Assembly: GCA_021648025.1 (NCBI GenBank) | Contig: JAKITO010000002.1 | Span: 62,001 to 126,000, forward strand | Length of the DNA stretch: 64,000 nt | Source of the DNA: Paracoccaceae bacterium | GTDB taxonomy: Bacteria; Pseudomonadota; Alphaproteobacteria; Rhodobacterales; Rhodobacteraceae | Direction: 5' to 3' | Notes under the pieces: generated by a model | The model's input: the letters and a program-made list of their open reading frames with translations, nothing else | Told to the model about the DNA's origin: nothing | Database searches by the model: none | Made by a program: the position numbers and the translations under genes | Part shown: positions 1 to 64,000 of the stretch, one piece after another | How positions within the stretch are numbered: position 1 is the first letter of the stretch | Layout of the letters: every line of letters begins with the position of its first letter

Positions 1-402
1 ATTTTCTGGGCCGTCATGGGCATGGGTCTTTTGATTTCGATCACCGGCCTGGCCTTGCTGTTTCCCTACAAGATCCAGATCATTGGTGACATCAATCAAA
101 TGGCCAATACGCTGGGCTTGCCGCAATTGCTTGGGTTTGGCGAATTGCAGACCGTACTGGCCGCGCAAGAGGAAATGCAACTGGCCCAGCTTTGGCATGC
201 CGGAATTGGCTTTGTGTTCATGACCATCATCCTTGCGCATATCTATCTTGGTTCGGTCGGCATGGAGGGTGCGTTGGATTCGATGACCAAAGGCACGGTT
301 GATGTGCAATGGGCCAAGGAACATCATGATATCTGGTATGACGAAATGTCCAAAACCTCGGCCAAAGCCGGGGAACAGGCGACCAAAAACACCCAGACCT
401 GA
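1..402 (+). CDS. Formate dehydrogenase gamma subunit (cytochrome b), C-terminal part
   Basis: This is the end of the membrane cytochrome b subunit of a respiratory formate dehydrogenase, which passes electrons from the catalytic subunits to quinone. The reading frame is open from base 1, so the start lies upstream of the window. The visible 133 residues contain two hydrophobic segments (VMGMGLLISITGLALLFP, and one around GIGFVFMTIILAHIYLG) with histidines placed as expected for haem ligation in this family (LWHAG and AHIYLG). The tail SVGMEGALDSM...VDVQWAKEHH is typical of FdoI/FdnI-type subunits in alphaproteobacteria. The tail after that is hydrophilic and Lys-rich. A two-component system follows 77 bases downstream on the same strand and may regulate the operon. 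The family call is by eye from the motifs. Confidence 0.85.
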   Translation: MFWAVMGMGLLISITGLALLFPYKIQIIGDINQMANTLGLPQLLGFGELQTVLAAQEEMQLAQLWHAGIGFVFMTIILAHIYLGSVGMEGALDSMTKGTVDVQWAKEHHDIWYDEMSKTSAKAGEQATKNTQT

Positions 403-479
403 ATTTTTGCCACCCTTGCAAGTCATCGCTTTTCAGCGCACCATAAGCCGCGTTCGCGGGATGTAACGGACCTTATGCT

Positions 480-1880
480 ATGAACACTCAAGGTGCGCCC
501 GTTCGGTCGCCACCCACCAGACAAGAAAGCGACTTTGGTGCCGATCTGGCGCTGGCGTCCATTCTCGTGGTTGATGATGAACCGGGAATGCGCAATTTCC
601 TGGTCAAGACGCTGTCGCCTCGCTGCAAGCGGGTCGAGGCCGCCAGCAATGTCGAAGAAGCAACCGCGGCTTTGGACAACAGCCATTTCGATATCGTTAT
701 CCTTGATAATGTGATGCCGGGTAAATCCGGCCTGGAATGGCTGCGTGAGCAGCGCCAGGTCGGGTTCTACGCCGATGCCATTCTGGTCACCGCATTCGCC
801 GATCTGGAAACCGCGATCAAAGCATTGCGGGCCGGGGCCGCCGATTTTGTCCTCAAACCGTTCCGCTCGAACCAGATACTAAACGCTGTGGCGCGCTCGA
901 TTGATCGCCAGCATCTGCAACGTGAGAACTATCTTTTGCGCCATGAATTGTCCTCTGAGGCGATGGAAGGCCGGGGTCGGTTGCTTGGCTCGTCTCAGGG
1001 CATCACCCATGTGCGCGAAACCCTGACAAGGGTTGCCGCCCAGTCAATCCCGATCCTGTTCACCGGCGACAGTGGCACCGGCAAAGAGATTGCGGCGCGC
1101 ACCCTTCACGCCATGTCCGACCGCGCGGATAAGCCATTCGTGCCGGTCAATTGCGCCGCCCACGCGCCGGATATCATCGCCAATGAACTGTTTGGCTATA
1201 TCAACCCCAGCAGCCCAAACCCCAGGGCAGGACATTCTGCGCGCCAGGACGGTCTGTTGTTCAACGCCCGGGGTGGCACCCTGTTTCTGGACGAAGTGGT
1301 CGAACTGCCCTTGCCGGTGCAGGCCAGCCTGCTGCGGGTGATCGAAGAAATGCGCATTCGTCCGATTGGTTCCACCCGCGAAGTGCCGCTGAATCTGCGG
1401 TTCATCTTTGCCACCAACGCCGATCTTGAAGCGGCCGTTGCCGCGGGGCGATTTCGCAAAGACCTGTATCACCGGATAAATGTTCTGAATATCCGCATGC
1501 CGACACTGGTGGAACGCAAAGGTGATATTGCTGAACTGGCGGGCATGTTCCTGCATAAGGTTTCCGGTGAACTGGGCCTGCCAAGCCTGCCATTGACCGA
1601 AGGCGTTCTGCTTAAACTTTGCTGTTACGACTGGCCCGGAAATGTGCGCGAATTGCGTAATCTGATCGAGCGGTCGCTGATCCTTGGTGAATTCCCCCCC
1701 GAGTTCTGCGACGCCGAGGAATGCGATTCCCCCGCCGCGGTAGATTCACTGCAAGCGGTCGAACGCCTGCATATCCTGTCGGTTCTGGATGCCTGCGACG
1801 GCAACCGCGCCGAAGCCGCCCGGCGCCTGGGTGTGTCGCGCAAAACCATCGACCGCAAATGCGCCATGTGGGATGCGTGA
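480..1880 (+). CDS. NtrC-family response regulator lacking the GAFTGA loop
   Basis: This 466-residue protein has a receiver domain (about 28-143; acidic pair D32/D33, phospho-acceptor D76 in ILDNVMPG, K in VLKPF), an AAA+ domain with Walker A GDSGTGK (196-202) and Walker B GGTLFLDE (265-272), and a Fis-type helix-turn-helix near the end (NRAEAARRLGVSRKTIDRK). It would activate transcription after phosphorylation by the kinase encoded next. The stretch after ELFG (236-239), where sigma-54 activators carry GAFTGA, reads YINPSSPNPRAGHS, so the sigma-54 contact loop is absent. Family members without this loop, such as Rhodobacter NtrC and HupR, work with sigma-70 polymerase or act differently; I infer the same here. 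The ATG at 480 has a weak Shine-Dalgarno sequence (CGGA). Its stop overlaps the kinase start by 8 bases. Confidence 0.9.
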   Translation: MNTQGAPVRSPPTRQESDFGADLALASILVVDDEPGMRNFLVKTLSPRCKRVEAASNVEEATAALDNSHFDIVILDNVMPGKSGLEWLREQRQVGFYADAILVTAFADLETAIKALRAGAADFVLKPFRSNQILNAVARSIDRQHLQRENYLLRHELSSEAMEGRGRLLGSSQGITHVRETLTRVAAQSIPILFTGDSGTGKEIAARTLHAMSDRADKPFVPVNCAAHAPDIIANELFGYINPSSPNPRAGHSARQDGLLFNARGGTLFLDEVVELPLPVQASLLRVIEEMRIRPIGSTREVPLNLRFIFATNADLEAAVAAGRFRKDLYHRINVLNIRMPTLVERKGDIAELAGMFLHKVSGELGLPSLPLTEGVLLKLCCYDWPGNVRELRNLIERSLILGEFPPEFCDAEECDSPAAVDSLQAVERLHILSVLDACDGNRAEAARRLGVSRKTIDRKCAMWDA

Positions 1881-3912
1881 TGCCAGTGATACCGTTGAAA
1901 CGCCGGTAACGGCGCTGGCAAAATCACGCCTGCCCTGGCGCAAATCGGTCCGGGTCCGGTTGTTGTCAATCGCTTTGCTGCCGATGCTGGTGGTAATGCC
2001 GCTGTTTTTGGGGCTGGTGGCGGCCAATTGGTCGTCCCGCTTTGACCGATTGTTGATCGCCAAGGTCAACGGAGAGCTGACCATCGCCCATCAGTTCCTG
2101 AGTGCATTGCGCGAATTGTCCAGCGAAAGGGTGGCCGCGCTTGGTGCCTCGGCTGCGTTTGCCAAAATGCAGGCAGACGGCGACAGCACCCAAATGGCCG
2201 CGTTTCTTGAGACCGAGCGGGTCCGCCTTGGGTTCGATTTCCTGTATCATGTGGACCCGAACGGTACGGTATTGTCCGCCCCACCCGACTCCATGCCGTC
2301 AGAGCATATGAAATGGCCAGTGGTGCGCGCCGCCATCAACGGGCAAGGCACAACCGAAGTGGATATTTTCCAGGCCGACGACCTGACTGCCTTGTCACCG
2401 ACGCTGGCCGATATGGCCCGGATAAAGCTGGTCCCGACCAAAGCCGCCTTGCCGACAACCCGCACTTTTGAACCACGTGGTATGGTGGTGCATACGGCGA
2501 CGCCGGTAAAAGGCGGGCAGGGGGTTCTGGTGGCTGGCACCCTGTTGAACCGCAATCTGAAATTCATCGACACGATCAATGATCTGGTTTACCCGGCCGC
2601 CAGCCTGACCGAAGGCAGCCGGGGCACGGCCACCTTGTTTCTTGAAGACGTTCGGATCTCCACAAACGTGCGCCTGTTTGAAAACGTCCGCGCCTTGGGA
2701 ACCCGGGTTTCTGTCGAAGTACGCTCAAGTGTGCTGGACCAGGGCCATGTCTGGCTGGACCGGGCGTTTGTGGTCAATGACTGGTATATCTCGGCGTATG
2801 AGCCGATTATCGACAGTTTTGGTGCGCGGGTGGGGATGCTTTATGTCGGTTTCCTGGACAGTCCTTTTCGCGCCGCCAAGGCCCGGACGTTGTGGATGAT
2901 CGCCGCCGGATTTGTGGTGCTGATTGCCCTGTCGGTGCCGATATTCCTGCGCGTGGCGCGCGGGATTTTTCATCCGCTGGAGGATATGGTGGCAACCATC
3001 GGCAAGGTCGAACAGGGTGATTTGGGGGCGCGATCGCGCAGTATTGGCAATGATGACGAGATTGCGCAAGTTTCCGGCCATCTTGATCTGTTGCTGGACC
3101 GGGTACAGCAACGCGACCGCGAACAGCGCAATTGGGCCCGCGAGTTGAACGATCGGGTTGATGAGCGAACGCGCGAATTACGCGAGGCCAATCAACGGCT
3201 TGAGGCGACGACCAAACAATTGGTCGTGTCCGAAAAACTGGCGGCGGTGGGTGAAATTACCGCCGGGATTGCGCATGAGATCAACAACCCTATCGCGGTC
3301 ATTCAGGGCAATCTGGACGTGATCCGCGAAGAATTGGGCGCCGGGGCGGATGCCATGAAGGTTGAGTTTGGCCTGATTTACGAACAGGTGCATCTTATCA
3401 ATATTCTGGTCAACAAGCTGCTGCAATTTGCCCGGCCCGAAGAATACGCCGGGGTGATCGACCAGCATGTGCCCAATGAGGTGGTCAACGATTGCATTCC
3501 TTTGGTGCAGCACCTTCTGAACAAGGTCCAAATAACATTGGAACTGGACCTTAGGGCGGACCGCCTGGTGGCGATGAACCGGACCGAGTTGCAGCAGGTT
3601 CTGATCAACCTTCTGGTCAACGCGATCCACGCCATGCCGGATGGCGGACGTCTGTTGCTACGGTCTGTGAACCACGACCATGAAGGGGTTGAGGGGGTCG
3701 AGGTCGAGGTGACAGATACCGGGTCGGGCATGACGGCACAGGTGATCGACAACATTTTCGATCCGTTCTTCACCACCAAACAAAGCGAAGGCACCGGGCT
3801 TGGCCTGTCGATATCTCAGAAACTGGTAAGCAGGAGTGGCGGACATATCCGGGTAAAGAGTAAGCCGGGGAGCGGCACCAGCTTTAATATCTGGGTGCCG
3901 TGTACGGAATAA
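1873..3912 (+). CDS. Membrane sensor histidine kinase, partner of the preceding regulator
   Basis: This 679-residue kinase has an N-terminal transmembrane helix (about 29-50), a periplasmic sensory region of roughly 290 residues that looks like a Cache-type domain, a second transmembrane helix (about 340-358), a HAMP segment (FHPLEDMVATIGKVEQGDLG), a coiled coil, an H-box with the phospho-accepting H468 in GIAHEINNP, and an ATPase domain with N box NLLVNAIHAM, DTGSGM and GTGLGLSIS. I start it at the ATG inside the end of the regulator gene (ATGCGTGA overlap) rather than at 1789, because the upstream 28 residues are low-complexity and out of place. The overlap implies translational coupling. 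The signal is unknown; the neighbouring formate dehydrogenase gene suggests formate or a redox-linked ligand, but nothing in the sequence proves it. Confidence 0.88.
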   Translation: MRDASDTVETPVTALAKSRLPWRKSVRVRLLSIALLPMLVVMPLFLGLVAANWSSRFDRLLIAKVNGELTIAHQFLSALRELSSERVAALGASAAFAKMQADGDSTQMAAFLETERVRLGFDFLYHVDPNGTVLSAPPDSMPSEHMKWPVVRAAINGQGTTEVDIFQADDLTALSPTLADMARIKLVPTKAALPTTRTFEPRGMVVHTATPVKGGQGVLVAGTLLNRNLKFIDTINDLVYPAASLTEGSRGTATLFLEDVRISTNVRLFENVRALGTRVSVEVRSSVLDQGHVWLDRAFVVNDWYISAYEPIIDSFGARVGMLYVGFLDSPFRAAKARTLWMIAAGFVVLIALSVPIFLRVARGIFHPLEDMVATIGKVEQGDLGARSRSIGNDDEIAQVSGHLDLLLDRVQQRDREQRNWARELNDRVDERTRELREANQRLEATTKQLVVSEKLAAVGEITAGIAHEINNPIAVIQGNLDVIREELGAGADAMKVEFGLIYEQVHLINILVNKLLQFARPEEYAGVIDQHVPNEVVNDCIPLVQHLLNKVQITLELDLRADRLVAMNRTELQQVLINLLVNAIHAMPDGGRLLLRSVNHDHEGVEGVEVEVTDTGSGMTAQVIDNIFDPFFTTKQSEGTGLGLSISQKLVSRSGGHIRVKSKPGSGTSFNIWVPCTE

Positions 3913-3917
3913 GGACT

Positions 3918-3937
3918 GCGGGTTCTCCCCCGCTTTT
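3918..3937 (+). terminator. Rho-independent terminator after the histidine kinase
   Basis: A GCGGG arm (3918-3922) pairs with CCCGC (3929-3933) across a six-base loop and is followed by TTTT. It lies directly after the kinase stop codon and in the 29-base gap to the convergent aminotransferase gene, so it fits a terminator for the two-component operon. Confidence 0.7.
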
Positions 3938-3941
3938 CACC

Positions 3942-5270
3942 TTATACTTTGGGCAGGGCCATTTCCACGGCTTTGGAAAGTTTTGAGATCAATTCATCCA
4001 CATGGGATTGATCAATGATAAAAGGTGGCGCCAGCAGGATATGATCACCCCGCAGCCCGTCGACGGTGCCAGTGCCCGGATAACATATCAACCCCGCCTC
4101 AAATGCGTGTTGCTTGATCGAGGCGGCCAGTTTCAGGCCTGGATCAAACGGTTCCTTGGTGTCGCAGTCCCGTACCAGTTCGATCGCCTGAAACAACCCG
4201 CGTCCGCGGATATCGCCGATATGTGGGTGGTGGCCAAATTCGGCCTGCAACCCGGTGTGCAATGCGGCCCCCATGACGCGAACATTATCCAGCAGGCCAC
4301 GTTCGGCGATGGTTTTCAGAACCGCCGCACTGGCCGCTGTGGCCAGGGCATGGCCCATATAGGTGTGGCCGTGCTGGAAAAACCCGGATCCCTTTGACAC
4401 CGCGTCATAGATAAACCCCTGGCACAGCATCGCGCCAATCGGCTGATACCCGGCCCCCAACCCTTTGGCGATGGTGGTGATGTCAGGGCTGATGCCTTCG
4501 GTTGTCGCGCCAAACAATGTGCCGGTCCGGCCCATGCCGCACATCACTTCGTCCAGTATCAGCAGCACGCCGTACTGGTCACAAATCTCGCGGATACGTT
4601 TGAAATACCCCGGCGTGGCCGTCACCGCCCCCAGGCTGGCCCCGACCACCGGTTCGGCGATGAAACACATCACGCTGCCCGGTGGATGGGTCAGGATTTG
4701 TGTTTCCAATTCATTGGCAACCCGCAGGCCGTAGGCTTCAACCGTTTCATCCGGCCCGCGGTCCCGGTACTCAAAACAGGGCGCAATCTGGCTGGTTTCG
4801 ATCAACAAGGGTTGGAATTGCGCGCGCCGCTGCGCATTGCCGCCTGCCGCCAGTGCGCCCAGCGTATTGCCATGATAGCTTTGACGCCGCGAAATGATGT
4901 GGTGGCGCTCAGGTTCGCCAATCTCAAGGAAATACTGCCGCGCCAGTTTGATTGCCGCCTCAACCGCCTCGGACCCGCCCGAGACCAGATACACCCGGCT
5001 CAGGCCCGGCGGCGCCTGAGCGATCAGCAAATCCGCCAGCTCTTCTGCCGGGTCCGAGGTGAAGAACCCGGTATGTGCAAAGGCCAGTTGATCCAGTTGC
5101 GCGTGCATGGCCGCACGCACGGATTGGTCCGAATGACCAAGGCAAGACACCGCCGCCCCGCCCGAGCCATCAAGATACCGTTTGCCGGTTTCGTCGATGA
5201 TATACGGCCCGTCGCCTTTTACGGCCCGGGGCAGGCTGGATCCAGTAGAGCGACCAAAGATATGTGACAT
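3942..5270 (-). CDS. Class III PLP-dependent aminotransferase
   Basis: This 442-residue fold-type I enzyme carries the class III hallmarks: substrate/PLP region LVSGGSEAVEAAIKLARQY (about 96-114), D240 in LILDEVMCGMGRTG, and PLP lysine K269 in TTIAKGLGAGYQP. It should transfer an amino group between an omega-amino acid, diamine or beta-amino acid and a keto acid in the cytoplasm. It matches the group usually named aspartate aminotransferase family protein in Rhodobacteraceae, which includes enzymes for taurine, beta-alanine or diaminobutyrate, and the substrate cannot be read from sequence. The gene stands alone; upstream (5271-5535) there is a hairpin with three copies of GATGGGTG that may be a regulatory site. 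Length is normal for the family and no defect is seen. Confidence 0.85.
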   Translation of the reverse strand: MSHIFGRSTGSSLPRAVKGDGPYIIDETGKRYLDGSGGAAVSCLGHSDQSVRAAMHAQLDQLAFAHTGFFTSDPAEELADLLIAQAPPGLSRVYLVSGGSEAVEAAIKLARQYFLEIGEPERHHIISRRQSYHGNTLGALAAGGNAQRRAQFQPLLIETSQIAPCFEYRDRGPDETVEAYGLRVANELETQILTHPPGSVMCFIAEPVVGASLGAVTATPGYFKRIREICDQYGVLLILDEVMCGMGRTGTLFGATTEGISPDITTIAKGLGAGYQPIGAMLCQGFIYDAVSKGSGFFQHGHTYMGHALATAASAAVLKTIAERGLLDNVRVMGAALHTGLQAEFGHHPHIGDIRGRGLFQAIELVRDCDTKEPFDPGLKLAASIKQHAFEAGLICYPGTGTVDGLRGDHILLAPPFIIDQSHVDELISKLSKAVEMALPKV

Positions 5271-5321
5271 GATGAAGTCAAGGCCTTTCGTGCGGTTTGG
5301 GGGGTATCAGGGTGGGCATAA

Positions 5322-5364
5322 GATGGGTGGTTTCACCCATCATTTCTGACGTTGATGATGGGTG
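5322..5364. repeat. Three GATGGGTG repeats, two forming a perfect hairpin
   Basis: GATGGGTG (5322-5329) and its exact complement CACCCATC (5334-5341) form an 8-base stem with a four-base GTTT loop; a third direct copy of GATGGGTG sits at 5357-5364. The array starts 52 bases upstream of the aminotransferase start codon, in its 5' untranslated or promoter region. It could be a repressor operator or a leader hairpin. The function is inference. Confidence 0.5.
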
Positions 5365-5458
5365 CAAGCCCCTGAGTGTCTGATTCAAAATCCCAGGCTG
5401 GTGCAAATTGGCAAACTTTGTGGGGAAGGGCGCGCAAGGCGTGGATTAGTTGGTTTGG

Positions 5459-5474
5459 CATGATAGGTATCATG
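5459..5474. promoter_or_regulatory. 16-bp perfect palindrome, possible operator
   Basis: CATGATA and TATCATG flank a central GG, giving a 7-bp perfect inverted repeat 62 bases upstream of the ATG of the His-rich secreted protein. Position and symmetry suit a dimeric repressor or activator. It does not match an operator that I can name. Confidence 0.45.
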
Positions 5475-5535
5475 TGCTGATCGGGGCCGATCTGGCAAGA
5501 GGGCACAAGTAAATGTCATTCAAAAGGACACACCG

Positions 5536-6129
5536 ATGAAGATGAAAAATACAGGTATCACCTTGGCCGCTGTTTTGGTTTTTGGCATTTCCACCCCGGT
5601 GCTGGCGCAATCGCCAACCGGTCACGACAGCACAAACCATTCAGCGCACAGTGGGCAAAGCTCACAAGGAGCCGATGTTGCCCGGGCGGCTCCAACCGAA
5701 ACCGGCCAATCTGCGTTTGCGGCCATCGCCGAGATTGTCGCGCTGTTGCAGGCCGATCCGCATACGGATTGGCACCGGGTAAACATCGACGCCTTGCGCG
5801 CGCATCTTGTGGATATGAACGCCGTCACCTTGTTGTCTGACGTTACCACCAGCCATGTCGATGGCGGGGCGGTGTTCGAGGTCACGTCTTTGGACGCCAA
5901 AATCACCGGCTCGATCCGTCGGATGCTGGTGGCGCATGGGGCGACCATGTCGGGGGCTGACGGTATGGACATGGAATCGGTTGAGGTTGAAGGCGGTGCG
6001 CGGATGACGGTGACCGGGCCAGATCCGGCGATGATCCGCGGTTTGGGTTTTTTTGGTGTGATGACTTTGGGTGTCCACCATCCGGCGCATCATATGGCGC
6101 TGGCCTCGGGGGCTGACCCGCATCAATAG
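5536..6129 (+). CDS. Secreted His- and Met-rich protein of unknown function
   Basis: I do not recognise the family. The 197-residue product starts with a clear Sec signal peptide (KMKNTG then a hydrophobic stretch, cleavage after PVLAQ, about residue 25), followed by a His/Ser-rich linker (GHDSTNHSAHSGQ), a central domain rich in Asp, Met and Val (LLQADPHTDWHRVNIDALRAHLVDM), a segment with GADGMDMESVEVEGG, and a His-rich tail (HHPAHHMALASGADPHQ). The His and Met clusters suggest binding of copper or another metal in the periplasm. The central part resembles small periplasmic proteins described only as hypothetical in marine alphaproteobacteria. An AAAGGA Shine-Dalgarno eight bases before the ATG supports the start. 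It is monocistronic, with a palindrome upstream. Confidence 0.6.
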   Translation: MKMKNTGITLAAVLVFGISTPVLAQSPTGHDSTNHSAHSGQSSQGADVARAAPTETGQSAFAAIAEIVALLQADPHTDWHRVNIDALRAHLVDMNAVTLLSDVTTSHVDGGAVFEVTSLDAKITGSIRRMLVAHGATMSGADGMDMESVEVEGGARMTVTGPDPAMIRGLGFFGVMTLGVHHPAHHMALASGADPHQ

Positions 6130-6141
6130 CCCGCATCAATA
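6118..6141. repeat. 11-bp direct duplication spanning a stop codon
   Basis: CCGCATCAATA occurs at 6118-6128 and again at 6131-6141. The first copy holds most of the TAG stop of the His-rich protein gene. This looks like a small tandem duplication of the gene end. The 93-base gap that follows, to the convergent AttH-like gene, holds only a weak AAGGT/ACCTT hairpin (6153-6165). Confidence 0.6.
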
Positions 6142-6222
6142 ACAGGAATGCTAAGGTGAAACCTTTGGCGCTGTGGTGACGGATACGGGCGGCGCAGTCT
6201 GCCGGACCAACCGGTAAGATCG

Positions 6223-7299
6223 CTATTCATACCCGGTCATCTCCAGATACCCGACGCCACTATGGCTGCCGCTTACCTGTACCGGCCCTTCCCAATAGGG
6301 GAAACTTGTGCCCATCCAGGCCTGTTCATTCAGGGCAGTAACGATAACATCCACCCCCATTTGCGCCAGTCTGACCCGCCAGATCACCGGAATGTCACGC
6401 CCTTCAACCTGCGTATATTCCAGCGGATCAAGCTGTAACATATCCCCGTCAATCGCCATGACGCTGCCATCGCTGTTGATCCAGGTCCCGGATACAAACG
6501 GCGCTTCACCGCCGCGCAATGCAAAACCCATCATTTTTGCGCCGTCCGAAAATGACAATGAAAACCAATCCCACCCGGTCTGATCCGCCGCCAATGGCTG
6601 GCTCGACCATTCCCGGTCAAGCCAGCCTTGCCCCGTAACCTTCACTTTGCCACCCGGCAGGTGCAACACGCCTTCAACCTGGTAAGACGGCTGAGAGTAA
6701 TAATGGCTGGCCTGTCCGGCGGCCGATTTCACTGAATAGCCATCCACACCATGCAGCACCAAGGGACCGGTGGCTGCAAGCCTCAGATCATAGGCGAAGT
6801 TTACCCCACTTGCCTGCAAATCCAGCCTGTTCAGGTCATCGCCACTCATGCGCCATTCGTCAATCCAGGCCTCGAACGGTGCGGCGTTCACACCCGCCTG
6901 GCCAATGCCGCCACGCGCCATACGTTCGGCCACGAAATGGCGGTCAGGCGTGGTCAGGGCCGCATGACCCATCCACATTTGCGGGCTTTGCCAGCCGGGC
7001 GCTTCCTGTGGCTTCAGCGCCAGGCGGAACAATGTCCATTGCACGCCGTAATCGCGCCCGTCATCGCCGCGCAAATTTGCCGTCAGATACCACCATTCGA
7101 TGCGAAAATCCGGGTGTGCGCCGTGATCTGCCGGGAACTCCAGGCGATAGGTCGCGTCCGGCGTGGCAAATCCGGTCGCGTCGCTGCCCAGTCCTGCGAA
7201 ACCCTGGCCGGCAAAGCCTTGTGCCAGTAAGGAAAAGGGGGCCAACCACAACATTCCCAGCACCAGCCCGCACTGTATTGCCCATGCCCTAACGCTCAT
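6223..7299 (-). CDS. AttH/CrtC-like lipocalin-domain secreted protein
   Basis: This protein of 358 residues belongs to the secreted hydrolase-like family that includes AttH and carotenoid 1,2-hydratase CrtC. After an N-terminal hydrophobic signal (AIQCGLVLGMLWLAPFSLLA) comes the family signature FPADHGAHPDFRIEWWYLTANL (in shortened form: DHG-HP-FR-EWWYLT) and later LDREWSSQPL with GWDWFSL. Such proteins bind or modify hydrophobic ligands and typically accompany an FtsX-type ABC exporter. Here the permease gene overlaps the start by 11 bases. I start at the ATG at 7299, inside the permease end, and not at the upstream codon at 7335. With the next two genes it forms an AttEFGH-like system. The substrate is unknown; a lipid or other hydrophobic compound is the family expectation. 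Confidence 0.78.
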   Translation of the reverse strand: MSVRAWAIQCGLVLGMLWLAPFSLLAQGFAGQGFAGLGSDATGFATPDATYRLEFPADHGAHPDFRIEWWYLTANLRGDDGRDYGVQWTLFRLALKPQEAPGWQSPQMWMGHAALTTPDRHFVAERMARGGIGQAGVNAAPFEAWIDEWRMSGDDLNRLDLQASGVNFAYDLRLAATGPLVLHGVDGYSVKSAAGQASHYYSQPSYQVEGVLHLPGGKVKVTGQGWLDREWSSQPLAADQTGWDWFSLSFSDGAKMMGFALRGGEAPFVSGTWINSDGSVMAIDGDMLQLDPLEYTQVEGRDIPVIWRVRLAQMGVDVIVTALNEQAWMGTSFPYWEGPVQVSGSHSGVGYLEMTGYE

Positions 7300-9724
7300 T
7301 GGCAAACACCCGCAGCAATTCGGCTGGCGGCGCATTTGCCAACCGGCGGGCGGGCAAGGCGGCGGCAGCAGCAGCAGCCACCAGTGTCAGCCCCAGCAAC
7401 ACCAACCAGTCCCATGGGAACAAATACATCGGCAAGCGCCAGCCAAATGCTTCGACATTGATCACCGCCAGCAACACCCACGCCAACACCAACCCCAATG
7501 GCAACGCCAATAACGCGGTCATCCCGGCCAATGCCACCGAGCGCACGACCTCAAGCCGGGCCAGCCGCGCCCGTGTCAGCCCCAGCGCCCAGACCGGGGC
7601 CAATTGCGGCAGGCGCATGCTCCACAAGGTCAAAAGCGAGGTCAGAATGGCAAATCCGGCCACCCCAAGGGTCAGGACATTCAATGCGCCGGTCACCACA
7701 AACGTTTTGTCAAATATCTCTAACGAATGCGCCTTGAGGCTGGATTGGTCCAGCACCCCGGCCAACGGTGGATCAAATGCGCCATTCAGATCGCGCACCA
7801 GGGCATGGGTGTCAGCCGGGTCCAGTTGCAGACCAAACTGACGGTTCGGCAGGGGGCCTGCATGCGCCAGCAGGCTGTCCAGGCTGACAATGATCTGGCC
7901 TGCCGGATTGCCATAATCGGAATACACTCCGACCACCGGCATCACCCAACCGCCCCCAAGCTGCAATTGCGCGTCATTTTCGCCGGGTTCGCCCGGCCAA
8001 AGATCATTGCGCCGCGCCAGCAGTTCATTGATCAAAGCACCTTTGCCTTTCGCCACCTGGTCCCAGACATCCGGTGCGCCATCCAACAAGGGCCAGTTAT
8101 CGCGATAACTGGCGTGATCGACAATGCCGTAGACGCGCATATCCTGACCGTCAATGCGGACCTCGCCATATCGGATCGGCAGGATTGCATCGACACGCCC
8201 TGCAAGAAACGCCCGCAGCTCGTCGCCCTGCGCGTCGTTGATGGTCGACACATATATCTGCGCCGACAGCCGTTGGTCCAGCCAACCGGTAAAGGTCAAA
8301 CGAAAGCTGGACACCATGGTCGATACACCGACATTGGTCGCCAGTGCCAGCAACAGCGCCATCAGCGCCAGCGACAATCCCGGCAATCCCGCGCGCATAT
8401 CACCCCACAGCCAATAGGCCAGCGGCCCCCGGGTGCGTGATTGTCCAAACCGTAACGCCAATCCCAACGCCCCCGGCAGCATCAATGCCGCCCCCAGCAT
8501 CAGCCCCCCCAACAGGGCAAACCCCGGGACCAGCCCGTCAAATATCAAAACCGCCAGCCCGCCGGCACCCATCAGTCCCAGCCCCGCCAAAGCCATTCCC
8601 CGGTCCGACCGCGCGCTGTGTTGGCCCCAGGCCAGCACGCCGGGGGCTGCCAGCAATGGCATGGAATGCAGCCGCCACAACGCCTGTGCGCTGGCCAGCA
8701 ACGCGCCCGCAACTGCCATGCCCAGGCCTGAGACGAACCAGATGGGTCGCAAGGTCAGGCTGCCTTCGACCGGCGCGCCATACAGCCCGCGCAGGGTGGC
8801 CGCCACATCGCCGATCAGGGCCGAAGCCACGAGGTAGCCCAGGATCAACCCGATTCCCCCCGCCACAATCGCCAGCAGGATCAACTCGCCCAACAGCAAC
8901 AGGCTCAGGCTGCGTAAAGGCACGCCAAGGGCACGCAGGGTGCGCAACATCGGGCGGCGTTGTTCGAACGCCAATCCAACCGTGCCATGGACGATGAACA
9001 GACCAACGGCAAAAGCCAGCAGGCCAAAGGCGGTCAGGTTCAGATGGAAACTATCGGTCAGGCGGGCGGTGTCGGCACCCCGGTCAGGGATGGAACGGAT
9101 AAGATCGGGGGCAAGCACCGACAATGGTTGGCGGGTTTTCAACCCAAGCGGCTGTTGCGGCAGGATCAGCAGCCTTGATATCCGGCCCGGTTGGTCCAGC
9201 AGGCGTTCGGCCAAAGCAATATCACCCAGAACCATGCCCAGCGGCACCTGGGTGCTGGAGGTCAGCGGCAGTTCTTGGGCCCGTGTGTCTTGGGCCTGTG
9301 TGCCAATATCCGCAATAGTATCGCGGTGGGCAAACATTTGTGTGAAGGTGGTCAATGGCGCGCCATCAGTGGGGCGCATTGCCGGCAGACCGGGATGGCT
9401 CAACGGGTCCACGCCCATCACGCTGACCCATGTATTTCCCAATTGCACCCGCCCTTCCAGAACCGGGCTTAGCTGCCAACCGGCCCGCCGCAACGCGACA
9501 TAGGTTTCCAGCGCAATAGTACCATTGGCGGCGCGAAGTTCCGGCAAGGGTACACCACCCAATTGCAAAGCCGCCTCGTTATAGGACGCGCGGGCCTCGG
9601 CGTTGATCGCCTGCACCGCAGACCACAGACCGGTGGCCAGCGCCAGCCCGGCCAGCAGGGTTGTCAATTGCAAAGGATGGCGTCGCCAATGGGACATCAG
9701 CGCAGACAGGGCGGTTGCAATCAC
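7289..9724 (-). CDS. ABC transporter permease with two FtsX domains
   Basis: This 811-residue permease has one N-terminal membrane helix, a large extracytoplasmic region, a first FtsX block of three helices (around LTAFGLLAFAVGLFIVHGTVGLAFEQRR), a middle block of further helices (GMALAGLGLMGAGGLAVLIFDGLV and LSLALMALLLALATNVGVS), a second soluble region, and a C-terminal FtsX block (VLTLGVAGFAILTSLLTLWS...PPAELLRVF). It is thus a fused double-permease of the AttF/AttG or LolC/E-like group, which extracts or exports hydrophobic molecules. It overlaps the ATPase gene by four bases (ATGA) and the AttH-like gene by 11 bases, so the three are translationally coupled. Length is as expected for fused members. 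Confidence 0.82.
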   Translation of the reverse strand: MIATALSALMSHWRRHPLQLTTLLAGLALATGLWSAVQAINAEARASYNEAALQLGGVPLPELRAANGTIALETYVALRRAGWQLSPVLEGRVQLGNTWVSVMGVDPLSHPGLPAMRPTDGAPLTTFTQMFAHRDTIADIGTQAQDTRAQELPLTSSTQVPLGMVLGDIALAERLLDQPGRISRLLILPQQPLGLKTRQPLSVLAPDLIRSIPDRGADTARLTDSFHLNLTAFGLLAFAVGLFIVHGTVGLAFEQRRPMLRTLRALGVPLRSLSLLLLGELILLAIVAGGIGLILGYLVASALIGDVAATLRGLYGAPVEGSLTLRPIWFVSGLGMAVAGALLASAQALWRLHSMPLLAAPGVLAWGQHSARSDRGMALAGLGLMGAGGLAVLIFDGLVPGFALLGGLMLGAALMLPGALGLALRFGQSRTRGPLAYWLWGDMRAGLPGLSLALMALLLALATNVGVSTMVSSFRLTFTGWLDQRLSAQIYVSTINDAQGDELRAFLAGRVDAILPIRYGEVRIDGQDMRVYGIVDHASYRDNWPLLDGAPDVWDQVAKGKGALINELLARRNDLWPGEPGENDAQLQLGGGWVMPVVGVYSDYGNPAGQIIVSLDSLLAHAGPLPNRQFGLQLDPADTHALVRDLNGAFDPPLAGVLDQSSLKAHSLEIFDKTFVVTGALNVLTLGVAGFAILTSLLTLWSMRLPQLAPVWALGLTRARLARLEVVRSVALAGMTALLALPLGLVLAWVLLAVINVEAFGWRLPMYLFPWDWLVLLGLTLVAAAAAAALPARRLANAPPAELLRVFANER

Positions 9725-10386
9725 ATCTCACCCCCGTCAATCCGACCGTCCCGCAGATGCACGCGCGCACCAAGACGGGCCGCGATGCGTGGCGAATGAG
9801 TAACCAGCAACAGGGCGGTGCCGGTATCGGCCACCAACTCCAGCATCAGGTCCAGCACCGCGTCACCGGCGATCTGATCAAGATTGCCGGTCGGCTCATC
9901 CGCCAGCAACAGCTTGGGGCGCAGCCCCAGGGCGCGCCCGATCGCCACCCGCTGTTGCTGTCCGCCTGACAGTTGTTCGGGAAACCGTGTGACCAGGTCC
10001 GACAACCCCAAACGTTCCGTCAGATGCGCCAGCCACGACCGGTCTTCGACACCGCCCAGTCGGGCATGAAAGGCCAGGTTATGGGCCACATCAAGCGATG
10101 GGATCAGGTTGAACTGCTGAAACACCAACGCCACAACCCGACGCCGCAAATCGGCGCGCCCCTTGTCGTCCAACCCCATCAAAGGCGTACCATCCAGGGT
10201 TATCTCGCCTGCATCAAAATCATCCAACGCGCCCGCCAGTTGCAACAGGGTGCTTTTACCACTGCCACTTTCCCCGGTCAGCGCCAGCGTCTGCCCCGGC
10301 TCAAGCGTCAGGGAAACGCCGTTCAGCACCGGCCGGGCGTGCGGGCCTTCAAACGATTTGATCACATCCCGGATTTCCAGCAGCAT
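9721..10386 (-). CDS. ABC transporter ATP-binding protein, LolD/MacB type
   Basis: This 221-residue ATPase has Walker [11 protein letters not shown]-loop [10 protein letters not shown], signature LSGGQQQR, Walker [13 protein letters not shown] and the switch histidine in LVTHSP. The layout and the short length place it with LolD/MacB/AttE-type ATPases that drive mechanotransmission transporters with FtsX-fold permeases. It is the first gene of the operon with the permease and the AttH-like protein. I start at the ATG at 10386 ([14 protein letters not shown]), because the 30 residues before it have no similarity to the family and no ribosome-binding site is evident. The divergent gene starts 131 bases away. 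Confidence 0.87.
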
Positions 10387-10517
10387 GTTGATTGCCCCAT
10401 ATTGCGCGGCCACTAAACCCTTGCGGTGATTGGCATACAACCGCCAATTTGACGCCCGCCCCTTGTGCGACGGCACGTTAAGCTACATATCAGGGCCAGA
10501 ACATGAAGGAACCTCAG

Positions 10518-10856
10518 ATGAAATCGCTTGTAGCCCTTGGAATATTTGCCGCCTTGACCGGCGGCATGGCCACGCAATCCCTGGCCAACCCGTTGAATGA
10601 TATCTGCGAAGTCCAGGCCGAGCGTATCAGCGGCTATTCCGGCGATCGCCGCGGTCTGACCTGGAACGTGGGCCAATTCGACTTTCGCCTGAGTGGAACG
10701 CTTGCCATCGGTCTCAGCCACACCAGCGGCTCCCCGACCGGCACCACGTTTGGCTCAGCCCGCCCATTTGCCGGCATGGATGCCCTGGAACAACGCGAGG
10801 CCCTTAAAAAGCGCAAATATGCCAAGGCCTACCAATCCTGCATACAGGCCAGCTAA
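10518..10856 (+). CDS. Small secreted protein of unknown function
   Basis: I do not recognise a domain. The 112-residue product has a Sec-type signal (KSLVALGIFAALTGGMATQSLA, cleavage near residue 23), then a small region with two cysteines (DICEVQAERISGYSGDRRG and YQSCIQAS) that could form a disulfide, and a basic stretch EALKKRKYAKAY. The Shine-Dalgarno GAAGGA seven bases before the ATG at 10518 decides the start over the ATG at 10503. Similar small lipoprotein-like or exported proteins occur in Rhodobacteraceae, but I cannot assign a role. It is divergent from the ABC operon. Confidence 0.55.
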   Translation: MKSLVALGIFAALTGGMATQSLANPLNDICEVQAERISGYSGDRRGLTWNVGQFDFRLSGTLAIGLSHTSGSPTGTTFGSARPFAGMDALEQREALKKRKYAKAYQSCIQAS

Positions 10857-11012
10857 GTTGATCGCCACCTGATCGCACAAACACAAGCCTGTGCAAACAT
10901 TCCCGAACGCTGTTCAGTTTGCGCACCGGTTCCTTCAAAGCCGGGGGAACTGAAGAAACCCACAGCCCCCCAGCTGACCAGGCGATCTCTGACCATGAAA
11001 TTGCCTTGACCC

Positions 11013-11034
11013 GGTCACACCCCGGTCACACCCC
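11013..11034. repeat. 11-bp tandem repeat upstream of a small gene
   Basis: GGTCACACCCC occurs twice in tandem (11013-11023 and 11024-11034) and a third partial copy, GGTCGC, follows at 11035. The array starts 74 bases before the start of the 57-residue gene and could hold a regulator site, or be simple slippage. Confidence 0.5.
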
Positions 11035-11086
11035 GGTCGCGCAAATGCGGCACCTTGGTGGCAATCTCATCTGCCGGAGTCACGCC

Positions 11087-11260
11087 ATGCCCCCCGAAAC
11101 CGACCGTATCCGTCATACGCTGCTGTTCACATTGCTGCACCAGAAAACCCAATCCGAGCAAACCTCAGCACGGCTTCATGCCCGCAGTTTTGCCCGCCAG
11201 GAACTGGACCGGGACGAAGCCAGACAAATCCAGTCAATGGCGCTGGCCAGTTGGCGCTAA
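11087..11260 (+). CDS. Small hypothetical protein, basic and helical
   Basis: This is a candidate 57-residue gene with no recognised family. The ATG at 11087 follows a GGAG eight bases upstream, which is a better start than the upstream in-frame ATG at 10919, whose extra residues are low in information. The peptide is Arg/Gln/Glu-rich (RIRHTLLFTLLHQKTQ...RQELDRDEARQIQSMALASWR) and likely helical, without signal or membrane segment. It lies convergent to rlmE with 23 bases between stops, in which AAATCC/GGATTT forms a weak stem (11266-11285). It could be spurious. Confidence 0.35.
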   Translation: MPPETDRIRHTLLFTLLHQKTQSEQTSARLHARSFARQELDRDEARQIQSMALASWR

Positions 11261-11283
11261 CCGCGAAATCCACCCCGGCGGAT

Positions 11284-11985
11284 TTATCCGCGAAACCCTG
11301 TTGCCACGACAAATTTCTCGGAACTGTCCGACCGTGACGACGGTGGCTTGTAATTCGCCACTTTGGTGAATTTCTGCTTCAACAGTTTTTGCAATTCACC
11401 CTCGGCCCCGCCGGCCAGAACCTTGGCCACAAAGGTCCCGCCCTGTTCCAGCGTATCAAAGGCGAAATAGGCGGCGGTTTCGCATAAGGCCATGATCCGC
11501 ATATGGTCGGTCTGCTTGTGTCCGGACGAAGACGCGGCCATGTCCGACATCACCACATCCGCAGGCCCGTTCAACCAGGCCTTGACCTTTTCGTCCGCCC
11601 CGTCCTCCATGAAATCCAGCAAATGGATTTCGGCCCCTGCCACTGGTTCAACCTCTTGAAAATCAATGCCGATAAGCCGGCCCAATGCCTTGCCTTGCTT
11701 TTCGCCCAATACATTGATCCGCTTGACCGCCACCTGAAGCCATCCCCCCGGCGCACAGCCCAGATCAACCACCCGTGCCCCCGGCACCAAAAAACGGTAT
11801 TTGTCATCCACCTCCATGATCTTGAACGCCGCGCGCCCGCGAAAACCCTCGGTCCGCGCACGTTTCACGTAAGGATCATTCAGTTGCCGCTGCAACCAAC
11901 GGGTTGAGCTGAGCTTGCGCCCGCGCGCGCTTTTGACCGTGACCTTAAGGTCACGCTGCCCGCGTCCGGATGTGTTTTTGGCCAT
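11284..11985 (-). CDS. rlmE: 23S rRNA (uridine-2552-2'-O) methyltransferase RlmE
   Basis: RlmE (RrmJ/FtsJ) methylates U2552 of 23S rRNA in the large subunit. The 233-residue protein shows the SAM-binding motif [15 protein letters not shown] and the catalytic K-D-K-E set: K in [17 protein letters not shown] in MSDMAAS, K in FVAKVLAGG and E in [11 protein letters not shown]. An N-terminal basic tail ([18 protein letters not shown]) is common in alphaproteobacteria. The ATG at 11985 is preceded by AAAGGA at good spacing, so the longer upstream frame to 12081 is not used. Nothing in the 217 bases upstream (11986-12202) looks like a gene. Confidence 0.93.
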
Positions 11986-12202
11986 ATGCCTGTCCTTTGG
12001 TGTCTCCGCGACCCAGAGAATATTGCGCTTGATCGGATTCATGCGTTCAGCGGGGTAAATGAATTCAATTGAACGCAACATGCTCTAGCGCCCCTTGCCC
12101 GATTGGGCAAGCACCGCCTCGAAAGCCGTGGTCACTTTGACCCCGCCCGCCGCGCGGCCGGACTCGGATGTCAAAACCCACGGGCGAATTCAAAGAAACC
12201 CC

Positions 12203-12904
12203 TTATTTCACGACCCGCAAGTAGGGCACTTTACCGGCAAAGCCAGCCTGTGCCTCTTCAAATCCGTCAATTGCTTCGGCGTTGGTGTCGCTAAGAACCG
12301 CAGGATCAGTCATTTTCTCACCCAATGGGTGGTGCAATTGGCCTTGGTCCAACAGCCCTTGTGGGCCAGAAACCGCACGCAGGCTGGTGCGGTCGATGTC
12401 AAACCGGTTGGGCGTGGCAGCCATTGGTCCATCGGCGATCAAAACCCCCAATGCGCGGTTGACCGTGCCCATATCGCTGCGCAGCGGCAGCAGGATCATC
12501 CGCGCTTCCAGGTTTGCACCGGATTTGCGTTCGCTGGTCAGGGTAAGTTCCGCCACCGATGGCGTATCGAACATGTGTTCCAGAACCACCGATATGCGGG
12601 TGCGCCCGGCTGGTGTGAAAAAACAGGTCAACGGCATGCCGCGCACTTCCAGCCCGGCCAGATCGCGCAGATGACGCCCCGCCAGTCGAAACCGGGCAAT
12701 CCCCGGCGCAATGCGTTCGATGATAAAGGCATACTCCAGGATGTTCTCAAGTCCGCGGGGATCAATCTGCGAGCGTTTTGGCACCACGGCGCCAGTGAAA
12801 CCCGGGGAATTTGTGGAATCTGTGGAATCTGTGCGCAATGCGTTCCAATAGGCTTCGGCCTGATGAATTGGTGACACCGATTTGCCACTGCGAAACCGAT
12901 CCAT
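12203..12904 (-). CDS. PAS_5-type PAS domain protein
   Basis: This protein of about 233 residues has one PAS domain of the alphaproteobacterial PAS_5 family: AEAYWNALR, then RSQIDPRGLENILEYAFIIERIAPGIARFRLAGRHL, and GMPLTCFFTPAGR. The motif RSEIDPRG and the LAGRHLRDL pattern are typical of this group. There is no kinase or output domain, so it probably acts as a stand-alone sensor or adaptor, often described only as hypothetical. I start at 12904 because GAAAGG sits eight bases upstream; an ATG at 12961 is an alternative with a weaker site. The gene reads away from yicC and its promoter would lie in the AT-rich spacer 13010-13130. Confidence 0.72.
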   Translation of the reverse strand: MDRFRSGKSVSPIHQAEAYWNALRTDSTDSTNSPGFTGAVVPKRSQIDPRGLENILEYAFIIERIAPGIARFRLAGRHLRDLAGLEVRGMPLTCFFTPAGRTRISVVLEHMFDTPSVAELTLTSERKSGANLEARMILLPLRSDMGTVNRALGVLIADGPMAATPNRFDIDRTSLRAVSGPQGLLDQGQLHHPLGEKMTDPAVLSDTNAEAIDGFEEAQAGFAGKVPYLRVVK

Positions 12905-13229
12905 CGAGATAACCTTTCTTGTGTCGCGTCCAGAATTCAACCGGTTAAGAAACTTGCGCATATCATCGTCTTTCTTAGTCTGTTCGCCCGAATTATCCAA
13001 ACCCAAACCCGAACAACCACCGATGAAGACGTAGTGGTGTTAAGATTAGCTTTAGAATGCTTACCCAAGTATTAATATTGCACAATCTCAATTAAAATTG
13101 GAGTATTTCCTTAAGGATTGGTTAATCACGCGTCGGGAATCGGCCGGTTGGCATGGCGGGGCCTTGCCCCCGGGGATGGGTTGGCATTAGGTACAAAACC
13201 GACCAACCCTTGCAAGAGAAATGTACAAA
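12905..13229. other. Divergent intergenic region with AT-rich core
   Basis: This 325-base spacer separates the PAS gene and yicC. Bases 13030-13130 are clearly AT-rich compared with the surrounding coding sequence and probably carry the promoters for one or both genes, but I cannot identify a confident -35/-10 pair. It contains a TTAA-N7-TTAA motif (listed separately). No coding frame or RNA gene is evident. Confidence 0.5.
13111..13125. promoter_or_regulatory. CtrA-like box TTAA-N7-TTAA
   Basis: TTAA (13111-13114) and TTAA (13122-13125) are separated by seven bases (GGATTGG). On the reverse strand it reads TTAACCAATCCTTAA. This matches the TTAA-N7-TTAA form of CtrA sites in alphaproteobacteria, and chpT of the same phosphorelay is in the window. 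It would place the PAS gene or the yicC operon under CtrA; untested. Confidence 0.4.
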
Positions 13230-14129
13230 ATGATCAATTCCATGACCGGTTTCGCCTCGGCCAAGGGCGAGCTTGCCCCCTGGCGCTGGAACTGGGAGCT
13301 GCGCGGCGTTAACGGCAAGGGGCTGGATATGCGCCTGCGCGTCCCTGACTGGCTGGACGGGTTGGAGGCGGGTTTGCGCAAACAACTGGCTTTGTCAGTG
13401 GCGCGCGGCAATATCACGCTGACTTTGCGGGTGACAAAAGGCGAAGACAACGGCGGCGCCAGGATCAACATCGCCACCATGGGGATGATGCTGGAGGCTT
13501 TGGCGGCGGTCGAAAAAGAGGCGATTGCGCGCGGAATGACATTGGCCCCGTCCCGGGCCAGCGATCTGTTGCCATTGCGGGGTATGTTTGATGCCAGCGC
13601 CGCCGAAGAAGATACCGCACCACTGGTGTCGCAGATCAAGGCCGAGTTTGGCGGGCTGGTGGCCGGGTTTGCCGAGATGCGGGCCAGTGAAGGCGCCGTC
13701 TTGTTTACAGTGATGAATGAACAGTTGAGCCGGATTGAGGTCCTGACCGCCCAGGCCGCTGATTTGGCCGAGGCGCGCAAAGGTGCGGTTGCTGACGCGC
13801 TACGAAGCAATCTGGCGAAGGTGCTGGACAATACCGATGCGGGCGGCGGGGTTGATCCGGGCCGGGTGGCACAGGAACTGGCGATGCTTGCGGTGAAATC
13901 GGATGTGACTGAGGAAATTGACCGGTTGGGCGCACATGTGGAGGCTACGCGGGATTTGCTGGCCAAAGGCGGAACGGTTGGGCGCAAGCTCGACTTTCTG
14001 ATGCAAGAGTTCAACCGCGAGGCCAATACCTTGTGCTCCAAGGCGCAATCGGTTGATCTGACCGCAGTGGGGCTGGAACTCAAGGCGGTGATCGACCAGA
14101 TGCGAGAACAGGTTCAAAACGTTGAATAG
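13230..14129 (+). CDS. YicC/YloC-family endoribonuclease
   Basis: The protein has the YicC signature start SMTGFASAKGE, the long helical middle and the C-terminal DUF1732 block (LDFLMQEFNREANTLCSKAQ). Family members are endoribonucleases linked to RNA turnover and are commonly next to guanylate kinase, as here: gmk starts nine bases after its stop. About 299 residues is normal. I choose the ATG at 13230 because it gives the family N-terminus MINSMTGF; an ATG three codons earlier (13221) is also possible, and the Shine-Dalgarno AAGAGA fits 13230 better. It is the first gene of a housekeeping operon with gmk, a gamma carbonic anhydrase and a PLP lyase. Confidence 0.87.
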   Translation: MINSMTGFASAKGELAPWRWNWELRGVNGKGLDMRLRVPDWLDGLEAGLRKQLALSVARGNITLTLRVTKGEDNGGARINIATMGMMLEALAAVEKEAIARGMTLAPSRASDLLPLRGMFDASAAEEDTAPLVSQIKAEFGGLVAGFAEMRASEGAVLFTVMNEQLSRIEVLTAQAADLAEARKGAVADALRSNLAKVLDNTDAGGGVDPGRVAQELAMLAVKSDVTEEIDRLGAHVEATRDLLAKGGTVGRKLDFLMQEFNREANTLCSKAQSVDLTAVGLELKAVIDQMREQVQNVE

Positions 14130-14138
14130 GGGGTGACT

Positions 14139-14792
14139 ATGCCAAATTCCAAAGATCCGCGGCGGGGGCTTTTGATTATTCTTTCCTCGCCTTCGGGGGC
14201 GGGTAAATCGACTTTGGCGCGGCGGTTGCGCGACTGGGACGCATCGATTGTGTTTTCGGTGTCGGCCACCACGCGGGGACCGCGCCCCGGTGAGGTGGAC
14301 GGCCAGGATTATCACTTTATCAGCGAAGCGGCCTTTAAAGACCAGGTCAGCGACGAAGGCATGCTGGAACACGCCCACGTCTTTGGCAATTTCTATGGCA
14401 GTCCGCGCGCGCCGGTTGAAACAGCGATCGAGGCCGGGCAGGACGTGTTGTTTGATATCGACTGGCAGGGCGCACAGCAGATCCGCAATTCGGGCCTGGG
14501 CCAGAACACCCTGTCGATCTTTCTGCTGCCACCGTCAATTTCCGAGTTGCGCCGTCGCCTTGAGGGGCGGGGACAGGATGATGAGGATGTGATTTCAAGG
14601 CGGATGTTGAAAAGTTGGGATGAGATAAGCCATTGGGGGGGCTATGACTTTGTGCTGATCAACGACAACCTTGATGCAACCGAGGCGCAATTGAAAAGTA
14701 TCATCTCAGCCACACGCCTGCGCCGTATTCAGCAACCGCACCTGACCCAGCATGTGCGCAATTTGCAGGCCGAATTTGGAGAGCAGTCATGA
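14139..14792 (+). CDS. gmk: Guanylate kinase
   Basis: Guanylate kinase phosphorylates GMP to GDP with ATP. The 217-residue protein shows the P-loop [14 protein letters not shown], the GMP-binding [18 protein letters not shown] and the lid region [15 protein letters not shown], all standard. AGGGGG six bases before the ATG at 14139 decides that start over the GTG at 14133. Its stop codon overlaps the ATG of the next gene (ATGA). It lies behind yicC, a very common neighbour pair, and should be expressed constitutively. Confidence 0.95.
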
Positions 14793-15313
14793 CTTTGTAC
14801 GCATTGGACGGCGTGGCCCCACAGGTGGACGCCGATACCTGGGTGGCACCGGACGCCAATCTGATTGGGCGGGTGGTGTTAGAGGCGGGCGCGTCGGTCT
14901 GGTTTGGCTGTAGCATCCGGGCGGATCACGAGGAAATTCGCGTGGGTGCCGGCAGCAACATACAGGAAAACTGTGTGCTGCATGTTGATGAAGGGTTTCC
15001 TTTGCAGATCGGGCATAGCTGCACGATTGGTCACAAGGCAATGCTGCACGGTTGCACGATTGGTGACGGATCACTGATCGGTATGGGGGCAATTGTGCTG
15101 AACGGGGCAAAGATTGGCCGCAACTGCCTGATCGGTGCAGGGGCGTTGATTACCGAAGGCAAGGTGATCCCTGATGGGTCATTGGTGATGGGGGCGCCGG
15201 GTAAGGTGGTGCGCCAGCTTGATGATCAGGCAAGTCAGATGCTGCAAGCAAGCGCACGGCATTACCAACAGAATATGCGCCGGTTCCGGGATGGATTGAA
15301 AGTGGTCGGATGA
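14789..15313 (+). CDS. Gamma carbonic anhydrase-family hexapeptide protein
   Basis: This 174-residue protein is a left-handed beta-helix of hexapeptide repeats ([37 protein letters not shown]). The metal-binding histidines of gamma carbonic anhydrases are visible in [15 protein letters not shown] and LHGCTIG, and the Q/R residues of the family (SIRAD, SNIQEN) are present. It is of the YrdA/PaaY type, which may hydrate carbon dioxide or act on thioesters; the exact reaction is not settled for most members. It is translationally coupled to gmk and to the PLP lyase (stop overlaps the start by four bases). Confidence 0.85.
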
Positions 15314-16491
15314 TGCGAAACGCCAAAGGGTCGTTGGTGCGCCCTGTTCCCCTTCCTGCAAGTGCCAGTTGGCCATTGGTGACGCCATTGTCACCCTCGG
15401 TGGCTTATGCCAGTGACACGCCGGATGCGCTGGATGATCAGTATGAAGGGCGGCTTCAGGGTTATACCTATGCCCGCGAAGGCCATCCCAATGCGGATGT
15501 GGTGGCGGCGCGTCTGGACATGATGGAAGGGATTGATGGCGGGGTGGTCACCGGGTCCGGCATGGGGGCGGTTTCCTGCGTTCTGATGGGGCTGTTGCAA
15601 AGTGGCGATCATGTGATTGGTGGCGCGCAGCTTTACGGGCGTTCGACGCGTCTGATGGCCGAAGACCTGCCACGTCTGGGGATTGCCACGACCTTGGCCG
15701 ACCCCTGCGATGTGGCGGCGGTGCGGGCGGCATTGCGGCCTGAGACGCGACTGATACTGGTCGAAGTGGTGTCCAATCCAAGTTTGCGGATTTCGGATAT
15801 TGATGGGTTGGCCGGGCTTTGCCGCGAGCAGGGGGTTTTGTTGGCCGTGGACAATACATTCACCACCCCGCGCGGGTTTCGTCCGTTTGATCACGGCGCC
15901 GATATTGTCATCCATTCGCTGACCAAACTGCTGGCGGGACATTCTGATGTCATGCTGGGCTACGCGGCCGCGCGCGACCCGGAACTGGCGGCGCGATTGC
16001 GGGTGTTTGCGGTAACTTGCGGGTTGGCACCCAGTCCGTTTGATTGCTGGCTGGCTGAACGCGGGCTGTTGAGCTTTGAGCTGCGGTATGACCGGGCACA
16101 GGCAACGGCTGCGGTGTTGGCGGATCATATTGCCGGATTGAAAGGGGTTAAGCGGGTGATTTACCCGATGCGCGAGGATCACCCGGATCACGCCCGCGCG
16201 CGCGGGCTGTTGGCGGGGCAGGGCGGTACTATGGTTAGTTTTGAACTGGATGGCGCGCGCACGGCTGCCAATGCCTTTACCCGTGCAGCGGACGGGCTTT
16301 GTTTTGCGCCGACCCTGGGCGATGTGGGGACAACCCTGTCACATCCCGCCACGTCGTCGCACCGGGCACTGAGCGTTGAGGCACGTGAGGTGTTGGGGCT
16401 GAGTGAGGGTTTTTTCCGGGTTTCGGTTGGATTGGAAGAGCCGGAGGTATTGATGCGAATATTCAGCCAGGCCGTTGCCGCGGCGATTTGA
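15310..16491 (+). CDS. Cys/Met-metabolism PLP enzyme (cystathionine gamma-synthase/lyase family)
   Basis: This 393-residue protein belongs to the trans-sulfuration family of PLP enzymes. The PLP lysine is K206 in IHSLTKLLAGHSD, the aspartate D181 lies in LLAVDNTFTTP, and the phosphate-binding TGSGMGAVS precedes it. Members cleave or form C-S bonds at the gamma or beta carbon (cystathionine gamma-lyase or synthase, O-acetylhomoserine sulfhydrylase, methionine gamma-lyase); which one applies cannot be decided from motifs. The N-terminus is a little divergent. It is coupled to the carbonic anhydrase-like gene. The 151-base gap downstream holds a CTTTGGT/ACCAAAG inverted repeat at 16528-16556. 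Confidence 0.8.
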   Translation: MMRNAKGSLVRPVPLPASASWPLVTPLSPSVAYASDTPDALDDQYEGRLQGYTYAREGHPNADVVAARLDMMEGIDGGVVTGSGMGAVSCVLMGLLQSGDHVIGGAQLYGRSTRLMAEDLPRLGIATTLADPCDVAAVRAALRPETRLILVEVVSNPSLRISDIDGLAGLCREQGVLLAVDNTFTTPRGFRPFDHGADIVIHSLTKLLAGHSDVMLGYAAARDPELAARLRVFAVTCGLAPSPFDCWLAERGLLSFELRYDRAQATAAVLADHIAGLKGVKRVIYPMREDHPDHARARGLLAGQGGTMVSFELDGARTAANAFTRAADGLCFAPTLGDVGTTLSHPATSSHRALSVEAREVLGLSEGFFRVSVGLEEPEVLMRIFSQAVAAAI

Positions 16492-16642
16492 ATTCTGACG
16501 GATCTGACAGGATTGTTCCGGGAAACCCTTTGGTAAAGAAATTTAAGGGACCAAAGATCAGCAGGGTCTTGATTAATTGTCAGGGTTCTGTTGTTTTGCG
16601 GTTGCAGCAATTTGGATGTGAGCCAATGTCAGGAGACGTGCG

Positions 16643-17869
16643 ATGAAAGATGCAGAAACCCCGAGCCTAAAAGCCAAAGATGCGCCCGATCTGGGACGTT
16701 TTGACTGGGCTGATCCGTTGCGGTTTGATGACCAGCTTGAAGAAGACGAACGGATGATTGCAGCTTCGGCGCGGGCCTATGCCGAGGAACGGTTGCTGCC
16801 TCGGGTGACGCAAGCCTACGCTGATGAAGAGGCGGATGTGTCAATCTTTCGCGAGATGGGCGAGATGGGATTGTTGGGAATAACCGTTCCTGAAGAATAT
16901 GGCGGGCTGGGGGCCGGCTATGTCAGCTATGGGCTGGTGGCGCGCGAGGTCGAGCGGGTGGATTCCGGTTATCGTTCGATGATGTCGGTGCAAAGCTCGC
17001 TGGTGATGTATCCGATTTATGCCTATGGGTCCGAGGAACAACGCAAAAAGTATTTGCCTGGCTTGGCGAGTGGAGAATTGATTGGCTGTTTCGGATTGAC
17101 CGAACCGGATGCGGGCAGTGATCCCGGGTCAATGAAAACGCGGGCGGTGAAGACGGCGACCGGTTACAAATTGACCGGCACCAAGATGTGGATATCCAAT
17201 TCGCCGATTGCCGATGTGTTTGTGATCTGGGCCAAATCTGAAGAGCATGGCGGCAAAATCCGGGGATTTGTGCTTGAGAAAGGTATGACCGGTCTGAGCA
17301 CGCCGAAGATCGAGAACAAGATGTCGTTGCGCACGTCGATCACCGGCGAAATTGTGATGGACGCGGTTGAGGTCGCAGATGAGGCATTGTTGCCGCATGT
17401 TCAGGGTCTCAAAGGCCCGTTTGGCTGTTTGAACCGGGCGCGCTTTGGCATTAGCTGGGGGGTCATGGGTGCGGCCGAGGCGTGTTGGCACGCAGCACGC
17501 CAGTATGGGCTGGACCGGCATCAGTTCAACCGGCCATTGGCGCAGACCCAGCTGTTTCAGCGCAAACTGGCGGATATGCAGACCGAGATTACCCTGGGTT
17601 TGCAGGCCAGCTTGCGGGTGGGGCGATTGATGGACGACGCCAATGCAGCGCCTGAGATGATTTCGATCGTCAAGCGCAATAATTGCGGCAAGGCGCTCGA
17701 GATTGCCCGGATGGCGCGGGATATGCATGGCGGTAACGGGATTTCTCTGGAATTCCACGTGATCCGCCACATGATGAACCTTGAGACGGTGAACACCTAT
17801 GAGGGAACGCATGATGTGCATGCGCTTATTCTGGGGCGCGCGCAAACCGGACTTCAGGCGTTTTTCTAA
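16643..17869 (+). CDS. gcdH: Glutaryl-CoA dehydrogenase
   Basis: GcdH oxidises and decarboxylates glutaryl-CoA to crotonyl-CoA in lysine, tryptophan and dicarboxylate breakdown, passing electrons to ETF. The 408-residue acyl-CoA dehydrogenase has the FAD-binding [15 protein letters not shown] and WISNSP segments and ends in the glutaryl-type motif [19 protein letters not shown], in which E387 is the catalytic base. Y/R residues in the substrate pocket were not checked. Length is normal. Start ATG follows AGGAG with eight bases. It is alone but directed into the E1 fusion gene after 11 bases, which suggests they are cotranscribed. Confidence 0.92.
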
Positions 17870-17880
17870 AGGATAAGACC

Positions 17881-20082
17881 ATGGACCGCGCCGAAATTGT
17901 GCATGTGGCGTTTCTGGCGCGTCTTGCGGCGGGTGATTTGCCAGACGTCGCCGGATTGGCTGCGGATGCGGGGCTGAAACCGGATCAGTTACGGGCGTTG
18001 TTTCGCGCGCAGGTGACATCGCGCCATCTGGACCGGATGTCACGCAAGATGCAGGCAAAGGGGCAGGGGTTTTATACCATCGGCTCTTCGGGACACGAAG
18101 GCAATGGCGCTGTGGCATTGGCCTTGCGCCCCACGGACCCGGCATTTTTGCATTACCGCGACGGTGCGTTTCAGATTGCCCGTGCGGGGCAGGTGGCCGG
18201 TCAGGACATGATCCGAGACATGCTGCTTAGCTTTGCATGTGCGGTGGATGACCCAATATCGGGTGGGCGTCACAAGGTTTTGGGTTCCAAGGCGTTGAAC
18301 ATCCCGCCGCAAACCTCGACCATCGCCAGCCATCTGCCCAAGGCGGTCGGGGCGGCGTATTCGATTGCCCTGGCGCGCCGCGCGCCGCCATCGGCGCGCC
18401 AATATGAACCCGACGCCGTGGCGATTTGCAGTTTTGGGGATGCGTCCTTGAACCATTCCACCGCCCAAGGCGCGTTGAATTCGGCTGGCTGGACCGCCTG
18501 GCAAAACGCGCCCCTTCCTTTGATTTTCCTGTGTCAGGACAATGGCATAGGCATCTCGACCAAATCCCCCAAAGGCTGGGTTTCGGCCGTTTTGCAATCG
18601 CGCCCCGGGTTGAGCTATATGGCGTGCAACGGGTTGGATGTGGTCGATACATATCGTTGCACTCGCGCTGCCGCCGACATGGCCCGGCGACTGCGCAAGC
18701 CGGTGGTGATCCACATGTCTTGCGTGCGCCTTTACGGCCACGCAGGCCCCGATGTGGAAAGCGCGTATCGTCCGATGAGCGAGATCGAAGCAGCTGAACG
18801 CAACGACCCTTTGATCCACACCGCTGCCCGTCTGATCAGCGAAAACCTTGCCTCAACTGAGGAGATAACTAAACAATATCAAACCCTTTGGAGGGACATT
18901 GAACATCAGACCGCAAAGGTCGTCCAACGCCCGCACCTGAAAACCAGCGACCAGGTGATGGCCTCTCTGATCCCGCCGAAACGCGCGGTGCAACGGCGCA
19001 ATGCCCCGTCTGACGCACAGCGCGTGGCCTGTTTTGGTGCCGCTGACATGCGCGCGCTGGATGCGCCGCAACCGATGAACAAGCTGATCAACCTTGGTTT
19101 GCAGGACCTGATGCTGGCCCATCCCGAAATCGTCATGATGGGCGAAGATATCGGCCTCAAAGGCGGGGTTTATGGCGTCACCAAGGGCCTGCAATCAAAG
19201 TTCGGCAAGTCCCGGATGATTGATACGTTATTGGATGAACAAAGCATCCTGGGCCTGGCTCTTGGGCTGGCGCAAAACGGCTTTTTGTCCATGCCGGAAA
19301 TCCAGTTCCTGGCCTATCTGCACAACGCCGAGGACCAGTTGAGAGGCGAGGCCGCGACCTTGCCGTTCTTTTCAAACGGTCAGTTCACCAATCCAATGGT
19401 GCTGCGCATCGCCGGACTTGGCTATCAAAAGGGCTTTGGCGGGCACTTTCACAATGACAATTCACTGGCGGTTTTGCGTGATATTCCTGGGCTGATCATT
19501 GGCTGCCCCTCGGATGGGGCCGATGCTGTGTGCATGTACCGCGAAGCCGTGCGACTGGCACATGAAGAACAGCGCATAGTGGTGATGATCGACCCAATTG
19601 CGCTTTACCCGATGCGGGATCTGCATGAACCGGGCGATGGCGGTTGGATGCGGCACTATCCGGGAACAGAGCTGCAAACGCCACTGGGTGCGGTTGGGGT
19701 TGAAGGGCAGGGCACTGATCTGGCGATTGTCACCTATGGCAATGGCCGTTACCTCAGCAACCAGGCCAAACCTGTGTTGACCAAAGACGGCATCAATCTG
19801 CGCATCATCGACATGCGTTGGCTGGCACCTTTGGCCGAAACCGCCATCCTTGCGGCAACCCGTGACTGCGACCATATCCTGATCGTCGATGAGTGCCGGC
19901 ACACCGGTTCGCAAAGCGAGGCGTTGATGGCGCTGTTTGGCGAAGCCGGGCGCACCGGCGTTGTACGGATCACGGCGCGCGACAGTTTCATCGCCACGGG
20001 TCCGGCATATGGGGTGACGTTGCCCTCGGTGGATCGTATCGTTGAGGCAGGCAAAAAACTGGTTTGCGCTGGGGCCAGCTAG
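17881..20082 (+). CDS. Fused E1 alpha-beta subunit of a branched-chain alpha-ketoacid dehydrogenase-type complex
   Basis: This 733-residue protein joins an E1 alpha domain (ThDP site starting at G186 D187 A188, GDASLNHSTAQ, ending in QDNGIGIS) and an E1 beta domain (from about 395: MNKLINLGLQDLMLAHPEIVMMGEDIG, IDTLLDEQS, IDMRWLAPL, DECRHTGSQSEAL). It should decarboxylate a 2-keto acid and hand the acyl group to the lipoyl E2. E2 and E3 are not next to it. The usual GDG motif is GDA here, as in several fused homologues. Tight spacing after gcdH (11 bases) supports a joint transcript. The substrate may be a branched-chain or other 2-oxo acid. Confidence 0.85.
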   Translation: MDRAEIVHVAFLARLAAGDLPDVAGLAADAGLKPDQLRALFRAQVTSRHLDRMSRKMQAKGQGFYTIGSSGHEGNGAVALALRPTDPAFLHYRDGAFQIARAGQVAGQDMIRDMLLSFACAVDDPISGGRHKVLGSKALNIPPQTSTIASHLPKAVGAAYSIALARRAPPSARQYEPDAVAICSFGDASLNHSTAQGALNSAGWTAWQNAPLPLIFLCQDNGIGISTKSPKGWVSAVLQSRPGLSYMACNGLDVVDTYRCTRAAADMARRLRKPVVIHMSCVRLYGHAGPDVESAYRPMSEIEAAERNDPLIHTAARLISENLASTEEITKQYQTLWRDIEHQTAKVVQRPHLKTSDQVMASLIPPKRAVQRRNAPSDAQRVACFGAADMRALDAPQPMNKLINLGLQDLMLAHPEIVMMGEDIGLKGGVYGVTKGLQSKFGKSRMIDTLLDEQSILGLALGLAQNGFLSMPEIQFLAYLHNAEDQLRGEAATLPFFSNGQFTNPMVLRIAGLGYQKGFGGHFHNDNSLAVLRDIPGLIIGCPSDGADAVCMYREAVRLAHEEQRIVVMIDPIALYPMRDLHEPGDGGWMRHYPGTELQTPLGAVGVEGQGTDLAIVTYGNGRYLSNQAKPVLTKDGINLRIIDMRWLAPLAETAILAATRDCDHILIVDECRHTGSQSEALMALFGEAGRTGVVRITARDSFIATGPAYGVTLPSVDRIVEAGKKLVCAGAS

Positions 20083-20111
20083 AAAATGCTCTTTGCTGGG
20101 TCAGTAAAGCG

Positions 20112-20127
20112 CATAATCAGTATTATG
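20112..20127. promoter_or_regulatory. CATAAT-CAGT-ATTATG palindrome
   Basis: A perfect 6-bp inverted repeat with four central bases lies 30 bases after the E1 fusion stop and 145 bases before the acyl-CoA ligase start. The flanks are AT-rich (TTAAATAAAG). It could be a regulator site or part of a terminator; no U-run follows directly, so the operator reading is somewhat better. Confidence 0.35.
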
Positions 20128-20190
20128 TTAAATAAAGAATGACATGCAAACCAACTCAGAAATTCCGTTCCGTCACTTTTGCGCAATCAA

Positions 20191-20219
20191 TTGACCTGAC
20201 GGGCCTTGGCTCCCATTCT
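20191..20219 (+). promoter_or_regulatory. Possible promoter for the acyl-CoA ligase operon
   Basis: TTGACC (20191-20196) is a good -35 hexamer, and a weak -10 (CATTCT, 20214-20219) follows after 17 bases, about 54 bases upstream of the ligase start. The -10 has only half of the consensus, so this is tentative. Confidence 0.3.
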
Positions 20220-20272
20220 GATCCCCAGGCGTACAAGTGTCAGTTGAACAGGAGAATGAAGGCTTGGACACA

Positions 20273-21961
20273 ATGACATTGGAACAGGCTGTTGATCATC
20301 TGATTGCCACCAATCCGACGTTTGCCGTGAAAACGGCGCGCATTCGCGGCATTGACCATGATGTGTTTGCCAATGCGCCGGAAAACCTGCGCGGCTTGAT
20401 GGTGGCAAGTCGCAAGGCTCAGGGTGATGGCGCGGCTGATTACCTGGTCTACGGGGTTGAACGATGGACCTATGATTCATTCTGTCATGAAGTCAATCTG
20501 TTGTCCGACGCTCTTAAAGTAAAACTGAACATCAGGCCGGGTGATCGTGTGGCTATTGCAATGCGCAATTGTCCTGAACTTCCAATATTGATTCTGGCGA
20601 TTTCGAACATCGGGGCGGTTGTGGTGTTCCTGAACGCATGGTGGACAACTAAAGAATTGGACTATGCCCTGCAAGACACCGGAACCCAGCTGATATTTGC
20701 CGATGGCGTGCGGATGAACCGACTGCTGAGCGGCGAAAACTCCAAACAATTACAACTGGTTGGAACCCGCGATGGTGAAGGATTAACTGGTCTGGATTAT
20801 TCCACCTTGCGCGACATTTCACCAAATGCCGCAACACCCAAGGTTGAAATTGATGCCGATCAGGACTTTGCCATCATGTATTCATCGGGCACCACCAGTG
20901 ATCCCAAAGGCGTGGTGCTGACCCATCGGGGTGCCATCAACGCAGTGTTCACCTGGGCTATGCAGGCGGCTTTGGCCCCCCTGCTTGATCCGCCGCCGCC
21001 GGATGCCCCGCCTGCCCTACGCCCCTCGGCCCTGGTGATGACGCCGCTGTTTCATGTCACCGCCACCCATCCAGGATTTCTGCTTAGCATGCCCGCCGGG
21101 GTCAAGCTCTGCTTGCTGGATAAATGGGACCCCGACGTGGCCGTTCAGATGATCGAAGCTGAACAGATAACGCGGGTCACCGGGGTTCCGACCCAATGTG
21201 CCGATCTGATTGCCGCCTCAGAGCGTTTAGGTACATCATTGGAAACACTGGATTTAATAAGCTCTGGAGGTGCCAAACGCCCCCCCATCCAAGTGAGTGA
21301 GCTGGCCCGCAGGTTCCCGCATGCCAATATCAACACCGGTTGGGGCATGACCGAAACCAACGCCATCGGCATCGGCTTTAACGGCCAGGAATACCAGGAC
21401 AACCCCAACGCCGCCGGACGGCTTTTCCCCCCATTGCAGCAGGTTCGCTTTCTTGATGATCAAGGTAGGCAAGTCGCGGTTGGCGAAGTTGGCGAAATCA
21501 CTGTAAAAAGCCCCTGTAACATGCGGTGTTATTTGAATAAACCCGAAGCGACAGATGAGGTTTTGCAGGATGGCTGGTTGCGCACGGGTGATCTTGGGCG
21601 GATTGATGCGGGTGGTTTGATCACAATTGTTGACCGCAAGAAGAACATTATCATTCGTGGCGGCGAAAATATTGCCTGTTTAGACGTCGAAGCGGCCATT
21701 CACCGGCATCCTGATGTCGCCGAAGCATGTGTATTTTCCCTGCCACATCAACGACTTGGAGAAGTGGTTGGCGCCGCTGTACAAACCCGTCCCGATGCGA
21801 CCTTGACACAAGAGGCATTGATCGCGTTTCTCGCCGAACATCTCGCACGCTTCAAACATCCCGAGCAGGTCTGGTTCCAAGCCACCTCCCTGCCCCGCGC
21901 GGCCACAGACAAAATTGACCGCCGAAAGATCCGCGCGGCTTGTTTGGCATCAATAACATGA
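20273..21961 (+). CDS. AMP-forming acyl-CoA ligase
   Basis: This protein of about 562 residues is a class I adenylate-forming acid-CoA ligase: ATP/AMP motif MYSSGTTSDPKGVVLTHRG, NTGWGMTETN, GWLRTGDLGRID, and the C-terminal lysine region RAATDKIDRRKIR. It activates a carboxylic acid with ATP and CoA in the cytoplasm. Chain length and specificity cannot be told. I prefer the ATG at 20273 (MTLEQAVDHL) with GAAGG ahead; an in-frame GTG at 20237 and a TTG at 20264 are alternatives. Two SDR genes follow after 8 and 9 bases, so the three form an operon that activates and oxidises an acid. Confidence 0.85.
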   Translation: MTLEQAVDHLIATNPTFAVKTARIRGIDHDVFANAPENLRGLMVASRKAQGDGAADYLVYGVERWTYDSFCHEVNLLSDALKVKLNIRPGDRVAIAMRNCPELPILILAISNIGAVVVFLNAWWTTKELDYALQDTGTQLIFADGVRMNRLLSGENSKQLQLVGTRDGEGLTGLDYSTLRDISPNAATPKVEIDADQDFAIMYSSGTTSDPKGVVLTHRGAINAVFTWAMQAALAPLLDPPPPDAPPALRPSALVMTPLFHVTATHPGFLLSMPAGVKLCLLDKWDPDVAVQMIEAEQITRVTGVPTQCADLIAASERLGTSLETLDLISSGGAKRPPIQVSELARRFPHANINTGWGMTETNAIGIGFNGQEYQDNPNAAGRLFPPLQQVRFLDDQGRQVAVGEVGEITVKSPCNMRCYLNKPEATDEVLQDGWLRTGDLGRIDAGGLITIVDRKKNIIIRGGENIACLDVEAAIHRHPDVAEACVFSLPHQRLGEVVGAAVQTRPDATLTQEALIAFLAEHLARFKHPEQVWFQATSLPRAATDKIDRRKIRAACLASIT

Positions 21962-21969
21962 GGTAAACC

Positions 21970-22740
21970 ATGGGAATATTTGATCTTTCCGGGAAAACTG
22001 CCCTGCTGACAGGGGCTTCGAAAGGCATAGGGCTGGAAATGGCGCGGGCGATGGCGCAACATGGGGCAAATGTGGTTATTTCCGCCCGCGATATGGCCGC
22101 TTTGGAAACCGCCGCTGAAAAGATCAACGGCGCTGTGGGGATGCCCTGCGCGACGCCGATTGCCTGCAATATCACACATAAAGACCAGTTGCAGGCACTG
22201 GTGGATCAGACCCGCAAGGACATTGGGCCTATTGACATCGTGGTGGGCAACGCCGGGGTCAATCCCTACTATGGGCCCACCTCGCAAATATCTGATAAGG
22301 CTTATGAAAAGATCATGACAGTCAATGTGCAATCGAACCTTTGGCTGGCGCAGATGGTGGTCGGCGACATGATCGAAAAGGGCGTTGGGTCGATGATGTT
22401 CACCTCGTCGATCGGCGCGTTCAAGCCGTCGGTGATGCTGGGGACTTATGCGATGTCAAAACTGGCGCTGATCAGCCTTGTGCGTAATCTTGCGGCAGAA
22501 TTCGGGCCGTCTGGTGTGCGGGTCAATGCCATCTGTCCGGGGTTGATCCGCACCGATTTTGCCCGTGAATTATGGGATTCACCCGAAGGCGAACGGCGCG
22601 CGCGCAAAGAAATTCCGCTGGGCCGATTGGGAGAACCCGAAGATTTGGCCGGGGTGGCGGTGTTTCTGGCCTCAGATGCCAGCAGGTATATGACTGGACA
22701 GGCGCTGACTGTCTGTGGCGGCTCGGCAATGTGGACGTAA
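21970..22740 (+). CDS. SDR-family oxidoreductase
   Basis: This 256-residue short-chain dehydrogenase/reductase has the nucleotide motif LLTGASKGIGLEMA, the NAG motif VVGNAGVNP, catalytic Ser in FTSSIGAF and YxxxK in TYAMSKLALISL. The C-terminal part ends in TGQALTVCGGSAMWT, typical of 3-hydroxyacyl or 3-oxoacyl reductase-like members. It oxidises or reduces a hydroxyl/keto group with NAD(P)H; the substrate is likely an intermediate from the ligase encoded eight bases upstream. Length is normal and no residue is missing. Confidence 0.85.
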   Translation: MGIFDLSGKTALLTGASKGIGLEMARAMAQHGANVVISARDMAALETAAEKINGAVGMPCATPIACNITHKDQLQALVDQTRKDIGPIDIVVGNAGVNPYYGPTSQISDKAYEKIMTVNVQSNLWLAQMVVGDMIEKGVGSMMFTSSIGAFKPSVMLGTYAMSKLALISLVRNLAAEFGPSGVRVNAICPGLIRTDFARELWDSPEGERRARKEIPLGRLGEPEDLAGVAVFLASDASRYMTGQALTVCGGSAMWT

Positions 22741-22749
22741 GGATTTGAT

Positions 22750-23517
22750 ATGCAAGTAAAAGATAAAGTGGTTGTGGTGACAGGTGCGGCCAGCGGGATC
22801 GGCCGGGCTTTGTCGATTGCGTTTGCAAAGGCCGGTGCGCGAAAAGTGGTATGTGCCGATATAAATTTGCAAGGAGCTGATAAAGTATCGAACCTTATCA
22901 ATGGGTTATCAGTAAAAGTTGATGTGTCAAGCGAGGATGAAATCAAACACCTGGTCTTGCAGACCGAAAGTGAGGTCGGCCCTATCGATATCTTTTGTTC
23001 CAATGCCGGCATTCTGACTCTTGGCGGCGTTGAGACAGCCAATGATGAATGGCAAAAGATTTGGGATATCAATGTGATGGCCCATGTCTGGGCCGCGCGC
23101 CACGTGGTGCCTGGCATGATCAAACGTGGCGGCGGGTATCTGCTTAACACGGCTTCTGCGGCGGGGTTGCTTAATCAGGTTGGGGCGGCCCCTTACGGGG
23201 TTACCAAACACGCCGCCGTCGGTTTGGCTGAATGGTTGGCGCTGACTTATGGCGACGACGGGATCGGTGTTTCGGTGCTTTGTCCACAGGCCGTCCGGTC
23301 CGAAATGACCCGCGGGCACGAAAATTCAGTGGCCGCACTTGATGGGTTGCTGGAACCGGATGTAGTGGCCAAAGATTGCTTGCAAGCCATTGAAGATGAA
23401 AAGTTTTTGGTTCTTCCTCATCCTGAGGTTCTGGACTATATGCGCGCCAAGACCACCAATTATGATCGTTGGATCGGTGGCATGCGTAAACTGAACCGAC
23501 GGTTTGGCAAAGGCTAG
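22750..23517 (+). CDS. SDR-family oxidoreductase
   Basis: This is a second short-chain dehydrogenase (255 residues) in the same operon: VVTGAASGIGRALS, NAGILTLGG, TASAAGLLN with Ser, and YGVTKHAAVGLAEW with the catalytic Tyr and Lys. The C-terminal half differs from the preceding SDR, so it is not a duplicate. It would act on a different step or stereoisomer. The gene is the last of the plus-strand operon; the convergent VOC gene begins its stop codon only six bases after this stop. Confidence 0.85.
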   Translation: MQVKDKVVVVTGAASGIGRALSIAFAKAGARKVVCADINLQGADKVSNLINGLSVKVDVSSEDEIKHLVLQTESEVGPIDIFCSNAGILTLGGVETANDEWQKIWDINVMAHVWAARHVVPGMIKRGGGYLLNTASAAGLLNQVGAAPYGVTKHAAVGLAEWLALTYGDDGIGVSVLCPQAVRSEMTRGHENSVAALDGLLEPDVVAKDCLQAIEDEKFLVLPHPEVLDYMRAKTTNYDRWIGGMRKLNRRFGKG

Positions 23518-23523
23518 GACAGC

Positions 23524-23927
23524 CTATTCAACCTGATGCACCTCGATCACATTGCCATCGGGATCGTAAAAGAAAATCTGATGCCAGCCAGCCACCGCTT
23601 TGTTTCCCCAATCGGAATATAACACACCTTCCGCCTCAAGATGCGCCTTGAAGGCGGCCAGATCATCACAGCGATAGGCGATATGTCCGCGTGACACCGG
23701 ATTGACGATATGGCCCGTGCTAAAGCCTGCCATTATGTCGCGTTCAGCCAGGTGCGTCTGGATTTTTCCGTCACTGACAATTGCCACATCACCACTATAG
23801 CCTTTGTTTTTCTCCAGCACCGGAATGTCCTGGGTTGGCACGTCCAAACCTAACACAGTTTGGTAAAATTCATCCATTTTTCAACCTGTTGCGTTGATAG
23901 GTTAATGTGATGCAAGGTCAGTTTCAT
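23524..23927 (-). pseudogene. VOC (glyoxalase/bleomycin-resistance fold) gene with a one-base frameshift
   Basis: The gene starts at 23927, its ATG overlapping the TGA of the thioesterase gene (ATGA), with the VOC N-terminus MKLTLHHINLSTQQVEK. A five-base T run on the plus strand (23877-23881, A run in the gene) then shifts the frame, and the rest of the domain (MDEFYQTVLGLDVPTQ...HIAYRCDD...IFFYDPDGNVIEVHQ) continues in another frame. Adding one A there would join the parts into a 134-residue protein of normal length. So it is either a recent frameshift, a sequencing or assembly error in a homopolymer, or a slippage site. VOC proteins bind a metal through His/Glu and act on glyoxal-type or aromatic substrates; the role is unknown. 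Confidence 0.8.
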
Positions 23928-24799
23928 GCGCCCTCTTTCGTCTTTAATGGTCGCAGCAATCCTTCTTGTGCAACGCTGGCCACCAACACTCCATCCTGAG
24001 TATAGATCGAGCCGCGATTGAACCCGCGGCCGCTGCCGGTAAAGGGCGCATCCATGGAATAAAGATGCCAGTTTTCGAACGATATAGGCCCGTGAAACCA
24101 CATCGCGTGATCCAGGCTCGCGGTCATTTGCCGGGGTTTGTACCAGGTCAACTCATGCGGGCGCAAAGACGACCCCAAAAGGTTCATATCCGAGGCATAA
24201 GCCAGCAGGCAATGCTGCATCGTCGGCGTGGCCCCTTCGGCACCCTTCATTCGGAACCACATATGGTTGATGTCGCTGGCTGGGGTGGGGCCAAACATAT
24301 CGCGCGGCTCAACCTCGCGGAAATCAATCGGGCGGGGACGCAGGAAATCGGCACGGTGTTTTTCGGGGATATGGTGCGCATTCAAACGATGCAACTCAGC
24401 CCGGCTGGTCAGGGCATCCGGGGGTGGCACGTCGGGCATTGAATGTTGAAAATCCCACCCATTTTCAGGCACTTGGAAAGATGCCGACATGTTCAGAATT
24501 TGTTTGCCATGCTGAATGGCCACCACCCGGCGGGTGGTGAAACTGCCGCCGTCATGGGCGCGGTCGACCTGATAAATCACCGGGATTGCCGGGTCGCCCG
24601 GGCGCATGAAATAGGCGTGCAGCGAATGGCACGGACGGTTGGCCACGGTGCCATAGGCGGCCGCCAATCCTTGCGCGATCACCTGCCCACCATAGATGCG
24701 GCGAAAGTTTTCGCCACCGGCACCTATGCCGCGAAACAGGTCCACCTCAAGGCGTTCAATATCCAGTATGTTGAGTAGTTCTTCGGTTCCGTCAGACAT
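23924..24799 (-). CDS. tesB: Acyl-CoA thioesterase II
   Basis: TesB hydrolyses acyl-CoA to free acid and CoA. The 291-residue protein has two hotdog domains; family features include GGQVIAQGLAAAY, LHAYFMRPGDP, DGGSFTTRRVVAIQHGK, SLDHAMWFHGP and YSMDAPFTGSGRGFNRG, in which the D, T/S and Q catalytic residues lie. I start at the ATG at 24799 (MSDGTEELL), which overlaps the end of the acetoacetyl-CoA synthetase gene by eight bases and has a GGGGG ahead; the ORF upstream is longer. Its stop overlaps the VOC gene start (ATGA). It belongs to a coupled minus-strand operon. Confidence 0.9.
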   Translation of the reverse strand: MSDGTEELLNILDIERLEVDLFRGIGAGGENFRRIYGGQVIAQGLAAAYGTVANRPCHSLHAYFMRPGDPAIPVIYQVDRAHDGGSFTTRRVVAIQHGKQILNMSASFQVPENGWDFQHSMPDVPPPDALTSRAELHRLNAHHIPEKHRADFLRPRPIDFREVEPRDMFGPTPASDINHMWFRMKGAEGATPTMQHCLLAYASDMNLLGSSLRPHELTWYKPRQMTASLDHAMWFHGPISFENWHLYSMDAPFTGSGRGFNRGSIYTQDGVLVASVAQEGLLRPLKTKEGA

Positions 24800-26756
24800 C
24801 AAGACCCCCATTGGCATGTCGTTCAGCATATCGCACGAACGTATCAAAACTGTTAGGATTGCTCATGGAATCGCGGTTTACCACCTTGTTCGGATCGCCC
24901 CCCAACAGCAGCTTTTTCACCGGCACTTCCAGTTTTTTGCCGGACATGGTGCGGGGAACCTCGGCGATTTCAACGATTTCATTGGGTTGAAACCGGGCAG
25001 AAACGCCCCGACTTATGGCTGCGTTAATTTTGGCCCGCAGGGCATCGTCCAGTGCCACACCTTGCGCCAGCACGACAAACAGCGGCATAAAACTGTCTCG
25101 GCCCAGGTATTCGAGGTCAATCACAAGCGAATCCATGATTTCGGAAAGGCCTTCAACTGCTTGATAAATCTCAGAACTTCCCATTCTCAGCCCACGCCGA
25201 TTGATGGTGGCATCAGACCGGCCATAGATCACCGAACCACCCTCGGGGGTGATCTCGATCCAGTCACCATGCCGCCAGACACCCGGATACATGTCGAAAT
25301 ATGAATCATGCAACCGGCTGCCATCCTCGTCCCCCCAAAAGTAAAGCGGCATCGAAGGCAGCGGTTCGGTGCAGACCAATTCACCCACTTCGCCAGTTAA
25401 CTCGTGGCCGTCCTTGTCAAAGGCCCGGACGGCGTTGCCAAGGAACCGGCATTGCATTTCTGCGGCCCGCACCGGGGCCATCGGATTGCCGCCAACAAAC
25501 GCGCCGCTAAGGTCGGTACCACCTGAGAACGGATGCAGCCAGATGTCGGGCTTGACGGACGAATAAACCCATTCGTAAGCGTCCGCCGTAAGCGGTGAAC
25601 CGGTCGCGCCAAGCGAACGAAGAGCCGATAAATCGCATTCTTCAGATGGGGTTACGCCTGCTTTGATGGTGCCGGTGAAAAACGCCGCCCCGGCGCCGAA
25701 ATAGGTGATTTTATGATCGGCAACAAAGCGCCAGATCACGCCCATATCCGGGTAATTGGGCGCGCCGTCATACATATAGACACAAGCCCCCTGCCCCAGG
25801 GCCACGGTCTGGGCGTTCCACATGATCCAACCAGAAGAGGTAAGCCAGCAAAAACGGTCCTTGGCTGTCAAATCCTGATGCAGCGATTGTTTGGCACCTT
25901 CCAGCAGGATTCCACCATGACCCTGGACAATCGGTTTGGGGTTGCCGGTGGTGCCCGAGGAATAGACCACCCAAAGCGGATGATCAAAATCGACCTGTTC
26001 AAAGCAGAGATCGGGTTTGTCAGTGATCAGATCGGACCAAAGTGTGGCCCCTTGTGGAGGTGGCCCTATGACGGGGACGGAAATCAAATTTTCCAGTGAT
26101 GGCAATCCGTTAGCGATGGTATCCAACACATCTTTCCGGTCAATTAATTTACCGGCGTGCGAATACCCATCCTGAGAAATCAGGATCTTCGGTTCGATCT
26201 GACGGAACCGGTCAAGGATCGCCACATGGCCCATATCAGGCGCGCACAGCGACCAGATCGCACCAATGCTGGCGCTGGCAAGAAAGGCGATCATCGCCAC
26301 CTCGGTATTGGGCAAAACGGCAACGATACGGTCGCCCGGAACGATGCCCATCGCCCGGAAATGTTGCGCCACAGAAGCAACCTGGGCGGCCATCTCAGCC
26401 CAAGTCAGGCGCGATTCCCCAAAAGTTTCCGACTGCACAACAAGCGCAGTTGCTTCCGGGGTTTTTGTTGCTTGTCTAAGGATTTGGGAGGCAAAGTTAA
26501 TCTGTGCTTCGGGAAACCATCTGGCACCAGGCATCTGACGATTTTCCAGAATGGCGCGTGGTGGTGTGCTGGATTGCAGATCAAAGAAATCCCAGATCGC
26601 CGACCAGAAACCATCAAGGTCGGTGACACTCCAGTTCCAGAGCGATTGATAGTCGTCAAAATGCAGATCCCGGGTTTCAAGGAAGCGGATGAAGCCGGCC
26701 ATGGTACTGGAATTGGCGCGGGTTTCGCTGGGGGTCCAGAGGATCGGTCGGGTCAT
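24792..26756 (-). CDS. aacS: Acetoacetate--CoA ligase
   Basis: AacS activates acetoacetate to acetoacetyl-CoA with ATP. The 654-residue protein shows VVYSSGTTGNPKPIVQGHGG (ATP motif), GGTDLSGAFVGGNP, DWIEITPEGGSVIYGRSDATINRRGLRMGSSEIY, and the catalytic lysine region SGKKLEVPVKKLL. The N-terminus (WTPSE, MAGFIRFLE) and length match AacS, not acetyl-CoA synthetase. It overlaps the upstream serine hydrolase gene (26753-26756) and the downstream tesB gene. The operon could convert a 3-hydroxy or 3-oxo acid to acetoacetyl-CoA. Confidence 0.92.
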   Translation of the reverse strand: MTRPILWTPSETRANSSTMAGFIRFLETRDLHFDDYQSLWNWSVTDLDGFWSAIWDFFDLQSSTPPRAILENRQMPGARWFPEAQINFASQILRQATKTPEATALVVQSETFGESRLTWAEMAAQVASVAQHFRAMGIVPGDRIVAVLPNTEVAMIAFLASASIGAIWSLCAPDMGHVAILDRFRQIEPKILISQDGYSHAGKLIDRKDVLDTIANGLPSLENLISVPVIGPPPQGATLWSDLITDKPDLCFEQVDFDHPLWVVYSSGTTGNPKPIVQGHGGILLEGAKQSLHQDLTAKDRFCWLTSSGWIMWNAQTVALGQGACVYMYDGAPNYPDMGVIWRFVADHKITYFGAGAAFFTGTIKAGVTPSEECDLSALRSLGATGSPLTADAYEWVYSSVKPDIWLHPFSGGTDLSGAFVGGNPMAPVRAAEMQCRFLGNAVRAFDKDGHELTGEVGELVCTEPLPSMPLYFWGDEDGSRLHDSYFDMYPGVWRHGDWIEITPEGGSVIYGRSDATINRRGLRMGSSEIYQAVEGLSEIMDSLVIDLEYLGRDSFMPLFVVLAQGVALDDALRAKINAAISRGVSARFQPNEIVEIAEVPRTMSGKKLEVPVKKLLLGGDPNKVVNRDSMSNPNSFDTFVRYAERHANGGLDV

Positions 26757-27985
26757 ATCAGGCAGCCATGGATCAGCGCCTTGAGTTCGGGGCGTGCGGA
26801 GTAAGAGCTTGAGGGCGACAATTGGGTGAAAAAGACCACGTTCAGGTCATGCACCGGGTCAAGCCAGAAAAACGTTGATGCCATGCCACCCCAACTGAAA
26901 TCGCCGATACTTGAGGGCACACAGGTCTGGCCGGGACTTAACACAACCGACCCACCAAGGCCAAAGCCGGTGCCGTGCATCGGCTGTTCGGCGAAACTTT
27001 TGGGGCCCATCGAGGCGATATCACCGGGCAGATGGTTCTGACGCATGAACGCAACCGTGGAAGGAGAGAGCAACCGGCCGATGTCGCCGGTCCCGCCCCG
27101 GCGTAACATTTCGACAAAGCGCATATAGTCGTCGATAGTCCCGACGAGGCCTCCTCCGCCGGAAAACAGCGTGGTTTTCTCAAAAGCAGAGGATCCGGCC
27201 TGGTCGACCATCCGCAGGGTCTCCCCGCCTTGGGGGGCCGCGTTCAGGGCCATGGCATCGCCAGCCAAGGGTGTATAAAGTGACGCGAATTCAGTGCCTT
27301 GCTGGGCGGTAAAGCCTGTGTTGGTCATGTTCAACGGCGCGAATATTTCCTCGTCAAAAACCACCGCGAGGGTCTTGCCGGTGATCACTTCGATCACCCG
27401 GCCAATCACGTCGATGCCGACCGAATATTCCCATCGCTTACCGGGGCAAAACGCCAATGGAAAAGTGGCAAGTTGGTTGGTCATGGCTTCAAGCGTGCCT
27501 TGAGTGGGCTTGAACAACAGGTCCGCTTCATCCATCGCCCGCGACATCACTCCGGGATTGAACGGATAGCTGAGCCCGCTGGTATGGGTCAGCAATTGGT
27601 GCAGGGTCGGCGTCGCACAGGGGGTGGTTTGACCTATTTCCGTCGCGCCGGGAATCAGGGCGTGCATGTCGTTGAATGCAGGCAGGTAATCGGACACGGG
27701 CGCGTCAAGGTGGGTCCGCCCCTGTTCCACCAGCATCATCAGCGCCACGGTGGTTATCGGCTTGGTCATGGAATAGATGCGCGCAGTGGTATCGCGGGTA
27801 AACGGCAGATTTGCGCGCCTGTCACGCACCCCCACGACGTGCGAAAATACTTCGGTGCCCGCCTGGGTGATCAACAAGGACGAACCGGCAAATTTACGTG
27901 CATCTACATAGCCTTGCATCCATGTCTTGATGCGGCCCAGGCGATTCGCATCAAGGCTGGTCGATCTGAATTTTCCAGCTGTCAT
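26753..27985 (-). CDS. Beta-lactamase-fold serine hydrolase (esterase type)
   Basis: This protein of about 410 residues belongs to the class C beta-lactamase/DD-peptidase-like family, many of which are esterases. The catalytic SxxK is STMTK-like (YSMTKPIT), the YxN-like motif is near YSVGIDVIG, and the late motif HGTGFGLGG stands in for KTG. No signal peptide is visible, so it is probably cytoplasmic and cleaves an ester. I start at the ATG at 27985 (MTAGKF), with GGGA nine bases ahead, and not at 27994. The end overlaps aacS, so it is the first gene of the hydrolase-AacS-TesB-VOC operon. Confidence 0.8.
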   Translation of the reverse strand: MTAGKFRSTSLDANRLGRIKTWMQGYVDARKFAGSSLLITQAGTEVFSHVVGVRDRRANLPFTRDTTARIYSMTKPITTVALMMLVEQGRTHLDAPVSDYLPAFNDMHALIPGATEIGQTTPCATPTLHQLLTHTSGLSYPFNPGVMSRAMDEADLLFKPTQGTLEAMTNQLATFPLAFCPGKRWEYSVGIDVIGRVIEVITGKTLAVVFDEEIFAPLNMTNTGFTAQQGTEFASLYTPLAGDAMALNAAPQGGETLRMVDQAGSSAFEKTTLFSGGGGLVGTIDDYMRFVEMLRRGGTGDIGRLLSPSTVAFMRQNHLPGDIASMGPKSFAEQPMHGTGFGLGGSVVLSPGQTCVPSSIGDFSWGGMASTFFWLDPVHDLNVVFFTQLSPSSSYSARPELKALIHGCLI

Positions 27986-28066
27986 ATGTCCCATTCCCAG
28001 TCTGTTTGCCCTATGTACAAACCCGAATAATTCAGTTCAGTGAAACAAATCTCCGTTCATGAACAT

Positions 28067-28768
28067 CTAAACCTCAAGCCACTCCTTGCGCACATCATCG
28101 CGCCCGCGCAGATCATCGGGGGTGCCTTCGAATACCACCTTGCCGTGCCCCATGACAAACACCCGGTCGGCGATATCCATGGCAATGGCCAGCTTTTGTT
28201 CGACCAGCAATGTGGCAATGCCACGCTTGGCGATCTCTTGCAGTAACGCGGCGACCTTTTGGGTCATCTGCGGGCTAAGCCCTTCGGTCGGTTCGTCAAT
28301 CATGATGAAATCGGGGTCGCCCATCAGCGTGCGGCACATGGTCAGCATCTGTTGTTCGCCGCCCGACAGCACCGACGCCTCGACATCGGCGCGTTCGTCC
28401 AGATTCGAGAACATATCAAACATGTTCTGCATCGACCAGCGCCCCTGCCCGTCCTTTTGCCCCGGTTTCAGGCCCAGCATCAGGTTCTGTCGCGTGGTCA
28501 GCCCGGGAAAGATATCGCGGTTCTCCGGCACATAGCCAATGCCAAGATTGGCAATTTCAAACGCCTTCTTACCGGCGATTTCCTGACCTTTGAATTTGAC
28601 CGACCCGGTCGGTTCCACCTCGCCCATGATTGCCTTGCAGGTGGTGGAACGCCCCACGCCGTTACGGCCCAGAAGGGCGACAATCTCGCCCTCGCTGATC
28701 TGCATGTTCACCCCCTGAAGGATGTGGGATTTGCCGTAATAGGCATGCATGTCGGTTACATCAAGCAT
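28067..28768 (-). CDS. livF: Branched-chain amino acid-type ABC transporter ATPase LivF
   Basis: LivF is one of two ATPases of a high-affinity importer for branched-chain amino acids or related acids and amides. The 233-residue protein has LSGGEQQMLTMCRTL (signature), FIMIDEPTEGLSP (Walker B) and VEQKLAIAMDIADR. Its Walker A reads GRNGVGRST: the invariant lysine of GxxGxGK[ST] is an arginine. This may be a subfamily trait or a functional change; LivG in the same operon has a normal lysine. Upstream and downstream neighbours are LivG and, after a 81-base gap, the serine hydrolase gene. It is the last gene of the liv cluster. Confidence 0.9.
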   Translation of the reverse strand: MLDVTDMHAYYGKSHILQGVNMQISEGEIVALLGRNGVGRSTTCKAIMGEVEPTGSVKFKGQEIAGKKAFEIANLGIGYVPENRDIFPGLTTRQNLMLGLKPGQKDGQGRWSMQNMFDMFSNLDERADVEASVLSGGEQQMLTMCRTLMGDPDFIMIDEPTEGLSPQMTQKVAALLQEIAKRGIATLLVEQKLAIAMDIADRVFVMGHGKVVFEGTPDDLRGRDDVRKEWLEV

Positions 28769-29544
28769 CAGTGATCCGCCTCCAGTGCTGCACCCAGATA
28801 GGCCTCTTGAACCTTTGGGTCGGCGCGTACGTCTTCGGGCGCGCCGCTGGCGATGATTTCTCCGTAGACCAGCACCGAAATACGGTCGGCCAGGCCAAAC
28901 ACCACGCCCATGTCATGTTCCACCATGATCAGGGTCTTGCCAACGGTCACTTGCCGGATCAGATCGACGATATAGTCGGTTTCAGAATGGCTCATGCCGG
29001 CGGTCGGTTCGTCCAGCATGATAACATCGGCACCGCCCGCAATGGTGATGCCAATTTCCAGCGCGCGCTGTTCGGCATATGAAAGCACCCCGGCAGGCAA
29101 ATTTCGCCGCGCCGTCAGGTTGATCTGTTCAAGGATGGCCTCGGTTCCCAAGGTCAGGTCACGCGACCGGGCCACCATGTTCCAGAATGAATAGCGATAG
29201 CCCTTGGACCAAAGAAGCGAACAGCGCACATTTTCAAACACAGTCATGGCCGGAAAAATGTTGGTGATCTGAAATGACCGGCTAAGCCCCATTCGGTTGA
29301 TCTCAAACGGTTGCAGCCCCGCCAGATCGTTTCCGTGCAGCCGGATATGGCCGCCGGAATTGGGGAACCGCCCGGTGATCAGATTGAACAGGGTGGATTT
29401 TCCCGCCCCGTTGGGACCGATGATGGCGTGGCGTTCACCGCGCCCAATGGCCAGATCGACGCCGCGAATGATTTCGGTCTTGCCAAAGCTCTTGCGCAAA
29501 CCCGCAAGTTCCAGCGCCGGGGGGCTGCCCTGCCCGGCGCTCAT
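28768..29544 (-). CDS. livG: Branched-chain amino acid-type ABC transporter ATPase LivG
   Basis: This 258-residue ATPase has Walker A GPNGAGKST, signature LSYAEQRALEIG, Walker B VIMLDEPTAGMS and VEHDMGVVFGLADR, the usual LivG form. It works with LivF on the LivH/LivM permease. The ATG at 29544 overlaps the livM stop (ATGA), so it is used in place of the upstream codon at 29613. Its own stop overlaps the livF ATG by one base. It is regular in every motif. Confidence 0.92.
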   Translation of the reverse strand: MSAGQGSPPALELAGLRKSFGKTEIIRGVDLAIGRGERHAIIGPNGAGKSTLFNLITGRFPNSGGHIRLHGNDLAGLQPFEINRMGLSRSFQITNIFPAMTVFENVRCSLLWSKGYRYSFWNMVARSRDLTLGTEAILEQINLTARRNLPAGVLSYAEQRALEIGITIAGGADVIMLDEPTAGMSHSETDYIVDLIRQVTVGKTLIMVEHDMGVVFGLADRISVLVYGEIIASGAPEDVRADPKVQEAYLGAALEADH

Positions 29545-30860
29545 GCCGCGTCCCTCGTCGATGGCGGTTGCGCGGGCGGCGGCGGGGCGTTCGGAGTTAT
29601 CGACCGGTGCCACGCCTCGGCCATTTCAGGTGCAAAGCGGCGCGCCACCCAAATTCCGCCAACCGCCAGAACCAGCGTCACCACAATGGGCAGGGCCGAA
29701 TGGCTGTTAAGGCTGATCCAGAACAGTGTCATCTGTTCGTCACCAACGGCCGCATGGCGGCCGTGGAACATGATTTCGATAAACCCTGCCGTGCCCAGCA
29801 GGCCGATGATTGCCGGCACCAATGTCTTGAGATACGGCACAACAAGGCTTTTTACCTTGCCCAGTTTGACGCTGGGATAGTGCATCATCAGCACCCCTGC
29901 CAAACCACCGGGAAAATACATTACCGTGGCCACAAACAGCGCCCCGACATAAAGCTGCCAAAGCTCGGTCTCAAGGCTTAGTACGGTTTGCAGCAGGGTG
30001 AATACGATGGCACCGATGATCGGCCCAAAAAAGAACCCGACACCGCCCAGAAAGGTGATCAGCAATATCTGCCCGGACAAGATCAGGCTCAGGTTTTCTT
30101 CGGTCAGAATCTCATAGTTGATGGCAAACAGCCCCCCGGCGACCCCGGCAAAGAACCCCGAGGCGGTGAACGAGATGAACCGCACCTTGCGCGCTGAATA
30201 GCCCAGAAATTCGGCCCGTTCGGGATTGTCGCGCACCGCATTGGCCATGCGCCCCACCGGGGTTCGCGAAAACAGATACATCAGCAAAGCCGACAGGATC
30301 AGCCAGAACACAATCAGGTAATAGACGTCGATCGGATGCAGGAATTCATTGCCAAAAAACGGCAGCCCATAGGTCCGGTCGCCGGGAATGCCTTCTTCGC
30401 CGCCAAAAAACGCGACGATGATGATTGAACAGGCGGCAATCAGTTCGCCCACTCCAAGGCTGATCATGGCAAATACCGTGCCCGCCTTGCGGGTGGAAAA
30501 GGCGCCGACAATGGTCGCCAGCCCCATGCCGAACAGCCCGCCAAATATCGGCAACAGCGGCAAGGGCAAAGGCAGCGAATAATCCTCGACCATGTTGAGG
30601 ATGTGCATGCACATGAAGCCCCCGACACCCATATATACCGCGTGGCCGAACGACAGCATGCCACCCTGCCCCAGCAGCATGTTATAGGCCAGCGCGAAGA
30701 TGATGGTGATCGCCATCTGGTTCATGATGGTGATGGTACTGTTGGCGGTAAAGATGAACGGCATCACCAGCAGGAACCCGGTGGCCACCAGCCAGGGGGC
30801 GGCGTCGCGCAGGCTGACCAGAGGCCGTTTGGCGGCGGTGTTTTGAAAAGTATCGTTCAT
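29541..30860 (-). CDS. livM: Branched-chain amino acid-type ABC transporter permease LivM
   Basis: This 439-residue membrane protein is a LivM permease with about ten helices, carrying the family segment NMLLGQGGMLSFGHAVYMGVG and, near the end of the core, FLGGVGFFFGPIIGAIVF. After the permease core there is an extra C-terminal part with two more hydrophobic segments (VPYLKTLVPAIIGLLGTAGFIEI and ALPIVVTLVLAVGGIWVARRF), longer than in classical LivM. I start at 30860 (MNDTFQNTA), whose ATG overlaps the livH stop; the long upstream extension to 31103 is an artefact of the frame running through livH. Confidence 0.9.
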   Translation of the reverse strand: MNDTFQNTAAKRPLVSLRDAAPWLVATGFLLVMPFIFTANSTITIMNQMAITIIFALAYNMLLGQGGMLSFGHAVYMGVGGFMCMHILNMVEDYSLPLPLPLLPIFGGLFGMGLATIVGAFSTRKAGTVFAMISLGVGELIAACSIIIVAFFGGEEGIPGDRTYGLPFFGNEFLHPIDVYYLIVFWLILSALLMYLFSRTPVGRMANAVRDNPERAEFLGYSARKVRFISFTASGFFAGVAGGLFAINYEILTEENLSLILSGQILLITFLGGVGFFFGPIIGAIVFTLLQTVLSLETELWQLYVGALFVATVMYFPGGLAGVLMMHYPSVKLGKVKSLVVPYLKTLVPAIIGLLGTAGFIEIMFHGRHAAVGDEQMTLFWISLNSHSALPIVVTLVLAVGGIWVARRFAPEMAEAWHRSITPNAPPPPAQPPSTRDAA

Positions 30861-31813
30861 AGTCCACGCTTCCCCATTAAGCCGTGCGGGCGCACCACCA
30901 GGATGAACACCATCAGCATGTAAGGCAGGATCGGGCCGATCTGTGGCATCGTCAGGGTCCATAGATCGCGTAGTTTGCTGGCGGCCATGTCGGCCGGCCT
31001 TTCCATGCCGAGAAACAGCAGGATATCGGCAAACTGGAACGATGAGGCGGCGGCAAATGTGGTCATCCAGCCGATCAGCAACGAGGCAAGCAGCGCCCCC
31101 CAAAGCGATCCAAGCCCGCCGATGACAATGGTCACGAACACGATTGAACCCAGCACAAAGGCCATGCCCGGAAACGTCCCAAGCACCGGCCCGGCAATCA
31201 CCCCGGCCACTCCGGCCAGTGCTGTGCCGACGCCGAATACGCCCATGAACACCATTGGAACATTATGCCCCAGCGCCTCGACCGTCTTGGGATAGCTCAG
31301 GGCGGCCTGGATAATCATGCCGACGCGGGTCCGTGTCAGGACGTAAAGCAATGCCAGGAAAATCGCGATCGAGACGAATATCATGAACACCTTGTAGGCG
31401 GCGATGGAATTGTTCCCAATGGAAAACAGCGCGAATTGCAGAATTTCAGGCGTGTCATATGCTTTCTGGCTTTTGCCCCAGAAAAACTGCACCACTTCCT
31501 CGATCAACAGCGCCAGCCCGAAGGTGAATATCAACTCGGGCACATGGCCGAATTGATGCACCCGGCGCAGGCCATACCGCTCGATCCCGGCGCCAGCCAC
31601 ACCAACAATCAACGGCGCGATCAAAAGCCCGGTCCAGAACCCCAGATAGGTGCTTATCTGATAGGCGAAATAGGCCCCCAGCATGTAAAAACTGGCATGG
31701 GCGAAATTCAGCACCCCCATCATCGAGAAAATCAGCGTCAGGCCCGCCGACAGCATGAACAGCAGCAGCCCGTAGACCAGCCCGTCGATCAGATTGACCA
31801 GAAAGAGGTCCAT
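30857..31813 (-). CDS. livH: Branched-chain amino acid-type ABC transporter permease LivH
   Basis: This 318-residue permease has eight or so membrane helices and the LivH signatures LSAGLTLIFSMMGVLNFAHASFYMLGAY near the N-terminus and FVTIVIGGLGSLWGALLAS late in the core. It forms the channel with LivM. The gene follows livK after 90 bases that contain a strong stem-loop (31862-31894), as often seen after genes for abundant binding proteins. AGGGG precedes its ATG. It overlaps livM by four bases. Confidence 0.92.
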   Translation of the reverse strand: MDLFLVNLIDGLVYGLLLFMLSAGLTLIFSMMGVLNFAHASFYMLGAYFAYQISTYLGFWTGLLIAPLIVGVAGAGIERYGLRRVHQFGHVPELIFTFGLALLIEEVVQFFWGKSQKAYDTPEILQFALFSIGNNSIAAYKVFMIFVSIAIFLALLYVLTRTRVGMIIQAALSYPKTVEALGHNVPMVFMGVFGVGTALAGVAGVIAGPVLGTFPGMAFVLGSIVFVTIVIGGLGSLWGALLASLLIGWMTTFAAASSFQFADILLFLGMERPADMAASKLRDLWTLTMPQIGPILPYMLMVFILVVRPHGLMGKRGL

Positions 31814-31861
31814 TCTCTAATTCCCCTGTAGATAGTTTCTTGTTGTTTTTGGCTCAAGATC

Positions 31862-31894
31862 GCTGCCCGCCGGGCAATTCGCACGGCAGGCAGC
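31862..31894 (-). terminator. Stem-loop between livK and livH (attenuator/stabiliser)
   Basis: GCTGCCCGCCG (31862-31872) and CGGCAGGCAGC (31884-31894) form an 11-base stem. In the minus-strand transcript the only non-Watson-Crick pair is G-U, while the plus-strand version would have a C-A mismatch, so the structure belongs to the liv transcript. No U-run follows. It probably protects livK mRNA or limits read-through to the permease genes. Confidence 0.65.
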
Positions 31895-31903
31895 GGGTAT
31901 TTC

Positions 31904-33148
31904 TCAGGGACGCTGCATCTGGCAGGTTGTGGCGCTGTCCATGCCAGCCATCTCGACCGTGCTTTCAGTCAGCAGACCAAAGGGCGAATTGTCCAGCGGG
32001 AACTGGATGCCTTCATCCGTATGTACGGTGATATGCACGTCCTGGATCGCCTGATGATCCTGCGGGCGCATGAATATCTTGCCACCCCAAAGGCTGTCAT
32101 GCTCCATGCCTTCCAGCGCCAGCGCGACTTTCACCACATCGTCCGCGGTGCCGGCGGCATCAATCGCCTTGGCCAGCATTTCAACCACATTGGTAATACG
32201 GGCCTGGGCGATATCCTGTTCCGGGTACTTGGCCTTGAACGCCGTGATATAGTCGGCGGCACGATCCGATGCGGGCGGGTTGACGCCGCCCTCTTGCACC
32301 AGGCGGATGGTGTCTTTGCCCGCTTCACCAAACGTGCGGGTGATGCCGGTTGCAGCACCGTAGTAGGTGTAAATCGGCCCTTCAAAACCGGCACCGATGA
32401 TCGCCCGGCCAAGGCCAACCATATCGGCCCCAAAATTGCCGGTGATCACCGCATCGGCCCCCGAGGCGATGATTTTACGCGCGTAAGGCGTGAAATCCTT
32501 GACCTTGCCAAGCGGGTGCAGCTCATTGCCGACAATCTCGACATCCGGGCGCTTGGCCTCAAGATCGCGCACCGCAGCGGCGGCCACTGCCTTGCCAAAG
32601 GAATAATCCTGACCAATGATATAGACCCTTTCCAAGGCGGCATTGGCTGCCATCACATCAGTCATCACATCCATCTTGATATCGGCGTTGGCGTCAAACC
32701 GGAAATGCCAGAAGGTGCATTTATCGTTGGTCAGGGCCGGATCGACGGCAGAATAGTTCATGAACAAAACCCGGTTGTCGGGGTTGCGCTTGTTATGCTT
32801 GTTGATCGCGTCCGAAATCGCGTGGGCAATGCCGGAAGAGTTGCCCTGGGCAATAAAGCGGATGCCCTGATCAATCGCCACCTGCAACTGGATCAACGAT
32901 TCCTTGCCGCTCATCTTGTTGTCGAATGAAACGATCTCAAGGTTTTTGCCGCCCAGAACACCGCCCTGTTGATTGACCAGCTGGTCGATGGCAAATTCAT
33001 ACTGCGCCAGACCGCTGGCGCCGACGGCGGCAAAGGGGCCCGAAAGCGGGTCGATAAAGGCAATTTTAATATTTTCGGCGAATGCAGCCGAGGCGCTGAT
33101 GCCAATGGCCAACGCCGTGGTCAGTCCAAAAAGGGTTTTGATACGCAT
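31904..33148 (-). CDS. livK: ABC transporter substrate-binding protein, LivK type
   Basis: This 414-residue periplasmic binding protein has a signal peptide (IKTLFGLTTALAIGISASAAFA, cleavage after residue 24) and a type I periplasmic fold: IKIAFIDPLSGPFAAVGASGLAQYEFAIDQLVNQQGGVLGGK, then YIIGQDYSFGKAVAAAA and GADAVITGNFGADMVGLGRA. These are the branched-chain amino acid/amide-binding features. Two cysteines (NDKCTFWHF and ATTCQMQRP) might pair. GGGAG lies seven bases before the ATG. A -35-like TTGACT is at 33232-33237 on the minus strand, with a poor -10. The ligand is not known; the neighbours suggest acyl- or amino-acid-like compounds. Confidence 0.9.
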   Translation of the reverse strand: MRIKTLFGLTTALAIGISASAAFAENIKIAFIDPLSGPFAAVGASGLAQYEFAIDQLVNQQGGVLGGKNLEIVSFDNKMSGKESLIQLQVAIDQGIRFIAQGNSSGIAHAISDAINKHNKRNPDNRVLFMNYSAVDPALTNDKCTFWHFRFDANADIKMDVMTDVMAANAALERVYIIGQDYSFGKAVAAAAVRDLEAKRPDVEIVGNELHPLGKVKDFTPYARKIIASGADAVITGNFGADMVGLGRAIIGAGFEGPIYTYYGAATGITRTFGEAGKDTIRLVQEGGVNPPASDRAADYITAFKAKYPEQDIAQARITNVVEMLAKAIDAAGTADDVVKVALALEGMEHDSLWGGKIFMRPQDHQAIQDVHITVHTDEGIQFPLDNSPFGLLTESTVEMAGMDSATTCQMQRP

Positions 33149-33288
33149 GATTTTCTCCCGTTGATTGTCTATCAGACCCTTCCTTAGGCGGTGGGCCGCT
33201 TATGGCTAAAACCTTACAGATCGGGGCATAAAGTCAAGCGCGGGCAATAGATATTTGGCCGCATATGACTACTTTGATCAATTTGACC

Positions 33289-34320
33289 TTACGTTACGGG
33301 GGGGGCTTGCAGCGCCTTCAGCCCGCGTTCGGCAAAGACCGGCACAAATTGCCCAACCTTCATGGCGCGTGTTGGATTCGAAGCATTCCCATCCAGCGCG
33401 CGTTTCAGAACACCCTGAATGATCGCTGCCATGCGGAAAAAGCTGAACCCAAGAAAATAGCCGAAATTGTCAATCTGCGCCAACCCGCGTCTTTTGCAAT
33501 ATTGCGCAATAAATGCCTCGTCCGTCGGCAGGCCAAGGGCGGCGCGATCAATCCCGGCCAACCCGCGCCCTTCGTGGCCAGGCGGCAATTGCCATTGCAT
33601 GATCACACTGGCCAGATCGGCATAAGGGTGCCCGATGGTTGACAATTCCCAGTCAAGAACAGCCAGGCACTTTGCCCCGTCGCTCTCAAATATCATGTTA
33701 TCAATCCGGTAATCACCGTGCACCAGGGTGCGCTGCCCGTCGTCCTTGGGCATGGTTTCCCCCAGGGCCTCGATCAACGCATCCATCGCTGGTTGCTTTG
33801 TGGTCTCGGTCGCGCGGTATTGCTTGGTCCAGCGTCCAACCTGGCGTTCAATATAATTGCCGGGTGGCCCGTAATCAGCCAGACCCGCCGCGTCGATATC
33901 AACCTCGTGCAACGCCGCCAGTACCCGGCCCATGTCGTCAATCACCGCCTTGCGGGTCGGGTTATCAACGCCTTGCATGGTCGGGTCGGTGAAATTGCGC
34001 CCCCGCACGTAATCCATGATATAAAACATTGATCCGATGACATCTTCGTCCTCGCACAGTAAATGCATGCCCGCCACGGGCACATCACTGTCCACCAGCG
34101 CCTTTTGCACCCGGAATTCGCGATCCACCGCATGGGCCGATTTCAACAATACCCCGGGGGGCTTGCGGCGCAGCACATAACTGCGGGTCGGCGTTTTCAG
34201 CAGGTAGGTCGGGTTGGACTGACCGACATCAAATTTCTGCGCCTCTACCGGGCCGCTGAAACCGGGCAGATGGGCACTCAGATAGGTTTCAACGGCGTTT
34301 AGATCAAGAGATTGGCTCAT
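33289..34320 (-). CDS. APH-like phosphotransferase (ACAD10/11 kinase-domain type)
   Basis: This 343-residue aminoglycoside phosphotransferase-like kinase resembles the kinase domain of ACAD10/11 and LvaA of levulinate catabolism, which phosphorylate 4-hydroxyacyl-CoA. Visible motifs: KFDVGQSNPTYLLKT, YVLRRKPPGVLLKSAHAVDREFRV, the catalytic loop LVHGDYRIDNMIF (D and N) and VLDWELSTIGHPYADLA for Mg2+. The lysine of VLRRKPPG is likely the ATP-contacting one. It lies 11 bases after the histidine phosphatase gene and at the end of an SDR/SDR/NMO/phosphatase operon. The dehydrogenase usually found with it is not adjacent; a link to 4-hydroxy acids is inference. Confidence 0.85.
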   Translation of the reverse strand: MSQSLDLNAVETYLSAHLPGFSGPVEAQKFDVGQSNPTYLLKTPTRSYVLRRKPPGVLLKSAHAVDREFRVQKALVDSDVPVAGMHLLCEDEDVIGSMFYIMDYVRGRNFTDPTMQGVDNPTRKAVIDDMGRVLAALHEVDIDAAGLADYGPPGNYIERQVGRWTKQYRATETTKQPAMDALIEALGETMPKDDGQRTLVHGDYRIDNMIFESDGAKCLAVLDWELSTIGHPYADLASVIMQWQLPPGHEGRGLAGIDRAALGLPTDEAFIAQYCKRRGLAQIDNFGYFLGFSFFRMAAIIQGVLKRALDGNASNPTRAMKVGQFVPVFAERGLKALQAPPVT

Positions 34321-34331
34321 GTCATGCCCCT

Positions 34332-34994
34332 TTAGCTATAGGTCATCATTGCGGCGTCGTTCTGGTTGCCAAAATGCGGCGTTGCGTTGAATTCATTCAA
34401 GGTAAATCGTTCACCAGACCAGAAAAACCGGGTTATTGACGTGTTTTTGACCTGCAGGTTCAGCGCCACCATTTGTTTCACCGGGGCCTGCAAGGCGCAG
34501 GCCACCAATTGCCCGATTGGTCCACCGGAACTGACCACCAACACCCGTTTGGCACCCGGTTTGGCGTCTGTATCACAGGCAAAAACCCGCGCGGCCTGAA
34601 CCCGTGCGGCAAACTCAGCCCAGCATTCGCGGGCATCGCTCAAACCACCATCCTGCCACTCATAGATCACCTGGCGCAGCGTGCGAAAATGGGCCTTGCG
34701 GTCGTGCCGGACCTGATCCGGCACCTCACCGCCGAAGTTTACCTTCAGCAGATCGTGAAAATCATACTCGTTGAACCCGGCATGTTCCTCGGGCGATGCC
34801 TCAAACCCCATCGAAGCCAGGGTCTGCTTTTGGCGCAGCAACGTCCCCGTCACCAATCGGTCCGGAACCCAGTCCAAATCCCTTAACCTCGCCCCAAGCA
34901 TCGCTGATTGTTTGTGTCCAAGGTCGGACAATTGATCATAGTCATCTGCGCCAAACGACGCCTGTCCGTGCCGTATGACCAACAGTTCGCTCAC
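34332..34994 (-). CDS. Histidine phosphatase-family protein
   Basis: This 220-residue protein belongs to the phosphoglycerate mutase-like histidine phosphatases: the RHG motif VIRHGQASFGADDYDQLSDLGHKQ carries the catalytic histidine (H9), and VLVVSSGGPIGQLV is the second conserved region (the usual His is replaced by Ser-Gly-Gly). It may remove phosphate from a metabolite. It starts inside the stop of the nitronate monooxygenase-like gene (ATGA overlap) and is followed closely by the APH-like kinase. A paired kinase and phosphatase in one operon is suggestive of a phosphorylated intermediate, but I cannot tell its substrate. The loss of the second histidine may mean weak or altered activity. 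Confidence 0.78.
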   Translation of the reverse strand: MSELLVIRHGQASFGADDYDQLSDLGHKQSAMLGARLRDLDWVPDRLVTGTLLRQKQTLASMGFEASPEEHAGFNEYDFHDLLKVNFGGEVPDQVRHDRKAHFRTLRQVIYEWQDGGLSDARECWAEFAARVQAARVFACDTDAKPGAKRVLVVSSGGPIGQLVACALQAPVKQMVALNLQVKNTSITRFFWSGERFTLNEFNATPHFGNQNDAAMMTYS

Positions 34995-35986
34995 CGGTAA
35001 AGCGACTTCATTTCAAGCGCCATCTTTGTGCCCGCAACCTTATATTCCCGCTTAATCCGTTCAACAAGGGTGGCAACATCACAGATTTCATGCACCGCAC
35101 CAATACCCTGCCCCGATCCCCAAACCTCTTTCCAGGCTTTGGGTTTGGACGACCCGCCCGAGAAATTCATCGACGAGGAATCCCCCGTTTCCAAATTTTC
35201 CGGGTCCATCCCCGCCGCCGTGACAGATGACTTTAGGTAATTGCCGGAAACCCCTGTAAACAAAGAAGATGTTATGATGTCCTCTGCTGTGCCTTCGACA
35301 ATCATCTGCTTATAGGTATTCTGTGCATTGGCCTCATTCGTGGCAATAAACGGTGATCCCATATAACCAAAATCCGCCCCCAAAGCGCGCGCCGCCAACA
35401 GCGCCTCGCCTGTGGCAATCGCGCCGGAAAGCGCCAAAGGCCCATCAAACCAGGCGCGTATCTCGCGGGTCAGGGCAAACGGCGACTGAAATCCGGCGTG
35501 GCCCCCGGCCCCGGCGGCGACGGCCACCAAACCATCCGCGCCTTTGGCAATCGCCTTGCGGGCAAAACGGTTGTTGATCACATCATGCAGCACAATGGCG
35601 CCGCAGGAATGCGCCGCCTCATTGACCTCAACCCGCGCGCCCAGCGAAGTGATCCAGATCGGAACTTTGTGATGCACACAAATCTCAAGATCCCGCTCCA
35701 GCCGGGTGTTGGAGCGATGCACGATCTGGTTGACCGCAAAAGGTGCTGCCGGGGTATCCGGGTTGGCCTGATTATGGCGGTCAAGCTCATCGGCGATATG
35801 GGTCAGCCATTGGTCCAGCAAGGGCGGTTCACCCGCCTCTTCGCGGGCATTCAACGCCGGGAAAGAACCGATAATGCCGGCTTTGCATTGGGCAATGACC
35901 AGTTCTGGCCCGGAAATCAGGAACAACGGCGCAGCGATCATTGGCAGGCGGGGCAAGCGCAGGGCGGCAGGCAGATTGTCACGCAT
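34991..35986 (-). CDS. Nitronate monooxygenase-family FMN enzyme
   Basis: This 331-residue protein has the TIM-barrel FMN fold of nitronate monooxygenase/2-nitropropane dioxygenase: PMIAAPLFLISGPELVIAQCKAGIIGSFPALNAR at the N-terminus, GADGLVAVAAGAGGHAGF (flavin phosphate loop with the catalytic-site His) and GADFGYMGSPFIAT. Members oxidise nitronates or act as flavin reductases with acyl-CoA or keto substrates; the function here is open. The TGATG overlap with the SDR gene fixes the start at 35986, with no need for the upstream codon. It belongs to the SDR-NMO-phosphatase-kinase operon. Confidence 0.85.
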   Translation of the reverse strand: MRDNLPAALRLPRLPMIAAPLFLISGPELVIAQCKAGIIGSFPALNAREEAGEPPLLDQWLTHIADELDRHNQANPDTPAAPFAVNQIVHRSNTRLERDLEICVHHKVPIWITSLGARVEVNEAAHSCGAIVLHDVINNRFARKAIAKGADGLVAVAAGAGGHAGFQSPFALTREIRAWFDGPLALSGAIATGEALLAARALGADFGYMGSPFIATNEANAQNTYKQMIVEGTAEDIITSSLFTGVSGNYLKSSVTAAGMDPENLETGDSSSMNFSGGSSKPKAWKEVWGSGQGIGAVHEICDVATLVERIKREYKVAGTKMALEMKSLYR

Positions 35987-36915
35987 CACCCGCCCCACTT
36001 CAGATCAAGCCCGCGTGCCTGGGCGGCTTTGCGGGCATATTTGCGGGTTTGGGAAAAGGCATCCGTTAACTCTTGCTGGCCATCGGGGTCAGCGATGTCT
36101 GCGAACCGTGCGGCCACACCTTCGGGCGTATTTGCGTCCCCTTCCAGCAAGATACCTTCGGTTTCATAGATCCGCGTTTGCGCGTAACATCCTGCTCCGG
36201 CGGACAAAATAACCCGTGTAGGGGCGTCATCCGACAGTAGGTACAACAGCCCCGGCGTAATACTTTCCGGGGCCAGAAGGTCCGCGGCTTCAGTCGGTAG
36301 CAAATCACGGGTCATGCGTGTGGCCGCCGTCGGCGCCAATGTGTTAACCTTAATGTTGTCCCGCGCACCTTCGATTGAAAGCACGTTCATCAGCCCCATC
36401 ATCGCCGCCTTGGCAGCCCCGTAGTTGGACTGGCCAAAGTTACCGTACAGCCCCGAAGACGACGACGTCAGCACCACCCGGCCATATTTTGCCTCGCGCA
36501 TCGCTGGCCAGACCGCATGGGTGACATTGGCCGTGCCGATCAGATGAACATCGACCACTTTACGAAAATTAGCCATGGTCATCTTGGCGAATGTCTTGTC
36601 CAGCAATATTCCGGCGTTGTTAACCAAAATGTCGATCCGGCCCCATTTGTTCATGGCTTGCGCCACCATATCCGTCACTTGACCCTCGTCCGAAACATCC
36701 GCACCATGGGCGATTGCCTTGCCACCCATATCGCGGATTTCCTGCGCCACAGAGTCAGCCGCATCCGAGGATTGCGCGGTACCGTCCGGACCGACGCCCA
36801 GATCGTTGATCACCAGCCGCGCCCCACGTCGAGCCAGCCCAAGAGCATGCGCCCGACCCAGCCCGGTTCCGGCACCGGTAACAATGGCAACGCGATCCTG
36901 AAAGGAAATGTTCAT
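35986..36915 (-). CDS. SDR-family protein, HSD17B4/FabG-like
   Basis: This 309-residue SDR resembles the dehydrogenase part of peroxisomal multifunctional enzyme type 2 (3-hydroxyacyl-CoA dehydrogenase): VAIVTGAGTGLGRAHALGLARRGARLVINDLG, DILVNNAGILLDKTFAKM, LTSSSSGLYGNFGQSNYGAAKAAMMGLMN. The Ser and Y-x-x-x-K are present, and the conserved TLAPTAATRMT follows. It could oxidise or reduce a 3-hydroxyacyl-CoA. It is longer than the usual 250, with a C-terminal tail of about 60 residues beyond the core. The gene follows another SDR after 16 bases and overlaps the NMO gene. Confidence 0.87.
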   Translation of the reverse strand: MNISFQDRVAIVTGAGTGLGRAHALGLARRGARLVINDLGVGPDGTAQSSDAADSVAQEIRDMGGKAIAHGADVSDEGQVTDMVAQAMNKWGRIDILVNNAGILLDKTFAKMTMANFRKVVDVHLIGTANVTHAVWPAMREAKYGRVVLTSSSSGLYGNFGQSNYGAAKAAMMGLMNVLSIEGARDNIKVNTLAPTAATRMTRDLLPTEAADLLAPESITPGLLYLLSDDAPTRVILSAGAGCYAQTRIYETEGILLEGDANTPEGVAARFADIADPDGQQELTDAFSQTRKYARKAAQARGLDLKWGG

Positions 36916-36931
36916 GGATTAATGTCCCGCC

Positions 36932-37753
36932 CTAATGCATTGCTTGTTCGAAGATATTTGGCCCTGACATCACGTTGATGCCACCGGAAACCGGGATCAC
37001 AGCACCCGTGACATAGCCGCCACCACGACCACAAAGGAACAACATACAACCGGCAATGTCTTCGTCGCGCCCAACCCGGCGCAGGGGCACATCCGCCCCC
37101 ACTTTGGCGCGCATATCTTCGTCATGGGTGGCAAATGCCGTCATGCGCGACACAAACGGTCCCGGTGCCAGCGCATTGACCGTAACAGCATGGCCCGCCA
37201 GCTCTTTGCCAAGGATTTTGCTAAGGTGAATGACCGCCGCCTTGGAGGCGGCATAAGAGTAGGCCCCATCGCCCATTTCCCGTTCGCCCATCACCGAGCC
37301 GACGTTGATCACACGGGAAGGGTCATCAATTGTGCCACTGGCGACCAGCATCGGCAGCAGTTTTTGGGTCAGATGGAACAGGCCCGCCACATTGACATTC
37401 ATCACCTTTTCCCATGCGGCAAAGGGGAATTGACCCATTGGCGCACCCCAAGTGATCCCGGCATTATTCATCAGTATATCAAGGGTTTCGCTGCGGTTCT
37501 TCACCTCGCTAACCAGCGCGTCAACCCCCGCCTCACTGCCTACGTCGCCGCCAAAGCCGATCACCGTACCGGGGGCGTCGATGGCGTTCAACTCGGCTGC
37601 CACGGCTTCGCAGGCGTCACCTTTGCGCGAGGCGATCAGCACCCGGGCACCGGCACGCATCAGGGCCTCGGCGGCCATCCGGCCGATGCCGGTGGCACCG
37701 CCAGTGATCAGAGCAGTTTTGCCGTGCAGGGAAAACAGGTTTTCGGGGGTCAT
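36932..37753 (-). CDS. SDR-family oxidoreductase
   Basis: This 273-residue SDR has TALITGGATGIGRMAAEALMRAGARVLIASRKGD, ILMNNAGITWGAP, NVGSVMGERE, YSYAASKAAVIHLSK (catalytic Y and K) and ends in TGAVIPVSGGINVM. It is probably a 3-oxoacyl or hydroxyacid dehydrogenase. The ATG at 37753 has AAGGA seven bases before, so I use it and not the frame start at 37837. It is the first gene of the minus-strand operon ending in the APH-like kinase. The next gene, on the opposite strand, starts 119 bases away, so promoters for both must lie in 37754-37872. Confidence 0.86.
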   Translation of the reverse strand: MTPENLFSLHGKTALITGGATGIGRMAAEALMRAGARVLIASRKGDACEAVAAELNAIDAPGTVIGFGGDVGSEAGVDALVSEVKNRSETLDILMNNAGITWGAPMGQFPFAAWEKVMNVNVAGLFHLTQKLLPMLVASGTIDDPSRVINVGSVMGEREMGDGAYSYAASKAAVIHLSKILGKELAGHAVTVNALAPGPFVSRMTAFATHDEDMRAKVGADVPLRRVGRDEDIAGCMLFLCGRGGGYVTGAVIPVSGGINVMSGPNIFEQAMH

Positions 37754-37872
37754 GGGGTGGTCCTTTTGATATGCCTCGGGATTGGGGGCAAGCGTGGCAC
37801 TAAGGATTTCGATTGACAATAGTGACCGGGCGTCCAAATTCTGGCGATACTGAAATCAAAGGGAACGGACCG

Positions 37873-38868
37873 ATGAAAGCGATGTTGAGTACGCAAACAG
37901 GCGGGCCGGAGATGCTCGAACTGACGGAATTGCCGGACCCTGAGGTGAAAAAGGGCCATATTCTGGTGCGGGTGCGTGCCGCCGGGGTGAATTTTCCCGA
38001 CACGCTGATGATCCGCGATCTGTATCAGATGAAACCACCCCGCCCGTTTGCCCCGGGCGGCGAGATTGCCGGTGATGTGATCGCAATTGGCGAGGGGGTG
38101 CAGGGGTTCAAACCGGGTGACCGGGTTTTAGCGCTAACCGGCCATGGGGGTTTTACCAGCCATATCAATGTATTGGCGGCCAGTGCTGCGGTGATCCCGG
38201 ACGATATGCCCTACGATGAGGCGGCCTGTTTTGTGTTCACCTATGGCACATCGCATCACGCGTTAAAGGATCGCGCAGGGATAAAGGCGGGCGAAACCCT
38301 GTTGATTCTCGGGGCGGCGGGCGGCGTTGGGGCGGCGGCGATTGAACTGGGCAAAGCGGCGGGGGCAAGGGTGATTGCCGCCGTGTCGTCAACCCAAAAG
38401 GCGGCATTTTGCCGGGATCTGGGGGCGGATGAAACTTTGGTTTACCCGCGCGATCTGGACCGGGATGCGCAAAAGGCTTTGTCGAAAGAAATCAAAGCCC
38501 TGTCCGGTGGCGAAGGGGTGAATGTGGTTTATGACGCGGTTGGCGGCGGTTATGCAGAACCGGCGATCCGGGCACTGGCCTGGGAGGGGCGGTATCTGGT
38601 GATCGGGTTTCCGGCCGGGATCCCTAAGATTCCGTTGAATTTGACGTTGCTCAAAGGTTCCCAGATCGTCGGCGTGTTCTGGGGGGCATCGGTGTTTCGT
38701 GACCCCAGGGGCCACGCCGAAAACCTGAGCGAGCTGTTTGCGATGTACGCACAAGGCAAGGTCAAACCGCGCATTTCAGCGCGGTTTTCGTTGGCGCAGG
38801 CGGGGGATGCGATACAGATGATTCAAGACCGCAAGGTGATGGGCAAGGTTGTGGTGATGATCGACTAA
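37873..38868 (+). CDS. Quinone oxidoreductase-like medium-chain dehydrogenase/reductase
   Basis: This 331-residue MDR protein has the family features VRAAGVNFPDTLMIRDLYQMKPPRPFAPGGEIAGDVIAIGEGVQGFKPGDRV, LLILGAAGGVGAAAIELGKAAGARVIAAVSS (NADPH fold), VNVVYDAVGGG and the QxVGFxxG-like end. Zinc ligands are absent, as in quinone oxidoreductase-type and crotonyl-CoA reductase-like members. It reduces a double bond or quinone with NADPH. I start at ATG 37873 (MKAMLSTQTG), with GGGAAC before it; upstream in-frame codons have no ribosome site. It stands alone between the SDR operon and a convergent phosphatase gene. Confidence 0.85.
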   Translation: MKAMLSTQTGGPEMLELTELPDPEVKKGHILVRVRAAGVNFPDTLMIRDLYQMKPPRPFAPGGEIAGDVIAIGEGVQGFKPGDRVLALTGHGGFTSHINVLAASAAVIPDDMPYDEAACFVFTYGTSHHALKDRAGIKAGETLLILGAAGGVGAAAIELGKAAGARVIAAVSSTQKAAFCRDLGADETLVYPRDLDRDAQKALSKEIKALSGGEGVNVVYDAVGGGYAEPAIRALAWEGRYLVIGFPAGIPKIPLNLTLLKGSQIVGVFWGASVFRDPRGHAENLSELFAMYAQGKVKPRISARFSLAQAGDAIQMIQDRKVMGKVVVMID

Positions 38869-38885
38869 GGTGCCGGTTTTGTGGG

Positions 38886-39542
38886 TCAGGTCAGGTGGCT
38901 GATGTCATTGAACCCGCGCACCACGATTTTGTCGCCCAAAATGACCACCCGGCTGATTGATCCGTTGGCGGCGCCGTTAAAGGCAAAATTGCCGGCCCCG
39001 CTGGCCAGCGCCAAGGCGGCACCTATGACGCCGCCATGCACAAACACCGCCACCAGCTGATCGGCGTGGGCGGCGGCGATGCGCAAAAGCCCAACACGCA
39101 CCCGCGCCTGCAATTGCGCCGAGGTTTCCGCACCGGAAATTTCGCCCCATTCCTGATTGGCGTTGACAAGGGTGATAACCGGGTGGCCTTGCGCGGCTTT
39201 GATACGGTGCAGCCCGCCTTCCCACTCGCCCATAAAAACCTCACGCAGATCGGGTTCGATTGACGGGGTCAGGCCAAGATGCGCCACCAGCGGCGCCGCC
39301 GTCTGGTGGGTGCGTTGCAGGGTTGTGACATAGATCGCCGCAATTGGCGCGGATTTAAGCCGGTTACCGACGTCAATCGCCTGTGCCTTGCCTGCGGCAT
39401 GCAGGGCCGGGTCGCCGTGGCCATCTTTGAGGGGAAAGGATTCGCCCGGGCGCGCCGATGCACTTTCGCCGTGGCGGATCAGCAGGATATCGGCGGCACC
39501 TTTGGGGGGTTGATAGACATTTTGGCGATATTCCTGCGTCAT
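38886..39542 (-). CDS. Histidine phosphatase-family protein
   Basis: This 218-residue protein has the RHG motif LLIRHGESASARPGESFPLKDGHGDPALHAAGKAQAIDVG and the second conserved region LVAVFVHGGVIGAALALAS, in which the histidine is present (VFVHGG), so it should be active. It dephosphorylates an unknown metabolite. It differs in sequence from the other phosphatase at 34332-34994 and keeps the second histidine that the other has lost. It is divergent from the MaoC gene across 80 bases and convergent with the quinone oxidoreductase gene. It is monocistronic. Confidence 0.85.
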   Translation of the reverse strand: MTQEYRQNVYQPPKGAADILLIRHGESASARPGESFPLKDGHGDPALHAAGKAQAIDVGNRLKSAPIAAIYVTTLQRTHQTAAPLVAHLGLTPSIEPDLREVFMGEWEGGLHRIKAAQGHPVITLVNANQEWGEISGAETSAQLQARVRVGLLRIAAAHADQLVAVFVHGGVIGAALALASGAGNFAFNGAANGSISRVVILGDKIVVRGFNDISHLT

Positions 39543-39622
39543 GTGGTATTCCCTGGGTATGAATTACCGGCAAGTTAGCGTTAGCATCAAAAGGTACAAG
39601 GGTATTTTCAGGAGGCAGAGAA

Positions 39623-40096
39623 ATGAATGACATTGATCAGGCGCTGGCCGGTTACCGGGCGCAGATAACCCAGGAAATTGGCGTGTCCAACTGGATATTG
39701 GTGGATCAGGCGATGATCGACGCCTTTGGCGCCATAACCCACGATGACCAGTGGATTCACAGTGATCCAACCCGTGCGGCGGCGCAATCCCCGTTTGGCG
39801 GCACCATTGCCCACGGGTTCCTGACCCTGTCGCTGGCCAGCCGGTTTGTTTACGACTGCTTCACGCCGCCCAGGGGTCAGGTGATGGGCATCAACTATGG
39901 GTTTGAAAAACTACGGTTTCTGGCGCCGGTTCCGGCAGGCGCAAGGGTCCGGGGGCGGTTTGTGCTGAACAAGGTCGATAAACGCAGCGACACGGCGATA
40001 TTGCGCGAAACCCGGATGACGATCGAGATCGAAGGCCAGGAAAAGCCGGCCTTGGTGGCGGATTGGCTGGGGATGGTCGTGTTTGAACCGGGTTGA
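39623..40096 (+). CDS. MaoC-family hotdog dehydratase (R-specific hydratase-like)
   Basis: This 157-residue single-hotdog protein has the hydratase motif DAFGAITHDDQWIHSDPTRAAAQSPFGGTIAHGFLTLSLASRF, in which Asp and His act as the catalytic pair of (R)-specific enoyl-CoA hydratase. It would add water to an enoyl-CoA in acid or polyhydroxyalkanoate metabolism. The strong Shine-Dalgarno AGGAGG lies before the ATG. Length and motif are normal. It probably completes the acid-catabolic set of the region, though it has its own promoter. Confidence 0.88.
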   Translation: MNDIDQALAGYRAQITQEIGVSNWILVDQAMIDAFGAITHDDQWIHSDPTRAAAQSPFGGTIAHGFLTLSLASRFVYDCFTPPRGQVMGINYGFEKLRFLAPVPAGARVRGRFVLNKVDKRSDTAILRETRMTIEIEGQEKPALVADWLGMVVFEPG

Positions 40097-40110
40097 TTAT
40101 GTAGGCACAG

Positions 40111-40131
40111 TTATTCACACAGTTACTCACA
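40111..40131 (+). promoter_or_regulatory. Pair of DnaA-box-like sites upstream of aroQ
   Basis: TTATTCACA (40111-40119) fits the DnaA box TTATNCACA exactly and TTACTCACA (40123-40131) has one mismatch; they are 12 bases apart in the same direction, 100-122 bases before the aroQ start. AT-rich TTAAC repeats follow (TTAACAATTAAC at 40142-40153). They might couple expression of aroQ-luxR to DnaA, or be chance in a 136-base spacer. Confidence 0.4.
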
Positions 40132-40232
40132 AGGTGACAGTTAACAATTAACATCGCAATTTGGTGACACGAAACTGGACAGACCGCTATGGCTGAGGCT
40201 AAGAACAATACAATTGGGGAATATATGTATCT

Positions 40233-40676
40233 ATGATTGCTGTTCTGGTCCTGAATGGACCAAATCTGAACCTGCTTGGCACCCGCCAGCCCGAGGTTTA
40301 CGGGGCAACGACGCTTGCCATGATCGAAAATGCCTGCCGGTCGCACGGTGCGGGCCTTGGGTTTGAGGTAACTTGCGCGCAATCCAACAGCGAAGGCGCG
40401 ATGATTGATCTGATCCATGCCGCGCGCGGCGCGCAGGCGGGCATTGTGCTGAATGCCGGGGCGTATACCCATACATCTGTGGCGTTGATGGATGCAATTG
40501 CCTCGGTCGAGGTGCCAACCATCGAGGTGCATCTGTCCAATATTCATGCCCGCGAGGCGTTTCGCCATCAGTCATATATCGCACCGGTTGCCCTGGGGCA
40601 GATCATCGGCTTTGGCGCGCATGGCTATATTCTGGCGCTGGATGCCCTTAAGGCGCATCTTGGGGGCGGCACATGA
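40233..40676 (+). CDS. aroQ: Type II 3-dehydroquinate dehydratase
   Basis: AroQ converts 3-dehydroquinate to 3-dehydroshikimate in the shikimate pathway. The 147-residue protein has the standard motifs VLVLNGPNLNLLGTRQPEVYG (with the catalytic Tyr in EVYG), IVLNAGAYTHTSVALMDA, and VPTIEVHLSNIHAREAFRHQS with the catalytic histidines. Length is typical. The start has GGGGA with a long spacing of 12 bases. The stop overlaps the ATG of a luxR-type gene (ATGA), which is unusual for a biosynthetic gene. Confidence 0.95.
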   Translation: MIAVLVLNGPNLNLLGTRQPEVYGATTLAMIENACRSHGAGLGFEVTCAQSNSEGAMIDLIHAARGAQAGIVLNAGAYTHTSVALMDAIASVEVPTIEVHLSNIHAREAFRHQSYIAPVALGQIIGFGAHGYILALDALKAHLGGGT

Positions 40677-41428
40677 AACTGCATAAATACCTGCATTTCC
40701 TGACCAATTGCAAAAACCTGGAAGAACTGTGGGCGGCCCATTGCGAACAGATGGATGAATTTGGCTTTGACCGGATGATCTATGGGGTTACCCGGTATCG
40801 CACCAAAACCTCGCTTGGGGATCCGGAAGATTTCACCATTCTCAGCAATCATGATCAGAAATATGTTGACGGTTTCCTGCACTCGGGGCTGTTTTTCCAT
40901 GCGCCGATGCTGCAATGGGCGCTGGCCAGCGAAGGCGCTGCCAGCTGGCGGATGATCAAACAGATGATGGCCAGCGAAACCATATCCAAAGATGAACGCC
41001 GGGTGTATGATTTCAATCAGAAAATGGGCGTCAGCGTTGGGTATACCATCAGTTTCCGTTCTGTCTCGCCCCGATTCAAGGGGGGGATTTCGATCTGTGC
41101 GCGAGAGGGGATCAGCCAGGATCAGGCCGATGCGGTCTGGGATCAGCACGGCTCGGATATTCATCTGATGAACAATGTCGCCCACCTGAAAATCCTGTCG
41201 CTGCCGTATAATCCGCCCAACCGAACCTTGACCAAACGTCAGACCGAAGCGTTGGAATGGGTGGGCGATGGCAAGACCATGCAGGACATCGCCCTGTTGA
41301 TGGGGCTGACCACGGCGACGGTGGAAAAACATCTGCGACTGGCGCGCGAATCGCTGGTGGTCGAGACCACTGCCCAGGCGGTTCTGAAAGCATCGTTGCA
41401 CAATCAGATGTTCACCTTTGAGGCGTAG
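40673..41428 (+). CDS. Solo LuxR-family regulator with atypical signal pocket
   Basis: The 251-residue protein has an N-terminal autoinducer-binding-like domain (about 5-165) and a C-terminal GerE helix-turn-helix (LTKRQTEALEWVGDGKTMQDIALLMGLTTATVEKHLRLARESL). No luxI gene is in the window, so it is a solo. By eye alignment with TraR around HDQKYVDGFLHSGLFFHAP, the positions of W57, Y61 and D70 correspond to Y, F and A; the acidic residue that contacts the AHL amide is missing. It may thus bind another ligand or act without AHL. It is coupled to aroQ and followed by an AAGCCC-TTT-GGGCTT hairpin. Confidence 0.82.
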   Translation: MKLHKYLHFLTNCKNLEELWAAHCEQMDEFGFDRMIYGVTRYRTKTSLGDPEDFTILSNHDQKYVDGFLHSGLFFHAPMLQWALASEGAASWRMIKQMMASETISKDERRVYDFNQKMGVSVGYTISFRSVSPRFKGGISICAREGISQDQADAVWDQHGSDIHLMNNVAHLKILSLPYNPPNRTLTKRQTEALEWVGDGKTMQDIALLMGLTTATVEKHLRLARESLVVETTAQAVLKASLHNQMFTFEA

Positions 41429-41452
41429 CGACCGGGTGAGGGGTTGCTCTTC

Positions 41453-41469
41453 AAGCCCTTTGGGCTTTC
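41453..41469 (+). terminator. Hairpin after the luxR-type gene
   Basis: AAGCCC (41453-41458), loop TTT, GGGCTT (41462-41467), followed by TC, 24 bases after the stop codon. It fits a short Rho-independent terminator with a weak tail. Confidence 0.5.
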
Positions 41470-41524
41470 ATCGCAACTTGTGTAACCTGGGATTGCTTGT
41501 TTGCACGCCAGCGAATTCCTAGGG

Positions 41525-41541
41525 CCTTACCCTAGGTAAGG
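41525..41541. repeat. CCTTACC-CTA-GGTAAGG inverted repeat
   Basis: A perfect 7-bp inverted repeat with three central bases sits about 100 bases after the luxR stop. It could be an operator or a hairpin; nothing else in the window matches it that I noticed. Confidence 0.4.
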
Positions 41542-41746
41542 AATACATTACTTTCACGAAGTTAAAGAAAGTCGCATGGTTAGGTTGTTCCGTGAGTGGT
41601 GGCTTTGGCCTGGGAACATCAGGAAAAGAACCTTGGTATTTCAAGGCTCTCTGCCCTGTCCGGTTCAGGTGCGCATTGATCCGTGTTTGGACCGGAATGT
41701 TTGAAAGACCCTTGTCCATCCCCATTGACCAAGGGGTCTTCAAAAG

Positions 41747-41780
41747 AAACCGGGACGGCGTATTTCGCCGCCCCGGTTTT
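41747..41780 (-). terminator. Terminator of the rpsB-tsf operon
   Basis: AAACCGGGACGGCG (41747-41760), loop TATTT and CGCCGCCCCGGTTTT (41766-41780) form a long stem. In the minus transcript the internal mismatch becomes a G-U pair and the stem is followed by UUUCUUUUG, so it belongs to tsf, which ends 107 bases away. A second hairpin (GACCCTTG 41707-41714 / CAAGGGGTC 41730-41738) lies beyond it. Confidence 0.75.
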
Positions 41781-41886
41781 CGTATTCCAGAACCAAACAA
41801 CCCCGGTCCTGATCCAAAGCGTCATCGATTCGCCAGAGATCATCACACCATTCCGGGTCAACCCCGAGATGGTGCGAGACGCACAG

Positions 41887-42762
41887 TCAGTCTTTGTTCA
41901 TCTTGGCGACTTCTGCGGCAAAGTCTTCTTTTTCGACTTCGATGCCTTCGCCCACTTCCAGACGCACAAAACCGGTAATTTCGGCCCCGGCCTCTTTCGC
42001 GGCAGCGCCAACCGTCAGGTCAGGGTTGACCACAAACGACTGGTTCAACAGGGTCACTTCGCCCATGTATTTCTTCATCCGCCCGACGATCATCTTTTCG
42101 ATCACCTGTTCCGGTTTGCCGCTTTCGCGGGCAATGTCCATCTGGACCTTTTTCTCTTTTGCAACCGCCGCCGGATCAAGGTCCGCCTCGTTTAAGGCTG
42201 CCGGGTTAACGGCGGCAATATGCATCGCGACCTGTTTGCCAAAACCTTCGTCACCGCCAGTCATCGCCACCAGAACGCCGATAGTACCCATGCCAGGGGC
42301 CGCTGCGTTGTGGACGTAAGATACAATTGTTTCACCGGTAAGCGTGGACATGCGGCGCAGTGACATGTTTTCGCCAATGGTGGCGATCATGGCGGTAACC
42401 GTTTCGCCAACCGTTTTACCGTCCATGTCAGCACCGTTCAGCGCTTCAAGGTCATCAACCCCCATGGCCGCTGTGGCAATCGCCGCGACGGTGTTTTGAA
42501 AATCAGCATTTTTGGCAACAAAATCGGTCTCGGAATTGACCTCGACGGCCACGCCTTTGCCGCCTTTGACGCTGACAGCCACCAGGCCCTCGGCAGCAGT
42601 ACGGCCGGATTTCTTGGCCGCTTTGGCCAAGCCTTTGGTGCGCAGAAAATCAACGGCGTCATCCATGTTGCCATCGGTTTCGGTCAACGCCTTCTTGGCG
42701 TCCATCATGCCGGCACCCGTCATGTCGCGCAATTGTTTCACTTGTGCTGCTGTGATTGCCAT
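41887..42762 (-). CDS. tsf: Translation elongation factor Ts
   Basis: EF-Ts recharges EF-Tu with GTP. The 291-residue protein starts with the UBA-like domain [26 protein letters not shown], has the TDF motif [11 protein letters not shown] and the dimerisation/core halves ([14 protein letters not shown]...). Length and sequence are normal. It follows rpsB after 90 bases on the same strand, the usual pair, and ends at a strong terminator. Confidence 0.96.
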
Positions 42763-42852
42763 GTCCTGGCCTCCTCGAATATCCGTGAATATCAGTTTGG
42801 TTGGGGCAGGTCTGATCCCTGCCCCGTCATGTTTTTCAGACCCAGGCGCCGA

Positions 42853-43707
42853 TTAGCTTGTGGCAGGCGCCGACGCTTCTTCGGCTGGCGCGTCTGCTGT
42901 GGCTTCGGCAGCAGGTTCAGCAGCAGGTTCGACTGGCGCTTCAACCACCGGTGCCTCAGCGATCACCTCTTCCACCGGAGCCTCCTCCAATGCGCCCAGA
43001 TCAACGCCTGCCGCACCCAGTTGTACCGACATGCCGTCAAGGGCCGCACGCGCCGCCAGATCGCAATACAATGCGATTGCACGGGCCGCGTCGTCATTGC
43101 CCGGGATCAGGTAATCAATGCCATCGGGCGAACAATTGGAGTCAACAATGGCGACAACAGGAATGCCCAACTTGTTGGCCTCGGCAATCGCCAGTGCCTC
43201 TTTTTTGACGTCGATGACAAAGACCAGATCCGGCACCGAACCCATTTCACGAATGCCACCCAGGGACGCCTGCAATTTGCTTTGGTCCCGCTCCATGCCA
43301 AGACGTTCTTTCTTGGTCATGCCCTCGGTGTCGCCAAGCATGGCTTCGTCGATCTGCTTGAGGCGGGCAATTGATTTGCTGACGGTTTGCCAGTTGGTCA
43401 ATGTGCCGCCCAGCCAGCGGTGGTTCATGAAATACTGTGCCGATTTGTCGGCCGCATCGGCAATCGGGGCTGCCGCCTGGCGTTTGGTGCCGACAAACAG
43501 AACCCGGCCGCCTTTGGCGACGGTGTCACGGATCACGGTCAACGCCTGGTCAAGCATTGGCACCGTTTGCGTCAGGTCCATGATGTGAATGCCATTGCGC
43601 GCGCCGTATATATATGGACCCATGCGGGGGTTCCAACGCTGCGTCTGGTGGCCGAAGTGAACGCCAGCTTCCAGAAGCTGGCGCAGGGTGAACTCAGGAA
43701 GAGCCAT
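42853..43707 (-). CDS. rpsB: 30S ribosomal protein S2 with C-terminal extension
   Basis: S2 binds the 30S head-body junction and helps recruit S1. The 284-residue protein has all family features ([74 protein letters not shown]). After residue about 233 comes a tail of some 50 residues rich in Ala, Pro and Glu ([14 protein letters not shown]...EEASAPATS), which is common in alphaproteobacteria but long here. A promoter (43831-43859) sits 124 bases upstream. Confidence 0.95.
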
Positions 43708-43830
43708 GCGATTATTTACCTTTCCGGTTTTATCCTCGGCGGGGGTCTCGACGCGGATGCGCCAACCGGTGGACCGTCAAGGGATTTCTCCCCCCAAAGG
43801 CCCAACCCCGCCTGCGGGTTTGAAGTCGCG

Positions 43831-43859
43831 CATATAGGACAGGTTTGGGCGCTGCGCAA
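43831..43859 (-). promoter_or_regulatory. Promoter for rpsB-tsf
   Basis: On the minus strand TTGCGC (43854-43859) and TATATG (43831-43836) are separated by 17 bases, placing the start of transcription about 115 bases before the rpsB ATG. The leader contains a stem (AACCCCGC / GCGGGTT, 43803-43819) that could take part in S2 autoregulation or end the olsA transcript. Hexamers are imperfect, so confidence is moderate. Confidence 0.45.
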
Positions 43860-43864
43860 GGGGG

Positions 43865-44689
43865 TTAACGCGCGTCTGTGTGGCCTTGGCGTACGATGGT
43901 TTCCAAATGCACCGCCAGCGACTTGCGGCTTTCGAAACCTGCGACCTTGACGGGCGGGTGGTAAATCACTTCGACGTGGCCCTGTGCCCAGGTGGCAAGG
44001 GTTTTGATCAGATGTGGTGCCAGTTCCATGTCGCCCCACCAGCCGTAAAAGCGTTTGGATTGCCCTTTTGGGGGATGATAAAGCACCGTCACTGGCTGAA
44101 TATACATGTATTCGCGCAGAATTGGCGTGAAGAACGACGCAAAAAGCGTTGTTTTAAATGGCAAAACCCTAAGTCCATCTGACGATGTCCCTTCCGGAAA
44201 GAACAGCAATTTGTGGCCAGCCAGAAGGCGCTGTTCAAAGATATCATTATGCTCGCGCGCACGACGCGGGTTGCGTTCGATGAAAACGGTGCCGGTGGCC
44301 CGGGCCAGCCAGCCGATACCGGGCCAATTGGCGACCTCGGCTTTGGATACGAAATAGATGCGTTTGCGGGCGTTAAGCGCAAATATATCCAGCCATGACG
44401 AATGATTGGCCACCACAGCGCCGCGGTGTTGCATCAATTCACCCTTGGTTTCAAAGCGAATCATCAGGATGCGAAAGGCATTGCGACAGACAAATTGGGT
44501 GATGAACGGCGTCATGGGCCGGTGCAGGCCAAATACCGGCCGTTCGATCAGGCGGACCAGCAGCAGGATAATCAGCCCACCAAACACCAATGCACCAAGG
44601 GACAATCCGCGTATTGCCACCAAAAGCCAGCCGACCGGGGAAACCTTCAAGGCGTCGGGTGGGTTGTCACTTTCCCAGGTCGGGCTCAT
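43865..44689 (-). CDS. olsA: Lyso-ornithine lipid O-acyltransferase (PlsC family)
   Basis: OlsA acylates lyso-ornithine lipid; the PlsC fold also covers lysophosphatidate acyltransferases. The 274-residue protein has one N-terminal membrane helix (GLSLGALVFGGLIILLLVRLI), the HX4D motif NHSSWLDIF, ERNPRRAREHN and the FFPEGTSSDGLRVLPFKTTLF (EGT) motif. It overlaps olsB by four bases and reads in the same direction, which makes an ornithine-lipid role much likelier than a general PlsC. It makes phosphorus-free membrane lipid under phosphate limitation in many relatives. Confidence 0.83.
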   Translation of the reverse strand: MSPTWESDNPPDALKVSPVGWLLVAIRGLSLGALVFGGLIILLLVRLIERPVFGLHRPMTPFITQFVCRNAFRILMIRFETKGELMQHRGAVVANHSSWLDIFALNARKRIYFVSKAEVANWPGIGWLARATGTVFIERNPRRAREHNDIFEQRLLAGHKLLFFPEGTSSDGLRVLPFKTTLFASFFTPILREYMYIQPVTVLYHPPKGQSKRFYGWWGDMELAPHLIKTLATWAQGHVEVIYHPPVKVAGFESRKSLAVHLETIVRQGHTDAR

Positions 44690-45456
44690 GGCTGGCGGCC
44701 TTTGGCATAGATTTGCGCCTGGCGTCGGTTCATATCGCAGGTTTGCAGGATCAGGCAGACGTCAGTGGTGTTAAAGGCGTGATCGACATACGCCCCCTCG
44801 CCCACACTGCCACCCAGACGCAGATAGGCTTTGATCAGGGGCGGCATGGCTATCATGGCATTGCGCCGGTCAAGCGATTGCATCGGTGTCAGGTCCATCG
44901 GCTGAAAATGGTCAGCGCGGGCACGCACCCGCAACGCGGGCGGGGCAAGGTGGTTGTGATGCAGCAGGGATAGCGGGGCCGCGAGGGTTTGGGGATTGGT
45001 GCCATGAAAGCTGGCCACCCCAAACAGGATGTCGATCTGATGATCGGCTACATATCCGGCCAACCCACCCCAAAGGTGATACAGAGCTGTGGTGCCACGA
45101 AAATCCGGATGCAGACAGGACCGGCCCAGTTCAAGCAGAGGTTTATCGCAGTTGGTCAGTACACCCAGGTCATATTCAGATTCGGAATAAAACCCGCCAG
45201 CCCGGTCCGCCTGATCCGATCGCAACAGACGGTACACCCCGGCAAGTCGGCCTGATCTGGTGTCATGAACCAGCATGTGATCGGCGAAGGCGTCGAAGGC
45301 GTCCTGCTCTAACTCAACCGAATGATCCACCATCGCCCCCCCGGCCCCCAATTCCTGTACAAACACCTGATATCGCAGCTGTTGGGCACAGCGACGTTCT
45401 TCGGCAGTCGTGGCAAGGCTAACGCGAAAAGCAGGGAAAGCGGTTGTATCAGGCAT
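44686..45456 (-). CDS. olsB: Ornithine-acyl carrier protein N-acyltransferase OlsB
   Basis: OlsB transfers a 3-hydroxy-fatty acyl chain to the alpha-amino group of ornithine, the first step of ornithine lipid synthesis. The 256-residue GNAT-like (hemolysin-type) protein shows LRYQVFVQELGA, EQDAFDAFADHMLVHD, LLELGRSCLHPDFRG and FGVASFHGTNP, all typical for OlsB. It is coupled to olsA. A phosphate-starvation promoter was not found; the 214 bases upstream contain an inverted-repeat element. Confidence 0.87.
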   Translation of the reverse strand: MPDTTAFPAFRVSLATTAEERRCAQQLRYQVFVQELGAGGAMVDHSVELEQDAFDAFADHMLVHDTRSGRLAGVYRLLRSDQADRAGGFYSESEYDLGVLTNCDKPLLELGRSCLHPDFRGTTALYHLWGGLAGYVADHQIDILFGVASFHGTNPQTLAAPLSLLHHNHLAPPALRVRARADHFQPMDLTPMQSLDRRNAMIAMPPLIKAYLRLGGSVGEGAYVDHAFNTTDVCLILQTCDMNRRQAQIYAKGRQP

Positions 45457-45467
45457 CGGTTACCTTA

Positions 45468-45576
45468 AAGCGTTTCACGTTCGCGTGGAATCACTTGGAT
45501 CGCCGAACGCGTTTGTTCCTCAAACTCTGCCCCGGTGATCAAAGTGATGCTGTGATCCAAATTGAACGCGAAACGC
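45468..45576. repeat. 109-bp element with imperfect terminal inverted repeats (MITE-like)
   Basis: The left end AGCGTTTCACGTTC-N7-ATCAC (45468-45493) is matched by the complement of the right end, AGCGTTTCGCGTTC-N7-ATCAC (45551-45576 read backwards). The two 26-base arms differ at one base outside the N7 core. No gene is inside. AAAGCGTTTC-type elements recur in alphaproteobacterial genomes between genes, so this is probably a copy of such a dispersed element, lying just upstream of olsB. Confidence 0.55.
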
Positions 45577-45670
45577 TGTAAGCAGGATTTGGCGCAGATA
45601 GCGCGAAATGAGCGGCATTTGCAACGCTTGGGTGGAAATGCGGGCGCCATTAACCGATCGTAAACCAGTT

Positions 45671-45853
45671 TCAGGGATCAAAGACAGGAACCAGGGCGAT
45701 CTGGCCTGCGTCGATGACAATTTTTCCGGTCTCGGGAAAGTTAACGGTTATCTTGGCTGTGGTGCTGGATTGTACCTGCCCGGTGCCCCATTCCGGGTGA
45801 TCGGGGTGGCGCACCAGATGACCCGGTGCAAGAATGGCGTTGAGGTTGGTCAT
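45671..45853 (-). CDS. DUF3553 protein
   Basis: This 60-residue protein matches the DUF3553 family (a small UvrD-tudor-like beta barrel): LAPGHLVRHPDHPEWGTGQVQS and KITVNFPETGKIVID. The function is unknown; it often lies next to the CtrA-pathway phosphotransferase gene in Rhodobacteraceae, as here, where chpT is divergent 44 bases away. No signal or membrane part. The start with its partner's start 44 bases apart means the two promoters must overlap coding sequence. Confidence 0.85.
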   Translation of the reverse strand: MTNLNAILAPGHLVRHPDHPEWGTGQVQSSTTAKITVNFPETGKIVIDAGQIALVPVFDP

Positions 45854-45870
45854 TTATTGGCCCGAGGTTT

Positions 45871-45885
45871 GAGTTGAGTTGAGTT
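45871..45885. repeat. GAGTT pentamer repeat in the DUF3553/chpT spacer
   Basis: GAGTT is repeated three times in tandem within the 44-base spacer between the two divergent start codons, directly ahead of the chpT ribosome-binding site. It may be slippage-prone, or simply a short low-complexity stretch. Confidence 0.5.
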
Positions 45886-45897
45886 GGGAGAAATAGC

Positions 45898-46482
45898 ATG
45901 GGTGATAATAGCGTTAATCTGGCGTCTCTGATAGGGTCGCGCATTTGCCATGATCTGATCAGCCCGATTGGGGCAATTTCCAATGGGCTGGAATTGTTGG
46001 ACCTGACCGGCGGTGTGGAAGGGCCTGAGATGGAGTTGATTTCCGACAGTGTCGGCAACGCCGGCGCGCGCATTCAGTTCTTTCGCATCGCTTACGGGGC
46101 GGTGGGGCCGCAGATGATGGGCCATACCGAGGTGTCGGGGCTTTTGAATGATCTGAACCAAGGCGGGCGGATTTTGGTGCAATGGACCCCGCGTGAGGCA
46201 CAATCGCGGGCCGAGGTGCGGCTGGCGTTTCTGGCGTTGCAATGTCTGGAAACGGCGATGCCGTATGGCGGCGTGATTGAGATCTGCTCCTCGGGCGGGC
46301 ACTGGTCGGCCACCGGGACGGCCGATAAACTGAATGTCGATGAAAAGCTGTGGAAAATGGCAGGCGGGGTCGAGATTACCCCGTCGTTGGTTCAGTTCGC
46401 CCTGCTGCCAGTGGCGGCTGCGGATTTGGGACGTAAAGTGACGATGGATCATGACACCGGGACAATAACGCTGCGCTTTTGA
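45898..46482 (+). CDS. chpT: Histidine phosphotransferase ChpT
   Basis: ChpT relays phosphate from CckA to CtrA (and CpdR). The 194-residue protein has the phospho-accepting histidine H18 in SRICHDLISPIGAISNGLELL, the dimerisation helix pair, and a degenerate ATPase-like domain (LNQGGRILVQWTP...TPSLVQFALLPVAAADLGRKV). In roseobacters the pathway controls motility, gene transfer agents and related traits. GGGAG is seven bases before the ATG. Three GAGTT repeats (45871-45885) fill the short spacer to DUF3553. Confidence 0.87.
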   Translation: MGDNSVNLASLIGSRICHDLISPIGAISNGLELLDLTGGVEGPEMELISDSVGNAGARIQFFRIAYGAVGPQMMGHTEVSGLLNDLNQGGRILVQWTPREAQSRAEVRLAFLALQCLETAMPYGGVIEICSSGGHWSATGTADKLNVDEKLWKMAGGVEITPSLVQFALLPVAAADLGRKVTMDHDTGTITLRF

Positions 46483-46495
46483 ATGAACCGGACAC

Positions 46496-46987
46496 TTAGG
46501 GCTGTTCCGGTCGCCGTCTGGGCCAGCCTTGCTTTGGTGGGTTTTCCAACCGTTCGCCATACGCCTGGCGTTCTTCATCGCTCATTTGTTCGACCTGCGC
46601 CAGCCAGGCCAGTTGCAGCGACTGCCGCGCCAGATCCAACTCTGACCTATGGCTGTCCAGAACCACCGAAACCGCATCCGCATCAAACGGTGTGGCGCGA
46701 ATGGTGGCGCTGATGGCCTTAATCTGGCCGCGCCGTTGTTTGACATGACCACTGCGGGCCTGGCGCGAATATGACCGCAGCGCGCGGCGCTGCTCGTCCG
46801 GCAAGGCCCGGTAAAGCACGGCGCCGATGGACCTGGGCGGCGGGCGCATTCCATCCGGTCCGCCAAAGCGCATCATCGCGCCGCCGACCAGGCCGATGAC
46901 CAACAGGTTCAGCGCCAGCGACAGCGCCAGCAATATCCGCACCCATTTGGGTGTTTTGGACCTTGGTTGTTCATGTATTTCAGTCAT
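46496..46987 (-). CDS. CnrX/Spy-like periplasmic sensor protein with membrane anchor
   Basis: This 163-residue protein has an N-terminal membrane helix (ILLALSLALNLLVIGLVGGAMM, about 18-39) and a periplasmic helical domain with the features of periplasmic heavy-metal sensors of the CnrX/ZraP/Spy group (LYRALPDEQRRALRSY, then helices rich in Arg, Gln and Glu, and LENPP near the end). It probably senses periplasmic stress or metal and acts on the neighbouring anti-sigma protein. It directly follows the 120-residue gene (stop at 46988, start at 46987). No metal-binding His/Cys cluster is seen, so a metal is not certain. Confidence 0.72.
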   Translation of the reverse strand: MTEIHEQPRSKTPKWVRILLALSLALNLLVIGLVGGAMMRFGGPDGMRPPPRSIGAVLYRALPDEQRRALRSYSRQARSGHVKQRRGQIKAISATIRATPFDADAVSVVLDSHRSELDLARQSLQLAWLAQVEQMSDEERQAYGERLENPPKQGWPRRRPEQP

Positions 46988-47350
46988 TTACCCATCCTCT
47001 GACACAGCATCTGCCAATGCGCCCATACCCATCAAATCCAATTCCAACCCTTGCCCCATCACCAGTTGCACGGGGTCAGGCAGGAACGAAGGTGGTGCAA
47101 AGCCAATCCAGACACCAACGGCACCGGCGGTGACCAGACCGCCCAGTGTCGGCCAGCCGCCCAGCAGGTGCAGCAACTGCGCCCAGATGCCCGGAGGCAC
47201 ATTTGATTTTGCCTTGACCTCGGTTGCCTGAAACCCGGCTTGCACCAAATCGGCGTCCGCGTACATGCGTGCGCTTAAGCCCCCGGGCATCTCGGGGGCG
47301 CGCGCATTTGCCAAAAGCTGATCCAGTTCATTCATTTGCTTGTCAGTCAT
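46988..47350 (-). CDS. Probable membrane anti-sigma factor (CnrY-like position)
   Basis: No family is recognised by sequence. The 120-residue protein has a cytoplasmic N-terminus with several acidic and helical segments (MNELDQLLANARAPEMPGG), one membrane helix around LGGWPTLGGLVTAGAVGVWIGFAPPSF, and a short outer tail. Size, topology and place between a sigma factor and a CnrX-like sensor fit an anti-sigma factor. It overlaps the sigma gene by eight bases (start at 47350, sigma stop at 47343). Starts at 47356 and 47353 are alternatives (three ATG codons in a row); GGGG lies seven bases before the chosen one. Confidence 0.62.
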   Translation of the reverse strand: MTDKQMNELDQLLANARAPEMPGGLSARMYADADLVQAGFQATEVKAKSNVPPGIWAQLLHLLGGWPTLGGLVTAGAVGVWIGFAPPSFLPDPVQLVMGQGLELDLMGMGALADAVSEDG

Positions 47351-47942
47351 CATCATACCCCAATTCATCCCGTCGCCCGGCCAGAACTGCCACCAGTGCG
47401 CGTTTGCCGCGCGCTGTCAGACTCTCAACCGCCTCTACGTTTATGTCCATCACCGCGGCAATCTCAGGATTGGACATCTCTTGCAAATGGCGCAAGATCA
47501 CCGCCTGCCTTTGACGTTCGGGCAAGTGCATCAGTGCCGCCTGTAACGCATCTTTGCGGGCCGAATCCAACAGGCCGGCAACCACGCCAGCCCCCGGATC
47601 AACCGGTTCCGCCACATCATCAAGGGCCGCCATCCCGCCACTCGCCAGACTTTGGGCACGCCGCTGGATATCAACACACAGGTTCATCACCACCCGGGTC
47701 AACCAGGTCGAGACCTTGGCCCGCCCCGGCTGCCAATTCGGAGCCATGCGCCACAGGCGCAACATTGCCTCTTGCGCCACCTCTTGCGCTTCACCCCGGT
47801 TGCCCAACATCCGCAGTGCCGTGCCATAGGCACGCGGGCCCAGACGCCCGGTCAAATCGCGCGCCGCGGTTGGATCGCCATTGGCAAACAAAACCAGAAG
47901 TGCGTCATCAGAGGGGACCAGAGAGGCAGCCGGTTGGGTCAT
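47343..47942 (-). CDS. RNA polymerase sigma factor, ECF type
   Basis: This 199-residue sigma-70 family protein has region 2 (ALLVLFANGDPTAARDLTGRLGPRAYGTALRMLGNRGEAQEVAQEAMLRLWRMAPNW, given here as short parts: TALRMLGNRGEAQEVAQEAMLRLW) and region 4 with a helix-turn-helix (LPERQRQAVILRHLQEMSNPEIAAVMDINVEAVESLTARGKRAL, core NPEIAAVMDINVEAVES). It is an extracytoplasmic-function sigma factor. I start at the ATG at 47942 (MTQPAAS), as the upstream extension has no homology; MPDLRIPYV at 47969 is possible. It lies between the EF-hand gene and the anti-sigma gene. Its promoter target was not found. Confidence 0.85.
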   Translation of the reverse strand: MTQPAASLVPSDDALLVLFANGDPTAARDLTGRLGPRAYGTALRMLGNRGEAQEVAQEAMLRLWRMAPNWQPGRAKVSTWLTRVVMNLCVDIQRRAQSLASGGMAALDDVAEPVDPGAGVVAGLLDSARKDALQAALMHLPERQRQAVILRHLQEMSNPEIAAVMDINVEAVESLTARGKRALVAVLAGRRDELGYDDD

Positions 47943-47997
47943 CACATACGGTATCCGCAGGTCGGGCATCCAGAGGTTAAAGGGATGCCCGCCATGT

Positions 47998-48474
47998 TCA
48001 GTCCTCAGGCCCGTAGCCACCCAAGCGACCCTTGCCGCGCGTGCTGATCTTTGCTTTTGCCTGGTTGAATTCCTGTTCGGAAATCCCGCCAGAGCCGTCT
48101 TCGTCAAAGTGGGCGAACATCCGCCCGGCTTGACGTGGCCTGGGCATTTCATCGCGCGACAAGACACCGTCGCCATCTATGTCCAGGCGTTCGATCATGC
48201 CAGTGACCCGCTTGCCCACATGTTGCTGTGCCCTTGCGGTCAATTCTCCGGCGCTCAACACGCCATTGCCATCCGTATCGGTATTGTCAAAGCGGGCAGC
48301 ACCCATGGCCTGCAATTCAGGCTGGGTGATCTGGCCGTTGCCATCGGTGTCCAACGCTTCAAAACTGATATTCATTCCGGGCCCCTGAAGGCGTGGCCCA
48401 AAGGCGAACGCCGAAGTTGACGCGAATCCCAATGAGGCAACAAGCACCCCGGTGATGAAATAAGCCTTGTTCAT
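47998..48474 (-). CDS. Secreted protein with four EF-hand motifs
   Basis: This 158-residue protein has a signal peptide (KAYFITGVLVASLGFASTSAFA, cleavage about residue 24) and four canonical EF-hand loops: DTDGNGQITQPE (42-53), DTDGNGVLSAGE (66-77), DIDGDGVLSRDE (98-109) and DEDGSGGISEQE (124-135), each with Asp/Asn at positions 1, 3 and 5 and Glu at 12, so calcium binding in the periplasm is expected. AAAGGA nine bases before the ATG decides the start at 48474 over the ORF start at 48543. It is the first gene of the ECF cassette. Being in this operon, it may be part of the signal or a target; this is inference. Confidence 0.85.
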   Translation of the reverse strand: MNKAYFITGVLVASLGFASTSAFAFGPRLQGPGMNISFEALDTDGNGQITQPELQAMGAARFDNTDTDGNGVLSAGELTARAQQHVGKRVTGMIERLDIDGDGVLSRDEMPRPRQAGRMFAHFDEDGSGGISEQEFNQAKAKISTRGKGRLGGYGPED

Positions 48475-48700
48475 CTCAAACATTCCTTTGTCTGGTATGA
48501 TCGCCCATCTGGCGCCATTCATACCAATCAAACGCAAGGCCAAAAGGTTTCCGTCGCAATAAACGCAAAATAACGGCTCCAGAGGATTTGTGACATCGCG
48601 CCATTTGGCTGTACTTAACGGCGTTTGCCCCTTTCAAAGCGCCCTGTTTTCCTCCAGATAACGCAGAGGTAAAACGCGACTGCAACGACCGAGGCCAAAG

Positions 48701-49102
48701 ATGAGCGACATAAGCATGACCGGCCCCCAATCCGATGAACGCGAACTTTGGCCCGCTTTGGCCAAGGGCTGGCGTCGGAAATGCCCCAGCTGCGGTCAGG
48801 GCAAGTTGCTGCATTCCTATCTTAAAGTGAACGACACCTGTGCTGTGTGCGGACAGGAATTGCACCATCACCGCGCCGACGACGGGCCCGCCTATCTGAC
48901 CATCCTGATCGTCGGCCACATCATGGCTCCGGCGCTTTTGATTGCGTTCAAGGTATTTCGCCCCGAACCTTTGGTGCTGTTCAGCATCTTTGCGGTTGGC
49001 TGCATCGCTTTGTCGCTTTACCTTCTGCCCAGACTGAAAGGTGCGGTGGTCGGATTTCAATGGGCCCGCCGCATGGATGGGTTCGACGATACGATTCGCT
49101 AA
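48701..49102 (+). CDS. DUF983 zinc-ribbon membrane protein
   Basis: This 133-residue protein matches DUF983, found in alphaproteobacteria: a zinc ribbon with two CxxC pairs (CPSCGQGKLLHSY and CAVCGQELHHH), two membrane helices (YLTILIVGHIMAPALLIAF and LFSIFAVGCIALSLYLLP) and a conserved tail RLKGAVVGFQWARRM. Function is unknown. GAGG six bases before the ATG supports it. It is followed after 12 bases by a NUDIX gene and may share its transcript. It is divergent from the EF-hand gene across 226 bases. Confidence 0.87.
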   Translation: MSDISMTGPQSDERELWPALAKGWRRKCPSCGQGKLLHSYLKVNDTCAVCGQELHHHRADDGPAYLTILIVGHIMAPALLIAFKVFRPEPLVLFSIFAVGCIALSLYLLPRLKGAVVGFQWARRMDGFDDTIR

Positions 49103-49114
49103 CTGGGGTACTTG

Positions 49115-49810
49115 ATGACGATTGACAAAACCGCGATCCGCAACGCCGCCACCGTCATTGTTTTGCGCGACCGGATGGGTGATCCTTCGATCCTGATGGG
49201 ACAGCGCGGGGCAAATGCCGCATTCATGCCGAACAAATTTGTGTTTCCCGGCGGCGCTGTTGACCCGGACGACGCCACTGTGGCACTGGCCAGCCCTTTG
49301 AATGATCTCTGCCATAGCCGTCTGAACGATGATGCGCCGGATGGCTTGCAACACGCATTGGTCACCGCCGCCATTCGCGAGCTGTGGGAGGAAACCGGGC
49401 TTATCCTTGGGGTTCCCGGTGCCTGGGATCATGATCCGGCCCTCGACTGGCAAAGCTATGCCGCGACCGGCCATCGCCCTGCCGCCGCACCCATGCAATT
49501 TGTGTTCCGCGCCCTGACCCCGCCGGGGCGAACCCGCCGGTTTGACGCGCGGTTCTTTCTGGTTGATGCCGACGCCATTCAAAGCGATTTGGATGATTTC
49601 ACCCACGCTTCGGATGAGTTGTCGCATCTTCAGTGGATCAGGCTGGGCGAGGCCCGCAAATTTGACCTGCCGTTCATCACCGAAGTGGTTCTGGCCGAAA
49701 TTGCCGGGAGGGTGACTGAGACCTCCGCCCCCGATTCAGTCCCGTATTTCCGCAATAACGACGAGGCAAGCCTGTTCTTGCGCCTATACGGACGGGAAAT
49801 GCCCGACTGA
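49115..49810 (+). CDS. NUDIX hydrolase
   Basis: This 231-residue NUDIX protein hydrolyses a nucleoside diphosphate linked to another moiety. The Nudix box is visible as a G-x5-E-x7-RELxEETG pattern around ITAAIRELWEETGLILG, though the first Gly/Glu part is less clean, and FVFPGGAVD precedes it. The length is that of the group near CoA pyrophosphatase/ADP-ribose-type enzymes. The ATG at 49115, preceded by GGGG, is used, not the TTG three bases earlier. It is probably cotranscribed with DUF983. Confidence 0.83.
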   Translation: MTIDKTAIRNAATVIVLRDRMGDPSILMGQRGANAAFMPNKFVFPGGAVDPDDATVALASPLNDLCHSRLNDDAPDGLQHALVTAAIRELWEETGLILGVPGAWDHDPALDWQSYAATGHRPAAAPMQFVFRALTPPGRTRRFDARFFLVDADAIQSDLDDFTHASDELSHLQWIRLGEARKFDLPFITEVVLAEIAGRVTETSAPDSVPYFRNNDEASLFLRLYGREMPD

Positions 49811-49861
49811 TACGCCCGACGGACATTGCACAGCCGCCATTGCCCCAATATACGCGCTGAC

Positions 49862-51466
49862 ATGCCCGATACACCCAACCGCCCCGCCCTGCCGTCCGAA
49901 ATTGCCCGACGGCGTACATTTGCGATCATTTCGCACCCTGACGCGGGTAAAACCACCCTGACCGAAAAATTCCTGCTGTATGGCGGCGCCATCCAGATGG
50001 CCGGCCAAGTGCGCGCAAAAGGCGAGGCGCGTCGCACCAGATCGGACTTTATGCAGATGGAAAAGGACCGGGGTATTTCCGTGTCCGCCAGCGCCATGTC
50101 ATTTGATTACAAGGACTTTCGGTTCAACCTGGTGGACACGCCGGGCCACAGTGATTTCTCGGAAGACACGTACCGTACGCTGACGGCGGTGGACGCGGCC
50201 GTGATGGTGATTGACGGCGCCAAAGGTGTGGAAAGCCAGACCCAGAAGTTGTTTGAGGTGTGTCGTTTGCGCGATCTGCCGATCCTGACATTCTGCAACA
50301 AAATGGACCGCGAAAGCCGCGATATATTTGAGATTATCGATGATATACAGGAAAACCTGGCGATCGACGTGACCCCGGCAAGCTGGCCCATCGGCAAGGG
50401 CCGCGATTTCATCGGCTGTTATGACATCCTGCGCGACCGCCTTTTGCTGATGGACCGGGCCGACCGCAACAAGATGGCGCAAAGCATTGAGATCAAAGGA
50501 ATTGATGACCCCAAACTGGCCGAACACGTGCCCGCCAATCTGTTGGAAACATTTCTGGAAGAACTGGAAATGGCGCGCGAACTGCTGCCGCCTCTGGATC
50601 AGAAGGCGCTGTTGGAAGGCACGCTGACGCCGATCTGGTTCGGCTCGGCGATCAATTCGTTTGGGGTGCAGGAACTGATGCAGGGCATCGCCCGTTATGG
50701 CCCGGAACCACAGATCCAAAAGGCGACGCCCCGCGATATTCTGCCCGAAGAAACCAAAGTCACGGGTTTTGTCTTTAAGGTTCAGGCCAATATGGACCCG
50801 AAACACCGCGACCGGGTGGCGTTTGTGCGCATTGCCTCGGGTCACTTCAAACGTGGTATGAAACTGACCCATGTCAGGTCAAAGAAACTCATGACCATTT
50901 CAAACCCGGTGCTGTTTCTGGCCGCCGACCGGGCCTTGGCCGAAGAGGCATGGGCCGGCGATATTATCGGCATTCCCAACCATGGTCAGTTGCGCATCGG
51001 CGACACCCTGACCGAAGGCGAAGCGTTGCGCGTCACCGGCATTCCCAGTTTCGCGCCGGAATTGCTGCAAGGGGTGCGGGCGGGTGATCCGCTCAAATCC
51101 AAACACCTGGAAAAGGCGTTGATGCAGTTTGCCGAAGAAGGGGCCGCCAAAGTGTTCAAGCCGGCCATTGGCTCGGGGTTTATTGTTGGCGTCGTTGGAC
51201 CCTTGCAATTTGAAGTACTGGCCAGCCGGATCGAGTTGGAATACGGCCTGCCGGTGCGGTTCGAACAATCACAGTTCACCTCGGCAAGGTGGGTGAACGG
51301 CGACGCACAAGCCATTGATAAACTTGTCAATAGCAATACGCAACACATTGCCCATGACAACGACGGTGACATCGTGTTCCTGACCCGCCTGCAATGGGAC
51401 ATCGACAGGATTGACCGGGATTTTCCCGACGTTGTATTGACGGCGACAAAAGAAATGATGGTCTGA
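49862..51466 (+). CDS. prfC: Peptide chain release factor 3
   Basis: RF3 is a GTPase that removes RF1/RF2 from the ribosome after termination. The 534-residue protein has G1 SHPDAGKTTLTEK, G2 RGISVSASAMSF, G3 VDTPGHSDFSEDTYRT, G4 FCNKMDRE, and C-terminal domains typical for PrfC (GPLQFEVLASRIELEYGLPVRFE, FLTRLQWDIDRIDRDFPDV). I start at the ATG at 49862 (MPDTPNRPA); the upstream TTG at 49826 adds residues without homology. Length is normal. Confidence 0.95.
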   Translation: MPDTPNRPALPSEIARRRTFAIISHPDAGKTTLTEKFLLYGGAIQMAGQVRAKGEARRTRSDFMQMEKDRGISVSASAMSFDYKDFRFNLVDTPGHSDFSEDTYRTLTAVDAAVMVIDGAKGVESQTQKLFEVCRLRDLPILTFCNKMDRESRDIFEIIDDIQENLAIDVTPASWPIGKGRDFIGCYDILRDRLLLMDRADRNKMAQSIEIKGIDDPKLAEHVPANLLETFLEELEMARELLPPLDQKALLEGTLTPIWFGSAINSFGVQELMQGIARYGPEPQIQKATPRDILPEETKVTGFVFKVQANMDPKHRDRVAFVRIASGHFKRGMKLTHVRSKKLMTISNPVLFLAADRALAEEAWAGDIIGIPNHGQLRIGDTLTEGEALRVTGIPSFAPELLQGVRAGDPLKSKHLEKALMQFAEEGAAKVFKPAIGSGFIVGVVGPLQFEVLASRIELEYGLPVRFEQSQFTSARWVNGDAQAIDKLVNSNTQHIAHDNDGDIVFLTRLQWDIDRIDRDFPDVVLTATKEMMV

Positions 51467-51489
51467 ATGTTCAAGCCGGGAACAACAGG

Positions 51490-52449
51490 ATGAAGCCCGG
51501 TCAGAGATGGGGTCAAAAATGGGGTCTAAGTGCGACGATCAAGGCACCGATAGCTGAAATCCTGAAGTTCGCCGCCTATCACCTCGAACTGGGGGCGCAT
51601 CGGTTATATATTTACCTTGATGATGATAACCCTGAGGCATTTGCTGCGCTCAAAGCCCATCCGAAAATCCGCGTGACCCAATGCGACGATAAGTACTGGC
51701 ACAAAACAAACGGCAAACGCCCGAAAATGCACCAGCCGCGCCAGACGGTGAACGCCACGCATGCCTATTACCGGCAGGCCGAGGTTGATTGGCTGATCCA
51801 TATGGATGTTGATGAATTTTTGTGGCCAGACAGTGACTTGCAACAACAACTTAACTTGATTGATGCCGAAGTTATGACCGCCCGTACCCGACCGCAGGAA
51901 TTATTGGCGGACGGCGGGACAAGTTATAAAATGTTTATTCCGCCTTCGCAGGACCGTGCGGCCATTGTTGGTCGGCTTTACCCGCAATACGGCGATTTCG
52001 TCAAAGGCGGCTTTCTTAGCCATCTGGCTGGAAAGTTGTTTGTTCGCACCGGGCTGGATAATGTGACGGTGAAAATCCACAATGTTTTACAGGGCACGGG
52101 TGATGGTCAGAAAACCCAGCTGAAATCGGCGGAAATGCCCGGTGTTGCCTTGTGCCATAACCACGCCAAAACTTGGGATACTTGGATCGCCGCCTATCGA
52201 TTTCGCCACAAAAGTGGCTCTTACCGTGCGGAACTTGGCCGCAATCGCCCGGCCGAACAAGGCGGGATAAACATGCATGATTTGTTCCGCTCGATCGAAG
52301 CCGAACAAGGGGCCGATGGTCTGCGTGCCTTTTTTGACGAAGTTTGCGCCGACACCCCGCAATTGCGGGACCGATTGGCAAACGAAGGCCTGTTATGCAC
52401 CTGCGATTTGCAACTAGAGGCGAAATTGGCGAAACATTTCCCCAAATAG
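51490..52449 (+). CDS. Glycosyltransferase family 2-like protein
   Basis: This 319-residue protein has the GT-A fold signs of the Glyco_tranf_2_4 group: an N-terminal beta-alpha unit APIAEILKFAAYHLELGAHRLYIYLDDDNPEAF (in which LDDDN marks the sugar-nucleotide region), and DWLIHMDVDEFLWP with the DxD motif. No membrane helix. It would transfer a sugar from a nucleotide sugar to a polysaccharide or protein. It begins 23 bases after prfC and has no partner glycosylation genes nearby, so the acceptor is unknown. The predicted start needs no revision. Confidence 0.78.
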   Translation: MKPGQRWGQKWGLSATIKAPIAEILKFAAYHLELGAHRLYIYLDDDNPEAFAALKAHPKIRVTQCDDKYWHKTNGKRPKMHQPRQTVNATHAYYRQAEVDWLIHMDVDEFLWPDSDLQQQLNLIDAEVMTARTRPQELLADGGTSYKMFIPPSQDRAAIVGRLYPQYGDFVKGGFLSHLAGKLFVRTGLDNVTVKIHNVLQGTGDGQKTQLKSAEMPGVALCHNHAKTWDTWIAAYRFRHKSGSYRAELGRNRPAEQGGINMHDLFRSIEAEQGADGLRAFFDEVCADTPQLRDRLANEGLLCTCDLQLEAKLAKHFPK

Positions 52450-52511
52450 GCGCCATATTGTCGCGTAAATCGAAACAATCAGCCAGAAAACCGCCAAATT
52501 GACAACTTGAT

Positions 52512-52540
52512 TTGACGCTTGCGCACGTTTTTGTTATGCC
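52512..52540 (+). promoter_or_regulatory. Promoter for the DEAD-box helicase gene
   Basis: TTGACG (52512-52517) and TATGCC (52535-52540) are separated by 17 bases, so transcription should start about 92 bases upstream of the ATG. The leader contains a GGGTC-AAAAG-GACCC hairpin (52571-52585), which could be regulatory, as seen in leaders of some cold-induced helicase genes. Confidence 0.55.
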
Positions 52541-52638
52541 CCGCAAAAGCCATTGATGCGCAGGTGCGCAGGGTCAAAAGGACCCGGCTTGAACCTAGAC
52601 GAGCGGGCCAGAAAATTGTCCGCAATACACGGATACAT

Positions 52639-54084
52639 ATGATAAAATTCTCTGATCTGAACTTGGCCCCCAAAGTTCTGAAAGCCGTCGAAGAAACGGG
52701 TTATGAAACCCCTACACCTATTCAGGCCGGGGCGATTCCCCCCGCCCTTGAAGGGCGTGACGTTTTGGGCATCGCCCAGACCGGCACCGGCAAAACCGCC
52801 GGCTTCGTGCTGCCGATGATCTCCATGCTGGCGCGGGGACGGGCACGCGCACGCATGCCGCGCTCGCTGGTGCTGTGCCCGACGCGGGAATTGGCGGCAC
52901 AGGTGGCGGAAAATTTCGATACCTATGCCAAACATGTGAAACTGACCAAGGCGCTGTTGATCGGTGGTGTGTCGTTTCGCGAACAGGATAAGCTGATCGA
53001 CAAAGGCGTTGACGTTCTGATCGCCACGCCTGGCCGGTTGCTGGACCATTTCGAACGCGGCAAACTGTTGCTGACCGGCGTGCAGATCATGGTGGTGGAC
53101 GAGGCCGACAGGATGCTGGATATGGGGTTCATCCCCGATATCGAACGGATTTTTTCTCTTACGCCTTTCACCCGCCAGACCCTGTTTTTCAGCGCCACAA
53201 TGGCGCCCGAGATCGAGCGGATTACCAACACCTTCCTGTCCAATCCGGCCCGGATCGAAGTGGCCCGCCAAGCCACCACAGGCGAGAATATCAAACAATG
53301 TGTGGTGATGTTCAAAGCCTCACGGCGTGACCGCGAAGCCAGTGAAAAGCGCAAACTGCTGCGGGCGTTGATTGATGGTGAGGGCGACAAATGCACCAAC
53401 GCCATCGTCTTTTGCAACCGCAAGGTTGACGTGGATATCGTTGCCAAGTCATTGAAAAAATACGGGTACGATGCGGCCCCCATTCACGGCGATCTGGATC
53501 AGAGCCAGCGGACACGTACTCTAGACGGCTTTCGCGAAGGGTCTTTGCGGTTTTTGATTGCTTCGGATGTGGCCGCGCGCGGGCTGGATGTTCCTGCGGT
53601 TACACATATTTTCAATTTTGACGTGCCGGGCCACGCCGAAGATTATGTGCACCGGATTGGCCGCACGGGCCGCGCCGGGCGTGATGGCAAGGCGATGATG
53701 ATCTGCATCCCCCGCGATGAACGCAATCTGAGCGATATTGAACGTCTGGTGGAAAAGGAAATTCCCCGGATGGATAACCCGCTGCAATCCGGCAGTACGC
53801 CGGAAACCAGCGACAAGGTTGAGGAAAAGCCCAAAACCACGTCACGCCGTCGCTCATCCAAATCAACCGAGGCGAAGCCTGACAACAAACCTGAGGTGAC
53901 GCAGGACAACAAACCTGAGGTAACGCAGGACAACAAACCCGAGACGCAGGCATCCACCAAACCCCGGAACGATCGCAGTCGACGCGGTTCGGATCGTGGG
54001 CAAGATCGTGGCGGCAAAAAGGTGGTTGGCCTTGGCGATCACATGCCCGGTTTTATCGCCCTGAGTTTTGAAGACCGGCGCTAG
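52639..54084 (+). CDS. DEAD-box RNA helicase (RhlE-like)
   Basis: This 481-residue helicase has all motifs: Q motif (PTPIQ), I (AQTGTGKT), Ia (PTRELAAQV), II DEAD (VVDEADRML), III SAT (FSATM), IV, V (ASDVAARGLD) and VI (HRIGRTGRAGRDG). It unwinds RNA in ribosome assembly or decay. The C-terminus after residue about 380 is Lys/Ser/Arg-rich and contains a 24-bp repeat (DNKPEVTQ three times). I start at 52639 (MIKFSDLNL), the first ATG that gives the family N-terminus; the upstream frame lacks homology. The ribosome site is weak. Confidence 0.92.
   Translation: MIKFSDLNLAPKVLKAVEETGYETPTPIQAGAIPPALEGRDVLGIAQTGTGKTAGFVLPMISMLARGRARARMPRSLVLCPTRELAAQVAENFDTYAKHVKLTKALLIGGVSFREQDKLIDKGVDVLIATPGRLLDHFERGKLLLTGVQIMVVDEADRMLDMGFIPDIERIFSLTPFTRQTLFFSATMAPEIERITNTFLSNPARIEVARQATTGENIKQCVVMFKASRRDREASEKRKLLRALIDGEGDKCTNAIVFCNRKVDVDIVAKSLKKYGYDAAPIHGDLDQSQRTRTLDGFREGSLRFLIASDVAARGLDVPAVTHIFNFDVPGHAEDYVHRIGRTGRAGRDGKAMMICIPRDERNLSDIERLVEKEIPRMDNPLQSGSTPETSDKVEEKPKTTSRRRSSKSTEAKPDNKPEVTQDNKPEVTQDNKPETQASTKPRNDRSRRGSDRGQDRGGKKVVGLGDHMPGFIALSFEDRR
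53881..53949 (+). repeat. 24-bp repeat in the helicase tail
   Basis: The unit GACAACAAACCTGAGGTGACGCAG (DNKPEVTQ) occurs at 53881-53904 and 53905-53928 with one change, and a shorter 21-base third copy at 53929-53949. It encodes a disordered linker and may vary in copy number between strains. Confidence 0.8.
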
Positions 54085-54095
54085 CCTTTGAAACA

Positions 54096-54122
54096 GCGGC
54101 CCCGAGCCAAGCCCGGGGCCGC
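54096..54122. terminator. Bidirectional terminator between the helicase gene and rnj
   Basis: GCGGCCCCG (54096-54104) and CGGGGCCGC (54114-54122) form a perfect 9-base stem with a 9-base loop in the 46-base gap between the convergent stops. There is no long T-run on either side, so it may be partly Rho-dependent, but the position fits a terminator for both genes. Confidence 0.6.
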
Positions 54123-54130
54123 ATCCAACC

Positions 54131-55810
54131 CTAGCGCATCCGGCTGATTACCACCGTCACTTCCGGCTTTTTACCGATCTCGTTTTGTGCCGATTGGCGC
54201 GCGACCCGGCGCAACGCCTCTTCCAGTTTACCGTCATCCTTCAAGGTCTTGGCCTCGGCGCGTTTCAGGAACTGATCCAGATCCGCCTCCAGAATCTCGA
54301 CCAATGGCGCATTTGATGACCCCGTTTCAGCCACCCCCATGGTTTCGCACCATGGCTCGCCCAATGGTTCATCTTGTTCGTCCAAAATCACCGTGACCAG
54401 AACATGCCCGTTCAGCGCCATGCGAATCCGATCCCGCACCACGCCGTCCAACGCGCCAATCTTGACGCTTCCGTCCAGATAGGTGCGACCGGTTTCAATG
54501 TATTCCGCCACCTTCGGGGCGTTCCCACTTAGGTCCAGCATCATGCCATTCACCGCAACAATGCCCTGTATCCCATTGGATTCAGCCAGCTTTGCATGTT
54601 CGCGCAAGTGCCGGTGTTCCCCGTGCATCGGGATCACCATCTGCGGGCGCACCACCTTGTGCATCCGTTCAATATCAGGCCGGTTGGCATGCCCCGACAC
54701 ATGATAAAGCCCGTCTGAATCATCCACCACATCCACGCCTTTTTCGCTCAGCTGATTGATGATCCGGATGACACCGCGCTCGTTGCCCGGAATGGTTTTG
54801 GACGAAAACAGAAACAAATCACCTTCTTTCAGCGTAAGCCCCCGGTATTTCCCCCGCGCCAGTTGCGCAGACGCCGCCCGCCGTTCGCCTTGCGAGCCAG
54901 TCACCAGCAACATCAGGTTTTCACGCGGTACATCGCGCGCCTCTTCCGGGCTGATCACGCCAGGGAAATCCGTCAAAACGCCGGTTTCAACCGCCGCCTC
55001 GACCATCCGCTGCATCGCCCGGCCCAGCAACACAACCGAGCGCCCTGCCCTTTGGCCGGCCTCGGCCAGCGTCTTGACCCGCGCCACGTTCGAGGCAAAC
55101 GTGGTGGCAATCACCATGCCCGCGGCCTCGCTGACCAGCTTGGTAATCGCCGGGCCGACATCTTTTTCGCTGCGCCCGGGTTTGGGTGAAAACACGTTGG
55201 TTGAATCGCAAATCAGGGCGCGTACCCCGTCGCGGCACACTTCGGCCCACAGGTCCGGGTCAAACGCCTCGCCGACCATGGGGGTGGCATCCAGCTTGAA
55301 GTCTCCGGTGTGGATCAATCGACCATGAGAGGAATCAATCACCAAAGACGCACTTTCCGGAATCGAATGCGATATCGGCAGGAAACTTACGCTGAAAGGT
55401 CCGGCTTTGACCTTTTCCGGCCAGGCCGACACCACCCGCACGGCCTCGGGCGGATGCCCGTGTTCGGCCATCTTGCGCTTGGCGATATTGGCGGTAAAGG
55501 CGCGGGCATAGATCGGCGCGCCAAGGTCGCGGTAAAAATGCGCCGCCGCCCCGATGTGGTCTTCGTGGGCATGGGTGATAAATATCGCCTCAAGCCGGTC
55601 GGCCCGTTCGATCAGCCAGGACATATCCGGCAGGATCAGGTCGACCCCCGGCGTGCCATCCATATCCGGGAACGTCACCCCCAGATCAACCAGGATCAGG
55701 CGTTCTTTATCTGGTTTGCCAACTCCATATACATAGGCATTCATGCCAATTTCACCGGCCCCGCCAAGGGGCAGATAGATCAGTCGTTCACCGTTTCTTT
55801 TACGGGCCAT
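54131..55810 (-). CDS. rnj: Ribonuclease J
   Basis: RNase J is a metallo-beta-lactamase-type ribonuclease with 5' exo- and endonuclease activity. The 559-residue protein shows the zinc motif FITHAHEDHIGA, beta-CASP region PISHSIPESASLVID, DGLYHVSGHANRPDI and the C-terminal domain. It is in the order nuo-birA-coaX-rnj seen in roseobacters. The ATG at 55810 starts two bases after the coaX stop. All catalytic His/Asp positions are in place. Confidence 0.94.
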   Translation of the reverse strand: MARKRNGERLIYLPLGGAGEIGMNAYVYGVGKPDKERLILVDLGVTFPDMDGTPGVDLILPDMSWLIERADRLEAIFITHAHEDHIGAAAHFYRDLGAPIYARAFTANIAKRKMAEHGHPPEAVRVVSAWPEKVKAGPFSVSFLPISHSIPESASLVIDSSHGRLIHTGDFKLDATPMVGEAFDPDLWAEVCRDGVRALICDSTNVFSPKPGRSEKDVGPAITKLVSEAAGMVIATTFASNVARVKTLAEAGQRAGRSVVLLGRAMQRMVEAAVETGVLTDFPGVISPEEARDVPRENLMLLVTGSQGERRAASAQLARGKYRGLTLKEGDLFLFSSKTIPGNERGVIRIINQLSEKGVDVVDDSDGLYHVSGHANRPDIERMHKVVRPQMVIPMHGEHRHLREHAKLAESNGIQGIVAVNGMMLDLSGNAPKVAEYIETGRTYLDGSVKIGALDGVVRDRIRMALNGHVLVTVILDEQDEPLGEPWCETMGVAETGSSNAPLVEILEADLDQFLKRAEAKTLKDDGKLEEALRRVARQSAQNEIGKKPEVTVVISRMR

Positions 55811-55812
55811 AG

Positions 55813-56586
55813 TCAGAAATTTTCCTTGTTATAGTCATGGATCACAGTCAGCCCGTGCATGGTCAAATCATCTTCATAGGTGTCAAACAGGTCAACATTT
55901 TGCTGAAACAACAGCGCCAGCCCTCCGGTGGCAACAATCTTCATCTCACGCTCGCGCTCACTTTTGATCCTGGAACAAATCTCGCGTACCAGCCCGACAT
56001 ACCCCCAGAACACGCCCGATTGGATGCAGGCAACCGTGTTGGTCCCTACTACGCGTTGTGGCTTGGCAATGTCCACATGCGGCAGGGCGGCGGCGGCCTT
56101 GTGCAGCGCCTCAAGGCTAAGGTTCACGCCTGGTGCGATGACCCCCCCGACATAAGCGCCATCATTTGCCACCACGTCAAAGGTCGTCGCAGTGCCAAAA
56201 TCGACCACAATCAAATCGCCGCCATGGCGTTGAAACGCGCCTGCGGTATTGACCAGCCGGTCGGGGCCAACTTGGGTGCCTTCGTCTACCCGCGGGATTT
56301 GCGGCAACAGGCAATCAGGCTTGCCGACGACCAAAGGCCGACAGCCAAAAAACCGGTCCGAGAACACCCGCAGGTTAAAGACGACGCGCGGCACGGTGGA
56401 TGAGATGATCACATCGGAAATGTCGGCCTTGATGCCATAGTGTTTGACCAAGGTGGAATACCAGGTGAAATAGGCGTCCGCCGTGCGCGCATGATGCGTC
56501 GACGTGCGCAAGGTACACAAAAATGCCTCGCCATCCCAGATCGAGAAAACCGTATTGGTATTGCCGCAATCTATCGCCAGTAACAT
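55813..56586 (-). CDS. coaX: Type III pantothenate kinase
   Basis: CoaX phosphorylates pantothenate, the first step of CoA synthesis. The 257-residue protein has the ASKHA-fold motifs MLLAIDCGNTNTVFSIWDG, VGPDRLVNTAGAFQRHGGDLIVVDFGTATTFDVV and IAPGVNLSLEALHKAAAALP. Lengths and motifs are standard. It is 12 bases downstream of birA and two before rnj, in one operon with both. Confidence 0.95.
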   Translation of the reverse strand: MLLAIDCGNTNTVFSIWDGEAFLCTLRTSTHHARTADAYFTWYSTLVKHYGIKADISDVIISSTVPRVVFNLRVFSDRFFGCRPLVVGKPDCLLPQIPRVDEGTQVGPDRLVNTAGAFQRHGGDLIVVDFGTATTFDVVANDGAYVGGVIAPGVNLSLEALHKAAAALPHVDIAKPQRVVGTNTVACIQSGVFWGYVGLVREICSRIKSEREREMKIVATGGLALLFQQNVDLFDTYEDDLTMHGLTVIHDYNKENF

Positions 56587-56598
56587 GGCGCGCCCCCT

Positions 56599-57342
56599 TC
56601 AGAAAAACACATCCGCCGCCGGGATGGCGACGCGGGTCTGGCCATTCAATAATACAAGGTTGCCGGTGGCGTCCACCGTTTGAAATGTGCCGGTGGTTTC
56701 GGTGTTGCCGGTACGCGCCGTAATCACCTGTCCAAGGCGGGCTGCGTGGGACAACCAGGCCGTGCGGATTGGTTCAAACCCCAGCGAATTGAATTGCGTC
56801 TCATAGCGTGCGAATGCCGCCGCAACAAACGTCAGGAATTCTTCCGGCTCCACCGCAATTCCGATTTCAGACAAAAGAGATACCGGCCGAAGTGCCCGCG
56901 CTTCCACCTGTTCCACAGGTGGGGCAGCCATAAGATTAACGCCAATACCGACCGAAAGAACGCCTGCGGTACTTTCCAGCAATATTCCTGCCAACTTGCC
57001 GCCATTCAGCAAAACATCATTAGGCCACTTCAACGCAAAACCCTCGCTTCGCCCTGCCATCCCGATACACGCCTCCAACACCGCCAATGATGCCACAAAA
57101 CTGCGCAAAGCAATCTGCCCCGGATTGCCCTCAGGAAACATCACCAAAGTCGCTGCAAAATTTCCCGCCGGCTCCACCCAGGCCCGTCCGCGCCGACCCC
57201 GCCCTTTGGTCTGAACCCGCGCCAAAATCCATTCCGGCGCGCCCAACCCTGGCCCAATCCGCGTCGCCTCATCCAGTGTTGAATCCACGCTTTCAAGAAT
57301 GCGCCGCCCATAGCCTTCCGGCCACGCCGTTCCGCTATTCAT
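56599..57342 (-). CDS. birA: Biotin--[acetyl-CoA-carboxylase] ligase
   Basis: BirA attaches biotin to the carboxyl carrier protein of acetyl-CoA carboxylase. The 247-residue protein lacks the N-terminal helix-turn-helix of E. coli BirA and has the ligase motifs SVDSTLDEATRIG, KGRGRRGRAWVEPAGN (the biotin-AMP loop GRGRRGR), LKWPNDVLLNGGKLAGILLES and a C-terminal SH3-like part. So it cannot repress bio genes by DNA binding. I start at the ATG at 57342 (MNSGTAWPE), 12 bases inside the ORF's TTG start. Confidence 0.92.
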   Translation of the reverse strand: MNSGTAWPEGYGRRILESVDSTLDEATRIGPGLGAPEWILARVQTKGRGRRGRAWVEPAGNFAATLVMFPEGNPGQIALRSFVASLAVLEACIGMAGRSEGFALKWPNDVLLNGGKLAGILLESTAGVLSVGIGVNLMAAPPVEQVEARALRPVSLLSEIGIAVEPEEFLTFVAAAFARYETQFNSLGFEPIRTAWLSHAARLGQVITARTGNTETTGTFQTVDATGNLVLLNGQTRVAIPAADVFF

Positions 57343-57377
57343 CTTGCCAGACAAACTCCTGCCCTACTGCCCGGCAG

Positions 57378-57394
57378 GGCATGCTTTGCATGCC
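57378..57394 (-). terminator. Hairpin between nuoN and birA
   Basis: GGCATGC (57378-57384), loop TTT, GCATGCC (57388-57394) form a perfect 7-base stem inside the 94-base gap. It has no U-run after it in the minus transcript, so it may attenuate rather than end the nuo transcript before birA. Confidence 0.45.
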
Positions 57395-57436
57395 TGAGAG
57401 GGGGAGGCTCCCGCACTTACCCATAGCGCCAATGCT

Positions 57437-58876
57437 TCAATTCACCAGCGCCGCCGCCGCCGCCGCCGCCGCACCTTCAACCCCAAACATATTGATGATC
57501 CCCAACAACATCACCGCTGCCGACGCCATAAGGAACCCCCACAACACCGGCGAGCCACTTTTATCAAGCCCCTCACCCTCGTCGCCGAAATACATGTAAT
57601 AAACGATCCGCAAATAATAAAACGCGCCAATCACCGACGCGATCACACCAGCCACCGCCAACCAAGCCAGCCCGCCTTCATACGCCGCGCGCAACACATA
57701 GAATTTACCGAAGAACCCCAGCATCGGCGGCACCCCGGCCAGCGAAAACAACAGGATCAACATCGCCAATGCGCGGCCCGGTGCGCGCTTGGCATATTGG
57801 TTCAAAGACCTGATATCAGTAACCGGAACACCGTCTTTTTCCATCATCAGGATAAATGCGAAGGCGCCGACATTCATTGTCACATAAATTGCCATATAGA
57901 TCAGCATCGCCTGCACGCCAAACACCGTGCCCGCCGCCAGCCCCATCAACGCAAACCCCATATGCGCGATCGACGAATAGGCCATCATCCGCTTGATATC
58001 GCGCTGGCCAATTGCCGCCACCGCCCCCAGGAACATCGACGCCACCGACAACAATGCAATCACCTGACTCCAATCTGCCACCGCCAGGCCAAACGCATCA
58101 TACAACACCCGCGCAAACAGACCCATCGCCGCCACCTTGGGTGCGGTGGCAAAAAATGCCGTCACCGGCGTGGGCGCACCTTCGTAAACATCTGGCGTCC
58201 ACATGTGAAACGGTACGGCAGAAACCTTGAACGCCATGCCCGAGATCAGGAACACCAGACCAAACAACAGCCCCAATGACACCTCGCCATGTTGCGCCGT
58301 CAGGATGATGCCGGAAAACAATGTGGTGCCGGAATAGCCGTAAACCAACGACGCGCCATAAAGCAAAAGCCCCGAAGACAATGCCCCCAGCACAAAATAC
58401 TTCAACCCGGCTTCGGTTGATTTCACCGAATCCCGGCGCATCGCCGCAATCACATACAATGCCAGCGATTGCAGTTCCAACCCCATGTACAACGACATCA
58501 GATCGCCCGCAGACACCATCATCATCATGCCAACAACGCTTAACGCCACCAGCAACGGAAACTCGAACGCCAACATGCCGCGCCGTGTCATGTAATCCTG
58601 GCTCATTACCAGCACCGACGCCGCGGCCAGAAGAATTGCCACCTTGGCAAAGCGCGCAAACCCGTCATCAATAAACATGCCGTTGAACGCGATATTCGTG
58701 CCTTCGCCATTGGTGGCAATCCATCCCGCCAGCGCCACCATCAGCCCGCCCGTGACCCAGGTCAGCAAAGGTGCCATCGCGTCTTTTGACGTGTAAACAG
58801 CCGCCATAAGAGCCGCCATGGCATAAACCGCGAGGATAATCTCGGGCAGGATAATACTCAGATCAGACTGGATCAT
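57437..58876 (-). CDS. nuoN: NADH-quinone oxidoreductase subunit N
   Basis: NuoN is one of the three antiporter-like proton-pumping subunits of respiratory complex I. The 479-residue protein has about 14 membrane helices and the motifs [54 protein letters not shown] and [36 protein letters not shown] (shortened: [13 protein letters not shown]), with the Lys residues of the channel. It ends in an Ala-rich stretch. Start and length are normal. It follows nuoM after 11 bases. Confidence 0.96.
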
Positions 58877-58887
58877 GCGCCCGCCCC

Positions 58888-60429
58888 CTAGTTCGATGCG
58901 TGCTGGGTGGTGGCCTCGGCCACTCCCAGTGCTGCTTGGTAATCCGCAACCAGCGCCGAGGTGCTTGGTCCGATGATGTCAGTGACCAGCGACGGGTAAA
59001 CCCCCAGCCAGATGGTCATGACGATGAGTGGTGCAAATATTGCCTTTTCACGGCGGGTCATATCGCCAATTGCCTTCAGGCCTTCCTTGATCAGATCGCC
59101 AAACATCACCCGGCGATACAGCCAAAGCGCATAAGCAGCCGAAAGGATCACCCCCGAAGTGGCCACTGCCGCAACCCAGGTATTGGTCTGGAAAACCCCC
59201 ATCAGCGTCAGGAATTCACCAACAAACCCGGAGGTTCCCGGCAGGCCCACATTGGCCATCGTAAACAACATGAACACCATAGCATAGACCGGCATCCGCA
59301 CCACCAACCCGCCATACGCGTCGATATTGCGGGTATGCATCCGGTCGTAAATGACGCCTACGATCAGGAACAACGCGGCTGAGATAAATCCGTGGCTAAG
59401 CATCTGGAATATCGCGCCATCAATGCCCTGCTGGTTGCCGGCAAATATGCCCATGGTGACAAAGCCCATGTGCGCCACGGACGAATATGCAATCAGCTTT
59501 TTCATATCGTCCTGCACCAAAGCCACCAGCGAGGTATAGACAATCGCAATCGCACTCATCCACAGCACCAAAGGCGTCATCACCTCACTGCCGATCGGGA
59601 ACATCGGCAGGCTGAACCGCAAAAACCCATAGCCGCCCATTTTCAACAGGATCGCCGCCAGAACCACCGAGCCGGCGGTTGGCGCCTGAACATGCGCATC
59701 CGGCAGCCAGGTATGCACCGGCCACATCGGCATTTTCACCGCAAATGACGCAAAAAATGCCAGAAACAGCATGGTTTGCATGCCGCCAATTATCTGAATT
59801 CCCAGGATGCTGAAGTTTTCCGAGGCAAACTGATGGGTCAGCAACACCTCGATATCGGTGGTGCCGGCATCGGCAAACATGCCGACCATCGCCACCAGCA
59901 TCAGCACCGAGCCAAGAAAGGTGTATAGGAAGAACTTGAATGATGCATAAACCCGCTGCGCCCCGCCCCAGATACCGATGATCAGGAACATCGGGATCAA
60001 CCCGGCCTCAAAGAACAGATAGAACAGCACCAGATCCAGCGCCATGAACACGCCAAGCATCAGTGTTTCCAGCAACAGAAAGGCAATCATATATTCCTTG
60101 ACGCGCGACGTGACATTCCAGCTGGACAGGATCGCCAGTGGCATGATGAACGTGGTCAGCATCACAAACAGCACCGAAATGCCGTCAACGCCCATTTTGT
60201 ATTGCAGTCCCATCAACCAATCACGCTGTTCGACAAACTGAAACCCGGTGTCCGCAGGATCAAAGCCAAACAGGATGAACAGTGAGATGACAAAGGTGGC
60301 CGAGGTGGCGAACATCGCCACCCATTTCGCGTTCCTTTGCGCGGCTTCATCATTACCGCGCAGAAATATTATCAGGATCACCGCAGCAATCGCCGGAATG
60401 AATGTCACAATCGAAAGAAGATTATCCAT
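58888..60429 (-). CDS. nuoM: NADH-quinone oxidoreductase subunit M
   Basis: NuoM is a proton-pumping antiporter-like subunit of complex I. The 513-residue membrane protein has [39 protein letters not shown] with the key Glu and Lys, and the second site [25 protein letters not shown] and [14 protein letters not shown]. The ATG at 60429 overlaps the nuoL stop (TGATG). Length is standard. Confidence 0.96.
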
Positions 60430-62471
60430 CAGTGAACCCCTCCGATGCTCATCCAGGTGATCAGGGCGGCAATGCCCAGCACCATCCAGAAGGCATAGGT
60501 AAACAGGAACCCGGTCTGTGCCTTGCCCGCGAGACGGGTAAAGAACGGCACAATGCCCATCGCCACACCATTCAGGAAACCATCAATCACATTACCATCT
60601 CCGCGTTTCCACAGTAGTCGTCCGATGCCCATCAAAGGCCGTACCAAAAGGGCGTCATAAATCTCGTCAAAGTACCATTTGTTCCACAAAAACAGATACA
60701 AAGGCCGCATATTCGCCGCCAGACGCACCGGCAGGGTCGGGTTGACGATATAAAACCAGAACGCCAGCCCCAGCCCCAGCATCATGGCGATAAACGGCGA
60801 AACCTTGACCCATTTGGGCGCGTTATGGGCATTTTCCAACACCTGATTGTCAGGATGGGTATAAATCGCACCCTGCCCAACGCTCCAGCCAATCGCGGTG
60901 CCATCGTCAGTTGTATCTGCGGCCTCAGTTGCTTGTATCGGCACGCCATAAAATGCGCTGACCTGTTCATGGCTGCCAAAGAATGGCTTGACCCAGATCA
61001 TCCCGGCCAATATCGCGCCAACCGCCAGAACCCCCAGCGGCACCAACATGGTGCGCGGGCTTTCATGGGCGTGATCATGGGTATGGCTGTCGCCACGCGG
61101 CTTACCAAAGAACGTCATGAACATCAGGCGCCAGCTGTAAAACGAAGTCATGAAGGCCGAAACCACCAGCAGCCAGAAGGCAAACATGCCGGCCTCGGTA
61201 TGGGCCCCCCAGGCGCTTTCGATGATCGCATCCTTTGAAAGAAAGCCGGCAAAGCCAATATAGGTCAGCGGAATACCGACCCCGGTGATGGCCAGGGTGC
61301 CGATCAGCATGGAATAATAGGTGAACGGGATTTTCTTGCGCAAACCGCCATAGTGGCTCATGTCCTGCTCGTGGTGCATTGCATGGATCACCGAGCCTGC
61401 GCCAAGAAACAACAGCGCCTTGAAGAACGCATGGGTCAGCAGGTGGAACATCGCCACCGAATACATGCCAACGCCGGCCGCCACGAACATATAACCAAGC
61501 TGGCTACAGGTTGAATAGGCGATCACCCGTTTGATGTCTTTTTGCACCAGCCCCACCGTGGCCGCAAAAAACGCCGTGAACGCGCCGATGTAGACGATGA
61601 ATGTGGTCGCCTCGGGGGCAAATTCCATCAATGGCGACATGCGCACGATCAGGAATACCCCCGCCGTCACCATGGTTGCGGCATGGATCAGTGCCGAAAC
61701 CGGCGTCGGCCCCTCCATCGCATCCGGCAGCCAGGTGTGCAGGAACAATTGCGCCGATTTGCCCATCGCCCCGACAAACAGCAGGAATGCGATCAGATTG
61801 GCGGCGTTCCACTGTGTCCAAAGGAATGTCAGCTGGGTCTCGGCCAGCCTTGGTGCTTCGGCGAATATCACATCAAAGCTGACGCTGTCGGTCAGGAAAA
61901 ACAGCCCGAAGATGCCAAGCGCAAAACCGAAATCACCGACCCGGTTGACCACAAACGCCTTGATGGCGGCGGCATTGGCCGTCGGCTTGCGATAATAAAA
62001 TCCGATCAAAAGGTAGGACGCAACACCCACCCCTTCCCAGCCAAAGAACATCTGGATCAGGTTGTCAGATGTCACCAGCGCCAACATGGAAAAGGTGAAA
62101 AAGCTGAGATAGGCAAAGAACCGCGACTTGTAACTCTCGCCTTCGGGCCATTGCGGATCATTGTCCATATAGCCAAAGGAATACAGATGCACGAGTGCGG
62201 ACACCGTCGTCACCACAATCAGCATGATCGTCGTCAACCGGTCCACCCTGATGGCCCAGTCCGCACTAAGTGACCCACTTTCGATAAAGCGCAGGATATG
62301 GATCTGTTCGGTGGTGCCGTCAAACGTCAGGAACACGATCCAGCTTAGCAAAGCCGCCAGAAACAGCATGCCGGTCGAGACCCACATGGCCGCCGTCTCG
62401 CCAATCAGTTTCCAGCCGAACCCGGCAATCAACGCGCCAACCAGCGGGGCAAATAGAATGATGGTTTCCAT
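60429..62471 (-). CDS. nuoL: NADH-quinone oxidoreductase subunit L
   Basis: NuoL is the largest antiporter-like subunit of complex I, with a long amphipathic arm. The 680-residue protein has [79 protein letters not shown] and [18 protein letters not shown], with the expected Lys/His/Glu residues. The C-terminal arm ends in a last membrane helix. It lies six bases after nuoK and overlaps nuoM. Confidence 0.97.
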
Positions 62472-62477
62472 TGTGTC

Positions 62478-62783
62478 TTAACCCTTCATGGCATTGACGT
62501 CTTCAACATCAATCGTGCCCCGGTTGCGGAAGAACACCACCAGAATGGCCAGCCCGATCGCGGCCTCGGCAGCGGCGACTGTCAGCACAAACAGGGTAAA
62601 CACCTGCCCCACCAGATCACCAAGGAAGCTGGAGAAGGCCACCAGATTGATATTCACCGCCAAAAGCATCAACTCGATGCTCATCAGCAGGATGATCACA
62701 TTCTTGCGGTTCAGGAAAAGCCCGAAGATGCCGATGACAAACAGCACGGCGGCCACTGTCAGATAATGCTCAAGTCCGATCAT
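62478..62783 (-). CDS. nuoK: NADH-quinone oxidoreductase subunit K
   Basis: NuoK (101 residues, three helices) has the motif [72 protein letters not shown], of which the conserved Glu residues (IELML and AAAEAAIGL) are the proton channel. The gene lies between nuoJ and nuoL with normal spacing. Length is typical. Confidence 0.97.
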
Positions 62784-62826
62784 GATTTGGCCCCCAAAAA
62801 CACAAATTTCCTACAAAAAATACGCA

Positions 62827-63429
62827 TCACAACCCCTGCCCCGGCTTAACATCCTTCAATTCCATCGCTTTGGCCGGATCGCGCATCATCTGGGTGATGG
62901 CGTCCTGCCGCTTGATGCCCGTCCGGTGGCGCATGGTCAAAACAATCGCGCCGATCATTGCCACCAGCAGGATCAGACCCGACAGTTGGAACAACAGCCA
63001 GTATTCGTCATACAGGATCATCCCCAACGCCTGCGTGTTGTGCATGTCGGTCGGGGTCACCTGTGCGCGCAGGCCTTCGGCGGCGGCATTGGCATCCCAG
63101 GCACCAAAGGCCATGACGAACTGCATCAGGATGATCAGCCCGAACAAAAGGCCCAGCGGCATATAGCGCGCCATATCCGCCTTCATCGCGGCAAAATCAA
63201 CGTCAAGCATCATCACCACAAACAGGAACAAAACCATCACCGCGCCCACATAGACAATCACCAGCAACATGGCGATGAACTCGGCTCCCAGTAGAATGAA
63301 CAAACCTGCGGAACTCAGAAACGCCAGGATCAGCCACAGCACCGAATGCACCGGCTGGCGCGACAATACGGTGAACAGACCGCCGGTTATGGCGCTGATG
63401 GCGAACAGGTAAAAGGCAAAAACGGTCAT
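62827..63429 (-). CDS. nuoJ: NADH-quinone oxidoreductase subunit J
   Basis: NuoJ (200 residues) has five membrane helices, with the motif [23 protein letters not shown] and [11 protein letters not shown] near it. The C-terminal tail is hydrophilic ([18 protein letters not shown]). It is part of the membrane arm of complex I. The ATG overlaps the stop of the CMD-family gene by four bases. Length is normal. Confidence 0.96.
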
Positions 63430-63830
63430 GTCTTGTCATCCTTTTTGTCGCCCAGAACGTCTTTGGCCAGTTCCAGCGCGCGGGTCATGGCGGGGATGCC
63501 GGCAAACACCGACATCTGGGTCAGTGTCTCGACGATCTCCTGATCGCGCGCGCCCGCCTTGACCGCATGGCGCACGGTCTGGCGGATCGCCGCATCAGCC
63601 TGGGCGCCCTGACAGGTCAGCCCCGCCAGTGTCAGCAGCAGCCGGGTCTTGGCGTCCAGCCCATCCTTGTTCAGGGTCTGGCCGAACATCATTTCCATCG
63701 CCTCTTTTGGCATGGTTGGCCACATGTCCTCAAAACCTTTGGCAGAAAATGCCTCGGGTCCGGCGCCAAAAGATTTTGCCATCTCTTGTGCCTGTTTCAT
63801 CATCGCCTCAAACGGGTTTTCATTGGTCAT
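63426..63830 (-). CDS. Carboxymuconolactone decarboxylase-family protein within the nuo operon
   Basis: This 134-residue AhpD/CMD-fold protein has [61 protein letters not shown]: the helix pair holds the C-x-x-A-x-x-x-x/His pattern of the fold, but the active CxxC of AhpD is not present (only one Cys). It lies between nuoI and nuoJ and overlaps both by four bases, so it must be made with complex I. Its role there is unknown; it might help assembly or handle a side product. Similar insertions occur in other alphaproteobacterial nuo clusters. Confidence 0.8.
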
Positions 63831-64000
63831 CTGTAGGGTGCGTCCAGTTCGAGGTTGCGGGCAATCTCACCCTCCCAACGATCACCGTTGGCCAGCAGCC
63901 GGTCCTTGTCATAAAACAATTCCTCGCGGGTTTCTGTGGCAAATTCGAAATTCGGCCCCTCAACAATGGCATCCACCGGACAGGCCTCTTGGCAGAACCC
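63827..64000 (-). CDS. nuoI: NADH-quinone oxidoreductase subunit I, C-terminal end
   Basis: The last 57 codons of nuoI are seen, reading from the window edge at 64000: [20 protein letters not shown] has the Cys residues of the second 4Fe-4S cluster (CQEACP), and the tail [23 protein letters not shown] is typical of NuoI. The protein carries clusters N6a and N6b in the peripheral arm. The stop overlaps the CMD-family start (ATGA). The N-terminal two-thirds lie outside the window. Confidence 0.93.

Follow-up and report, generated by a model that had tools for sequence, protein, structure and literature searches.

Several described systems combine the kinds of protein that are encoded at the locus analysed here. 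In CnrYXH of Cupriavidus metallidurans, an ECF sigma factor is accompanied by an adjacent small membrane protein and a periplasmic protein of the PF13801 fold, and sensors of the Cnr type hold transition metals through His, Met and Glu ligands. Sigma-E/RseA likewise pairs an ECF sigma factor with a membrane protein encoded alongside, and Cpx is a two-component system. In Caulobacter vibrioides, a periplasmic EF-hand protein (CaBP) and an ECF sigma factor (SigV) form a calcium- and acid-responsive loop (PMC13171946, 2026). According to the available text of that paper, SigV activates cabp in response to EGTA and acid, the cabp promoter was mapped by 5'RACE as GGAAA-N13-CGTT, and the two genes have separate transcripts; sigV expression rises when CaBP is overexpressed and an input from SigT is also reported, while loss of cabp slightly lowers sigV expression and leaves the acid induction of the cabp promoter in place. 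The membrane link of this CaBP-SigV circuit is drawn there as a question mark.

In the window, that is, the whole 64,000-nt stretch, an ORF check found four minus-strand genes exactly where an earlier note had placed them (Table 1). The note had described them as one unit whose last three genes overlap or abut. The sigma and TM genes do overlap, by 11 nt, and the TM stop codon abuts the PF13801 start (TAAATG), whereas a strong stem-loop in the 55-nt gap between the EF-hand and sigma genes sets the EF-hand gene apart, so that the single unit holds for the last three genes but is doubtful for all four. The four perfect EF-hand loops of the note were recovered as four strict loops; in 20,000 shuffled versions of the mature part, the count never exceeded one. 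The assignment of this protein to the periplasm rests on a signal peptide read by eye (...SAFA/F). A second EF-hand relative in the same genome gave a weak match (E 3e-5). Single-sequence AlphaFold models were poor for both the EF-hand and the PF13801 protein (mean pLDDT 43 and 55, respectively).

Table 1. Positions of the genes and predicted signals of the module within the window.
Feature	Position	Strand	Remarks
Secreted EF-hand protein	47998..48474	(-)	158 aa, four canonical loops
ECF sigma factor	47343..47942 (approx.)	(-)	NF009176; alternative start GTG at 47945
TM protein, candidate anti-sigma factor	46988..47353	(-)	121 aa, one moderate TM stretch
PF13801 protein, membrane-anchored, candidate periplasmic sensor	46496..46987	(-)	Spy/CpxP/NccX/CnrX group
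Stem-loop, EF-hand stop to sigma start	47963..47991	(-)	9-bp perfect stem, without T-tract
Putative ECF-type promoter GCGACGGAA-N14-CGTT	48531..48557	(-)	upstream of EF-hand gene

The earlier note had made its module idea depend on an EF-hand neighbour being conserved beside this sigma factor. An EF-hand gene was found beside the sigma gene at 29 of 30 loci from the family of the window's genome (hereafter own family), and it precedes the sigma gene at 34 of 67 loci from other families and at 1 of 20 control ECF sigmas. The neighbour is thus conserved, and this part of the idea holds. The other-family loci were fetched by the sigma gene, one duplicate being removed from 68 rows, and at 60 of the 67, but at none of the 20 controls, a PF13801 gene follows the sigma gene; the Fisher values (1.6e-4 for the EF-hand gene and 2.9e-14 for the PF13801 gene) were computed with the duplicate locus still included (68 rows). 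The own-family loci were fetched by the PF13801 gene; its presence at 30 of 30 is therefore circular, being guaranteed at 28 of them by the way they were chosen, and the sigma-fetched set provides the fair test for PF13801. One own-family locus was excluded because its contig ends before sigma, the single miss is a locus that lacks an EF-hand gene and matches sigma only in part (80 bits), and another locus was counted as EF-hand-positive from a longer fetch, in which the gene lies on the same strand and ends 127 nt before the sigma open frame. PF13801 was unmatched in 7 of 37 own-family genomes, three of which are 97–100% complete. Given how often the PF13801 and EF-hand genes each accompany this sigma group elsewhere, the module appears to consist of a core, formed by the sigma factor, the TM protein and the PF13801 protein, and of EF-hand genes as outputs. 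This gene neighbourhood may already be tabulated in the published ECF classification (doi 10.1093/nar/gkaa1229).

The sigma factor matched Pfam regions 2 and 4 and is a member of NF009176 (PRK12524, NCBIfam; 288.7 bits, cut-off 264). The TM protein had no Pfam match and a best NCBIfam match of E 0.1; when 26 members of its family were compared with Pfam at E 0.1, none hit an anti-sigma family, and its profile had no meaningful match in PDB, CnrY included. The zinc anti-sigma motif HxxxCxxC is not present in the window TM protein, which has no Cys and one His. Using the own-family profile, a TM-protein ORF was matched at 21 of 67 other-family loci and at 0 of 20 controls (E 0.01; most matches weak), and, by a crude hydropathy filter, sigma is directly followed by a TM frame at 17/30 own-family loci, 48/68 other-family loci and 4/20 controls. 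The TM protein is thus a candidate anti-sigma factor, against which count the lack of a known anti-sigma match and its single, moderate hydrophobic stretch (peak hydropathy 1.52 over 19 residues). The PF13801 protein matched Metal_resist at 57.9 bits (cut-off 29.2), carries a membrane anchor with a peak hydropathy of 2.44, and is the sole PF13801 match in its 91%-complete genome. By profile, its closest solved relatives are Spy and CpxP of Escherichia coli (E 1.2e-4 and 0.0066), followed by NccX (0.012) and CnrX (0.29); it differs from Spy and CpxP in being membrane-tethered and in adjoining an ECF sigma gene.

Upstream of the EF-hand gene, a core GGAAA-N13-CGTT lies at 48552-48531, with 56 nt from CGTT to the EF-hand ATG. 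It has the same geometry as the mapped cabp promoter, and the cabp 5' primer, as given in the available text of PMC13171946, ends in GCGACGGA, in agreement with the extended motif of the window. In the 91%-complete genome, CGACGGAA-N-CGT has an N14 match at the window site and nowhere else. Of 29 own-family upstream regions, 21 carry GGAA-N14-CGT[TA], against a mean of 0.11 in shuffles and 0-1 at other spacings, and in other families the motif occurred in 5/37 upstream regions at N14 and in 5/37 at N15 (shuffle means ~0.1). Upstream of sigma itself, it was present at 18 of 67 other-family loci, none of the 20 controls and none on the opposite strand; four of these 18 loci lack the EF-hand gene and carry the motif 62-183 nt before sigma. 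Across 37 genomes, N14 accounted for 46 of 120 matches and the other spacings for 2-19; a reversed-pattern control yielded 104 matches against these 120 over all spacings, no clear overall excess. Outside the own family, N14 gave 18 matches against 19 in the control, although in the own family the counts were 90 against 31.

Behind 60 examined sites in related genomes, the recurrent genes were those for an RND adaptor (10), a second EF-hand protein (4), rpoH (4) and cytochrome b561 (3). In the window's own genome, the site before the RND adaptor is positioned as in relatives but carries two mismatches, a level at which that genome holds 106 places against 220 in the reversed-pattern control; none of five one-mismatch sites there precedes a recognised target (one stands before a short frame, outside the assessment), and three sites at N13 and N15 were attributed to chance and set aside, enrichment being confined to N14. 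At the sequence level, the EF-hand gene and, in relatives, a second secreted EF-hand gene as well as RND adaptor/pump, rpoH and b561 genes have a promoter class of fixed geometry, GCGACGGAA-N14-CGTT, in front of them, and from co-occurrence we infer that it is read by the window sigma factor and not by another ECF sigma. Since the class is common to EF-hand and other genes, the EF-hand protein is most likely an output rather than an obligate sensor.

The stem-loop after the EF-hand stop codon (z -3.93) recurs in relatives: a perfect stem of at least 8 bp was found at this place in 15 of 28 own-family loci, compared with a shuffle mean of 1.39 and with 3/28 in a control inside sigma. An Rfam search of 46300-48900 gave no match up to E 0.1. 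A second promoter of a TTGC...CTAG-like pattern, which was written after inspection of those same 28 sequences, precedes sigma in 10 of them (shuffle mean 1.27) and is absent at the window locus. The stem-loop and this second promoter weaken a simple one-operon reading, and the recurrence of the stem-loop suggests that the EF-hand gene may be transcribed apart from the sigma/TM/PF13801 unit.

The likeness to Caulobacter extends to gene order, the EF-hand gene standing directly upstream of the ECF sigma gene in both, whereas the Caulobacter CaBP has three EF-hands instead of four and the sigV promoter lies inside cabp with another -35 (PMC13171946, available text). That text names neither a TM anti-sigma factor nor a PF13801 partner. 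C. vibrioides has a PF13801 protein somewhere in its genome. The TM and PF13801 proteins are candidates for the membrane link of the CaBP-SigV circuit, the sigma factor and SigV being likened by layout and promoter.

The earlier note had taken the module for a Cnr-like system in which calcium is the signal or is buffered by the EF-hand protein. A calcium link is plausible by analogy, because the Caulobacter pair responds to EGTA (available text of PMC13171946), but the EF-hand protein resembles a target more than an obligate sensor. That it might nevertheless be the primary sensor, loaded by free periplasmic calcium and governing sigma through the TM/PF13801 pair in either its apo or its loaded state, we consider unlikely. 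Its near-constant linkage to sigma in the own family (29/30) fits such a role, as do the induction of the Caulobacter pair by calcium limitation and the rise of sigV upon CaBP overexpression; together with the SigT input, this rise makes a sensing role and the involvement of another sigma factor conceivable. However, elsewhere roughly half of the loci of this sigma group lack an EF-hand neighbour and retain PF13801, four genomes carry a second, unlinked, secreted EF-hand gene with the same promoter motif, as expected of an output, and, by the same available text, cabp loss barely lowers sigV and spares the acid induction.

The Cnr part of the earlier claim holds for the layout of sigma, small TM and PF13801 genes, although the gene order of CnrYXH differs and an EF-hand protein is added in the window module. 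A true heavy-metal system, in which His/Met ligands of the PF13801 protein would bind a transition metal and sigma would switch on metal efflux, appears improbable, and Cnr membership in this sense was rejected on two tested features, the ligands and the pump. The protein types match, the PF13801 family bears the name Metal_resist, the profile matches include NccX and CnrX, and RND adaptor genes share the promoter in 10 related loci. Comparison of the His, Cys and Met columns revealed no conserved His/Cys ligands: in alignments of 31 or 93 PF13801 proteins, His and Cys stay below 30% in every column (the latter including the window protein and one locus twice), although one internal Met column does (26/31 and 38/93). 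The metal reading is weakened further because Spy and CpxP outscore NccX and CnrX and because the pump fragment of the own genome (496 aa) scores nearer to multidrug/HAE1 models (238.6 and 173.7 bits) than to the heavy-metal CusA/CzcA model TIGR00914 (104.3 bits), all below cut-offs; rpoH and b561 cytochrome genes also recur behind the promoter motif. Less probable still is a lanthanide-related system with a lanmodulin relative as EF-hand protein and a rare-earth ion as signal. The EF-hand protein is assigned to the periplasm and has four loops, with an EF1-EF2 spacing of 12 residues, and LanM has similarly short spacing. The match of the EF-hand protein to NF053806 LanM (42.3 bits) stays far under the 135-bit cut-off, none of 102 loops in 28 EF-hand proteins has proline at position 2, and no lanthanide genes occur among the recurrent genes behind the examined sites; lanmodulin membership was rejected on the score and the proline, even though one known LanM lacks that proline in two of its four loops, T and K standing there in the first two (PMC9260416, in the part available).

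We therefore favour, as the probable explanation, an ECF sigma envelope-stress pathway of Cnr-like layout that does not serve metal resistance. At rest, sigma would be kept at the inner membrane by the small TM protein, which would receive information on periplasmic conditions from the membrane-tethered, Spy/CpxP-like PF13801 domain. Under stress, the TM/PF13801 pair would release sigma, which would then read GCGACGGAA-N14-CGTT promoters; the EF-hand protein, which the stem-loop may allow to be made apart from the sigma/TM/PF13801 unit, would bind or buffer calcium in the stressed envelope, possibly with feedback. The TM and PF13801 proteins would likewise form the membrane link of the Caulobacter CaBP-SigV circuit. 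The parallel with Sigma-E/RseA includes rpoH behind the promoter motif in four related genomes, and the PF13801 protein would take the place of RseB, but the window TM protein matches no known anti-sigma domain. More tentatively, and with somewhat less than an even chance in our estimate, this may be an alphaproteobacterial pathway distinct from RpoE/ChrR, EcfG and Cpx, widespread, with a Spy/CpxP-like sensor, a new small membrane anti-sigma factor and its own promoter class, whose regulon would comprise EF-hand proteins, rpoH, a multidrug-type RND pump and b561, and which would supply the CaBP-SigV membrane link.

The shared promoter defines a testable regulon of EF-hand proteins, RND pump, rpoH and b561, and it shifts the reading of the module away from metal resistance and towards the integrity of the envelope, whose outer membrane is stabilised by calcium. 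The conserved gene order offers two concrete candidates, the TM and PF13801 proteins, for the membrane component left open in the available text of PMC13171946. If this reading is true, many alphaproteobacteria would have a dedicated envelope-stress pathway in which calcium-binding proteins are a main product.

The four minus-strand genes that the earlier note had proposed were all found in place, together with a promoter motif before the first of them (table below; N with a number gives the spacer before the CGT part, a distance that is N14 when counted from GGAA and N13 when counted from GGAAA). In 20,000 shuffles of the EF-hand protein no shuffle carried more than one strict loop, versus the four observed. 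Two neighbouring features are included in the table; the PF10090 gene is presumably ChpT-like, and the PF13444/PF01553 pair resembles the ornithine-lipid pair olsBA.

Features of the module and its neighbours in the window
Feature	Position	Strand	Remarks
Promoter motif GCGACGGAAA-N13-CGTTTGA	48557-48528		upstream of the EF-hand gene
Secreted EF-hand protein	47998-48474	minus	four strict loops
ECF sigma	47343-47942	minus	NF009176 match above cut-off
121-aa protein (TM protein)	46988-47353	minus	single moderate TM stretch; no match to any Pfam family
Membrane-anchored helical protein	46496-46987	minus	PF13801 match
Convergent gene just downstream of the PF13801 gene	45898-46482	plus	histidine phosphotransferase C-terminal domain, PF10090
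GNAT acetyltransferase and acyltransferase pair	43865-45456	minus	PF13444 and PF01553

A search with the PF13801 protein gave a match in 35 of 61 genomes, 30 of them among the 37 genomes of the window's own family, which we take to be Rhodobacteraceae; three of the seven own-family genomes lacking a match are 97-100% complete. An ORF with at least two EF loops was present in 27 of the 30 loci fetched in this way. A second search used NF009176 over 240 genomes of the class and yielded 30 loci directly, to which 40 further group members and, as controls, 20 lower-scoring ECF sigmas were added; neighbour profiles were built from the 30 loci of the first search. The EF-hand gene was found in 28/30 own-family loci (29/30 with the extended locus L146), and the PF13801 gene in 30/30, a count to which 28 loci contribute by construction. 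In the sigma-fetched loci of other families, PF13801 was present in 60/67 (controls 0/20), the EF-hand gene in 34/67 (controls 1/20), and an ORF matching the TM-protein profile, mostly weakly, in 21/67 (controls 0/20). From these frequencies, the core appears to consist of the sigma and the PF13801 protein with a TM protein in between; the EF-hand gene is a near-constant partner in the own family and an optional one elsewhere. The conserved EF-hand neighbour that the earlier note made a condition of the module idea is thus observed. At one locus (L007), which has the TM and PF13801 genes, the sigma is matched only in part and the EF-hand gene is missing, through a rearrangement or an assembly fault.

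Upstream of the EF-hand gene, GGAA-N14-CGT[TA] occurred in 21 of 29 own-family regions, where shuffles averaged 0.11, and no other spacing between 9 and 21 gave it in more than one region; with any base allowed after CGT the motif was found in 25/29, and CGAC preceded GGAA in 24 of these 25. The 37 other-family upstream regions contained five at N14 and five at N15. In the 1300 nt that precede the sigma gene, the strict motif (N14 or N15) was present in 18/67 other-family loci versus 0/20 controls, and on the opposite strand in 0/67; four loci lacking the EF-hand gene (L034, L048, L050, and L065) carry it 62-183 nt before the sigma gene.

Across 37 genomes, GCGACGGAA-Nk-CGTT gave 46 sites at k=14 and, for each of the remaining k values between 10 and 18, 2-19 sites. 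Over all spacings the motif showed no clear excess over a reversed-pattern control (120 vs 104); at N14 only it gave 90 vs 31 in 25 own-family genomes and 18 vs 19 in 16 other genomes. The excess is therefore restricted to N14 and, with so strict a pattern, to the own family. Sixty of the 90 N14 sites in the own family were examined, 20 picked as promising (including two EF-hand promoters) and 40 more; the other 30 comprise 15 EF-hand/sigma promoters and 15 outside the sample, nine of these in one genome (G007). Clustering of downstream proteins placed behind the motif an RND adaptor in 10/60 loci, RpoH in 4/60, another secreted EF-hand protein, distinct from the first, also in 4/60, and cytochrome b561 in 3/60 (two more, L209 and L215, similar by eye); for each main type, a family search confirmed the identity of one example. 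Four further clusters had two members each: the EF-hand gene, from two same-genus genomes, a DUF1800 family, and two families of small membrane proteins. The second EF-hand family (L188, L196, L204, and L232) is unlinked and has the same promoter motif. The motif before rpoH-like (sigma-32) genes in four genomes (L189, L200, L227, and L231; one of the four identified by family search) suggests a cascade from the module sigma to the heat-shock sigma. The sites at the 31/60 loci with no recurrent gene downstream may be chance. The window's own genome carries an RND adaptor with multidrug-like pump genes (G000:C32:30233-31800), the pump fragment scoring best with multidrug models. This adaptor shares 91% identity with its counterpart in a same-genus genome, and its leader, otherwise very similar, has a two-mismatch site 98 nt before the start, where the same-genus site (L184) has no mismatch. 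Two-mismatch sites occur at 106 places in this genome versus 220 in the control, so the position of the adaptor site counts, not the match alone.

In the window, a stem-loop (z -3.93) follows the EF-hand stop; since no T-tract follows it, it may be a terminator, a processing site or a stabiliser. Perfect stems of at least 8 bp, differing in sequence, were found in 15/28 own-family gaps between the EF-hand and sigma genes, versus 1.39 in shuffles and 3/28 inside the sigma gene. A housekeeping-like element, its pattern chosen after seeing the sequences, precedes the sigma gene in 10/28 gaps (shuffle mean 1.27), which would agree with separate transcription of cabp and sigV as reported for Caulobacter (PMC13171946). 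In that study, calcium limitation and acid induce both genes, SigV is an activator of cabp, the 5'RACE-mapped cabp promoter reads GGAAA, a 13-nt spacer and CGTTCA, and the membrane component of the circuit is an explicit unknown (PMC13171946). The cabp 5' primer printed there ends in GCGACGGA (PMC13171946), which fits the window's extended promoter element and would be contiguous with the mapped -35. By titles and abstract openings, none of the literature matches listed describes the four-gene module.

A profile of 29 PF13801 proteins matched Spy (1.2e-4), CpxP (0.0066), NccX (0.012), and CnrX (0.29), which places the protein by sequence in the CnrX fold group. No column with at least 30% His or Cys was found in alignments of 31 or 93 members, so by these alignments it lacks the conserved His or Cys ligands that a CnrX-type metal sensor would need. 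A profile of 26 TM proteins found no PDB chain below E 0.4 and members matched no Pfam anti-sigma family; the protein is a candidate anti-sigma by position, overlap, and topology only.

The sequences establish the gene content, its conservation, the promoter class with the genes that recur behind it, and the absence of conserved His or Cys ligands. Beyond that, we infer that the module sigma would read the EF-hand promoter class, with the TM protein as its anti-sigma, that the PF13801 protein would sense the envelope state, and that the EF-hand proteins would be outputs handling calcium. Against this mechanism stand the single N14 site and the decayed pump site in the window's own genome, and, outside the own family, the lack of strict-motif excess and the optional EF-hand gene; so does evidence from the Caulobacter authors that CaBP raises sigV expression (PMC13171946). 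In layout the module comes closest to Cnr and, among known circuits, to CaBP-SigV; its function is likely to lie nearer to Cpx or sigma-E.
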